From: Streptosporangiales bacterium | GTDB lineage: Bacteria > Actinomycetota > Actinomycetes > Streptosporangiales > WHST01 | DNA: 37,412 nt | Direction: 5' to 3' | Assembly: GCA_009379955.1 (NCBI GenBank) | Contig: WHST01000062.1 | Coordinates: 1-37,412 of the forward strand | Shown here: piece by piece, positions 1 through 37,412 of the stretch | How positions within the stretch are numbered: the first letter of the stretch is position 1 | How the letters are laid out: the number at the start of each line of letters is the position of its first letter | Translations under genes and position numbers: made by a program | Notes under the pieces: generated by a model | Databases searched by the model: none | Told to the model about the DNA's origin: nothing | The model's input: the letters and a program-made list of their open reading frames with translations, nothing else

Positions 1-135
1 CGTGGACTACCTTGAGCATGGGCGTACCTTCCCGAACCAGCGCGCCAACGCTGGCACTGATCAGAACTACATGGGCTTCAGATCATCCTCCGGGAAGGTA
101 CGCCCCTCCCAAAGCACATCCACAGGTTCCGATCA

Positions 136-375
136 TTGCTCGTCGCCGCAATCGAGAAGTTCGAGGCGGACTGGACCCTCTGGTTCGCCGCCCACAGCAT
201 CGTGCCCTATCAGGTTGTCTATGAGGAGTTGGCGGCAGACCCGCTACGCACTGCACACAAAGTGCTCGACTACCTCGGCCTTCACGTTCCGCCGGGCTGG
301 CAACCGGTGATCGGGCACCGTCGACAGGCCGATCAAGTCAACGCCGACTGGGCTGCGAGATTCAGGGCTCACTGA
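136..375 (+). pseudogene. Stf0-type sulfotransferase, C-terminal remnant
   Basis: About 79 codons that read like the last third of a Stf0 (trehalose 2-sulfotransferase type) protein. The helix ending in W-x-x-WFAAH, the segment VPYQVVYEELAADP, a vL-x-yLGL helix and the tail RQAD-x-VNADWAARFR follow the family order. The 3'-PAPS/acceptor N-terminal part (about 170 residues) is missing: in-frame stops lie upstream at 13-15 and 58-60, and no SD precedes the TTG at 136. Upstream codons in the same frame (from about 106) still look family-like, so the break lies a little further left. It sits just left of the tRNA-Ser half at 719 and probably belongs to the same decayed element. Family call is from recalled motifs. 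Confidence 0.6.
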
Positions 376-718
376 ACCATCACACCCAAGCGTCCCGTTG
401 CTGGCCGTGGCAAGCCGGCGTCGCCACAAGCCGTTCCATGACCGGACGATGTGACGGCTCCCGCTGGGGCAGCCCCCGACCCCCCAACGTTCCAGCCTCC
501 TACTCGTCGCCGGGAAGCCAACGAGGCGGTCTTCGACCGGACTCTCCGTCCCCTCTCAGCCTGAGTCAAATACCGTGCGCGAGCTGGCCCGGCTCCCCCT
601 CGGCCGTCTCAGTTTCCGTCTCATTCATACAGGTTCGCCGCCGTTCGTAGTCGCCCGCCGGGTGGTCCTGTCATGCCTGGCGAACGGCTCGGCATGTCCG
701 CGAACAGTCATGCGAGGA
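376..718. other. Non-coding stretch next to attachment scar
   Basis: No convincing gene on either strand. GC is a little lower than in the neighbouring genes. The last 50 bases hold short direct repeats, gtcatgc at 670-676 and 707-713 and gcgaac at 680-685 and 700-705, just left of the tRNA half. Repeats beside a tRNA attachment core can be integrase arm sites, but this is only a suggestion. Confidence 0.4.
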
Positions 719-772
719 CTTGGAAAGCGTGTTGGGGGCAACCCCTCGCGAGTTCGAATCTCGCATCCTCCG
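719..772 (+). pseudogene. 3' half of tRNA-Ser(GGA); probable attachment-site scar
   Basis: From the anticodon loop (cttggaaag, anticodon GGA at 722-724) to the discriminator base this matches a tRNA-Ser. The 3' anticodon strand is gcgtg (727-731), followed by a class II variable arm with a gggg/cccc stem, T arm gcgag-ttcgaat-ctcgc (748-764), acceptor strand atcctcc (765-771) and G772. The 5' half is absent: no ggaggat acceptor strand or D arm lies upstream, and the bases before the loop do not pair with gcgtg. A break exactly at the anticodon loop is what tyrosine-recombinase elements leave when they integrate into a tRNA 3' end and rebuild the gene at their other end. The intact tRNA would then lie to the left, outside the window. 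Confidence 0.75.
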
Positions 773-1108
773 CTCGTCTAACCAGGCACAACGTCGACGG
801 CCGGTCCCAAGCGGGGTCGGCCTCTTGCGTCATCCGTCTCAGTTGGCCATCGTCACCTAAGGGTGCGTTCCCCCTGCCGATCTCGTCAGCCGATTCGTCC
901 TCCTGAGCCTGAACTACCCGGACGGGTCGGTCGTCGAGGTGACCGTCAGCGCAGCCACGGCGATCGCGTGTGTTGTACGTGCCCGCCGCTGATCGTGGGG
1001 GCCGTCTGGGACCGCGGAGTCGAGTACTCGGGACGCGGTCCGTGCGTCTGTCCGGTGGAAAGGGCACCATGTGTCCGAAGCTCGACAGAGAGAACTGTCA
1101 TCGGCGCA
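773..1108. other. Non-coding or decayed stretch
   Basis: No gene I can support. A plus-strand reading frame from about 877 to the TGA at 991-993 (ends in CVVRARR) has a coding-like composition but no start signal and no family I recognise, so it may be another remnant. The rest shows nothing clear on either strand. Confidence 0.35.
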
Positions 1109-1282
1109 TTACACCGATATCGTCTTGTGCGTGCCGATTGGTAGCCAGGTCAGGCTGGCTCGCACGTTGGTTGGTGCGGCGGCGAACGCCTGCTCGATCC
1201 TGTCGCGGCCTTGCCTGAAGTGCCGCCAGCCTTCGTAGTGGACGGGGATGACTGTGCGGGGTTGCAGAAGTTCCCACAGCTC
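1109..1282 (-). pseudogene. MBL-fold metallo-hydrolase, C-terminal remnant
   Basis: Minus-strand frame ending at the stop 1109-1111. It encodes the typical end of actinobacterial MBL-fold hydrolases: LLQPRTVIPVHYEGW, then HFRQGRDRIEQAFAAAP and a final WLPIGT. The H in VHYEGW corresponds to the last metal-site histidine region of the fold. About 200 N-terminal residues with the HxHxDH motif are missing. To the left of about 1280 the frame stays open, but only because it runs antisense to the regulator gene. The fusion point falls inside the 5' end of that regulator, so one deletion probably joined the two genes tail to head. The boundary is uncertain by about 15 bases. Confidence 0.6.
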
Positions 1283-1567
1283 GAGCTCATCCACGCGCCG
1301 ACCCGGTTGTCCATCGTCGCGCTGCTCGCGGCCACCGAGTCCGCGGAGTTCAAGTTCATCCGCGACAGCGTCGGGCTGTCCGACTCGGCGCTGTCCAAAC
1401 AGCTGACCACCCTGGAAGAAGCCGGATACGTCGAAATCCGCAAGGGGTTCGTCGGCAAACGGCCGCGCACCACGGCCCGACTCAACAGCGTCGGACGTGC
1501 CGCGTTCGAACAGCACGTCGCCGCCCTGCAGGAGATCGTTGCCCGAACCGGCACCTCGGTCCTGTAG
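1262..1567 (+). CDS. Winged-helix transcriptional regulator
   Basis: A 101-aa MarR/ArsR-like winged-helix protein of the actinobacterial type with the conserved IHAPTRLSIVALLAA helix (residues 10-24), the recognition helix LSDSALSKQLTTLEEAGYV and the wing KGFVGKRPRT. It probably binds an operator as a dimer and acts on neighbouring genes. The start is doubtful: TTG 1262 gives the usual family length but has only a weak GGGG before it, and the frame stays open to TTG 1211. The first codons overlap the MBL remnant on the other strand, so the original first residues and promoter may have been replaced. The core domain is intact, so it may still be expressed. Confidence 0.7.
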   Translation: MQKFPQLELIHAPTRLSIVALLAATESAEFKFIRDSVGLSDSALSKQLTTLEEAGYVEIRKGFVGKRPRTTARLNSVGRAAFEQHVAALQEIVARTGTSVL

Positions 1568-1641
1568 CCACGAAAACCCAGGCGCCCCGAGTACGGGACC
1601 GCCGCGGTCGAGTGAGGGCTTCACCCCGGGCTGTTCGGACA

Positions 1642-1845
1642 CTAGTGGGATGGCTGCCGCGTCACCATCCGGTCGAAGGCGCGGTCGGTCATCGGCCGGC
1701 GCATCATGATGACCGGCTTGGCGAGGTAGCCGACGGCGTACCTGGTCCTCGGCTTGGCCGACTCGACCGCCTGCCTGATGGTCGCCGCGATCAGCTCGGG
1801 GTCCGACGCCCTGCTCTCCGCGCCGGTGACGAGACAGACCTTCAT
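1642..1845 (-). pseudogene. SDR oxidoreductase with internal deletion
   Basis: A 67-codon ORF that joins two ends of one family. Residues 1-9 (MKVCLVTGA) are the first beta strand and start of the glycine-rich NAD(P) loop of a short-chain dehydrogenase. Residues 14-60 (DPELIAATIRQAVES, PRTRYAVGYLAKP, DRAFDRM) are the C-terminus of the same family. The rest of the cofactor loop, the NNAG motif and the catalytic S-Y-K (about 190 residues) are gone, apparently in frame. ATG 1845 overlaps the methyltransferase stop by the ATGA quartet, which suggests the original SDR was the last gene of this operon. No enzyme activity is expected. Confidence 0.7.
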
Positions 1846-2666
1846 GTCCACTCCTCCTCTGGCGGGCCGAACCGGAAGCGCAACGGCCAGAGCGCGGTCC
1901 GCAGCTGCGGGATCATGTTGGCCAGTCCGGTGAACAGCCGGAATGCCGGCGAGGGTATCCGCCGGTACTCGGCCGCGACCGGCGCATCCTCGAGCAGGGT
2001 GAGCCGCGGGTTGATCCGCTCCAGCTCGTGCGGGTCGGGGCAGCCCCACATGTCGTACGGGGCGAGCCTGACCATCCACGCGGGCATGCCCAGCACGTCG
2101 AACACCATCTCCCCGTACGCGAACCGCTCGGTGACGCGCGCGAGCAGCCGCTCCACGTCGCCGCCGCTGAGGTACATCAGCAGCCCCTCCGCGACGACGA
2201 GCACGGGGCGGCCGGTGACGGGCACCTCGTCCAACCAGCCGAGCTCGGTGACCGAGGAGCCGACCAGATGGTAGTTGTCGCGCCGTGGGTAGAGGCGCCG
2301 GCGCAGCTCGACGACGTCGGGGAAGTCGACGTCGTACCACGGTGCGGTGTCCGGGACGTCGAGGCGGAACGCGCGGCTGTCGAGCCCGCAGCCGAGCTGG
2401 AGCACGGTGGCGTCGGGATGCCTGGCGAGGAACGCACGCGTCCAGGTGTCCAGCCGGTTCGCCCGCACCACGATGGAAGCGTCGCTCGACATCAGCCGCA
2501 CCTTGAGGCGGTTGTACCCGTCGATCCGGTCGAGCACGTCAGCCGACCATTTGTCGCCGAGGATCGACTCCGGCGAGCGGTAGTCGAGCGCCTTGCAGCC
2601 CAGCGTGAACAGCAAGGTCTCCTTGACGCCGCTGAGGTGCACCTTCTCCCGCTGATCGCTCGTCAT
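1842..2666 (-). CDS. SAM-dependent methyltransferase, Ppm1/Tcmp/TylC (LCM) family
   Basis: A 274-aa class I methyltransferase. The SAM motif I is LQLGCGLDSRAF (89-100), motif II YDVDFPDV (111-118) and the post-motif AEGLLMYL (159-166), the signature of the leucine carboxyl methyltransferase-like family common in actinobacterial secondary metabolism. Target unknown. I chose ATG 2666 because aggagg at 2678-2683 lies 11 bases upstream; a longer frame to 2702 has no better signal. The start overlaps the stop of the preceding 55-aa ORF by ATGA, and its stop overlaps the SDR remnant by ATGA, so translation is probably coupled along this strand, downstream of argG. Confidence 0.85.
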   Translation of the reverse strand: MTSDQREKVHLSGVKETLLFTLGCKALDYRSPESILGDKWSADVLDRIDGYNRLKVRLMSSDASIVVRANRLDTWTRAFLARHPDATVLQLGCGLDSRAFRLDVPDTAPWYDVDFPDVVELRRRLYPRRDNYHLVGSSVTELGWLDEVPVTGRPVLVVAEGLLMYLSGGDVERLLARVTERFAYGEMVFDVLGMPAWMVRLAPYDMWGCPDPHELERINPRLTLLEDAPVAAEYRRIPSPAFRLFTGLANMIPQLRTALWPLRFRFGPPEEEWT

Positions 2667-2830
2667 GATGTCCGTTGCCTCCTGTCGTAGGCGTAGATCC
2701 ACGCACGGTACGGGGGCAGCAGCGCCTCATACAGCGCGATCGCCTCCTCGGCCGCGACGGTGAGTGCCTCCCGGTCCGGCGGTTCCGGCGGCTCGAACGC
2801 GTGCCTGACGGTGTACGCGAGCGTGGCCAC
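2663..2830 (-). CDS. Small unidentified ORF between argG and the methyltransferase
   Basis: 55 codons from GTG 2830 to TGA 2663-2665, beginning 6 bases after the argG stop and in the same frame as argG. The stop overlaps the methyltransferase ATG (ATGA). The peptide has two amphipathic helices, including AAEEAIALYEALLPPYRAW. This tail is vaguely like the end of sulfotransferase-type enzymes, but I cannot assign it. It could be the remnant of a longer gene fused behind argG, given the SDR deletion further along, or a true small protein. No SD of its own was seen; coupling to argG is likely. Confidence 0.4.
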   Translation of the reverse strand: MATLAYTVRHAFEPPEPPDREALTVAAEEAIALYEALLPPYRAWIYAYDRRQRTS

Positions 2831-2836
2831 CTCGCG

Positions 2837-4320
<1,484 letters not shown>

Positions 4321-4540
4321 AGTGTCGCTGCCTCCGCTCGGGTGGTCGTGACGGCCCGTATCGTTCCGCACACGGGGTGGTCCGAGACGTCGTCGGAGGT
4401 TGGTCATGGCCCGGTCCGCCGTACCCGGCGGCCACGTCGGCACCGATCCCGCGACGCTGTGGTGCGAGATCCGGCGGCAGGTTCGGACCTTCCGGGTACG
4501 GCCTCGACCGTCGACTCGCCGGTCGTCGCCGTCGGCCAGG

Positions 4541-5572
4541 TCAGGGCAGTGACGCGGGCAGCCCGAAGTGCGCGAACTGGTCTGCGCCGATGAACGTGGT
4601 GACCTCGGCGATCCGCTCGCCGCGCAGGGTCAGCACGGTGATCGACCAGGCGAGGTGCGCGCCGGCGTCGTCGTCCCAGAGGTAGAACCCCACGGCCGGC
4701 TGGCCGTTCGCGCCGGTCGGCAGGTGCCGCCACGAGCCGCATCCGGTCAGCGGGACCCGGACGGCGAAGTCGGTGACGGCCTCGAGGCCGTGGTACCAGT
4801 GCGGCATCGGCGGCATCGACCAGGTGACGTCCTCGGTGAGCAGCGCGACCAGGGCGTCGGCGTCGCCGTGTTCCAGCGCGGCGGCGTAGCCGGCGACGAT
4901 CTCCCGCAGTCGCGCGTCGTCGATCTCCCGCAACGCCCGCTGCTGGGTGCGTTCGGGGACCTTCGCCGCGACGATCGCGCGCGCCCGCTGCAGCGCGCTG
5001 TTCACCGACGCGGTCGAGGTGTCCATCATGGTGGCGATCTCGGCGACGGAGAGGCCGAGCACCTCGAAGAGCAGCAGCGCCGCCCGCTGGTTGCCCGGCA
5101 GGTGCTGCAGGGCGGCGACGAAGGCGACCTCGACTGCCTCGCGCTGTTCGTAGCGCGCGGCAGGGCCGGCCGGGCCGGCGGCGAGACCCGCGTCGGGGTA
5201 GGGCCCCAGCCAGGCGACGTCGGCCAGCGGGGCGTCGCCGACCACGGCGCGGTCACTGGACGGGCCGAGGTCGACGGGGAGGGCCCGCCTGCCACGGCTC
5301 TCGACGGAGTCCAGGCAGGTGCGGGTGGCCACGGTGTAGAGCCACGAGCGCAGCGAGCTGCGCCCCTCGAAGCGCGCGAGCCCCCGCCACGCACGCAGCA
5401 GGGCGTCCTGCAGGGCGTCGTCGGCGTCGTGGGTGGAGCCGAGCATGCGGTAGCAGTGGGCGTGCAGCTCCCGGCGCAGGGGCTCCACGAGGCGGGTGAA
5501 CGCGGCGTCGTCCCCGTCGCGTGCCCGGTTCAGGTCGGGGTCCGCGATCCGCGGGGAGGAAATCTCGCTCAC
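4541..5572 (-). CDS. SigG-like ECF sigma factor with SnoaL-like C-terminal domain
   Basis: A 343-aa sigma-70 family protein. Region 2 spans about 22-95 (HCYRMLGSTHDADDALQDA, then RSSLRSWLYTVATRTCL). The linker carries the WLGPYPD signature of SigG-type factors. Region 4 spans about 145-205 with the helix-turn-helix LSVAEIATMMDTSTASVNSAL. A SnoaL/NTF2-like domain (about 222-343, WSMPPMPHWYHG) ends the protein; in related ECF groups this domain controls activity in place of an anti-sigma factor. Start GTG 5572 was chosen because it begins just before the family N-terminus; no clear SD. It is divergent from the DinB-like gene with 72 bases between, so a shared regulatory region is likely. A paralogue lies at 34368. 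Confidence 0.9.
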   Translation of the reverse strand: MSEISSPRIADPDLNRARDGDDAAFTRLVEPLRRELHAHCYRMLGSTHDADDALQDALLRAWRGLARFEGRSSLRSWLYTVATRTCLDSVESRGRRALPVDLGPSSDRAVVGDAPLADVAWLGPYPDAGLAAGPAGPAARYEQREAVEVAFVAALQHLPGNQRAALLLFEVLGLSVAEIATMMDTSTASVNSALQRARAIVAAKVPERTQQRALREIDDARLREIVAGYAAALEHGDADALVALLTEDVTWSMPPMPHWYHGLEAVTDFAVRVPLTGCGSWRHLPTGANGQPAVGFYLWDDDAGAHLAWSITVLTLRGERIAEVTTFIGADQFAHFGLPASLP

Positions 5573-5644
5573 GAGCGATGATTCTGCCGCACGGCGGGAG
5601 TCCCGTTCCCCGACCAGCCCCGACCCACTGCCAGGAGAACGCTC

Positions 5645-6253
5645 ATGACGCCGACCACGACGGACGCGAAGTCGTATCTGCACCACTACCTCCAGGACGC
5701 CCGCGAGGCGCTGCTGTGGAAGCTGGAGGGGCTCTCGGACTACGACGTCCGCCGCCCGCTGACGCCGACCGGCACCAACTTGCTGGGTCTGGTCAAGCAC
5801 CTGACCGGCGTCGAGGTGGGCTACCTGGGCTTCGTGTTCGGCCGGCACTTCGACGAGCCGGTCGACTGGATCGGCCCCGACGTGGCTCCCAACGTGGACA
5901 TGTGGGCCAATGCCGAGCAGTCCCGCGACGACATCGTCGGGCTGTACCGGCGGACTTGGGCGCACTCGGACGCCACGATCGAGGCGCTGGGGCTGGACGC
6001 GGTCGGCCACGTCATGTGGTGGTCCGAGGAACAGAGCCGGGCGACGCTGCAGCAGGTGCTGGTCCACGTGATCGCCGAGACCCATCGGCACACCGGGCAT
6101 GCCGACATCGTCCGCGAGCTCGTCGACGGGCGCGTCGGGCTGCGGGAGGGCGACGACAACTTCATGCCCTCCGTCGATCAGGAGTGGTGGAAGGAATACA
6201 GGGACCAGGTCGAGCATGTTGCGCAGGCGGCAGGCCGGCGCGTGCGGCAGTGA
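5645..6253 (+). CDS. DinB/DUF664-family protein
   Basis: A 202-aa four-helix-bundle protein of the DinB_2/DUF664 group. Candidate metal ligands are H52 (LVKHLTG), H148 and H152 (AETHRHTGHADI), the usual spacing for the DinB His triad. Members of this superfamily include mycothiol- and bacillithiol-dependent transferases; substrate here unknown. ATG 5645 follows aggag at 5634-5638 with 6 bases between. The W-rich C-terminus (VDQEWWKEYRDQV) is typical of DUF664. It faces the SigG-like sigma gene across a short divergent region, which suggests it is a target or partner of that factor. Confidence 0.85.
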   Translation: MTPTTTDAKSYLHHYLQDAREALLWKLEGLSDYDVRRPLTPTGTNLLGLVKHLTGVEVGYLGFVFGRHFDEPVDWIGPDVAPNVDMWANAEQSRDDIVGLYRRTWAHSDATIEALGLDAVGHVMWWSEEQSRATLQQVLVHVIAETHRHTGHADIVRELVDGRVGLREGDDNFMPSVDQEWWKEYRDQVEHVAQAAGRRVRQ

Positions 6254-6398
6254 CGTCGGACGCCGTGATCTGCGTGCCCTGCACCGATCCCGGCGGGGTG
6301 TCGACGAGTCCCGTGCCGATCGAGATCGAGCAACCCGAGCCCGGCGGCGTCAGCTGCACGGCACCGCCGTGTCACCCGGCCGCGGCCTCGCCGTCAGG

Positions 6399-6785
6399 TC
6401 AGCGGAAGCTGCGGATGATCATGACGATGACCCGGCCGACACCGAGCCAGAACAGGGCGGCCAGCCCGTAGTTGAGCAGGATGCGCAGCCACCGGTAGTC
6501 CGGCGTGAACAGGTCGTGGAAGAACAGCGCCAGCCCGCGGGCGAGGTCGTCGACGAAGATCACCAGGACGTTCTGCTGGTTGGCCTGCAGCAGCTCGAAG
6601 AGGACGTGCAGGCCGAGGATGGCGGCGAACAGTCCGGTGATGATCGTGACGACCGTGGTCGACACGCGCACGGTGGTCGTCCGCCCGGCGGTGCTGCGCG
6701 CCCGTTCGTCGGCGCGGATCGCTCGGTCGCGGCGCTTCATCACGCGGGTCTCGTCATTGTCGTCGTGGTACCGGGGATCGGACAT
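6399..6785 (-). CDS. Small two-helix membrane protein
   Basis: A 128-aa protein with a charged cytoplasmic N-terminus (about 1-42, many R/D/E), one membrane helix at about 43-67 (TVVTIITGLFAAILGLHVLF), a middle loop with LFTPDYRWLR and a second helix at about 100-122. It resembles conserved hypothetical membrane proteins of actinobacteria; function unknown. Start ATG 6785 gives the MSDPRYHD opening; the frame also has ATG 6794 and an upstream GTG, and no strong SD separates these. It converges with the DinB-like gene across 145 bases in which I see no clear hairpin. Confidence 0.65.
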   Translation of the reverse strand: MSDPRYHDDNDETRVMKRRDRAIRADERARSTAGRTTTVRVSTTVVTIITGLFAAILGLHVLFELLQANQQNVLVIFVDDLARGLALFFHDLFTPDYRWLRILLNYGLAALFWLGVGRVIVMIIRSFR

Positions 6786-7038
6786 GGCCGCCATTGTGCC
6801 TATCGCGGCGTCCGAGCGCACCACCAGGTAGGACAGACGCCACGACCGCCGCGCCCGAAGCCGTCCGTCACCGGCCGACCCCGAGTGGTGACGTCACACG
6901 GACGGGTTCTCGATGAGGGGTGTAATTGCTTGAGTATCGACGGACGACCTGACGAAAGTCGGATGCGGGGTCAGCCCTGAGGTGGTGTCGGTCGCCGGCG
7001 ACGGTACCTAGCGTGGTGCCGACACCGAGGGAGAACTC

Positions 7039-8610
7039 GTGACCGCGACCGTCGCACGCCCGTCCCCGTCCGGCGCCGAGCCGTCCGCACCGGTGAGACC
7101 GGCCCGCCGCCGGTACCTGTGGCTGGCGCTCGGCCTCTGCTCATTGCTGCTGGCGACGCACGCGAACTGGGACGTGCCGGTGGCCGCCTGGGCGTGCTCG
7201 ATCTTCCTGATCAGGTTCGTGCGGACGTCCACCCTCGCGAGCGCGATCCGCTGGAGCGTGGCCGCGGGCGTGCTCGCGTCCCTCTCGTTCATCGGCCAGA
7301 GCCTGCTGCTGGTCGTCGAGGTCCTCCTCATCGGCATCCCGTCGATGACCCTCATCGTCGCGGGTCCGCTCCTGCTCGACCGCCTGCTCGCGACCCGGCT
7401 GGCACGGACGAGACCGGTGCTCGCATCGCTCGTCTACCCGGTCACCCGGGTCGCTGCGGAGTTCCTCGTCAGCGTCGTCACGGGGTTCGGTGTGGTGCTC
7501 GGGATCCTCGGGGCGACGCAGCACGGCGCGCTGCCGCTGATCCAGGTGTCGGCCGTCACCGGCGTGTTCGGCGTCAGTTTCCTCGTCGCCTGGGCCGCGT
7601 CCGCCATCAACCATCTCTGGGAGCACGGCAGCGGACGCGGCGGTCTCCGGCCCGTCGTCGTGTACGCGTCCGCGCTCGGTGTCGTCCTCGCCCTCGGCGG
7701 TGCCAGGCTCGCGTTCCTCGCACCGTCCGCCGACACCGTGCGGGTCGCGGGGATCAGCCCGTCGACGAGCGCGGTCGACCAGCGTGACGCGCGAGTCGAA
7801 CGCGTCCTCGGTGAGCGCTCCTACGAATGGTTCAGATATGCCCGCGCCGACGCGCCGGCGATCCGCCGCGCTCTCGCCCCCGTCAACGACGATCTCGTCG
7901 CGAGCACCGAACGCGAGGCACGGGCGGGCGCCCGGCTGATCAGCTGGCCGGAGACCACGGCCCACGTGATGCAACGCGACCGGGGCGCGCTACTCGCGGA
8001 GGTGGGTGCGATCGCGAAGCGCTACGACGCGTACGTCGATGTCGGCGCGGCCGTCATGACCGACCACGCGCCGTATGTCCGCAACCAGGCGATCCTGGTC
8101 ACGCCAGAAGGTGTCGCGTGGGACTACGACAAGGCCCATCCGACGCCGATGGAGCCGATGACGCCCGGCGCGCCCGAGGTGCCCGTCGCCGACGCCGGCT
8201 TCGCCCGCCTGGCCGGCGTCATCTGCTACGACGCCGACTTCACCGCACTGATGCGGCAGGCAGGACGCGCAGGCGCCGACATCATGCTGGTGCCGTCGCA
8301 CGACTGGCGCGGCTTCGACAACGTGCACGCCGAGAAGGCCGTCTTCCGCTCGGTCGAGAACGGCTACTCGATGGTCAGGCAGAGCGCGGACGGCGTCGCG
8401 ACCGCGTACGACTACCAGGGCAGGACGCTCGCCAGGACCAGCGCCTTCACCACGGACCCGCAGGCGATCGTCGCATTCGTGCCCTCCGAGGGGGTACGCA
8501 CGCCGTACGCTGTCGTCGGCGACCTCTTCGCCTGGCTGTGCGTCGCCGGACTCGCCGCGCTGGTCGCCGGCGCGATCGTCCGGCGCCGCCGGGAGTCGGC
8601 GCACCCGTGA
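7039..8610 (+). CDS. Lnt-like membrane carbon-nitrogen hydrolase
   Basis: 523 aa: six or so membrane helices (about 28-225), an extracytoplasmic nitrilase-fold domain (about 232-490) and a last membrane helix (about 497-518). The catalytic triad of the family is complete: E305 (SWPET), K365 (YDKAHP) and C396 (GVICYDAD). This is the architecture of apolipoprotein N-acyltransferase, which N-acylates lipoproteins at the outer face of the membrane. The sequence is divergent from enterobacterial Lnt, so a related acyltransferase or amidase role remains possible. A lipoprotein substrate candidate (vWA protein, 11125) lies downstream. Start GTG 7039 has gaggga 8-13 bases upstream. Arms ggtgtcgg (6984-6991) and ccgacacc (7019-7026) bracket the likely promoter. 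Confidence 0.85.
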   Translation: MTATVARPSPSGAEPSAPVRPARRRYLWLALGLCSLLLATHANWDVPVAAWACSIFLIRFVRTSTLASAIRWSVAAGVLASLSFIGQSLLLVVEVLLIGIPSMTLIVAGPLLLDRLLATRLARTRPVLASLVYPVTRVAAEFLVSVVTGFGVVLGILGATQHGALPLIQVSAVTGVFGVSFLVAWAASAINHLWEHGSGRGGLRPVVVYASALGVVLALGGARLAFLAPSADTVRVAGISPSTSAVDQRDARVERVLGERSYEWFRYARADAPAIRRALAPVNDDLVASTEREARAGARLISWPETTAHVMQRDRGALLAEVGAIAKRYDAYVDVGAAVMTDHAPYVRNQAILVTPEGVAWDYDKAHPTPMEPMTPGAPEVPVADAGFARLAGVICYDADFTALMRQAGRAGADIMLVPSHDWRGFDNVHAEKAVFRSVENGYSMVRQSADGVATAYDYQGRTLARTSAFTTDPQAIVAFVPSEGVRTPYAVVGDLFAWLCVAGLAALVAGAIVRRRRESAHP

Positions 8611-8865
8611 ACGGCACCACGGCCGGGCCCACCTTTGTCACCCACGGGGTCGCCCTACCAGCTGCGATGGATGACTACAACCTGACGGCGAGGTGCGTCG
8701 GCAAGCCCTGCCCGGCTGACCTGGAGCGGCGGTGTCGGTCAGCCGACGCCTGGACGTACCGCCGCGTTCTCCTGCCGTTCACGTCCGCTCGGGACGGTAC
8801 ATCGGGTGGCGCCGCGCCGTACCGCGGATCGGCCGCGCCCCCTACCCCGGACAACAGAGGACGAG

Positions 8866-10041
8866 ATGGCCACACGCGTCTACCTGCACGTCGGCGCCCC
8901 GAAGACGGGAACCTCGTACCTGCAGCGGATGCTGTGGGGCAACCGGCAGAGCCTCCGGCGGGCGGGCTACCTGCTGCCCGGTTCCCGGGCGGCGCACTAC
9001 CAGGCGATGGGCGACCTGAGGCGCGGCCTTTGGTACAGCCCCGACGCGCCGTGGACCTGGGACCGGCTCGTCGCCGAGACCAGGGCATGGGACGGCGTCG
9101 CCGTGATCAGCGAGGAGATGCTCGGCGCCGCGACGCAGGAGGAGGCCGAACGCGCCGTCGAGAGCTTCGCGCCGGCGGAGGTCCACGTCGTGGTCGCCGG
9201 CAGGGACCTGTGGCGCACCATCCCGTCGAGCTGGCAGCAGTCCGTACGGTCGCGCAGCGTCGGCCGCTTCCGCGACTACGTCAGGGCCGTGCAGACGAAC
9301 GCGAACCCGGCGTTCTGGGAGCACCAGACCCCGCTGCCGATCCTGCGCCGCTGGGCGTCGGACCTGTCGCCGAGCCACCGACACCTCGTGACCGTCCCAC
9401 CACCAGGCTCGGAGCCCAGCCTGTTGTGGTCACGCTTCGCCGGCGTGCTCGGCGTACCCGAAGGCGTCTGCCACGCCGACGACAGGCCGGGCAACGTGTC
9501 GCTCGGCGCCGCGGAGACCGAGCTGCTGCGCCGGGTGAACGTCGCGCTGGGTGACAGGTACCAGCTGCGGTCGCCGTACCTCCGTCTCATCAACCGGCAT
9601 CTCGTCTCGCCCGTACTCGCGCCCCGGGAGCGCAACGGACGGTTCGGGGCGTCCGCCGAGATGGCGGACTGGGTGACGACCGCCGCCAAGCGCATGGTCG
9701 CGGAGTTCGACGACTTCCCCTGCCAGGTCGCCGGCGACCTCGACGACCTCGTCCCCAGGGACCTGCGGGCCTCGTCGTCGCCCGACGACCTCGACGAGGC
9801 GTCGATGCTGCACGTCGCGGTCGAGACGATCGTCGGCATGCTCGACCACACCAGGGAGCTCGTGGACGAGATGGCGGTGCGGGAAGCCCGCCTGCACGAG
9901 CAGCTCGAGGCGACCGAGCGCGCCGCCGCGGGGCGTCGCGCCGAGCCCGGCCTGATGGTCCGCGAGACGCGCAGGGCTGCCGCCGGGGTGCGCCGGCGGC
10001 TCCGTCGGCTGCGCCGCACCCGGTCCGCGGAGCAGGCCTGA
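8866..10041 (+). CDS. Sulfotransferase-like protein
   Basis: A 391-aa protein beginning with the 5'-phosphosulfate loop of PAPS-dependent sulfotransferases: VYLHVGAPKTGTSYLQ (5-20). A second region, VHVVVAGRDLWRTIPSSWQQ (about 108-127), matches the 3'-phosphate site (R and the S after the loop). Residues 330-375 form a charged coiled-coil (VDEMAVREARLHEQLEATERA), followed by a very basic tail (RRRLRRLRRTR) that could contact membrane or nucleic acid. Acceptor unknown. ATG 8866 has agagga at 8856-8861, 4 bases upstream. The 255 bases before it hold nothing I can name. Not closely related in sequence to the Stf0 remnant at 136. Confidence 0.8.
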   Translation: MATRVYLHVGAPKTGTSYLQRMLWGNRQSLRRAGYLLPGSRAAHYQAMGDLRRGLWYSPDAPWTWDRLVAETRAWDGVAVISEEMLGAATQEEAERAVESFAPAEVHVVVAGRDLWRTIPSSWQQSVRSRSVGRFRDYVRAVQTNANPAFWEHQTPLPILRRWASDLSPSHRHLVTVPPPGSEPSLLWSRFAGVLGVPEGVCHADDRPGNVSLGAAETELLRRVNVALGDRYQLRSPYLRLINRHLVSPVLAPRERNGRFGASAEMADWVTTAAKRMVAEFDDFPCQVAGDLDDLVPRDLRASSSPDDLDEASMLHVAVETIVGMLDHTRELVDEMAVREARLHEQLEATERAAAGRRAEPGLMVRETRRAAAGVRRRLRRLRRTRSAEQA

Positions 10042-10152
10042 CGACTCGTCCGATGAGTTGTCAGTCATCCATCGCCGCTGGTGCGGCGACCCCGGGGCGG
10101 GTGACAAGGGTGGACCCCGGTCGTGGTGTCGGTCGCTTCGCGGCCGCAACAG

Positions 10153-10200
10153 GTGAACGGCACCCTCACCGTGTCGGGGCATGGTGAGGGTGCCGTTCAC
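10153..10200. repeat. Perfect 18-bp inverted repeat (palindrome 1)
   Basis: Arms gtgaacggcaccctcacc (10153-10170) and its exact complement (10183-10200) with a 12-base loop. It would form a very stable hairpin on either strand. No T run follows, so it may be a bidirectional terminator of the actinobacterial type or a mobile palindromic element. Confidence 0.85.
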
Positions 10201-10239
10201 GGGTGCGCTGCGAGGGTCGTCGGTGGAGCTTCACCTCAC

Positions 10240-10285
10240 CAACGTGGACTTCACCTCGTCCCGGCACGAGGTGAAGTCCACGTTG
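10240..10285. repeat. Perfect 20-bp inverted repeat (palindrome 2)
   Basis: Arms caacgtggacttcacctcgt (10240-10259) and its exact complement (10266-10285) with a 6-base loop cccggc. Its right arm shares bases 10283-10285 with palindrome 3, so the two hairpins compete or stack. Confidence 0.9.
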
Positions 10286-10304
10286 ATCACGTCAACGTGA
10301 TCAA
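10283..10304. repeat. Perfect 10-bp inverted repeat (palindrome 3)
   Basis: Arms ttgatcacgt (10283-10292) and acgtgatcaa (10295-10304) with a 2-base centre. It looks more like a dimeric protein-binding site than a terminator, but it directly abuts palindrome 2. Confidence 0.8.
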
Positions 10305-10396
10305 ACGGTGCAGGCGGCGAGCCTAATGACGATTCAGTGGCAGGCGTGGTCAGGACGACGCCTGACACTGACAAGTCGCGGCGGGGCTGGTCGCAG

Positions 10397-10579
10397 CTAC
10401 GCCTTGTCGTCGCCGAACAGGGTGCGCGCGATCTCCCGGCTGGCCGCGCTCGCCGCGGAGCGCACGAACACCTTGAACTCCGGCGAGCTCACCCCGTCGG
10501 GAAGGTCGTCGGGGTGGAGCGCCCGGCGCGTCGGCTGCGGCTCGACACCGGCCGGCGACGCCTCGTCGTCTCGCGCCAT
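10397..10579 (-). CDS. Small hypothetical protein, 60 aa
   Basis: ATG 10579 with aggag 5-9 bases upstream, stop TAG at 10397-10399. The N-terminal half is polar (DDEASPAGVEPQ), and the C-terminal half is a helix SSPEFKVFVRSAASAASREIART ending LFGDDKA. I do not recognise the family. It is divergent from the VapB-like gene at 10714 with 134 bases between. The good SD and sensible composition favour a real gene. Confidence 0.6.
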   Translation of the reverse strand: MARDDEASPAGVEPQPTRRALHPDDLPDGVSSPEFKVFVRSAASAASREIARTLFGDDKA

Positions 10580-10699
10580 CGGTGCTCCTCGTCCGTCCCT
10601 GTCGCACGACCGCCGGAGGCAGCCACCACTGATCGACACAGCGCCACCGCGCCACGACACCATTCGTGGGACGTGCCACGTCGGGGTGGGTCACTCACA

Positions 10700-10705
10700 T
10701 ACACT
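10700..10705 (+). promoter_or_regulatory. -10 box for leaderless gene at 10714
   Basis: TACACT lies 8 bases before the ATG and there is no SD between, the geometry of a leaderless transcript. No good -35 was found, so this is a moderate call. Confidence 0.5.
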
Positions 10706-10713
10706 ATCCGGCA

Positions 10714-11013
10714 ATGATCTTCAAGGCGGTCGGCGACAAGCGTCCCTACCCGGACCACGGCTACACACACCGGCAGTGGGCCGACATACCCCCACGACAG
10801 ATCCGCCTCGACCAGCTGGTGACGACGAAGAACAATCTCGACCTCGGGCAGCTGCTCGCCGACGACTCCACCTTCTACGGCGACCTGTTCGCGCACGTGG
10901 TCGAGTGGAACGGCACGCTGTACCTCGAGGACGGCCTGCACCGTGCACTGCGCAGCGCCCTGCACCAACGCAGCGTCCTGCACGCCCGGGTGCTGGTCCT
11001 CGACCAGGCCTGA
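10714..11013 (+). CDS. Conserved small protein, often annotated VapB-family antitoxin
   Basis: A 99-aa protein with the strongly conserved actinobacterial pattern DKRPYPDHGYTHRQWADIPPRQ (in part), LDQLVTTKNNLDL, DDSTFYGDLFAHVV, LYLEDGLHRALRSAL and HARVL. Homologues are widely labelled type II VapB antitoxin, but no PIN-domain toxin is adjacent here, and the protein lacks an obvious ribbon-helix-helix motif, so I would treat the antitoxin label with caution. The start ATG 10714 has no SD but is preceded by a -10 box at leaderless distance. It stands alone between the divergent 60-aa gene and the vWA lipoprotein. Confidence 0.75.
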   Translation: MIFKAVGDKRPYPDHGYTHRQWADIPPRQIRLDQLVTTKNNLDLGQLLADDSTFYGDLFAHVVEWNGTLYLEDGLHRALRSALHQRSVLHARVLVLDQA

Positions 11014-11124
11014 CGACCCACCGCGACCGGCCCTGCCCGGAGCCGTCTCGATCTCGGTGGAGCCAACCACGCGCTCGGTTCGTCTCCTAGGCTGTTCGAC
11101 GAGTTCTGACCAGGAGTGTGCGAG

Positions 11125-12387
11125 TTGTCCGAGATCCATGACCGGCATGCCGACCCTGCGGCCGGCAGCCGTACGCCACGGCGCCGCCTGCTCGTGTCGT
11201 CCGTGGTGGCAGCGATCATCGGCAGCCTCGTCCTCGGCGCGTGCGGCGGCGCCGAGCCGGCCACGCAGCCGACACCGACACCTCCGTCCAGCAGCCCCTA
11301 CGTCGAGGACGACGGCCTCGACGACCTGTTCGCCGACTCCGACGACGACCTCATCCCCGACCGCATCCAGCAGGCATTGGGGGAGGACGGCAGCGAAGAC
11401 ACCTGCGCCACGAAGGTCTGCCGGAAGAAGGCCGAGGCAGAGGTCGCCAACTTGGCGAGGATCGTCCGCGGCACCAGCACGATGATCATCCTCGACAGCT
11501 CGGGCTCGATGGCCGCCAAGACCAAGAGCGGCCAGACCAGGATGGCGGCGGCGAAGAAGGCCGTCCGCGACTACGTCGCCAACTCGCCGAAGTCCACCGA
11601 GAAGCTCGGCCTGATGGTCTACGGCCACACCGGCAGCAACCAGCGCAGCGACCGCAAGGAGAGCTGCCAGGGCATCCAGACGCTCGAGGAGATCGGCGAC
11701 CTCAACGAGGGCAACGTCGACGGCGCCCTCGACAGGTTCGAGCCGACCGGCTGGACCCCGCTGGCGAAGTCGGTGCGCGAGGCGGCCAAGGCGTTCAAGG
11801 AGCAGAACGGCCGCACGAACCGGATCATCATCGTCACCGACGGCATCGAGGAGTGCGGCGGCAACGCGAAGGCCGAGGCGCGCAAGATCCGCCGGTCCGG
11901 CATCGGCGTGAAGCTCGACGTCGTCGGCCTCGGCGTCGAGAAGGGCAAGGGCGACAGCCAGCTCTCGAAGATCGCCGGCGTCACCGGCGGCAGGTACTCC
12001 TCCGTCGACGACGCCGCCGACCTCCAGGCCTACTTCGACAAGGAGCTCGCCTCCTGGGTGGGCGCCGCGAAGGTGGCCGACTGCATCGCCAAGAGCCTCG
12101 GGCCGTACGCCAACTGCCAGGCGCAGCGCTGGGAGCAGGCGCAGCGGGCGATTCGCAACGAGGTGACCACGCTGCGAGCCGAGGGCAAGACGCGCGCCGC
12201 GAACCAGCTCGAGCAACGACTGGTCGACACGAGCACCTACTTCGCGAGCACCCTGACGACGACGGGCGCCGCCGCGATCAAGGCGTTCCGTTCGGACAAC
12301 CCCGACGTCAAGCGGATCCAGGAGCACCTGAAGAGGACGTCCGACGGGCGGGCGGCGCTGGAGCACGTCGGCGAGCCGTGCCGGTGA
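11125..12387 (+). CDS. von Willebrand factor A-domain lipoprotein
   Basis: 420 aa. N-terminal n-region with RRR, hydrophobic stretch 22-36 and lipobox LGAC with lipidated C40. Then a disordered P/T/S and acidic linker (to about 80). The vWA domain covers about 117-300 and its metal site (MIDAS) is complete: D124-x-S-x-S128 (ILDSSGSM), T211 (GWTPLAKS) and D239 (IVTDG). The C-terminal 120 residues are helical. Such proteins bind ligands through a divalent metal at the outer membrane face. I chose TTG 11125 because caggag (11111-11116) lies 8 bases upstream; GTG 11116 overlaps that SD. Its stop is 1 base from the converging SnoaL gene. Confidence 0.85.
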   Translation: MSEIHDRHADPAAGSRTPRRRLLVSSVVAAIIGSLVLGACGGAEPATQPTPTPPSSSPYVEDDGLDDLFADSDDDLIPDRIQQALGEDGSEDTCATKVCRKKAEAEVANLARIVRGTSTMIILDSSGSMAAKTKSGQTRMAAAKKAVRDYVANSPKSTEKLGLMVYGHTGSNQRSDRKESCQGIQTLEEIGDLNEGNVDGALDRFEPTGWTPLAKSVREAAKAFKEQNGRTNRIIIVTDGIEECGGNAKAEARKIRRSGIGVKLDVVGLGVEKGKGDSQLSKIAGVTGGRYSSVDDAADLQAYFDKELASWVGAAKVADCIAKSLGPYANCQAQRWEQAQRAIRNEVTTLRAEGKTRAANQLEQRLVDTSTYFASTLTTTGAAAIKAFRSDNPDVKRIQEHLKRTSDGRAALEHVGEPCR

Positions 12388-12388
12388 G

Positions 12389-13219
12389 TCACGGCACCAG
12401 GTCCGCCCTCACGTCACCGGTGTCCGGGTCGTAGGGGACAGACAGGTGCTGGTGCACCATCACCCACGCGCCGTCGCGACGCTCGAACACCCGGGTTCCC
12501 CGTGACCAGCTCTCCGCGGTCTCGCCGTTGGCCGTCTCGGCCCGTACGTGGTTGAGTCCCCACGCGACGGCGAGGTCGTCCGCGACCAGGACCTTCAGGT
12601 CAGGCACCTCCATGTCGACCCGTCCCGACGACACGTCGAGGCCGCGCTCGCAGACCTCTCGCACGGCGTCCCGGCCGACGTACTGCAGTGGCGCCTCGTG
12701 CTCGTAGGAGACGATGTCCTCGGCGATGGGCTCCATCAGACCGTCCAGGTCCTTCGCGGCAGTGGCGTCGGACCACCGCTGGTGCAGGCTCCGCACCTCG
12801 TCCTCGGCTGACCCGGAGTCCGAACCGGCATCGGGGAACGAGTGGTGCTCGTGCGCGACCACCCACCTGCCCTCCTCCTTGCGCAGCCCGAGCGTCAGGC
12901 GCAGCCGGTTCTCCGGGTCGTCGGCGAGTTCCTGCGGCATCCCGCAGCGCAGCAGAGCGTGCGCGAACGCGACGTCGGCGCCGGCGGTGACGTCGAGCGA
13001 CTCGATCTCGAACGAGGCGCCCAATGCCTGCCACTCGAAGAAGGGCGGCCAGGTCTCGCGGTAGGCGTCGATGCCGTGCACGCCCTCGTACGGCGGCGGC
13101 ACGTCGAACATCACGATGTCGTCGGCGTGGTCCGCCAGGACGACGCTCAGGTCGCCGTCGTGGACCGCCTCTGCCCAGCGCTCGATCAGGGCACGGATCT
13201 GTTCCTCGTCAGTAGGCAT
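12389..13219 (-). CDS. Tandem SnoaL/NTF2-like protein
   Basis: 276 aa made of two related cone-shaped SnoaL-like domains. Domain 1 (about 1-130) starts EEQIRALIERWAEAVHDGD with DIVMFDVPPPYEG and ends WVVAHEHHSFP. Domain 2 (about 138-270) repeats the plan: EVRSLHQRWSDATAAKDLDG, DIVSYEHEAPLQYVG, WVMVHQHLSVP. Single-domain relatives are about 130 aa, so this is a fused duplication. Homologues are described as SgcJ/ketosteroid-isomerase-like; no catalytic assignment is possible. ATG 13219 is preceded by ggaagga with 11 bases between. The two domains differ considerably, so the duplication is old. Confidence 0.8.
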   Translation of the reverse strand: MPTDEEQIRALIERWAEAVHDGDLSVVLADHADDIVMFDVPPPYEGVHGIDAYRETWPPFFEWQALGASFEIESLDVTAGADVAFAHALLRCGMPQELADDPENRLRLTLGLRKEEGRWVVAHEHHSFPDAGSDSGSAEDEVRSLHQRWSDATAAKDLDGLMEPIAEDIVSYEHEAPLQYVGRDAVREVCERGLDVSSGRVDMEVPDLKVLVADDLAVAWGLNHVRAETANGETAESWSRGTRVFERRDGAWVMVHQHLSVPYDPDTGDVRADLVP

Positions 13220-13315
13220 GGTGCTGCTGTCCTTCCCGGTGATGCGGTGTCGACTGTTCCGTCGCACCTACAACCCCGGCGGACACGAGAACTCATCGCG
13301 GACCGAGAAAGAGAT

Positions 13316-13370
13316 CGCCCGCGTCCGCGGGGAGACCGATGAAGGTCTTCGACCAGCGCAGACGCGGGCG
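13316..13370 (-). terminator. Hairpin downstream of tRNA-Ser(CGA)
   Basis: Arms cgcccgcgtc (13316-13325) and gacgcgggcg (13361-13370) pair perfectly across 35 bases, starting 7 bases after the tRNA 3' end in the direction of transcription. No T run. The long loop makes it a modest terminator candidate. Confidence 0.4.
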
Positions 13371-13377
13371 ACCGCCG

Positions 13378-13464
13378 CGGTGGCGGTGGGATTTGAACCC
13401 ACGGAGGAGTTGCCCCCTCACACGCTTTCGAGGCGTGCTCCTTCGGCCGCTCGGACACGCCACC
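13378..13464 (-). tRNA. tRNA-Ser(CGA)
   Basis: Complete class II tRNA read on the minus strand: acceptor ggtggcg/cgccacc, D arm with gagcggccgaaggag, anticodon arm cacgc-ctcgaaa-gcgtg with anticodon CGA, long variable arm gaggggg-caa-ctcctc, T arm gtggg-ttcaaat-cccac and discriminator G at 13378. CCA is not encoded. It lies next to tadA, an arrangement common in actinobacteria. It is intact, unlike the tRNA-Ser half at 719. Confidence 0.97.
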
Positions 13465-13518
13465 GTGAGGAAGCCTACCGGAGCCGCTCCCCCGTCCGCG
13501 CACCCCTTTCCCGGCACA

Positions 13519-14022
13519 TCAGGACGGTCGACGGCGGTCCGCGAAGAACCGGCGGAGCACGTCCCCGCACTCCTGTCCGAGCACCCCGCCGAGCACCTCG
13601 GGACGGTGGTTGAGCCGCGGGTCGCGCAGCACGTCCCACAGCGACCCGGCGGCCCCCGCCTTGGGATCCGCGGCTCCGTAGACGACGGTCGCGACCCGCG
13701 CGAGGACGAGCGCTCCCGCGCACATCGTGCAGGGCTCGAGCGTCACCACGACCACGCAGCCGTCGAGCCGCCAGCCTCCGGTACGCGCACTCGCGGCGCG
13801 CAGCGCGACGAGCTCCGCGTGCGCGGTCGGGTCGCCCTCGGCCTCCCGTGCGTTCCTCCCCGCCGCGAGCTCCCCACCGTCGGGCCCGAGCACGACGGCG
13901 CCGACCGGTACGTCCCCCGCGGCGGCCGCGAGGCCGGCCTCGGCGAGTGCGCGGCGCATCACCGGCTCGTACGCCGCCACCCGCGCGGGCGGCGGGTCGG
14001 GCAGTGCGGCGCGAGAACTCAT
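13519..14022 (-). CDS. tadA: tRNA-specific adenosine deaminase
   Basis: A 167-aa zinc deaminase that converts adenosine 34 of tRNA-Arg(ACG) to inosine. The CDA-fold motifs are H68-A-E70 ([12 protein letters not shown]) and P97-C98-T-M-C101 (EPCTMCAGA), with the [25 protein letters not shown] segment that contacts tRNA in TadA (here given in part: [16 protein letters not shown]). Start ATG 14022 gives the normal length; the frame stays open upstream but runs into upp on the other strand. It is divergent from upp, 55 bases apart, and followed by tRNA-Ser(CGA). Confidence 0.93.
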
Positions 14023-14064
14023 GACGGACAGTCTTGCCCTGCCGGGCGGTGGGTCCGCAACCGG

Positions 14065-14070
14065 TACGGT
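14065..14070 (+). promoter_or_regulatory. -10 box for upp, leaderless geometry
   Basis: TACGGT ends 7 bases before the upp ATG, with no SD between. No good -35 is visible. The 7-base gap is the same as in front of the two RDD genes. Confidence 0.45.
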
Positions 14071-14077
14071 GACCGCC

Positions 14078-14713
14078 ATGCGCACGCACGTCGTCGACCA
14101 TCCGCTCGTCGCACACAAGCTCACCTTCCTGCGCGACGAGTCCACCGACTCCCCCACCTTCCGGCGCCTCACCGACGAGCTGGTCACGCTGCTCGCATAC
14201 GAGGCCACCCGCGACGTCCGCACCGAGGAGGTCGAGGTCACCACGCCGGTCGCGCCCGCCCGGGGCCGTCGGCTGTGCCGGCCCGTCCCGCTGGTCGTCC
14301 CCGTGCTCCGTGCGGGCGCCGGCATGCTCGACGGCATGATCAGGCTGCTGCCCACCGCGCAGGTCGGGTTCCTCGGCATGATCCGCGACGAGGTCACGCT
14401 CGCCGCGTCGACCTACGCGATGCGCCTGCCGGAGAACATCGACGGGCGGCAGTGCTACGTTCTCGACCCCATGCTGGCGACCGGCGGCACCCTCGTCGAG
14501 ACCTCCCGGGTCCTCCTCGACCGGGGGGCGAGCCAGATCACCTGCATCTGCCTGCTCGCCGCGCCCGAGGGGCTCGCCCGCATGGAGCGCGAGCTCGGCG
14601 ACGCGAGCGTCAGCGTCGTCACCGCCGCGCTCGACGAGCGGCTGAACGACCGCGGCTTCATCGTCCCCGGGCTGGGCGACGCGGGTGACAGGCTCTACGG
14701 CGTCGTGACGTGA
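14078..14713 (+). CDS. upp: Uracil phosphoribosyltransferase
   Basis: A 211-aa pyrimidine salvage enzyme that makes UMP from uracil and PRPP in the cytoplasm. The PRPP loop DPMLATGGT (130-138), the [16 protein letters not shown] segment (72-87) and the uracil-binding C-terminus ([16 protein letters not shown]) are all present and the length is that of the family. ATG 14078 has no SD; a -10 box at 14065 suggests a leaderless message. Its stop overlaps the start of the next gene by GTGA, so the gamma-glutamyltransferase homologue is translationally coupled to it. Confidence 0.95.
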
Positions 14714-16146
14714 CCTCGAGCGCGCGCCTACCGGTCGGCGTCGCCGCGGGACATCCCGCGACCGCCGAGGCGGGCGCGCAACTGCTCAGGCACGGGGGGT
14801 CCGCCGCCGACGCGGCGGTGGCCGCCGTCCTCACCAGCTGTGCCGCGGAGACGATCATGACGGGTCTCGGTGGCGGTGGCTTCGCGACGTACTGGTCGGC
14901 AAGGGACCGGACCGCCACCTGCGTCGACTTCTTCGTCACGGTGCCCGGTCTCGGCGGCGACACCGAGCCCGGGCCCATGCGCCCCATCTCCGTCCAGTTC
15001 GGCAGCGTCCCGTTGCAGTACTCGATCGGCGGCGCCACGGTCGCCGTGCCCGGCGTGCCCGCGGGCTGCGCGGCCCTGCACGACCGGTGGGGCAGGCTGC
15101 CGTGGCGCGACGTCGTCGCGCCCGCCGCGGCGAACGCGGCCGCAGGCGTCGCGATGCCGCACCAGCAGGCGTCGACGCTGGAGTCGATCGCGGAGGCCAT
15201 GACCCCTGGCGAGGGCGCCCTCGCGTACGTCAGGGACGGACACTTCCTCCGCGGCGGCGAGACCCTCCGTCACCCGGGACTGGCCGAGACGATGCGCCTG
15301 ATCGGCGACGAGGGCGTGGAGACCTGCTACCGGGGCGAGCTCGCGGACGAGCTGGTCGACGCGGTACGCACTGACGGCGGCGTGCTCGGCCACGAGGACC
15401 TCCGGGCGTACCGCGTGAAGCTCTTCACCGCCGACGCGGTGCCGCTCGGCGGTTCCACCGTCCACGGCCGCCGCGACCTGCTCGACACGCTCGGCGCCTT
15501 CGCCGGCCTGCCCGACGACGTCGCGAAGCTCACGCCGGGCGACCGCGCACTCGCGGTCGCCCGCGAGCTCGGCGGCCCGGACGGCCTCGGCGACACGACC
15601 AACATCGTCGCCGTCGACGCGGACGGCGACGCGTGCGTGGTCACGACGAGCCTCGGCCTCGGTTCCGGGGTGTGGCTGCCCGGCCGGGGCGTCCACCTCA
15701 ACTCCATGCTCGGCGAGGGCGAGCTGCACCGCGGCTCGGCGCCGGCGGGCAGCCGCGTCGGCAGCATGATGTGCCCGGTGGTCGTCACCGACTTCGGCGA
15801 GCTCACCCTGGCCGCGGGCGCGGCCGGGGCCTCGCGCATCAGGACCGCCATCGTGCTGAGCGTCCTCGGCGTGGTCGCGGAGGACCTCCCGCCCGACGAG
15901 GCGATCGCCAGGGGGCGCTATCACCGCGTCGGTCGCACGGTCCACGCCGAGCCCGACGTCAGCGGCGACGTGCTCGAGGCGCTGGGCGGGCGCTACGAGG
16001 TGCGCATCGGTGACGCGCCGCCCCACTACTTCGGCGGCGCGAGCATGGTCGGACGAGGCGGCGGCGGTGCCGACCCGCGCCGGGGCGGCACCTTCGTCGA
16101 GCTGCTGCCCACGCCGACGAGGCGTCCTCACTCTCCGGAGGGCTGA
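14710..16146 (+). CDS. Gamma-glutamyltransferase-family protein without signal peptide
   Basis: A 478-aa Ntn-hydrolase homologue. The autoprocessing and catalytic Thr lies in [10 protein letters not shown] (T296 first of the pair), with the later motifs [12 protein letters not shown] and [13 protein letters not shown] corresponding to the GGT SSM and GSPGGSRI segments. Two oddities: no export signal ([24 protein letters not shown] starts directly in the domain), and the segment that carries the substrate-binding Arg in classic GGT (DxRExAP) reads DFFVTVPGL, with no Arg. Length is also shorter than the usual 550-580. It probably hydrolyses a different amide substrate in the cytoplasm. Start GTG 14710 overlaps upp by 4 bases. 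Confidence 0.85.
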
Positions 16147-16298
16147 CCCTGATCACCCCGCACGTTCACCGGCGGCGGCTAGTGTGGACGGCGCGCCTTC
16201 GAGGTCTTCGAAAGCGTAGGTGGTAGATATAGTGTTGCTGTAATGTGTCGTACACCCGCAGTCACGACCCCAACCCCGGAGGAGGTGCCGCGGAGACC

Positions 16299-16454
16299 AT
16301 GCCCAAGAAGCTGCTGATCTGGGCGCTCGTCGCGTTCCTCATCTTCTACCTCGTCACGCAACCCGACCAGGCCTCGAACATCGTCCGAGGTATCGCCGGG
16401 GGCATCGCCGGCGGGTTCCGGGGAGTCGGTGAATTCCTGAGCGGACTGGCATGA
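16299..16454 (+). CDS. Small membrane protein, 51 aa
   Basis: One membrane helix at about 6-20 (LIWALVAFLIFYLV), then TQPDQASNIVRGIAGGIAGGFRGVGEFLSGLA, a glycine-rich amphipathic tail. This is a widely seen actinobacterial small protein of unknown role, usually next to the PH-domain gene, as here. ATG 16299 has ggaggagg at 16278-16285 (13 bases) and ggag at 16292. The stop overlaps the next start by ATGA. Confidence 0.75.
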   Translation: MPKKLLIWALVAFLIFYLVTQPDQASNIVRGIAGGIAGGFRGVGEFLSGLA

Positions 16455-17014
16455 ACGTCCTGACGCCGCGTAACTACGCGCCGGCGTCAGTGAGCCGGTA
16501 CCTGCTCCCCGCCGAGAACCAGGTCATCTCGGTGCGGCAACACCCCGTCGTCCTGGCGAAGTCGTTCTTCGTCACCCTGGGCGTGTTCATCGTCGCGGGG
16601 ATCATCAGCGCGCAGATCGGCACGGAGTCGCCGGCCCAGGTCGTGATCTGGGTGCCCGCACTCGTGGCGATCGGCTGGTTCGCGATCAGCGCCATCCAGT
16701 GGTGGGTCGACTGGTTCACCATCACCGAGAAGCGGTTCATCCTCACCACGGGCATCATCACCAAGAAGGTCGCGATGATGCCGCTGGCCCGCGTCACGGA
16801 CATGAGCTTCCAGCGGTCGCCGATGGGTCGCATCCTCGGTTACGGCGAGTTCATCCTGGAGTCCGCGGGTCAGGACCAGGCCCTGCGGTCCGTGCCCTAC
16901 CTGCCGTACCCCGAACAGATGTACCGGCGCGTCTGCCTGTGGATCTTCCCCGAACGGGTCGAGGAGGACGAGGCCGCGCGCCAGGAGGCCGAGGACAACG
17001 CCACCAGCTCCTGA
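16451..17014 (+). CDS. PH-domain (bPH2-type) membrane protein
   Basis: 187 aa. Two membrane helices (about 36-55 and 63-82) are followed by a bacterial PH domain (about 85-155) with WFTITEKRFILTTGIITKK, MPLARVTDMSFQRSP and RILGYGEFILESAGQDQALRS (in part), the pattern of YdbS/YdbT-like proteins. The C-terminal tail is acidic. Role in the cell is unknown; such proteins are linked to membrane or division functions in some bacteria. ATG 16451 overlaps the 51-aa gene, so the two are translated as a pair, and a 25-bp hairpin follows the stop. Confidence 0.85.
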   Translation: MNVLTPRNYAPASVSRYLLPAENQVISVRQHPVVLAKSFFVTLGVFIVAGIISAQIGTESPAQVVIWVPALVAIGWFAISAIQWWVDWFTITEKRFILTTGIITKKVAMMPLARVTDMSFQRSPMGRILGYGEFILESAGQDQALRSVPYLPYPEQMYRRVCLWIFPERVEEDEAARQEAEDNATSS

Positions 17015-17020
17015 CGACAC

Positions 17021-17074
17021 GCACGACATGACGACGCCGCCCCGAGCGTTCGGGGCGGCGTCGTCATGTCGTGC
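17021..17074. terminator. 25-bp perfect hairpin between converging genes
   Basis: Arms 17021-17045 and 17050-17074 are exact complements around a gcgt loop. The stem is GC-rich and sits 7 bases after the PH-domain stop and 16 bases after the end of the secreted-peptide gene on the other strand, ideal for a bidirectional terminator. No T run, as is common in actinomycetes. Confidence 0.85.
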
Positions 17075-17089
17075 GTGGTGAAGGTCGGC

Positions 17090-17302
17090 CTACCTGATCT
17101 CCCAGCCCCAACCGCCGATGGTCGGAGGCTTCGGCTTCGCGACCCCGGCGACGATGGACTGCTCCGTTCCGGTGCCCGCATCCGCGCCGGCGCTGGCGCT
17201 CGAGGCGACGAGCAGACTCGCGGTGATCGCGGCGGCCGAGGCGGCCGTGATGACGAGGCCGCGGAAGGCCGCCCGCAGTCGGCGGCTGGTGGTCTTCGAC
17301 AT
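17090..17302 (-). CDS. Small secreted peptide
   Basis: 70 aa. A twin-basic n-region (TSRRLRAAFRG), a hydrophobic core (about 16-32) and an Ala-x-Ala site (ASSASA, cleavage about 38/39) form a clear Sec-type signal peptide. The mature part would be about 32 residues, with TGTEQSIVAGVAKPKPPTIGG (in part) and the aromatic end GWGWEIR. It has no cysteine. ATG 17302 is preceded by ggag with 8 bases between. I do not recognise the family, and no processing, transport or immunity gene is adjacent. A GGAAC-N17-CGTCC pair at 17386-17360 on the minus strand could be an ECF promoter (weak). Confidence 0.65.
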   Translation of the reverse strand: MSKTTSRRLRAAFRGLVITAASAAAITASLLVASSASAGADAGTGTEQSIVAGVAKPKPPTIGGWGWEIR

Positions 17303-17443
17303 CCCATTGACTCCGATCGTGCGTCCGGCGGTGCTGATTGCCTCCGGCGGTGCCGCCTCGGACGGTACCGGTTTCGCGACGGTTCCGGTGAAACGCGACC
17401 GGTTCAGGTGTGCGGTTCAGACTCTCTGGGTAGGAGGCGCGAC

Positions 17444-18175
17444 ATGACGTGGGCGAGCGGTGGCTGGCAGGAGATCGGCCAGGGCTGGTGGCAGATCCTC
17501 AACATCGCGGTGGCACTGGTGCTGTCGGCGGCGATCGGGCTCGAGCGCGAGCTCAGATACCGCGACGCCGGGCTCCGAACCCAGACGCTCGTCGGCGTGG
17601 CGTCGGCGCTCTTCACGCTCGTCTCGAAGTATGGGTTCAGCGACATCCTCGGCGACGACGTCATCCTGGACCCGTCGCGTGTCGCGGCGCAGATCGTGTC
17701 GGGTATCGGCTTCGTGGGCGCGGGCCTGATCTTCGTCCGCCGCAACGTGGTCCGCGGGCTGACCACGGCGGCCACCGTCTGGCTGACCGCGGCCGTCGGA
17801 GCCGCCGCCGGTGCGGGACTGCCGCTGCTCGCCGTCCTCGTGACCGCGTCGCACTTCCTCGTCGTGTACGGACTGTCGCCGCTCGCCAGGAAGCTGCCCG
17901 ACACCAGGTTCTCCATCAGGCAGCTGCGCGTCGACTACGAGGTGGGCACCGGCGTGCTCGCCCGCGTGCTCGAACGCTGCACCGCGCTCAACTTCGTCGT
18001 CGAGGACCTGGGCTCGCGCCATCTCGACGGCAGCTCGGAGGCGGCTCCGCGGCACGTCTCCGTGCTGCTCCAGCTGCGCGGCAAGCAACCGCTCAGCGAG
18101 CTGGCGTCGGCACTGGACGAGCTGGACGGCGTCACGAGGGTCGTGACCGGCGACCGGGCCGAGGAAGAGGAGTGA
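17444..18175 (+). CDS. MgtC/SapB-family membrane protein
   Basis: 243 aa. Five membrane segments in the first 150 residues with the family motifs LSAAIGLERELRYRDAGLRT (in part), TLVGVASALFTLVS, QIVSGIGFVGAGLIF and RGLTTAATVWLTAAVG. A cytoplasmic ACT-like domain (about 165-240) follows. MgtC proteins affect Mg homeostasis and intracellular survival; the precise activity is not settled. ATG 17444 has a strong aggagg at 17432-17437, 6 bases upstream. Seventy-eight bases separate it from the APC permease on the same strand. Confidence 0.9.
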   Translation: MTWASGGWQEIGQGWWQILNIAVALVLSAAIGLERELRYRDAGLRTQTLVGVASALFTLVSKYGFSDILGDDVILDPSRVAAQIVSGIGFVGAGLIFVRRNVVRGLTTAATVWLTAAVGAAAGAGLPLLAVLVTASHFLVVYGLSPLARKLPDTRFSIRQLRVDYEVGTGVLARVLERCTALNFVVEDLGSRHLDGSSEAAPRHVSVLLQLRGKQPLSELASALDELDGVTRVVTGDRAEEEE

Positions 18176-18253
18176 CCGCACGCGGCGCGCGCTCCTGTGA
18201 GAGACGCGACGTCCGGCAGTACGCGTACCGATATGTCGATCGGGGAGGTACGA

Positions 18254-19720
18254 ATGAGCCTCATGCGCACGAAGTCGGTGGAGCAGTCGATCGACGACAC
18301 CGACCATCCCGAGCACCGGTTGAAGAAGAATCTCACCTCGCGCGACCTCATCGTCTTCGGCATCGGCGTGATCATCGGCACGGGGATCTTCGTGCTCACC
18401 GGGATCCAGGCCGCCGTCAACGCCGGTCCCGCGCTGGTGATCAGCTTCGTCCTCGCCGCGGTCGCCTGCACCCTCGCGGCCATGTGCTACGCCGAGTTCG
18501 CGTCGACGGTGCCGGTCGCCGGCAGCGCGTACACGTTCTCGTACGCCACGCTCGGTGAGTTCGTCGCGTGGATCATCGGTTGGGACCTCGTGCTGGAGTT
18601 CGCCCTCGGCGCGGCGGTCGTGTCACGCGGCTGGTCGGCGTACCTGCAGTCCCTGTTCGGACTGCCCACCTGGCTGGCGGGTGACAAGGCCATCCCGGAC
18701 TTCGGCGCGATCTTCATCGTCGCGGTGCTCGCCGTACTGCTCGTGGTCGGCACCAAGCTGTCCGGGCGCGTCACGGCGGTGCTCGTCGCCGTCAAGCTCG
18801 CCGTCGTTGCGTTCGTGGTGGTCGCCGGACTCTTCTTCATCGAGCCGAGCAACTACCGCCCGTTCATCCCGCCCGCGGAGACCCAGGAGGCCGCCGGCGG
18901 TCTGACGACGCCGCTGTTCCAGCTCATGACCGGTCAGGCCACCCACTTCGGCCTCTTCGGGATCATCGCCGCCGCGTCGATCGTGTTCTTCGCGTACATC
19001 GGCTTCGACGTGGTCGCGACGACCGCGGAGGAGACGAAGAACCCGCAACGCGACGTGCCGCGCGGCATCATCGGGTCACTGGTGATCTGCACGATCCTCT
19101 ACGCGGCGGTGACACTCGTCATCACCGGCATGAAGAAGTACACCGAGCTCAACACCGGCGCGCCGCTCGCCGATGCGTTCACCGACCACGGCACGGTGGG
19201 TGACGTCGCGAGCAAGCTGATCTCCATCGGCGGCATCGTCGGCATCACGTCGGTGATCATGGTGCTGATGCTCGGACAGAGCCGCGTGCTGTTCGCCATG
19301 TCGCGCGACGGCCTGCTGCCGCCGAGGCTCGCCAAGGTGCACCCGCGCTTCGGCACACCGTGGATCATCACGACGGTCACGTCGGTCGGCGTCGCCCTGC
19401 TCGCGGGATTCGTCCCGCTGGCGAAGCTGTCGGAGCTCACCAGCATCGGCACGCTGTTCGCGTTCGTGCTCGTGTCGATCGGGGTGGTCGTGTTGCGCAA
19501 GAAGCGCCCCGACCTGCGCCGCGGGTTCACCGTGCCCGGCGTCCCGTGGCTGCCGATCCTGTCGATCGTCGCGTGCGTGTGGCTGATGCTCAACCTGCCG
19601 GCGGACACCTGGATCAGGTTCCTGATCTGGATGGCGGCGGGCCTGCTCATCTACTTCGTCTACAGCTCGCGCAACAGCCGCCTGGCCAAGGAGGAACGCG
19701 CCGACAAGCTCACTCGGTGA
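18254..19720 (+). CDS. APC-family amino acid permease (cationic amino acid type)
   Basis: 488 aa with about 12 membrane helices. Helix 1 carries the substrate-binding GIGVIIGTGIFVLTG (about 36-50); helix 6 FFAYIGFDVVATTAEETKNPQRD (in part) is the hallmark of the CAT/YfnA-like subgroup. It would import amino acids with protons. The start ATG 18254 follows ggggagg at 18242-18248 with 5 bases between. The 3' end overlaps the converging glcF gene by 11 bases. No regulator is adjacent, and the arginine theme with argG, 14 kb away, may be chance. Confidence 0.9.
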   Translation: MSLMRTKSVEQSIDDTDHPEHRLKKNLTSRDLIVFGIGVIIGTGIFVLTGIQAAVNAGPALVISFVLAAVACTLAAMCYAEFASTVPVAGSAYTFSYATLGEFVAWIIGWDLVLEFALGAAVVSRGWSAYLQSLFGLPTWLAGDKAIPDFGAIFIVAVLAVLLVVGTKLSGRVTAVLVAVKLAVVAFVVVAGLFFIEPSNYRPFIPPAETQEAAGGLTTPLFQLMTGQATHFGLFGIIAAASIVFFAYIGFDVVATTAEETKNPQRDVPRGIIGSLVICTILYAAVTLVITGMKKYTELNTGAPLADAFTDHGTVGDVASKLISIGGIVGITSVIMVLMLGQSRVLFAMSRDGLLPPRLAKVHPRFGTPWIITTVTSVGVALLAGFVPLAKLSELTSIGTLFAFVLVSIGVVVLRKKRPDLRRGFTVPGVPWLPILSIVACVWLMLNLPADTWIRFLIWMAAGLLIYFVYSSRNSRLAKEERADKLTR

Positions 19721-21077
19721 GCTGCGGGCGCTTGGCGAGGCCGTCGACACCGGTGCCGGTGATCGCGGCGTCGAGCAGCTGCGCGGTGTGCACGACCGGC
19801 ATGGGTGCGCCACGCGCGGCGAGACCCTGCGAGATCTGCATCATGCAGCCGGGGTTGGCGGTGACGAGGACGTCGGCGTCGACGCTCGCGACGGCCGCGG
19901 CCTTGCGCTCACCGAGGTCCGCGGCCGCCTCCGGCTGCAGCAGGTTGTAGACACCCGCGGAACCGCAGCACAGGGCAGCGTCGGGGACCTCCACCAACGT
20001 GACCCCCGGCACGCCCTGCAGCAGCCGGCGCGGCTGGGTGCGGATGCCCTGCGCGTGCCCGAGATGACAGGCGTCGTGGTACGCGATCCGCAGTGACAGC
20101 GGCTTGCGCTCGGCGACGGTGCCGAGGTGCACGAGGTACTCGCTGAGGTCGTACACCTTGGCGTGGAACGCCTTGACGCGCTCCGCGTAGGCGGGATCGT
20201 CGGCGAGCAGGTCGACGTACTCCTTCATCGCCGAACCGCAGCCCGCCGCGTTGACGACGACCGCGTCGACGTTGGCCTCGGTGAACATGTCGACGACCGC
20301 GCGGGCGTAGCGTTGCGCCTCGTCCTCGCGCCCGTTGTGCAGCGACAGGGCACCGCAACAGCTCTGCCGGCGCGGCACGATGACGTCGCAGCCCTCGGCC
20401 GCGAGCACGCGGGCGGTGGCGGCGTTGACGTCGGAGAAGAAGACGTCCTGCACGCAGCCGGTCAGCAGGCCGATCACGGCCCGGCGGTCGCCCTGGGCGG
20501 GCACGCGTACCGGGAGATCGGTGCGCTTGCTCAGCGGTGGGGCGATCGACTCCATCGCGCGCAGTGAGCCCGGCAGCCTGCCGTGCAACCGCGTGGCGCG
20601 GACGAGGCGGTCGAGGCGGAGGAACCGGTAGACCTGGAGCAGCGCGCGCATCACGCGCATGCGGCGCTGGTGCGGGAACGTCGCGAAGATGAGGCCGCGC
20701 AGCAGCCGCTGCCCGAGCGGGCGCTTGTGGTTGCGCTCGATCTGCGCCCTCGTCGCGGTGACGATCTTGTCGTACTGCACCCCGGACGGGCACGACGTCA
20801 CGCACGCCATGCAGCCGAGACACCGGTCGATGTGCGTGACGAGCGAGTCGGTCAGCTCCGCGCCCTCGAGCCCCGCCTTGATCAGGTCGATGCGTCCGCG
20901 GGGGGAGTCGGACTCGTGTCCCCACAGCTCGTACGTCGGGCAGGTGGGCAGGCAGAACCCGCAGTGCACGCAGTCGTCGACGAGCTTCGCGGATGGCGGG
21001 CGATGGTCGTCGAACGCACCCATGTCGATCGACCTGACGCGCTCGCCTCCTGCGCTCATCGGTGCCGGGTCACTCAT
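19710..21077 (-). CDS. glcF: Glycolate oxidase iron-sulfur subunit
   Basis: 455 aa. Two 4Fe-4S ferredoxin motifs: C36-x2-C39-x2-C42-x3-C46 (CVHCGFCLPTCP) and C86-x2-C89-x2-C92-x3-C96 (CLGCMACVTSCP). Then two CCG domains with QSCCGALSLHNG, YHDACHLGHAQGI and LCCGSAGVYNL, typical of GlcF/LutA-type subunits. It passes electrons from the FAD subunits to the quinone pool. ATG 21077 starts 3 bases after glcE ends at 21080. Last gene of the glcDEF operon. Confidence 0.93.
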   Translation of the reverse strand: MSDPAPMSAGGERVRSIDMGAFDDHRPPSAKLVDDCVHCGFCLPTCPTYELWGHESDSPRGRIDLIKAGLEGAELTDSLVTHIDRCLGCMACVTSCPSGVQYDKIVTATRAQIERNHKRPLGQRLLRGLIFATFPHQRRMRVMRALLQVYRFLRLDRLVRATRLHGRLPGSLRAMESIAPPLSKRTDLPVRVPAQGDRRAVIGLLTGCVQDVFFSDVNAATARVLAAEGCDVIVPRRQSCCGALSLHNGREDEAQRYARAVVDMFTEANVDAVVVNAAGCGSAMKEYVDLLADDPAYAERVKAFHAKVYDLSEYLVHLGTVAERKPLSLRIAYHDACHLGHAQGIRTQPRRLLQGVPGVTLVEVPDAALCCGSAGVYNLLQPEAAADLGERKAAAVASVDADVLVTANPGCMMQISQGLAARGAPMPVVHTAQLLDAAITGTGVDGLAKRPQLTE

Positions 21078-21079
21078 CG

Positions 21080-22357
21080 TCAGATACCTCCCGCGAACCG
21101 ACCGGGTGACAGCACCCGATCGGGGTCGAACTCCCGCTTGATCCGCTCCATCAGCGCGATGCCGGGGATCGGACCGAACGCGTCGGTGCCGCGCTTGGCC
21201 AGCGCCTGGTGGACGTCGCGGGGCGCGCTCTCGACGAACACCGTGCCGTCGTGCCTGGACGCGACGACGCGCAGCTCCTCGATCGCCGCGACGACCGGCT
21301 CGGTGTCGTACTCGCCGGACACTCCCGCGTGGATCACGCCCACGCCGATGGCGCCGCGGCAGGTGACCGACAGGCCGGCGCGCGCCGCGATCGCCCGGGT
21401 GGCGTCGATCATCGGCCCTGCCACGGACGACGGGACGGCCATGCGCAGCGACGTGCCGCCGCCGTCGGCGGCCGGCCGGGTCCACCAGTCCGGCAGCTGT
21501 GACGGGCCCTCGACCTCGGTGACCTCCGCCTCGACCCCCAGGATCCGCCGCACGGCGTCGGTGCGCGCGGCGACGCCACGCGCGGTGCCCTCGACGGCCA
21601 CGCCGATCGTCAGCGGCCCGTCCCCTGGACCCGCGTCGACCTCGACCGCGGCCGGGACCACCTGGGCGCGGCGCAGCGCGCCGGCGAACCAGCCGGCGAT
21701 CTCGCCCTGGTCGACCGGCACGGTGACGAGGGTCGTGCGCTCGGGCACCGGGTGCAGCCGGAACACGGCCTCGGTGACGATCGCGAGCGTGCCGAGCGAA
21801 CCGACGAGCAGCTTGCCGAGGTCGTAGCCCGCGACGTTCTTCACGACCGCGCCGCCGGAGTGCGCGATGGTGCCGTCGGCGAGCACGACGGTGATGCCGA
21901 TCAGCAGGTCGCGCACGGTGCCGAACGCGTGGCGCAGCGGGCCCGACGGGTCGGCGGCGATGGTGCCGCCAACCGTGCCCCCGACGTAGCCGTCCTGCAC
22001 CGGCAGGCGCGTGGCGAGAGCGAGGCGCTGCCGCTTCGGGAACAGGGAGGCGGACAGCCGCGACATCGGCGTACCGGCGCGCACGCGGGCGACGAGATCG
22101 CCCGCGTTGTGGTCGACGATGCCGACGAGTCCGCTGGTGTCGAGGAGCACGTCGACGTGCTCGGGCGGCTTGCCCCACCCCAGCTTGGTGGCCGTGCCCC
22201 TGGGCACGACCTTCATGCCGCGCTCGGTCGCCATGCGGAGAACCGCGGCGACCTCCTCGGTGGAGCGGGGCGTGGCGATGTACCTGGCCTGGACGTCGGC
22301 GACCGAGTCGACGACGGCCGACGCGTCTTGCAGCCGAACGGCATCGGCGACTGGCAC
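21080..22357 (-). CDS. glcE: Glycolate oxidase FAD-binding subunit
   Basis: 425 aa, FAD_binding_4 fold. The first domain has TPRSTEEVAAVLRMATERGM and PRGTATKLGWG (in place of the PGGGT type loop), then GGTVGGTIAADPSGPLRHAFGT (in part) and KNVAGYDLGKLLVGSLGTLA, the flavin-binding stretch. The C-terminus has the ...FDPDRVLSPGRFAGGI end of the family. GlcE is the shorter, second flavoprotein of the glycolate oxidase complex. GTG 22357 overlaps the glcD stop by one base (TAGTG) with ggagg 8 bases upstream, so the two are coupled. Confidence 0.92.
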   Translation of the reverse strand: MPVADAVRLQDASAVVDSVADVQARYIATPRSTEEVAAVLRMATERGMKVVPRGTATKLGWGKPPEHVDVLLDTSGLVGIVDHNAGDLVARVRAGTPMSRLSASLFPKRQRLALATRLPVQDGYVGGTVGGTIAADPSGPLRHAFGTVRDLLIGITVVLADGTIAHSGGAVVKNVAGYDLGKLLVGSLGTLAIVTEAVFRLHPVPERTTLVTVPVDQGEIAGWFAGALRRAQVVPAAVEVDAGPGDGPLTIGVAVEGTARGVAARTDAVRRILGVEAEVTEVEGPSQLPDWWTRPAADGGGTSLRMAVPSSVAGPMIDATRAIAARAGLSVTCRGAIGVGVIHAGVSGEYDTEPVVAAIEELRVVASRHDGTVFVESAPRDVHQALAKRGTDAFGPIPGIALMERIKREFDPDRVLSPGRFAGGI

Positions 22358-23832
22358 TACATGACCTCCGCGCCTTCGACGGCGGGTTCGTCCGCGCTGT
22401 GCACCCGAGGTACCTCACCACACATCCGCGGCGTGGGGAAGATCTTGCCGGGGTTCGCGAGACCCTTGGGGTCGAAGGCGCAACGCAGCCGCTGCATGGT
22501 GTCGAGGTCGTCGGCGGTGAACATGCGCGGCATGTTCTTCGCCTTGTCGACGCCGACGCCGTGCTCGCCGGTGATCGAGCCGCCGTGCTCGATGCAGAGG
22601 TCGAGAATCGCCCCCGACAGCTCCTCGGCCCGCTCGGCCTCACCCTCGACCCGGGCGTCGAACAGCACGAGCGGGTGCAGGTTGCCGTCGCCCGCGTGGA
22701 AGACGTTGGCGACCCGTACCCCGGACTTCTCGGCGAGCTCGCCCATCCGGTGCAGCACCTTCGGCAGGGTGGTGCGCGGGATGACGCCGTCCTGGATGAT
22801 GTAGTTGGGACTGATCCTGCCCACGGCCGCGAACGCCGACTTGCGTCCCGTCCAGAGCAGCGCACGCTCCTCGTCTGACGCCGCCACCCGGAGCTCGAAC
22901 GCCCCCGCCTGCGCGCACCGCTCCTTCACCTGCTCGAAGGTGTGCTCCACCTCCGCGACCGGCCCGTCGATCTCGACGAGGAGCACGGCACCCGCACCCT
23001 CCGGGTAGCCGCAGCCGACGGCGACCTCGGCCGCCTCGATGGCCAGGGCGTCCATCATCTCGATCGCGGCGGGCACCACGCCGGCGCCGATGATGGAGCT
23101 GACCGCCTCCCCCGCGTCGTCGGTGCTGCGGAAGCCGGCGAGCAGGGTGCTGACCGCCTCCGGGTCGCGGGTGAGGCGAACGGTCACCTCGGTCGCGACG
23201 CCGAGAGTTCCCTCGGACCCGACGAACGCGCCGAGCACGTCGTAGCCGGGGTACTCGGCCGCCTTGCCGCCGAACCGCACGCGGTCGCCGTCCGGCGTCA
23301 CGATCTCGGCGCCGGTGACGTGGTTGGTGGTGAACCCGTACTTCAGGCAGTGGGCGCCACCGGAGTTCTCCGCGACGTTGCCGCCGATGGAGCAGATCTG
23401 CTGGCTCGACGGGTCGGGCGCGTAGTGGAGCCCGTGCGGAGCAGCTGCCTTGCTGATCGCGAGGTTGATGACTCCTGGTTCGACGACGGCGCACGCGTCG
23501 TCGGGGTGGACGGACTTGATCGCGCGCATCTTCGCCGTGACGACGAGCACGCCCTCGGCATGCGGGAGCGCGCCGCCGGACAGTCCCGTGCCCGACCCGC
23601 GGGCGACGAACGGGACCCCGGCGGAGACGCAGGCGCTCACCGTCGCCTGGACGTCCTCGGCACTCTCCGCCAGCACGACGAGACCCGGTCGCACCCGGAA
23701 GTGGGCCAACCCGTCGCACGCGTATGTCTCGAGCTCGGCGGGATCGTCGATCACCTTGTGGGCACCGATCCTGGCGCGGATCTCGGTGCTCACGGGGACC
23801 AGACGCCCTGGTACCTGGGATTGCGTTCTCAC
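22357..23832 (-). CDS. glcD: Glycolate oxidase FAD-linked subunit
   Basis: 491 aa. It oxidises glycolate (or a similar 2-hydroxyacid) to glyoxylate. FAD_binding_4 domain with FVARGSGTGLSGGALP (about 75-90), NVAENSGGAHCLKYG and GSEGTLGVATEVTVRL; the C-terminal domain ends with H-x-GDGN (FHAGDGNLHPL), EHGGSITGEHGVG and FDPKGLANPGKIFP. I start it at GTG 23832 since ggagg lies 7 bases upstream; GTG 23856 has no SD. First gene of glcDEF, divergent from the SMP-30 gene with a palindromic site between. Sequence alone cannot separate glycolate from D-lactate preference. Confidence 0.93.
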   Translation of the reverse strand: MRTQSQVPGRLVPVSTEIRARIGAHKVIDDPAELETYACDGLAHFRVRPGLVVLAESAEDVQATVSACVSAGVPFVARGSGTGLSGGALPHAEGVLVVTAKMRAIKSVHPDDACAVVEPGVINLAISKAAAPHGLHYAPDPSSQQICSIGGNVAENSGGAHCLKYGFTTNHVTGAEIVTPDGDRVRFGGKAAEYPGYDVLGAFVGSEGTLGVATEVTVRLTRDPEAVSTLLAGFRSTDDAGEAVSSIIGAGVVPAAIEMMDALAIEAAEVAVGCGYPEGAGAVLLVEIDGPVAEVEHTFEQVKERCAQAGAFELRVAASDEERALLWTGRKSAFAAVGRISPNYIIQDGVIPRTTLPKVLHRMGELAEKSGVRVANVFHAGDGNLHPLVLFDARVEGEAERAEELSGAILDLCIEHGGSITGEHGVGVDKAKNMPRMFTADDLDTMQRLRCAFDPKGLANPGKIFPTPRMCGEVPRVHSADEPAVEGAEVM

Positions 23833-23888
23833 CAGCAGGCCTCCGGGAGGGGTCACGGCGCCACAGCGGTGTCGATTGGCGGCATAGT

Positions 23889-23904
23889 GGTTTCCTACGA
23901 AACC
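23889..23904. promoter_or_regulatory. Palindromic operator between glcD and SMP-30 gene
   Basis: ggtttc-ctac-gaaacc, perfect arms of 6 with a 4-base centre, in the 181-base divergent region. The TTTC/GAAA form is like IclR-type operators. It could control both directions. No regulator gene lies beside it. Confidence 0.5.
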
Positions 23905-24013
23905 CTTGGGGGGAAGCTATCACCGAGCACCGCCCGAGGTCCCGGGTGGACGACCCGTGACGCGTCCGTCCGGTGGGAGAGGCACGTCACGGCGAAGACA
24001 GGGGTGCGAGAGA

Positions 24014-24877
24014 GTGAAAGCGGAACAGGCGACCGATCCGGTCGCACATCACGGTGAGGGGCCGGTGTGGGACTCGGCCACGGGTCGGCTGCTGTCGGTC
24101 GACATGCTCGACGGTGACGTGCTCTTCCTCGACCCGGAGACGGGCACGACGACGCGCACCCACGTGCACTGCGTGGTCGGGTGCGTCCGGCCACGCAGGT
24201 CCGGTGGCTACGTCCTCGCGGTCGAGCGCGGATTCGCGTTCCTCGACGCCGACTCGCAGACGCCTGAGCTCATGCCGGAGCTGTGGACCGACAGGTACGT
24301 ACGGATGAACGAGGGCGGCTGCGACCCGCAGGGACGCTTCTACTGCGGCTCGATGGCGTACGACCAGCGCGAGGGCAGGGGCACGGTGTGGCGGCTCGAC
24401 ACCGACGGCCACGCCGAGCACGTTCTCGAGGAGGTCACGGTCTCCAACGGGATCGTCTGGAGCCTCGACGGGTCGACGGTGTACTACATCGACACGCCCA
24501 CGCGCCGGATCGACGCCTTCACCTTCGACGCCGACACGGGCCGGTTCGCCGACCGGCGTCCGTTCGTCACGGTGCCCGACGACGTCGAGGGCAAGCCGGA
24601 CGGCATGACCATCGACACCGAGGGCGGGCTGTGGGTCGCGTTCTTCGGCGGGAGCTGCGTCCGCCGGTACGACACCACCGGCACGGTGCAGGAGCAGATC
24701 GACGTGCCGGTGACGCAGGTGACCGCCTGCGCGTTCGGCGGGCCCGACCTCGACGAGCTGTACATCAGCACCTCGAGCTACGGCCTCGGACACCACCACG
24801 AGGAGCCGGAAGCAGGCGCTCTCTTCCGCGCGCGGCCCGGTGCCACGGGCGTCCCTGTCGTCGCGTACGCCGGCTGA
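24014..24877 (+). CDS. SMP-30/gluconolactonase-family lactonase
   Basis: 287 aa, six-bladed propeller. The metal ligands are in place: E15 (GEGPVWD), N145 (VSNGIVWS) and D196 (GKPDGMTID), with N99 (VRMNEGGCDPQG) at the substrate site. It would open a sugar lactone such as gluconolactone. Start GTG 24014 begins directly at the family N-terminus; SD weak (gagaga). It is followed after 22 bases by the PfkB-family gene and is divergent from glcDEF, so lactone, sugar acid and hydroxyacid use may be linked. Confidence 0.9.
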   Translation: MKAEQATDPVAHHGEGPVWDSATGRLLSVDMLDGDVLFLDPETGTTTRTHVHCVVGCVRPRRSGGYVLAVERGFAFLDADSQTPELMPELWTDRYVRMNEGGCDPQGRFYCGSMAYDQREGRGTVWRLDTDGHAEHVLEEVTVSNGIVWSLDGSTVYYIDTPTRRIDAFTFDADTGRFADRRPFVTVPDDVEGKPDGMTIDTEGGLWVAFFGGSCVRRYDTTGTVQEQIDVPVTQVTACAFGGPDLDELYISTSSYGLGHHHEEPEAGALFRARPGATGVPVVAYAG

Positions 24878-24899
24878 CCGCGCGTCACGAGTCGCGGAG

Positions 24900-25862
24900 A
24901 TGCAGGCACCGTCGCAGGAGCGCCGCAGACTCGTCTTCGTCGGCAGCGTCCTCGTCGACCTGGTCGTCCGGGTCGACGAGCTCCCCGGGCGGGGTGCGGA
25001 CATCCTCGCGCGGGGCGCCCACGCCACGCCGGGCGCCGGCTTCGACGTGCTCGCCGCCGCCGCGAGACACGGCCTCCCCGCCGCGTTCGCCGGGCGGCAC
25101 GGCGACGGCCCCTTCGGCTCCCGGGTCGAGGAGTCGCTCGCGGCCGAGGGGATCGACGTGCTGCTCCCGGCCACACACGGCGACGACACGGGCTTCCGAG
25201 TGGGACTCGTGGAGCGGGGCGGCGACCGCACGTTCGTGACCTGCGCGGGTGCCGAGTCGCGTCTCGACACCGCCGACCTCGCGGGGCTCCGGCTCGAGTC
25301 CACCGACGTCGTCCACGTCAGCGGGCGCGACCTCGCGCAGCCGGGCGCCGGCACGGCGATCGCCGGCTGGCTGCGCACCCTGCCCGCCGACATCGCGGTC
25401 TCGCTCGAGGTCGGTCCGCGTCACGACGACGTCCCGTCGGACGTGCACACCCGGGTGCTGCGCCGCTGCGACGTCGTCTCGATGCCGTTGTCGGCGACCG
25501 GCAGCCTGCTCGGCACGAGCGGGGTCAAGGCGGCGGCGGAGGCGCTCCACGACTACGCCCCACGCCTCACCGCGGCGGTGTTCCGTCGTGGCGTCGACGG
25601 CTGTTGGGCGTACGACGCGGAGTCGGGCAGCGCACCTGTCGAGGTGCCCGCGCCCCCGCTCGACCCGACCGACGGCACGCGCATGGACGGCACGCACACG
25701 GGCGTCGTGCTGGCCGGACTCGCTCGCGGCCTCCCCGTCGCGACGGCCGCGCTGCGGGCGAACGTCGCCGCGCTGCTCGGCGCGTCCGGCCGCGACGCCG
25801 CCGACATCGCATCCGCCGCCACCGTCGACCGCTTCCTCGGCACGAGGTGGAACGGATCCTGA
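24900..25862 (+). CDS. PfkB/ribokinase-family protein with altered catalytic loop
   Basis: 320 aa with the ribokinase fold: GSVLVDLVVRVDELPGRG (in part, 15-32), the GG-like ATPGAGFDVLAAAARHG (42-58), and a substrate-lid region GDDTGFRVGLVE. The usual anion hole and catalytic base motif DTxGAGD is replaced by TDGTRMDGTHTG (257-268). Aligned on the following THTG, the catalytic Asp position is G264 and an Asp sits one residue earlier (D263). The protein may be a weak kinase or a non-catalytic sugar binder. ATG 24900 follows cggag; start moderately sure. Probably cotranscribed with the SMP-30 gene. Confidence 0.85.
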   Translation: MQAPSQERRRLVFVGSVLVDLVVRVDELPGRGADILARGAHATPGAGFDVLAAAARHGLPAAFAGRHGDGPFGSRVEESLAAEGIDVLLPATHGDDTGFRVGLVERGGDRTFVTCAGAESRLDTADLAGLRLESTDVVHVSGRDLAQPGAGTAIAGWLRTLPADIAVSLEVGPRHDDVPSDVHTRVLRRCDVVSMPLSATGSLLGTSGVKAAAEALHDYAPRLTAAVFRRGVDGCWAYDAESGSAPVEVPAPPLDPTDGTRMDGTHTGVVLAGLARGLPVATAALRANVAALLGASGRDAADIASAATVDRFLGTRWNGS

Positions 25863-25997
25863 CCGTGCCCCGAACATCCATATGTCGCGTTTGGACACGC
25901 CCGTCCGCCCCGGCGGACAACGAGGCCCCCGGCCATGTATCGTCCTCCGCGGTGCACTAGCAGGTGCGCCGTACGACGTACGAGGAAGTAGAGAAAC

Positions 25998-26201
25998 ATG
26001 GTCCAGGGAACCGTCAAGTGGTTCAACGCCGAGAAGGGCTACGGCTTCATCACTCCCGATGGAGGCGACAACGACGTTTTCGTGCACTACTCGGCGATCA
26101 CTTCGCGCGGGTACCGCACGCTGGAACAGGACCAGCGGGTGGAGTTCGAGACCGTCCAGGGCCCGAAGGGCCTCCAGGCCGACCAGGTGACGCCGCTCTA
26201 A
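25998..26201 (+). CDS. Cold-shock protein, CspA family
   Basis: 67 aa, a single five-strand OB fold that binds single-stranded nucleic acid. RNP1 KGYGFI (13-18) and RNP2 VFVHY (27-31) are intact; W8 and F9 are also conserved. ATG 25998 has gaggaag 10 bases upstream. A long untranslated leader is possible: the 130 bases upstream hold a hairpin (gtccgcc 25903-25909 / ggcggac 25912-25918) and TATCGT at 25937. A terminator follows. Probably monocistronic, as usual. Confidence 0.96.
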
Positions 26202-26237
26202 CCCGCCGGCAGAGATAGCGGCCCAACTCTCGCAACA

Positions 26238-26270
26238 GGACGCCGTGGTGACCGCGGCGTCCTTCTTGCT
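26238..26270 (+). terminator. Intrinsic terminator after csp gene
   Basis: Arms ggacgccg (26238-26245) and cggcgtcc (26255-26262) with an inner ggt/acc pair, followed by ttcttgct. Good GC stem plus T-rich tail. Confidence 0.75.
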
Positions 26271-26280
26271 ATGCCGCGAT

Positions 26281-26931
26281 TCAGCCGGCTCCGGTGAGGA
26301 GTACCTCGGCACCGACCGGCCGGTAGCCGGCGTCGAGGAACGTGCGCATCGAAGCGGCGTTGCCCGGTGCCACCTGCGCCCACAGGGACCTGCCGTCAGG
26401 TACGAGCGCACGGGCGGCGTGGACGAGCGCACGCGCGAGACCACGGCCGCGGGCCGCGGGATCGAGCTCGACGTTCACCTCGTACCTCCCGCCGACCCCG
26501 CGCCCGATCGCGAGGACCGCGCCGCCACCGGTCCACATCCAGACGCCGTCGCGATGCCGCAGTGCCCGGCGGAGCCTGGGATGGTCGCTCGTCTCGATCT
26601 CGTCGAGTCCGAGCTCGACAAGACTCGTCTCCGCGTACGGCAGCGGCTCGGCGAGGAGCACGGCGTCGGTCGAGCCGATCCGCCTGCCGATCCGGGTCGC
26701 CAGCGCGAGGACGAACGACGGACCGAGCGGCGCCGAGAGGTCGACGGTTCGCAGCTGCTCCGCCACCCACCCGGCGTCGACGTCGGCGACCACCATCGCG
26801 TGGGCGGTGAAGGCCAGCACACCGGCGTCACGCGCGTTCACCGGCGCGACGACGGACACGCTGCCGTCCGCGGCGGGGAAGCGCCCGCGCTCCACGTCGG
26901 CGATGATGCGGGGGAGATCGGACGCGGTCAC
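26281..26931 (-). CDS. GNAT-family N-acetyltransferase
   Basis: 216 aa. The C-terminal half is a GNAT domain: strand YEVNVELDPAARGRGLARALV (in part, 150-170) is motif A with the acetyl-CoA pyrophosphate loop RGRGLA, and PGNAASMRTFLDAGYRPVGAEVL is motif B. The N-terminal 100 residues form a second, weaker domain, so it may be a tandem GNAT. Substrate unknown. Start GTG 26931 has agga 10 bases upstream; the frame remains open but runs under the HMG-CoA lyase gene on the other strand. Divergent from that gene with 35 bases between. Confidence 0.8.
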   Translation of the reverse strand: MTASDLPRIIADVERGRFPAADGSVSVVAPVNARDAGVLAFTAHAMVVADVDAGWVAEQLRTVDLSAPLGPSFVLALATRIGRRIGSTDAVLLAEPLPYAETSLVELGLDEIETSDHPRLRRALRHRDGVWMWTGGGAVLAIGRGVGGRYEVNVELDPAARGRGLARALVHAARALVPDGRSLWAQVAPGNAASMRTFLDAGYRPVGAEVLLTGAG

Positions 26932-26966
26932 AGCCGCGATCCTGCCAGTCGGGGAGAGGACGGAGC

Positions 26967-27905
26967 ATGCGCGCGCCACAGGTCGTCCCGCTGGCGGGAC
27001 TCCCCGACCGGGTGACGGTCTACGAGGTCGGCCCGAGGGACGGCCTGCAGAACGAGTCGGCGATCGTCCCGGTCGATGTGAAGGCCGAGTTCGTCCGGCG
27101 GCTCGTCTCCTGTGGCCTGCGGGTGATCGAGGCGACGAGCTTCGTGCACCCGCGCTGGGTGCCGCAGCTCGCCGACGCCGAAGAGCTGCTCGCCGCCCTC
27201 GACCGCACGGGCACCACCCGGTTCCCCGTGCTCGTGCCGAACGAGCGGGGCCTCGACCGCGCGCTGGCCGCGGACGTCCGCGAGATCGCGGTCTTCGCCA
27301 GCGCGACGGAGACCTTCGCACAACGCAACCTCGCGCGCAGTCTCGACGGCCAGTTCGCGATGTTCGAGCCCGTCCTCGGCCGCGCGGTCGAGGCCGGCCT
27401 GACGGCGCGTGGCTACGTCTCGATGGCCTACGGCGACCCGTGGGAGGGCGACGTCGCGATCGACCAGGTCGTCCGCGTCGGGAGGAGGCTGCTCGACCTC
27501 GGATGTGACGAGCTCTCGATCGGCGACACGATCGGCGTGGCCACACCCGGACACGTCGCGGCACTGCTCGACGCGTTCACGGACGCCGGCGCGGACGTCG
27601 GCAGGCTCGCGGTGCACTTCCACGACACGTACGGCCAGGCGCTCGCCAACACCCTCGCCGCGCTGGGCCGTGGTGTCACGGTGGTCGACAGCGCGGCCGG
27701 CGGTCTCGGCGGCTGTCCGTACGCGGAGAGCGCCACGGGCAACCTCGCCACCGAGGACCTCGTCTGGCAGCTGCACGGGCTGGGCATCGAGACGGGCGTC
27801 GACCTCGCCGCGCTCGTCGAGACGAGTAGCTGGATGGCCGAGCGGCTCGGCCGGCCGAGCCCGTCGCGCACCGTCGCGGCCCTCGGCGGTCAGCGAGCCA
27901 CCTGA
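26967..27905 (+). CDS. mvaB: Hydroxymethylglutaryl-CoA lyase
   Basis: 312-aa TIM-barrel enzyme that cleaves HMG-CoA to acetoacetate and acetyl-CoA in leucine degradation. EVGPRDGLQNE (20-30) holds the catalytic R24 and metal ligand D25, HFHD (217-220) gives the two metal His, and the catalytic Cys is C250 in GGLGGCPYA. One segment usually CxxGCPYEG reads MAYGDPWEG here, so a related acyl-CoA substrate is possible. ATG 26967 follows gagaggacggagc. No other leucine-pathway genes are nearby. Confidence 0.9.
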   Translation: MRAPQVVPLAGLPDRVTVYEVGPRDGLQNESAIVPVDVKAEFVRRLVSCGLRVIEATSFVHPRWVPQLADAEELLAALDRTGTTRFPVLVPNERGLDRALAADVREIAVFASATETFAQRNLARSLDGQFAMFEPVLGRAVEAGLTARGYVSMAYGDPWEGDVAIDQVVRVGRRLLDLGCDELSIGDTIGVATPGHVAALLDAFTDAGADVGRLAVHFHDTYGQALANTLAALGRGVTVVDSAAGGLGGCPYAESATGNLATEDLVWQLHGLGIETGVDLAALVETSSWMAERLGRPSPSRTVAALGGQRAT

Positions 27906-27934
27906 GGGGCCGCCGCCACATGTCGGCCGTGACA

Positions 27935-27943
27935 TGGCATCCT
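27935..27943 (+). promoter_or_regulatory. Extended -10 (TGG-CATCCT) before RDD gene 1
   Basis: Seven bases separate CATCCT from the ATG at 27951, with no SD: leaderless geometry. The same arrangement stands before the second RDD gene. A small repeat catgtc-ggccgt-gacatg (27919-27936) overlaps the box and might be an operator. Confidence 0.55.
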
Positions 27944-27950
27944 GCCGTCC

Positions 27951-28577
27951 ATGTCGGTACCGCAGGGACCTCAGGGCCAGCAGCCCGTACCGGGCCAGGG
28001 ACAGCACGGCCCGTACCAGGGTCCGCCGCCGAACCCGTACCAGCAACAGAACCCGTACCAGCAGCCGAGTCCGTACCAGCAGCAGCCGCCGGGCTATGGA
28101 CCGCCGCCGGGGCCGTACGGTCAGCCACTGGTGCTGCCGTACCGGCTCGCGGACACGGGCACGCGAGTCGTGCAGGGGATCATCGACGCGCTGATCGCGG
28201 CCGCGCCTGCCTTGGCCGTCGTCCTCGTCGCGGTGGTGGTTGCCGTGGTCGGAGCGACCACGGAGACTCCCGCGCTCGCGGTGGTCGGTGCCATCCTCTA
28301 CTTCGTCGCGATCCTCGCCGGCTGGGGCATGAACTTCTACTGCCAGGTGTGGCGGCCGGCCAAGTACGACGGCCAGACCATCGGCATGGCGCAGAAGGGC
28401 CTCCGCGTCGTGAAGATCGACGGAAGCCCGGTGACGATGGGAGACCTCGCCATCCGTTGGCTCCTGTACTTCTTCGTCGAAGGCGGCCTCATCGCGTTGA
28501 TCCTCATCGCGGCGACGCAACGCAAGCAGCGACTGGGAGACCTGGCGGCGAAGACCTTGGTGGTCCACGTCGAGTAG
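27951..28577 (+). CDS. RDD-family membrane protein with P/Q/Y-rich tail (copy 1)
   Basis: 208 aa. A cytoplasmic, disordered N-terminus (1-62) of NPYQQQ/PSPYQQQ-type repeats, then an RDD domain: RLADTGTRVVQGIIDALI (R and D of the RDD name), membrane helices at about 78-100, 105-128 and 165-190, with GQTIGMAQKGLRVVKIDG and [11 protein letters not shown] between. RDD proteins are poorly understood; some act in ion or solute transport. Start ATG 27951 with a leaderless promoter. The next gene is a paralogue with the same promoter layout. Confidence 0.85.
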   Translation: MSVPQGPQGQQPVPGQGQHGPYQGPPPNPYQQQNPYQQPSPYQQQPPGYGPPPGPYGQPLVLPYRLADTGTRVVQGIIDALIAAAPALAVVLVAVVVAVVGATTETPALAVVGAILYFVAILAGWGMNFYCQVWRPAKYDGQTIGMAQKGLRVVKIDGSPVTMGDLAIRWLLYFFVEGGLIALILIAATQRKQRLGDLAAKTLVVHVE

Positions 28578-28670
28578 TCCGATTTGGGACTGATCCGGCG
28601 GTTTGCGGGCGACCGGGGCGAAGAAATCACCGGAAACCGGGGAGTGGGCTACGGACGGTATAGCCGATCG

Positions 28671-28679
28671 TGGCATTCT
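28671..28679 (+). promoter_or_regulatory. Extended -10 (TGG-CATTCT) before RDD gene 2
   Basis: CATTCT is 7 bases before ATG 28687, preceded by TGG; no SD. It is nearly identical in sequence and spacing to the box at 27935. Confidence 0.55.
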
Positions 28680-28686
28680 TTCCCGC

Positions 28687-29598
28687 ATGTCTACACCGCA
28701 GGGGCCATACGGCCAGCAACCGGGGCAGCCCCCCGGTCAGAACCCATATCAGCAAGGCGGACAAGGTCAGCAGCCCGGCCAGCCTGCGTACGGTCAGCAG
28801 CCAGGACAGGGCGGGCAACAGCAAGGGCAGCCCGGCTACGGCCAGCAGGGGTACGGGCAGCAGCCCCAGAACCCCTACGGCCAGCCACCGCAACAGCCCG
28901 GCTACGGCCAACAGCAACAACAGCAGCAGCAGCAGAACCCGTACCAGCAGCAGGGCTACGGTCAGCCGCCGCAACAGCCCGGCTACGGGCAACAGCAACA
29001 GCCACAGCAGAACCCGTACCAGCAGCAGGGCTACGGCCAGCAGCCGCAACAGCAGCAGGGCTACGGCCAGCAGCAGCAGAACCCCTACGCGCAGCAGGGA
29101 TACGCACAACAGGGCTACGCGCAGCAGGGGTACGGCCAGATGCAGCCCTATGGTCAGCCACAGGGGCAGATCGCCGAGCTCGGCGCCCGAGTCGTGCAGT
29201 TCCTGATCGACTACGCCGCCTTCGTGCTTCCCGGTGTCGTCCTCTACCTCATCGGCTACATCCTGACCATCGCGGGTGCCGCGAACCAGAGTGGCGGGCT
29301 GGCCATCGTCGGCGGGATCGTGATCGCCCTCGGCCTGATCGCCGTCGCGGTGATGCACTTCCTCAACCAGGTCATCTTCGCGAACAAGAACAACGGTCAG
29401 ACCTTCGGCATGGTCAAGCGCAGGATGCGCGTGGTCAAGCTCGACGGCAGCCCGGTCGGCATGGGCGACCTCGCGATCCGCTGGCTTCTGCTCGGCGTGA
29501 TCGACGGTGGAGTCGTCGGCCTCATCCTGATCGGCGCGACCGAGAAGAAGCAGCGCCTGGGTGACATGGCGACCAAGACCGTCGTCGTCCAGGAGTAA
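28687..29598 (+). CDS. RDD-family membrane protein with prion-like N-terminus (copy 2)
   Basis: 303 aa. Residues 1-158 are almost only Q, G, P, Y and N in short repeats ([28 protein letters not shown]), including a run of 9 Q. The RDD domain (about 163-300) follows: [16 protein letters not shown], three membrane helices, [18 protein letters not shown] and [16 protein letters not shown]. The two RDD domains are clearly paralogous ([24 protein letters not shown] against RKQRLGDLAAKTLVV), but the tails differ in length. The tail is much longer than in copy 1 and could drive self-association at the membrane. Start ATG 28687, leaderless. A terminator follows. Confidence 0.88.
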
Positions 29599-29620
29599 TC
29601 GGCGTCATCGCACCACCTGT

Positions 29621-29657
29621 CGGCCGGGGAAGGTTCGCCTCCCCGGCCGCTTCCTTT
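29621..29657 (+). terminator. Intrinsic terminator after RDD gene 2
   Basis: Perfect 10-bp arms cggccgggga (29621-29630) and tccccggccg (29640-29649) with a 9-base loop, then cttccttt. Confidence 0.85.
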
Positions 29658-29768
29658 CCCGCGGACGGCCTCGCGGTGGCATCATCGCTGGTGCGCATCG
29701 CTGGGGTGAGGCAACCATCCGGCGACGCTGAGGCGTGTCCAGGACCAGAACGGGATGGTCGGCAGGGC

Positions 29769-30281
29769 GTGGACGAACAGACCCGGCAGGCGTTCGACGA
29801 GTTCGCGCATGCCCGGATGCAGCACCTGCTGCGGTTCGGCCACGTACTGACCGGCGATCCCCATGCGGCAGCCGACCTGGTCCAGGATGCCCTGGAGCGA
29901 GCGATGCTCGCCTGGCCGCGGGTGACTCGACAGGGCGACCCGGAGGGCTATGTACGACGCATCATGGTGAACCGGAACATCAGCATCTGGCGGAAGCTGC
30001 GGCGTGAGCGGCTCGTCGACGAGCCACCCGAGCAGACGTCGGTGCCCGAAGGACGCGACCTCGCGCTGTGGGAGCAGCTGCGCCGGCTCCCGCCGCGGCA
30101 GCGCGCCGTGCTCGTCCTCCGGTACTACGAAGACCTGACCGAGCAGCAGACGGCCGACACGCTCGGCTGCTCGGTCGGCACGGTGAAGAGCCAGGCGTCG
30201 AAGGCGGTCGCGAACCTGCGCCGGCACGTCGAGGGCTTCACCGAGAGCGAGGCCGCGCCCGGCCTCGGCGGGGTGGGGTGA
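29769..30281 (+). CDS. SigE-family ECF sigma factor
   Basis: 170 aa. Region 2 (about 10-75): FDEFAHARMQHLLRFGHVL, DLVQDALERAMLAWPRV, with YVRRIMVNRNISIWRKLRRER after it. Region 4 (about 100-158): LPPRQRAVLVLRYYEDLTEQQTADTLGCSVGTVKSQASKAV. This is the actinobacterial SigE-type group. GTG 29769 has ggcaggg before it; a longer frame to GTG 29691 is possible because TGG-CATCAT at 29677-29685 looks like an extended -10 five bases before it. It overlaps the next gene by GTGA, so the partner is made in fixed ratio. Confidence 0.9.
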   Translation: MDEQTRQAFDEFAHARMQHLLRFGHVLTGDPHAAADLVQDALERAMLAWPRVTRQGDPEGYVRRIMVNRNISIWRKLRRERLVDEPPEQTSVPEGRDLALWEQLRRLPPRQRAVLVLRYYEDLTEQQTADTLGCSVGTVKSQASKAVANLRRHVEGFTESEAAPGLGGVG

Positions 30282-30283
30282 GC

Positions 30284-31579
30284 ATGGACGAGCTCGAACG
30301 GGAGCTCCGCCGCGTCCTCCGTGACGACAGGTGGCGCCTCGAGCCGCCGACGGAGGCCGTCGAGCGCGTGCGCCGGGGCGCGATGCGCCGCCAGCGCAGG
30401 CGCCGGGCCGCCGCCGGCGGGTTGAGCGCCTTCGCGATCGTCGCCGTCGCCTCGGCCGTGTTCGCCACTCCACTCCTGACCGGCGGCAACGGCGAGCAGT
30501 CCGCGGCGAAGGGTGAGGCGTCCTCGTCGGCCGAGCGTCTCGACAGCGCCTCGCCCGCCCCGATGGAGTCGGGGAAGAGCGCGCAGCCGCGCAGGACCGC
30601 GGAACCGACGGTCTCCGGCGGACCCGTCCCCGCGGGATTCCGGGCACGGTCCCTGACGGCGGTGAGCACGGACACCTTCTGGGTGCTCGGCACCGCTCCG
30701 TGCGACACCCCCGTCTGCACGTCGATCGTGCGCACCGACGACGGCGGGCGCACCTTCCGCGGCCTTCCCGCGCCGCGCGCCCCACTCGCGTCCGACCGGC
30801 CGACGCGTGCCGCGATCGGCGACCTGCGGTTCGCGAGCGGCGATGACGGCTACGCCTTCGGCGGCGCGCTGTGGACCACGCACGACGGCGGACGGCAGTG
30901 GGCCCGCGGCTCGCTGCCCGGCAGCGTGGAACGCGTCGAGGCCGCCGGCGGCACGGCGTGGGCACTGGTCAGCGTCGGCGACGGCCAACGGCTCTACCGC
31001 TCGCCGACGTCCCGCGACAGCTGGTCGCGAGTCCGGCTGCCGACCACGCTCGGCGGCGAGACGGCCGACCTCGCCGTCCACGGCAGCGGTCTCGTCACGG
31101 TCGTGGGCGGCTCGGGCGACCGTTCGGTGTCCGTCGTCTCGACCGACGGCGGCCGCACCTTCGACACCCATGACCGGCCGTGCGACCCGGCCCTCGGTTC
31201 CACCGTCTCGGCCACCAGCGGCGCCCTCTGGATGTTCTGCGCCACGGGCACCCAGGGGCGCCCGTACGTCTCCACCGACGACGCGCGGAGCTGGAACGCC
31301 GTGCGCGGCGCGCCCGCGGGCGGCTGGGCCAACTCGTCCGTCGTCGGCGCCCGGTCTCGCACCACCGCGGCGCTCGCGTCCGGCACGAGGATCTACACGC
31401 TGACCTCGGGCGGCGCCACCCGTCCCGCGTCCAACGCGGCCGACACCGGCGGCACGTCCTTCCGCTTCCTCGGCTTCACCACACCGCTGGTCGGCTACGC
31501 CGTCGTCGGCCGCACCTCGACCTCCTCCCTGTGGCGTACGACCGACGGCGGCCACACCTGGGGTACCGTCAGGTTCTAG
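30284..31579 (+). CDS. Membrane-anchored BNR/WD40-like propeller protein
   Basis: 431 aa. Cytoplasmic N-terminus (1-42) with two short charged helices (DELERELRRVLRDDRWRLEPP, in part; AVERVRRGAMRRQRRRRAA), one membrane helix (about 44-63), an S/A/P linker, then an extracytoplasmic beta propeller with repeated Asp-box-like motifs: RTDDGGRTF, TTHDGGRQW, STDGGRTF, STDDARSW and TTDGGHTW. Directly downstream of and coupled to the SigE-family factor (GTG 30278 overlaps its stop; I use ATG 30284). The location of the N-terminus fits an anti-sigma-like role with the propeller as sensor, but no ZAS zinc motif is visible. Confidence 0.8.
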   Translation: MDELERELRRVLRDDRWRLEPPTEAVERVRRGAMRRQRRRRAAAGGLSAFAIVAVASAVFATPLLTGGNGEQSAAKGEASSSAERLDSASPAPMESGKSAQPRRTAEPTVSGGPVPAGFRARSLTAVSTDTFWVLGTAPCDTPVCTSIVRTDDGGRTFRGLPAPRAPLASDRPTRAAIGDLRFASGDDGYAFGGALWTTHDGGRQWARGSLPGSVERVEAAGGTAWALVSVGDGQRLYRSPTSRDSWSRVRLPTTLGGETADLAVHGSGLVTVVGGSGDRSVSVVSTDGGRTFDTHDRPCDPALGSTVSATSGALWMFCATGTQGRPYVSTDDARSWNAVRGAPAGGWANSSVVGARSRTTAALASGTRIYTLTSGGATRPASNAADTGGTSFRFLGFTTPLVGYAVVGRTSTSSLWRTTDGGHTWGTVRF

Positions 31580-31593
31580 TGCCGTACGGCACT
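31578..31593. promoter_or_regulatory. 16-bp perfect palindrome between propeller gene and Nramp-like gene
   Basis: agtgccgtacggcact begins within the stop codon of the propeller gene and ends at the SD (gggagg) of the transporter. It could be a repressor site or a small hairpin that hides the SD. Confidence 0.5.
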
Positions 31594-31606
31594 GGGAGGT
31601 GCCGGG

Positions 31607-32881
31607 GTGACGCAGGAGACGGCGGGGTCCGCGAAGGGAACGGTCGCGGGCCGGCTCCGGCAGGTGGGTCCCGGACTCGTGCTGGCCGCGACAGCGGTCG
31701 GCGTCGGCGACGTCGTCACCTCGATGGTCGCGGGCGGGCGGTTCGGCTACACGTTCGTGTGGGCGTTCGTGTTCGCGGCCGTGCTGAAGTACTTCCTCAC
31801 CGAGGCGCTCGGCCGCTGGCACCTGGCGACGGGCCGGACGATCATCGAGGGCTGGCGGGCCATCGGCCTGTGGGCGGTCGTGTTCGTGGGCGTCTACCTC
31901 GTCCTCTGGGCCTTCATCTACGGCGCCGCGGGACCGGCCACGGTCGGCCTCGCCGCCAACGCGATGGTGCCGGCGCTCAGCGTCGAGGCGTGGGCGATCG
32001 TGCACTCGCTCGCGGCGTTCGCGATCGTGCTGATCGGCCGGTACGGCGTCTTCGAGCTGATCATGAAGGTGCTCGTCGGCGTCATGTTCGTGACCGTCGT
32101 CGGCTCCGCGGTGATCGTCGGCCCCGATCTCGCCGGCTTCGCCCGTGGGCTGGTCCCCACGATCCCGGCGGGATCGCTGCTGTACGCGGTCGGCGTGGTC
32201 GGCGGTCTGGGCGGCACGCTCGCCCTCGCGGCGTACGGGTACTGGATCCGTGACAAGAACTGGCACGGCCGGTCGTTCATCCCGCTGATGCGCCTCGACT
32301 CCGTCATCGGGTACGTCGCCACGGCGATCTTCGCGCTGTCGATGCTGGTGCTCGGCGCGGAGTTCCTCTACGGCACCGACCGGTCGGTCGAGGGCGACGC
32401 CGGACTGCTCGCCCTGGTGGAACCGCTCGCCCAGGAGCACGGTGTCGCGCTCAAATGGCTGTTCCTCCTCGGCTTCTGGTCGGTGGCGTACACCTCGGTG
32501 CTCGGCGTCTGGAACGGGATGTCGTACCTCTTCGCCGACATCGTGCGGACGATCAGCGACCGCACCGCGAAGAGTGACACGCCCGAAGGCGAGAGGCCCA
32601 ACTTCGAGCGGACGCGCTCCTACCGCCTCTTCCTGGTGATGCTGACGTTCCCGACCATCCCCTTGATCCTGCTCGGGCGGCCGGTCCAGCTCGTGCTCAT
32701 CTGGGTCACGCTCGGGGCGATCTTCCTGCCGTTCCTCGCGTGCACGCTGCTCTACCTGCTCAACGCCCGCAGGTTCGGCGTTCGCCAGGGCGGGATCGTG
32801 TCGGTGTCCAACATCGTCCTCGCCCTCAGCCTGCTGGTGTTCGCGGTGCTGCTCGCGCAGCAGGTGGTCGGGCTGTTCTGA
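31607..32881 (+). CDS. Nramp-related metal transporter
   Basis: 424 aa, about 11 membrane helices of the LeuT-like fold. Helix 1 is GPGLVLAATAVGVGDVVTSMVAGGRFGYTF (in part). The metal-binding DPGN of true Nramp proteins reads GVGD here, and the helix 6 MPH motif is GLGGTLALAAYGYW. So the metal site is rebuilt, as in Nramp-related Mg transporters or other non-Mn relatives. Start GTG 31607 has gggagg 8 bases upstream. Downstream of the propeller gene by 27 bases on the same strand, so it may belong to the sigma operon, but a palindrome stands between. Confidence 0.85.
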   Translation: MTQETAGSAKGTVAGRLRQVGPGLVLAATAVGVGDVVTSMVAGGRFGYTFVWAFVFAAVLKYFLTEALGRWHLATGRTIIEGWRAIGLWAVVFVGVYLVLWAFIYGAAGPATVGLAANAMVPALSVEAWAIVHSLAAFAIVLIGRYGVFELIMKVLVGVMFVTVVGSAVIVGPDLAGFARGLVPTIPAGSLLYAVGVVGGLGGTLALAAYGYWIRDKNWHGRSFIPLMRLDSVIGYVATAIFALSMLVLGAEFLYGTDRSVEGDAGLLALVEPLAQEHGVALKWLFLLGFWSVAYTSVLGVWNGMSYLFADIVRTISDRTAKSDTPEGERPNFERTRSYRLFLVMLTFPTIPLILLGRPVQLVLIWVTLGAIFLPFLACTLLYLLNARRFGVRQGGIVSVSNIVLALSLLVFAVLLAQQVVGLF

Positions 32882-32901
32882 CCCGGCGCTACGGTAGACG
32901 G

Positions 32902-33282
32902 GTGCAGGAGGAGCCGCAGGACCCGCCGGAGGCGGGCGCGCAGGCGACCAGGCAGGACTTCACCGACTACCGGTTCACGCTGGCCAACGAGCGCACCTTC
33001 CTCGCGTACGTGCGCACGGCGCTCGCCCTCGACGCGGGCGGCCTCGCCGTCGCGCAGTTCATCAGGCACCCGAGGGTCGAGGCGGTCAGCCTCGGCCTCT
33101 CCGTCGTGCTCACCGCGCTCGGCCTCGTCGTCGCCGTGCTCGGCTACCGTCGCTGGCGCCGGTCGGAGCAGGCGATCAACGCGGGCCGGGCGCTGCCGCC
33201 GTTGCAGATCCCGCTCCTCGTCGCCAGCGGGCTCGCGGTGGCGTCGCTCGCGGCACTCGTCATCGCCGTGGCCGGCCGCTGA
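32902..33282 (+). CDS. DUF202 membrane protein 1
   Basis: 126 aa. The family signature DYRFTLANERTFLAYVRTALAL (in part, about 19-38) precedes the first of three membrane helices (about 39-52, 57-75, 98-122). YidH-like proteins have no settled function. GTG 32902 lies 6 bases after a TACGGT -10 box (32890-32895) without SD, so it may be leaderless. Its stop overlaps the next start (TGATG). Confidence 0.85.
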   Translation: MQEEPQDPPEAGAQATRQDFTDYRFTLANERTFLAYVRTALALDAGGLAVAQFIRHPRVEAVSLGLSVVLTALGLVVAVLGYRRWRRSEQAINAGRALPPLQIPLLVASGLAVASLAALVIAVAGR

Positions 33283-33635
33283 TGGCCGGCGACGACCGGC
33301 TGGCCGACCCCGGCGCGCAGCTGGAACGCACGAGCCTCGCGTGGAGCCGCACGGCGTTCGCCCTCGCGGCCTGCGGCGCCCTCCTCGTCCGACAGGGATT
33401 CGTCGACGACCTCGTCGCGCTCATCGCCTGCGGCATCACGGTCCTGGTGACGAGCGGCCTGATCTGGCTGCTCGCGTCCGTCCGCTACACGGTCAGCCGC
33501 AACGGCCACCGGCGTCACCTGCTCGCCGGCCACCGGTACGCCGTCCGCGCGCTCACCGCACTCGTCGTGCTGGTGTCGTGCGCTGCCGCCGTGGGCTCCG
33601 TCGCCGCGGTGCTGGTCCAGGGACCAAGGTGGTGA
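33282..33635 (+). CDS. DUF202 membrane protein 2
   Basis: 117 aa. Signature LERTSLAWSRTAFALAACGALLVRQ (in part, about 14-33), then two more membrane helices (about 46-66, 90-112). Paired DUF202 genes are common in actinobacteria and probably form a heteromer. ATG 33282 shares one base with the stop of the first gene, so they are coupled. It converges with the RibD-like gene, with 8 bases between and no hairpin seen. Confidence 0.85.
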   Translation: MAGDDRLADPGAQLERTSLAWSRTAFALAACGALLVRQGFVDDLVALIACGITVLVTSGLIWLLASVRYTVSRNGHRRHLLAGHRYAVRALTALVVLVSCAAAVGSVAAVLVQGPRW

Positions 33636-33643
33636 CGGCGTCG

Positions 33644-34216
33644 CTATGCGTCGCGGACGGGCTCGTAGATGAGGAGAGCGATGTCATCGCCGATGCTCCG
33701 GGTGTCGACGAGGCGCATCGGCTTCTTGTCGCTGCTCTCGCCGAAGAGGCGCTGACCGGTACCGAGAACGACCGGGTAGATCATCAGCCGCAGCTCGTCG
33801 ACGAGGTCGTGCTCCAGCAGCGTGCGCAGGAGCTGGAAGCTGCCATAGACGACGATGTTCCCGTTCACCTCGTGCTTCAGCTTCGAGACCTCGTTCACCA
33901 CGTCGCCCTCGAGTACCGTCGAGTTGTTCCAGGCGGGATCTTCGAGGGTCGATGACACGACGTACTTGGGCAGGCTGTTCAACCTGTCCGCCAGATCGCC
34001 ACGCCGGGGTTGCCACCGCGGGGCGAAGAACTCGTAGCTCCGCCGACCCAGCAGCAGGGCCTCGGCGCCCCGCGCCTCGTCGAGCAGGACCTTGCCGACC
34101 TCTTCGCGGCTCTTGATCTCGCCGACCCAGCCGCCGACCCTGAGACCCTCGTTGCCGGCCGGGTCCTGGATGACTCCATCGAGCGAGACGTTCTCGCTCA
34201 TGATGAGCTTTCCCAT
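33644..34216 (-). CDS. Dihydrofolate reductase/RibD-C-fold protein
   Basis: 190 aa. The fold of the RibD C-terminal domain: MGKLIMSENVSLDGVIQDPAG (in part), EALLLGRRSYEFFAPRW, KYVVSSTLEDPAWNNSTVL, VVYGSFQLLRTLLEHDLVDEL and YPVVLGTGQRLF. It probably binds NADPH and reduces an unknown substrate; family members often sit beside ECF sigma genes. ATG 34216 has gagggag 6 bases upstream. It is divergent from the second SigG-like sigma gene. Confidence 0.9.
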   Translation of the reverse strand: MGKLIMSENVSLDGVIQDPAGNEGLRVGGWVGEIKSREEVGKVLLDEARGAEALLLGRRSYEFFAPRWQPRRGDLADRLNSLPKYVVSSTLEDPAWNNSTVLEGDVVNEVSKLKHEVNGNIVVYGSFQLLRTLLEHDLVDELRLMIYPVVLGTGQRLFGESSDKKPMRLVDTRSIGDDIALLIYEPVRDA

Positions 34217-34367
34217 TCGGTTCTCCCTCGTTGGCTCGTCCGATCGCTGATGTAGACACCATGACGTCGGGAAAGTGGGCGCCGCCGAACCGCCCGGTTC
34301 GCCCTCGGGCCTGTTCCATACGTGGGAGGAGCACAGCGAGCCAGGGAAGGAAGGTGACGCGAGGGTG

Positions 34368-35375
34368 GTGACCGGCGACCTGATGTCCCGAGCCCGGAGC
34401 GGGGACAGCGACGCGTTCCAGGAGCTGACCGAGCCGCACCGCCGAGAGCTACTGGTGCATTGCTACCGGCTGCTCGGATCCTTCCAGGATGCCGAGGACG
34501 CGCTCCAGGACACGCTGCTGAGCGCCTGGCAAGGCCTCGCAGGCTTCGAGGGTCGCGCCTCACTCCGCACCTGGCTGTACCGGATCGCCACCAACCGGTG
34601 CCTCAACGTGCGTCGTTCGGCCCGGCGGCGCCAGGCCAAGGAGTGGGACGTGCCCCATGTCGAACCGCCCGAGCCGACCCGGCTCGGCGAAGTCGTCTGG
34701 CTCGAGCCCTTCCCCGACGCCCTCCTCGAGGGGGCGCTCGGTCCCGAGGCCCGCTACGAGCAGACCGAATCCATCTCCCTGGCCTTCGTGACCGCCCTCC
34801 AGGTCCTGCCGCCTCGCCAGGTCGCCGTCCTCATCCTGCGCGACGTTCTCGGGTTCCACGCCGACGAGGTCGCCGGCATGCTCGACTCGAGCGTCGACTC
34901 GGTCACCAGCGCCCTCAAACGAGCCCGCGCCGGCCTGCAGCGCATCCGACCGACGGCCGGACGCCGCGTACCGGCACCGGCCTCGGACTCACCGTCCGAG
35001 GATGCGCTGGTGGCGAGGTTCGTCAGGGCGTACGAGGCCGCCGATCTCGACGCGCTGGCGACCCTGCTGACGGACGACGTCTTCGTCTCGATGCCGCCGA
35101 TGCCCTTCGAGTACGAGGGCCGCGACGTCGTGGCCCGCTTCTGCGCCGGCCTGTTCGGCGCGGGACGGAGGTTCGACCTCGTGCCGACGCGAGCCAACGG
35201 TCAGCCGGCGTTCGGCGCCTACCTCCGCGCGCCTACCGGCACACGGGACGGGATCGGCCTCCTCGTCCTCACCCTCAGGGGCGACCGGATCTCCGCGATG
35301 ACCCGCTTCGACAACAGCGTGCTCCCCTCGTTCGGCCTACCGCGTTCGCTCCCGAGCCGAATCGTCGAGTCCTAG
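34368..35375 (+). CDS. SigG-like ECF sigma factor with SnoaL-like domain (paralogue 2)
   Basis: 335 aa, same plan as the factor at 4541: region 2 about 10-85 (EPHRRELLVHCYRLLGSFQDAEDALQD, in part; RASLRTWLYRIATNRCLNVRR), linker WLEPFPD, region 4 about 140-195 (PRQVAVLILRDVLGFHADEVAGMLDSSVDSVTSAL, in part) and a SnoaL-like domain about 210-330 (VSMPPMPFEYEG, RANGQPAFGAYL). The start is uncertain: GTG 34365, GTG 34368 or ATG 34383; no clear SD at good distance. It faces the RibD-like gene. The shared phrase MPPMP and ANGQPA..F/Y in both paralogues shows close kinship. Confidence 0.88.
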   Translation: MTGDLMSRARSGDSDAFQELTEPHRRELLVHCYRLLGSFQDAEDALQDTLLSAWQGLAGFEGRASLRTWLYRIATNRCLNVRRSARRRQAKEWDVPHVEPPEPTRLGEVVWLEPFPDALLEGALGPEARYEQTESISLAFVTALQVLPPRQVAVLILRDVLGFHADEVAGMLDSSVDSVTSALKRARAGLQRIRPTAGRRVPAPASDSPSEDALVARFVRAYEAADLDALATLLTDDVFVSMPPMPFEYEGRDVVARFCAGLFGAGRRFDLVPTRANGQPAFGAYLRAPTGTRDGIGLLVLTLRGDRISAMTRFDNSVLPSFGLPRSLPSRIVES

Positions 35376-35386
35376 GCAGCAGCCTC

Positions 35387-37198
35387 CTAGGCGGGGGCGG
35401 TCTCCGGGCGGCGCTGGTCCGGGTCGCGGAAGCGCTCCTCGGTGAGCGCGGCGGCCGCGACGTCGCCGGCGTAGTGGCGCCTGGCCCGGAACAGCACGAC
35501 CCCGCTCGCCAGCAGCGGTATCAGCATGATCGCGAACGTCCACCGCAGGCCGAGCTCGCCGCCGCCCGCGAGGTGGTCGGAGAGCAGCCCGAACAGGACC
35601 GGGGCCAATCCCTCGGCGCCGGTCTTCAGCACGGTGCGCAGTGACTCGGCGCGGCCCCACAGCCGGTTCTCGACGACGTCGAGTCGGGCCGAGTCGAGCG
35701 CGGGGTTGGGCCACGCGAGGGCCGCGGCGACGAGGATCAGCACGGGGAACGCGAGCAGGAAGTTCTGCGATATCAGCACGATCGGCAGCACCAGCGGCAC
35801 CAGGAGGTAGCCGGACGCTCCGACGATCATCCGGCCGGAGAACTTGCCCTTGCTCACCAGCCAGTCGCCGAACCGGCCGCCGACGAGCACGCCGAGGACG
35901 GCGCCCAGGCCGATGACCGGGAAGACCACGGCGACCACGGCGTTGCCCAGGTCGAAGTGACTGCCGATGAACAAGATGCCGAACGTCTTGAGCCCGGCGA
36001 AGAAGAAGTAGCCCAGCGCGGACGAGACGATGAGCGCGACGTTGCTCGGGATCTTCAGCAGGTACTTGATCGCCCGGTGGATGGGGACCTTCGCGGGATC
36101 CTCGTCGAGCATCGCCGACGGCGTCGGGGTGATGCCGGCGTCACGTACGCGGTCGTGCACCGACCGCTCGTCGACCTCCCTCTTGACCCGGTGCTTCGCG
36201 CCCGGCGGGTCGACGGGCTCGAGCCGGTCCTGACCACCGCGCTTGGGCTCCCTGACCCGCCAGACCGCGACCGTGAGCAGGATGGCCGGGATCGCGAAGA
36301 GGACGAACACCACGCGCCACGGCATGATCGCCGTCACCGCGCCGGCCACCGCGTAGCCGAGGCCCGTACCGAGCAGCTCACCGGCCAGGATGAAGCCGAG
36401 CACGCGGCCGCGCTCGTGCGGGAAGAACAGGTCACCGACGAGCGACGCGATCGCGGGCCCCGCCACCGCGACCACGACGCCCATCGCGATGCGGGTGAGG
36501 ATGAGCCAGCCGAACGTCGGCGCGAGCGCGCAGCCGATCATCGCGAGCGCCCACAGCGCGACGGAGATCGCGAGCAGCCTGGTGCGGTTGATCCGGTCGG
36601 TGAGCATGCCGATGGGGATGGTGGCGAGGCCGCCGGACAGCGCGACGACCGAGATCAGCAGCCCGATCTGGCCGTTGCTCAGCCCGAGGTCGGACTTCAG
36701 CGGGTCGGCGGCCGCGCCGATCGCCCCCATGTCGGCACCCGCGAGGGCGAGCACGCCGGCGAGGAGGACGATGACGCGCTTACGCTCCGGCCCGCCCACC
36801 ATGTCGGTGACCCGGCGGTCGGCGGCCTCGCCCGCACGCCTGGTGAACCGCGCAGTGAAACGCGCACCGGTGTGCAGGCCCTTGCCGCCGACCGCGGCCG
36901 CCTTCTGCGCCCCAGAGACGACCTTCTTGCGCCAGGCGGGGGTCTCCCCCGCGGCCGTCCCCTCGCCACCTTGGGTACCGGGTCCGTGCGGCGGCTCACC
37001 CTGCGGCGGGCCGCCCTGCGGAGGCGGGCCTTGCGGAGGCGAGCCCTGCGGTGGCGGACCCTGCCAGGGCGGGCCCTGCGGAGCTGGACCCTGCGGTGGC
37101 GGACCCTGCCAGGGCGGGCCCTGCGGGAAGGGACCAGGTCCCGCCGGCTGCCCCTGCTGGTTGGGGTCCGGCTGGCTCGGGTCGGCTGGTCGCGACAA
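35387..37198 (-). CDS. MFS transporter with PQG-rich N-terminal tail
   Basis: 603 aa. A disordered cytoplasmic tail (1-90) of PPQGPPWQG-type repeats is followed by an amphipathic basic stretch (about 90-130) and 12 membrane helices. MFS motif A reads GMLTDRINRTRLLAIS (about 195-210); the mid loop (330-375) is long and charged. Substrate unknown; layout is like the spinster-type/exporter MFS of actinobacteria. Start TTG 37198 is supported by aggagg 7 bases upstream on this strand; no ATG in frame is better. Its stop is 11 bases from that of the converging sigma gene. Confidence 0.88.
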   Translation of the reverse strand: MSRPADPSQPDPNQQGQPAGPGPFPQGPPWQGPPPQGPAPQGPPWQGPPPQGSPPQGPPPQGGPPQGEPPHGPGTQGGEGTAAGETPAWRKKVVSGAQKAAAVGGKGLHTGARFTARFTRRAGEAADRRVTDMVGGPERKRVIVLLAGVLALAGADMGAIGAAADPLKSDLGLSNGQIGLLISVVALSGGLATIPIGMLTDRINRTRLLAISVALWALAMIGCALAPTFGWLILTRIAMGVVVAVAGPAIASLVGDLFFPHERGRVLGFILAGELLGTGLGYAVAGAVTAIMPWRVVFVLFAIPAILLTVAVWRVREPKRGGQDRLEPVDPPGAKHRVKREVDERSVHDRVRDAGITPTPSAMLDEDPAKVPIHRAIKYLLKIPSNVALIVSSALGYFFFAGLKTFGILFIGSHFDLGNAVVAVVFPVIGLGAVLGVLVGGRFGDWLVSKGKFSGRMIVGASGYLLVPLVLPIVLISQNFLLAFPVLILVAAALAWPNPALDSARLDVVENRLWGRAESLRTVLKTGAEGLAPVLFGLLSDHLAGGGELGLRWTFAIMLIPLLASGVVLFRARRHYAGDVAAAALTEERFRDPDQRRPETAPA

Positions 37199-37267
37199 CG
37201 CATCTCCTCCTACCGAGAAACCTACGGCCTCCGATGCGCACGTGGGACGCGAGGTTCGCCGGCCGGC

Positions 37268-37285
37268 GGGACACTAGTGTGTCCC
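37268..37285. promoter_or_regulatory. Palindromic site gggacac-tagt-gtgtccc upstream of MFS gene
   Basis: Arms of 7 with a 4-base centre, about 70 bases before the MFS TTG and 38 before the transposase ATG. It suits a repressor binding site for the transporter, or a feature at the edge of the insertion sequence. Confidence 0.4.
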
Positions 37286-37322
37286 GTCGTTAATTCGTAG
37301 GTTAAGTCGGTATGGTGGTGGC

Positions 37323-37412
37323 ATGCCGAGAACTGGGCGTCCGAAGGCGGAGTTGGTGTTGACCGGTGCCGAGCGGGAGCAACTGATCGGCTGGTCTCGG
37401 CGGGCGAAGTCC
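37323..37412 (+). mobile_element. IS630-family transposase, N-terminus (runs off the window)
   Basis: The first 30 residues, MPRTGRPKAELVLTGAEREQ followed by LIGWSRRAKS, match the opening of actinobacterial IS630-family transposases, where the helix-turn-helix domain begins. The DDE domain would lie beyond the window. The left end of the element should be near 37286-37300, in the locally AT-rich ttaattcgtaggttaag; IS630 elements insert at TA, but the terminal repeat cannot be proven without the other end. Confidence 0.7.

Follow-up and report, generated by a model that had tools for sequence, protein, structure and literature searches.

A tRNA-Ser(GGA) 3′ half in a Streptosporangiales genome as a probable attR junction in a row of small integrase-less cassettes

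The 3′ half of tRNA-Ser(GGA) found at positions 719–772 of the window (the whole 37,412-nucleotide stretch analysed, from a Streptosporangiales bacterium) is a genuine scar of site-specific DNA integration. It is very probably an attR junction within an accreted row of non-autonomous cassettes, most likely integrated in trans by the integrase of an AICE. The original prediction had taken the half for the right end of a single tRNA-integrated element. A displaced 3′ half (attR) of DNA to the left was indeed found, but what lies there is a tandem row of two small cassettes and not one element. The order in this genome is the intact tRNA, cassette 1 (1,751 bp), a half, cassette 2 (1,379 bp, IS excluded), and the window half. 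Cassette 1 carries glutaredoxin-like and TetR genes, and cassette 2 an Stf0 gene that is split by an IS256-type element. The suggestion that the unseen DNA to the left may carry the integrase did not hold, as no PF00589 match was obtained on either of the contigs concerned, C38 and C62. An intact tRNA and a displaced 3′ fragment are present at opposite ends in the same orientation; an integrase encoded within the element, which is usual for such elements and optional for non-autonomous ones, was not found.

The window half (CTTGGAAAGCGTGTTGGGGGCAACCCCTCGCGAGTTCGAATCTCGCATCCTCCG, plus strand) begins in the anticodon loop and ends with the discriminator base, and its 5′ half is absent. It is identical at 54 of 54 bases to the 3′ halves of the intact tRNA-Ser(GGA) genes of four relatives (G002, G003, G050, and G060) and at 52 of 54 to the intact gene of its own genome on C38, the two mismatches being paired T-stem positions (GCGAG/CTCGC in the window half vs. 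GAGAG/CTCTC). The variant GAGAG/CTCTC is common to the intact gene and the C38 half, from which the window half differs. The match to the intact gene begins at 719, and base 718 is a and not g, so that the edge of the half is sharp. ARAGORN called no tRNA at 719–772, its sole call in the window being tRNA-Ser(CGA), and an Rfam search of the window at gathering thresholds gave no matches. Only three copies of the 3′ half were found in the 6.6-Mb genome, one in the window and two on C38 (one intact, one half). These observations bear out the predicted 3′ half without a 5′ half and its sharp start at the anticodon loop; likewise, the Stf0 remnant noted to its left is the C-terminal piece of the gene (window 151–375), and the short direct repeats noted there include the GTCTCA pair at 606 and 618. 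The intact tRNA-Ser(GGA) that was to be looked for to the left is present in the same orientation, 3.1 kb off plus one IS. The same half in relatives with unbroken synteny would have argued against integration; the same-genus genomes G001 and G002 have the intact tRNA and zero halves, i.e., an empty site. In G002, the ffs–tRNA-Ser(GGA) block (L039:5224–5444) is inverted with respect to dnaX and to the genes common to the window, and hence synteny is not unbroken there.

The window is the complete contig C62 of an assembly of 225 contigs, so nothing lies further left within C62. Contig C38 carries dnaX, a stretch aligning to the ffs (SRP RNA) position of relatives, the intact tRNA-Ser(GGA) (L007:8940–9027), and, 1,751 bp on, the second half; the names dnaX and ffs on C38 are presumed from reading the sequence and not from a family search. 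C38 terminates in an IS interrupting Stf0, whose N-terminal 169 codons lie on that contig and match Pfam PF09037, and the window opens with the opposite IS end followed by the remaining Stf0. Positions 1–150 of the window resemble records annotated as IS256 family transposase (∼77–80%). The IS boundaries were set by copies elsewhere in the genome, at L007:11533 on the C38 side and at window base 141, where two other genomic copies stop. Owing to the IS ends, the identical flanking 9-mer, and the matching Stf0 frame, C38 and C62 are taken to be neighbours, presumably joined by one IS insertion in Stf0, the gap being deduced from the IS ends and not read through. The join is independently supported by the synteny of relatives, in which dnaX–ffs–tRNA-Ser(GGA) and tRNA-Ser(CGA) lie within kilobases. 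Another copy of the same IS has flanks sharing CTGGTCTCC on contigs C158 and C64 of this genome (L266, L262), which suggests that these two are also neighbours. In G001, tRNA-Ser(CGA) and its flanks (∼175 bp) are inverted relative to this genome (L038:11687–11858 vs. window 13311–13483), and the genes on either side keep their orientation.

Table 1. Features of the window that bear on the tRNA-Ser(GGA) half (offsets are counted from the first base of the core).
Feature	Position	Strand	Remarks
IS256-family right end	1..141	+	Contig starts inside the IS; ends ...ATCCACAGGTTCCGATCATTGCTC
9-bp target-site duplication GTCGCCGCA	142..150	+	Also directly left of the IS on C38, L007:11524-11532
Stf0 sulfotransferase C-terminus, 74 codons + stop	151..375	+	Cassette 2 cargo; frame matches the C38 piece across the target-site duplication
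P′ arm pair GTCTCAGTTTCCGTCTCA, proposed integrase arm-type sites	606..623	+	Fixed offset -113/-101 from core
Core, tRNA-Ser(GGA) 3′ half, right end of cassette 2	719..772	+	Sequence identity
Hairpin resembling a tRNA terminator, GGCCGGTCCC AAGC GGGGTCGGCC	799..822	+	Read from sequence; candidate terminator
P-arm motif GTCTCAGTT	836..844	+	+117 from core (117 bases right of the start of the half)
Gene debris, possible third unit or other decayed DNA	1109..1851		
Winged-helix protein	1211-1567	+	PF13601
Short ORF, by eye a short-chain dehydrogenase fragment	1642-1851	-	No Pfam match
tRNA-Ser(CGA), synteny marker	13377..13464	-	In relatives a few kb after tRNA-Ser(GGA)

The core is preceded by a pair of motifs, GTCTCAN6GTCTCA, whose two copies are 12 bases apart and lie 113 and 101 bases before the window half. 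The pair was found at exactly the same offsets at the C38 half and at halves of G035, G054, and G057. This P′ offset is identical in 88 of the 123 halves selected by the pattern, the other main groups being one base off; among halves not picked by the pattern, the motif was at the expected offset in 3 of 27 only, and most were without recognisable arms. A search of 61 genomes with the arm pair alone yielded 32 matches, against a single one when the pattern was reversed. With the core added, 34 matches were obtained, spread over 27 of the 347 genomes searched from the order, and the reversed control had none; the structure occurs in 14 genera of the order. At least 120 stretches with the arm and core pattern were found in a wider contig collection, nearly all of them from actinomycetes among the matches listed, and IMG/VR contained two pattern matches only. 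After intact tRNAs, P motifs cluster at +117 to +120 from the core start. A complete site is present in the circular AICE plasmid pCM32 of Saccharopolyspora endophytica (NZ_KM260754.1), with the P′ pair at −114/−102, the tRNA-Ser(GGA) half, and a P pair at +105/+117. This P′-core-P arrangement is the expected attP of the site, so that the attachment site is the same as that of a known AICE. The pCM32 integrase adjoins attP and is 51% identical to the integrases of AICEs at this tRNA. The GTCTCA motifs are regarded as putative arm-type integrase sites. The same arm pair adjoins tRNA-Ser(GCT) in two genomes and, in another genome, lies before a half similar to tRNA-Arg(CCT) (L057, L060, L055), from which it appears that related integrases may use other tRNA cores; for several other arm pairs lacking a tRNA-Ser(GGA) core, no tRNA explanation was found among those inspected.

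The sequence to the right of the window half bears on whether the scar marks the far end of the insertion, as the original prediction had it. With the P-arm motif at +117, the segment 606–844 has the appearance of a junction inside the array, where two units meet; the right-hand one would be a third unit, now decayed. The window half is hence probably not the outer end of the array, and of that claim the integration scar stands and its terminal position probably does not. Hairpins comparable to the candidate terminator (Table 1) occur downstream of intact tRNAs. No further tRNA half was detected to the right of 772, or of the P-arm motif, by short-word BLAST. Comparison of the segment 850–1650 with 60 relatives gave matches to the winged-helix part only, none of them at this locus but on other contigs or at other positions. 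In G003, a diverged tRNA-Ser half without arm motifs lies 583 bp past the intact gene (L040:2762–2815) and probably represents an older, decayed junction.

The site is common to integrase-bearing AICEs (mostly 8.5–17 kb) and to 49 integrase-less cassettes, which occur up to six in tandem. The ∼14-kb units at this tRNA, in which an integrase beside the tRNA (attL) is accompanied by Prim-Pol/DUF3987 or DUF3631 and FtsK/SpoIIIE genes, are AICEs. The combination by which AICEs are recognised, i.e., an integrase, a replication gene (RepSA, RepAM, or Prim-Pol), and FtsK/SpoIIIE, was found in part or whole in relatives at the same site and in neither unit 1 nor unit 2 of this genome, whose contents are only the glutaredoxin-like, TetR, and Stf0 genes. 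Over all loci, the 12 inter-core intervals with a near-complete integrase had a median length of 13.9 kb, vs. 2.65 kb (range 0.56–6.3 kb) for the 49 without integrase, a contrast biased toward short integrase-less intervals because the arm pattern served to choose many of the loci, which were truncated at 8 kb. Contig C327 of G081 (L126) harbors seven tRNA-Ser(GGA) cores in 13 kb, with six integrase-less cassettes of 0.7–3.8 kb. Integrase-less units encode, among other proteins, PIN-domain and VapB pairs, WYL helicases, HNH nucleases, type I restriction proteins, and PADLOC candidate families. In G057, a 22-kb unit between the tRNA and a half (L043:1230 to L044:3333) carries two type I restriction systems and an AbiEii-like ATPase, with no integrase beside the tRNA. 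Gene pairs of ∼70–95 and 140 codons end ∼125–130 bp before the core in many cassettes that differ in their other cargo (L137, L174, L180, L197, L198, L209) and are of the VapB/PIN type where Pfam recognises them (L200, L209). One cassette was found, at 98.5% identity, after the intact tRNA in one strain (L180) and after a half in another (L174).

It is proposed that a tyrosine integrase recombines in the anticodon loop of tRNA-Ser(GGA), the window half being an attR-type junction. In the attP of each incoming circle, the P′ arms (GTCTCAN6GTCTCA) would be followed at ∼113 bp by a duplicate of the tRNA 3′ half as core, with one or more P arms ∼117 bp after the core start. Recombination would join the 5′ half of the host gene to the 3′ half brought in by the element and so restore a functional tRNA gene, and at each insertion the old 3′ half would be displaced to the right. 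Repeated insertion would yield the row of intact tRNA, cassette 1, half, cassette 2, window half, and the P-arm remnant of an older unit, the IS256-type element having struck cassette 2 later. The window half would then be an older tRNA 3′ end displaced by later insertions. The cassettes would be non-autonomous and use the attachment site of the AICEs at the same tRNA, an AICE integrase acting in trans having most likely inserted them. The T-stem of tRNA-Ser(GGA) varies across three species of one genus (GAGAG, AAGGG, and GCGAG; region of L007:8940–9027), as expected if elements replace the 3′ half. Differences per site in tRNA-Ser(GGA) were 0.023 in the 5′ half vs. 0.071 in the 3′ half, and in the control tRNA-Ser(CGA) 0.155 vs. 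0.128, with end gaps inflating the values; this comparison would fit 3′-half replacement, the sample of 8 genomes being too small to lean on. The nearest relatives of the family integrase in this genome are at 44% identity, with an in-frame TAG (C14), and at 33% (C138), and no functional cognate integrase was found in the genome. Hence, the array is probably stranded and the cassettes may be immobile today.

The junction anatomy would be the same if the units were decayed AICEs, i.e., strict CIMEs in which deletion removed the integrase and the genes for replication and transfer but spared attL and attR, and which were never mobilised in trans; the two accounts differ only in the route to integrase-less units. 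The accepted view is that such remnants arise as CIMEs through deletion and then accrete (PMC5704250), decay of AICEs that share one tRNA is described for Streptomyces (PMC9513070), and partial integrases occur in some units of relatives (L110, L115, L117). The units of this genome do keep attL and attR in the absence of integration and transfer genes. However, neither of the two retains any AICE gene or remnant of one, and elsewhere the units can be as short as 0.56 kb, their cargo genes are complete and often stop ∼125–130 bp before the core, VapBC-like modules are common to different cargos, and units recur 98% identical at different array positions. Decay is considered a less likely origin of the row than insertion in trans.

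Loss of the integrase and cargo from one larger element between the intact tRNA and the window half, with the C38 half as an internal duplication, would agree with the T-stem variant common to the intact gene and the C38 half and different in the window half. The C38 half, however, has its own P′ pair at −113/−101, which indicates that each unit has a complete right end, and other loci often show tandem units whose cores are nearly identical (L126); a single element is considered improbable. Three copies of the 3′ half in one region could also have arisen without any integrating element, if the 3′ end of the tRNA gene had been duplicated segmentally or a tRNA copy had become inactive. The sharp start at the anticodon loop, the arm pair at a fixed distance, and the occurrence of the structure in 14 genera leave this reading hardly any probability, and the complete attP in circular pCM32 contradicts it.

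Displaced tRNA fragments, AICEs, CIMEs, and accretion are already known (PMC4383910, PMC3218068, PMC5704250, PMC9513070), including AICE accretion at tRNA-Arg (PMC9513070) and tandem accretion of CIMEs (PMC5704250). In the open-access literature, no description was found of long arrays of small integrase-less units at the AICE site in tRNA-Ser(GGA), nor of an integron-like arrangement of these known pieces (AICE, CIME, accretion). As a tentative generalisation, which has somewhat less than an even chance of being correct, tRNA-Ser(GGA) in actinomycetes could anchor integron-like arrays of small cassettes that are non-autonomous, have conserved P′ and P arms, often carry VapBC-like or defence-like genes, and are inserted serially by an AICE-borne integrase in trans, each insertion swapping the tRNA 3′ half. 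If the cassettes move by a shared integrase, they would constitute an actinomycete gene-capture system with an integron-like layout and a phage-type tRNA att site, and such a system would carry genes for toxin–antitoxin pairs and restriction, along with candidate defence genes, in many genera. Arrays without a nearby integrase, which integrase-based island finders would miss, can be found by the arm-plus-core pattern.

In chromosomal integrons, cassettes of one to a few genes stand in a row, each junction bears a recombination site, and several cassettes carry toxin–antitoxin pairs. The arrays resemble them in these features and presumably in entry at one fixed end. They differ in that no integron integrase was seen and in that, in place of attC hairpins, phage-type att sites of a tRNA gene form the junctions; membership among the integrons was rejected, as the junctions are tRNA-half cores with arm motifs and no tyrosine recombinase is present on C38 or C62. 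With AICEs such as pCM32, the units have in common a P′-core-P site whose core is the tRNA-Ser(GGA) 3′ half, whereas the units of this genome measure 1.4–1.8 kb and lack any integrase, replication, or transfer gene. In the tRNA-targeted genomic islands of Islander, a regenerated tRNA and a displaced fragment mark the ends, as they do here, and a tyrosine integrase is part of the description (PMC4383910), unlike the units of this genome, which contain no integrase gene. CIMEs and their accretion resemble the arrays in that attL and attR are kept, integration and transfer genes are absent, and several units are stacked at one tRNA. Unlike CIMEs, small complete cargo units recur here across array positions and genomes with conserved arms, and they look like non-autonomous cassettes rather than only decay products.
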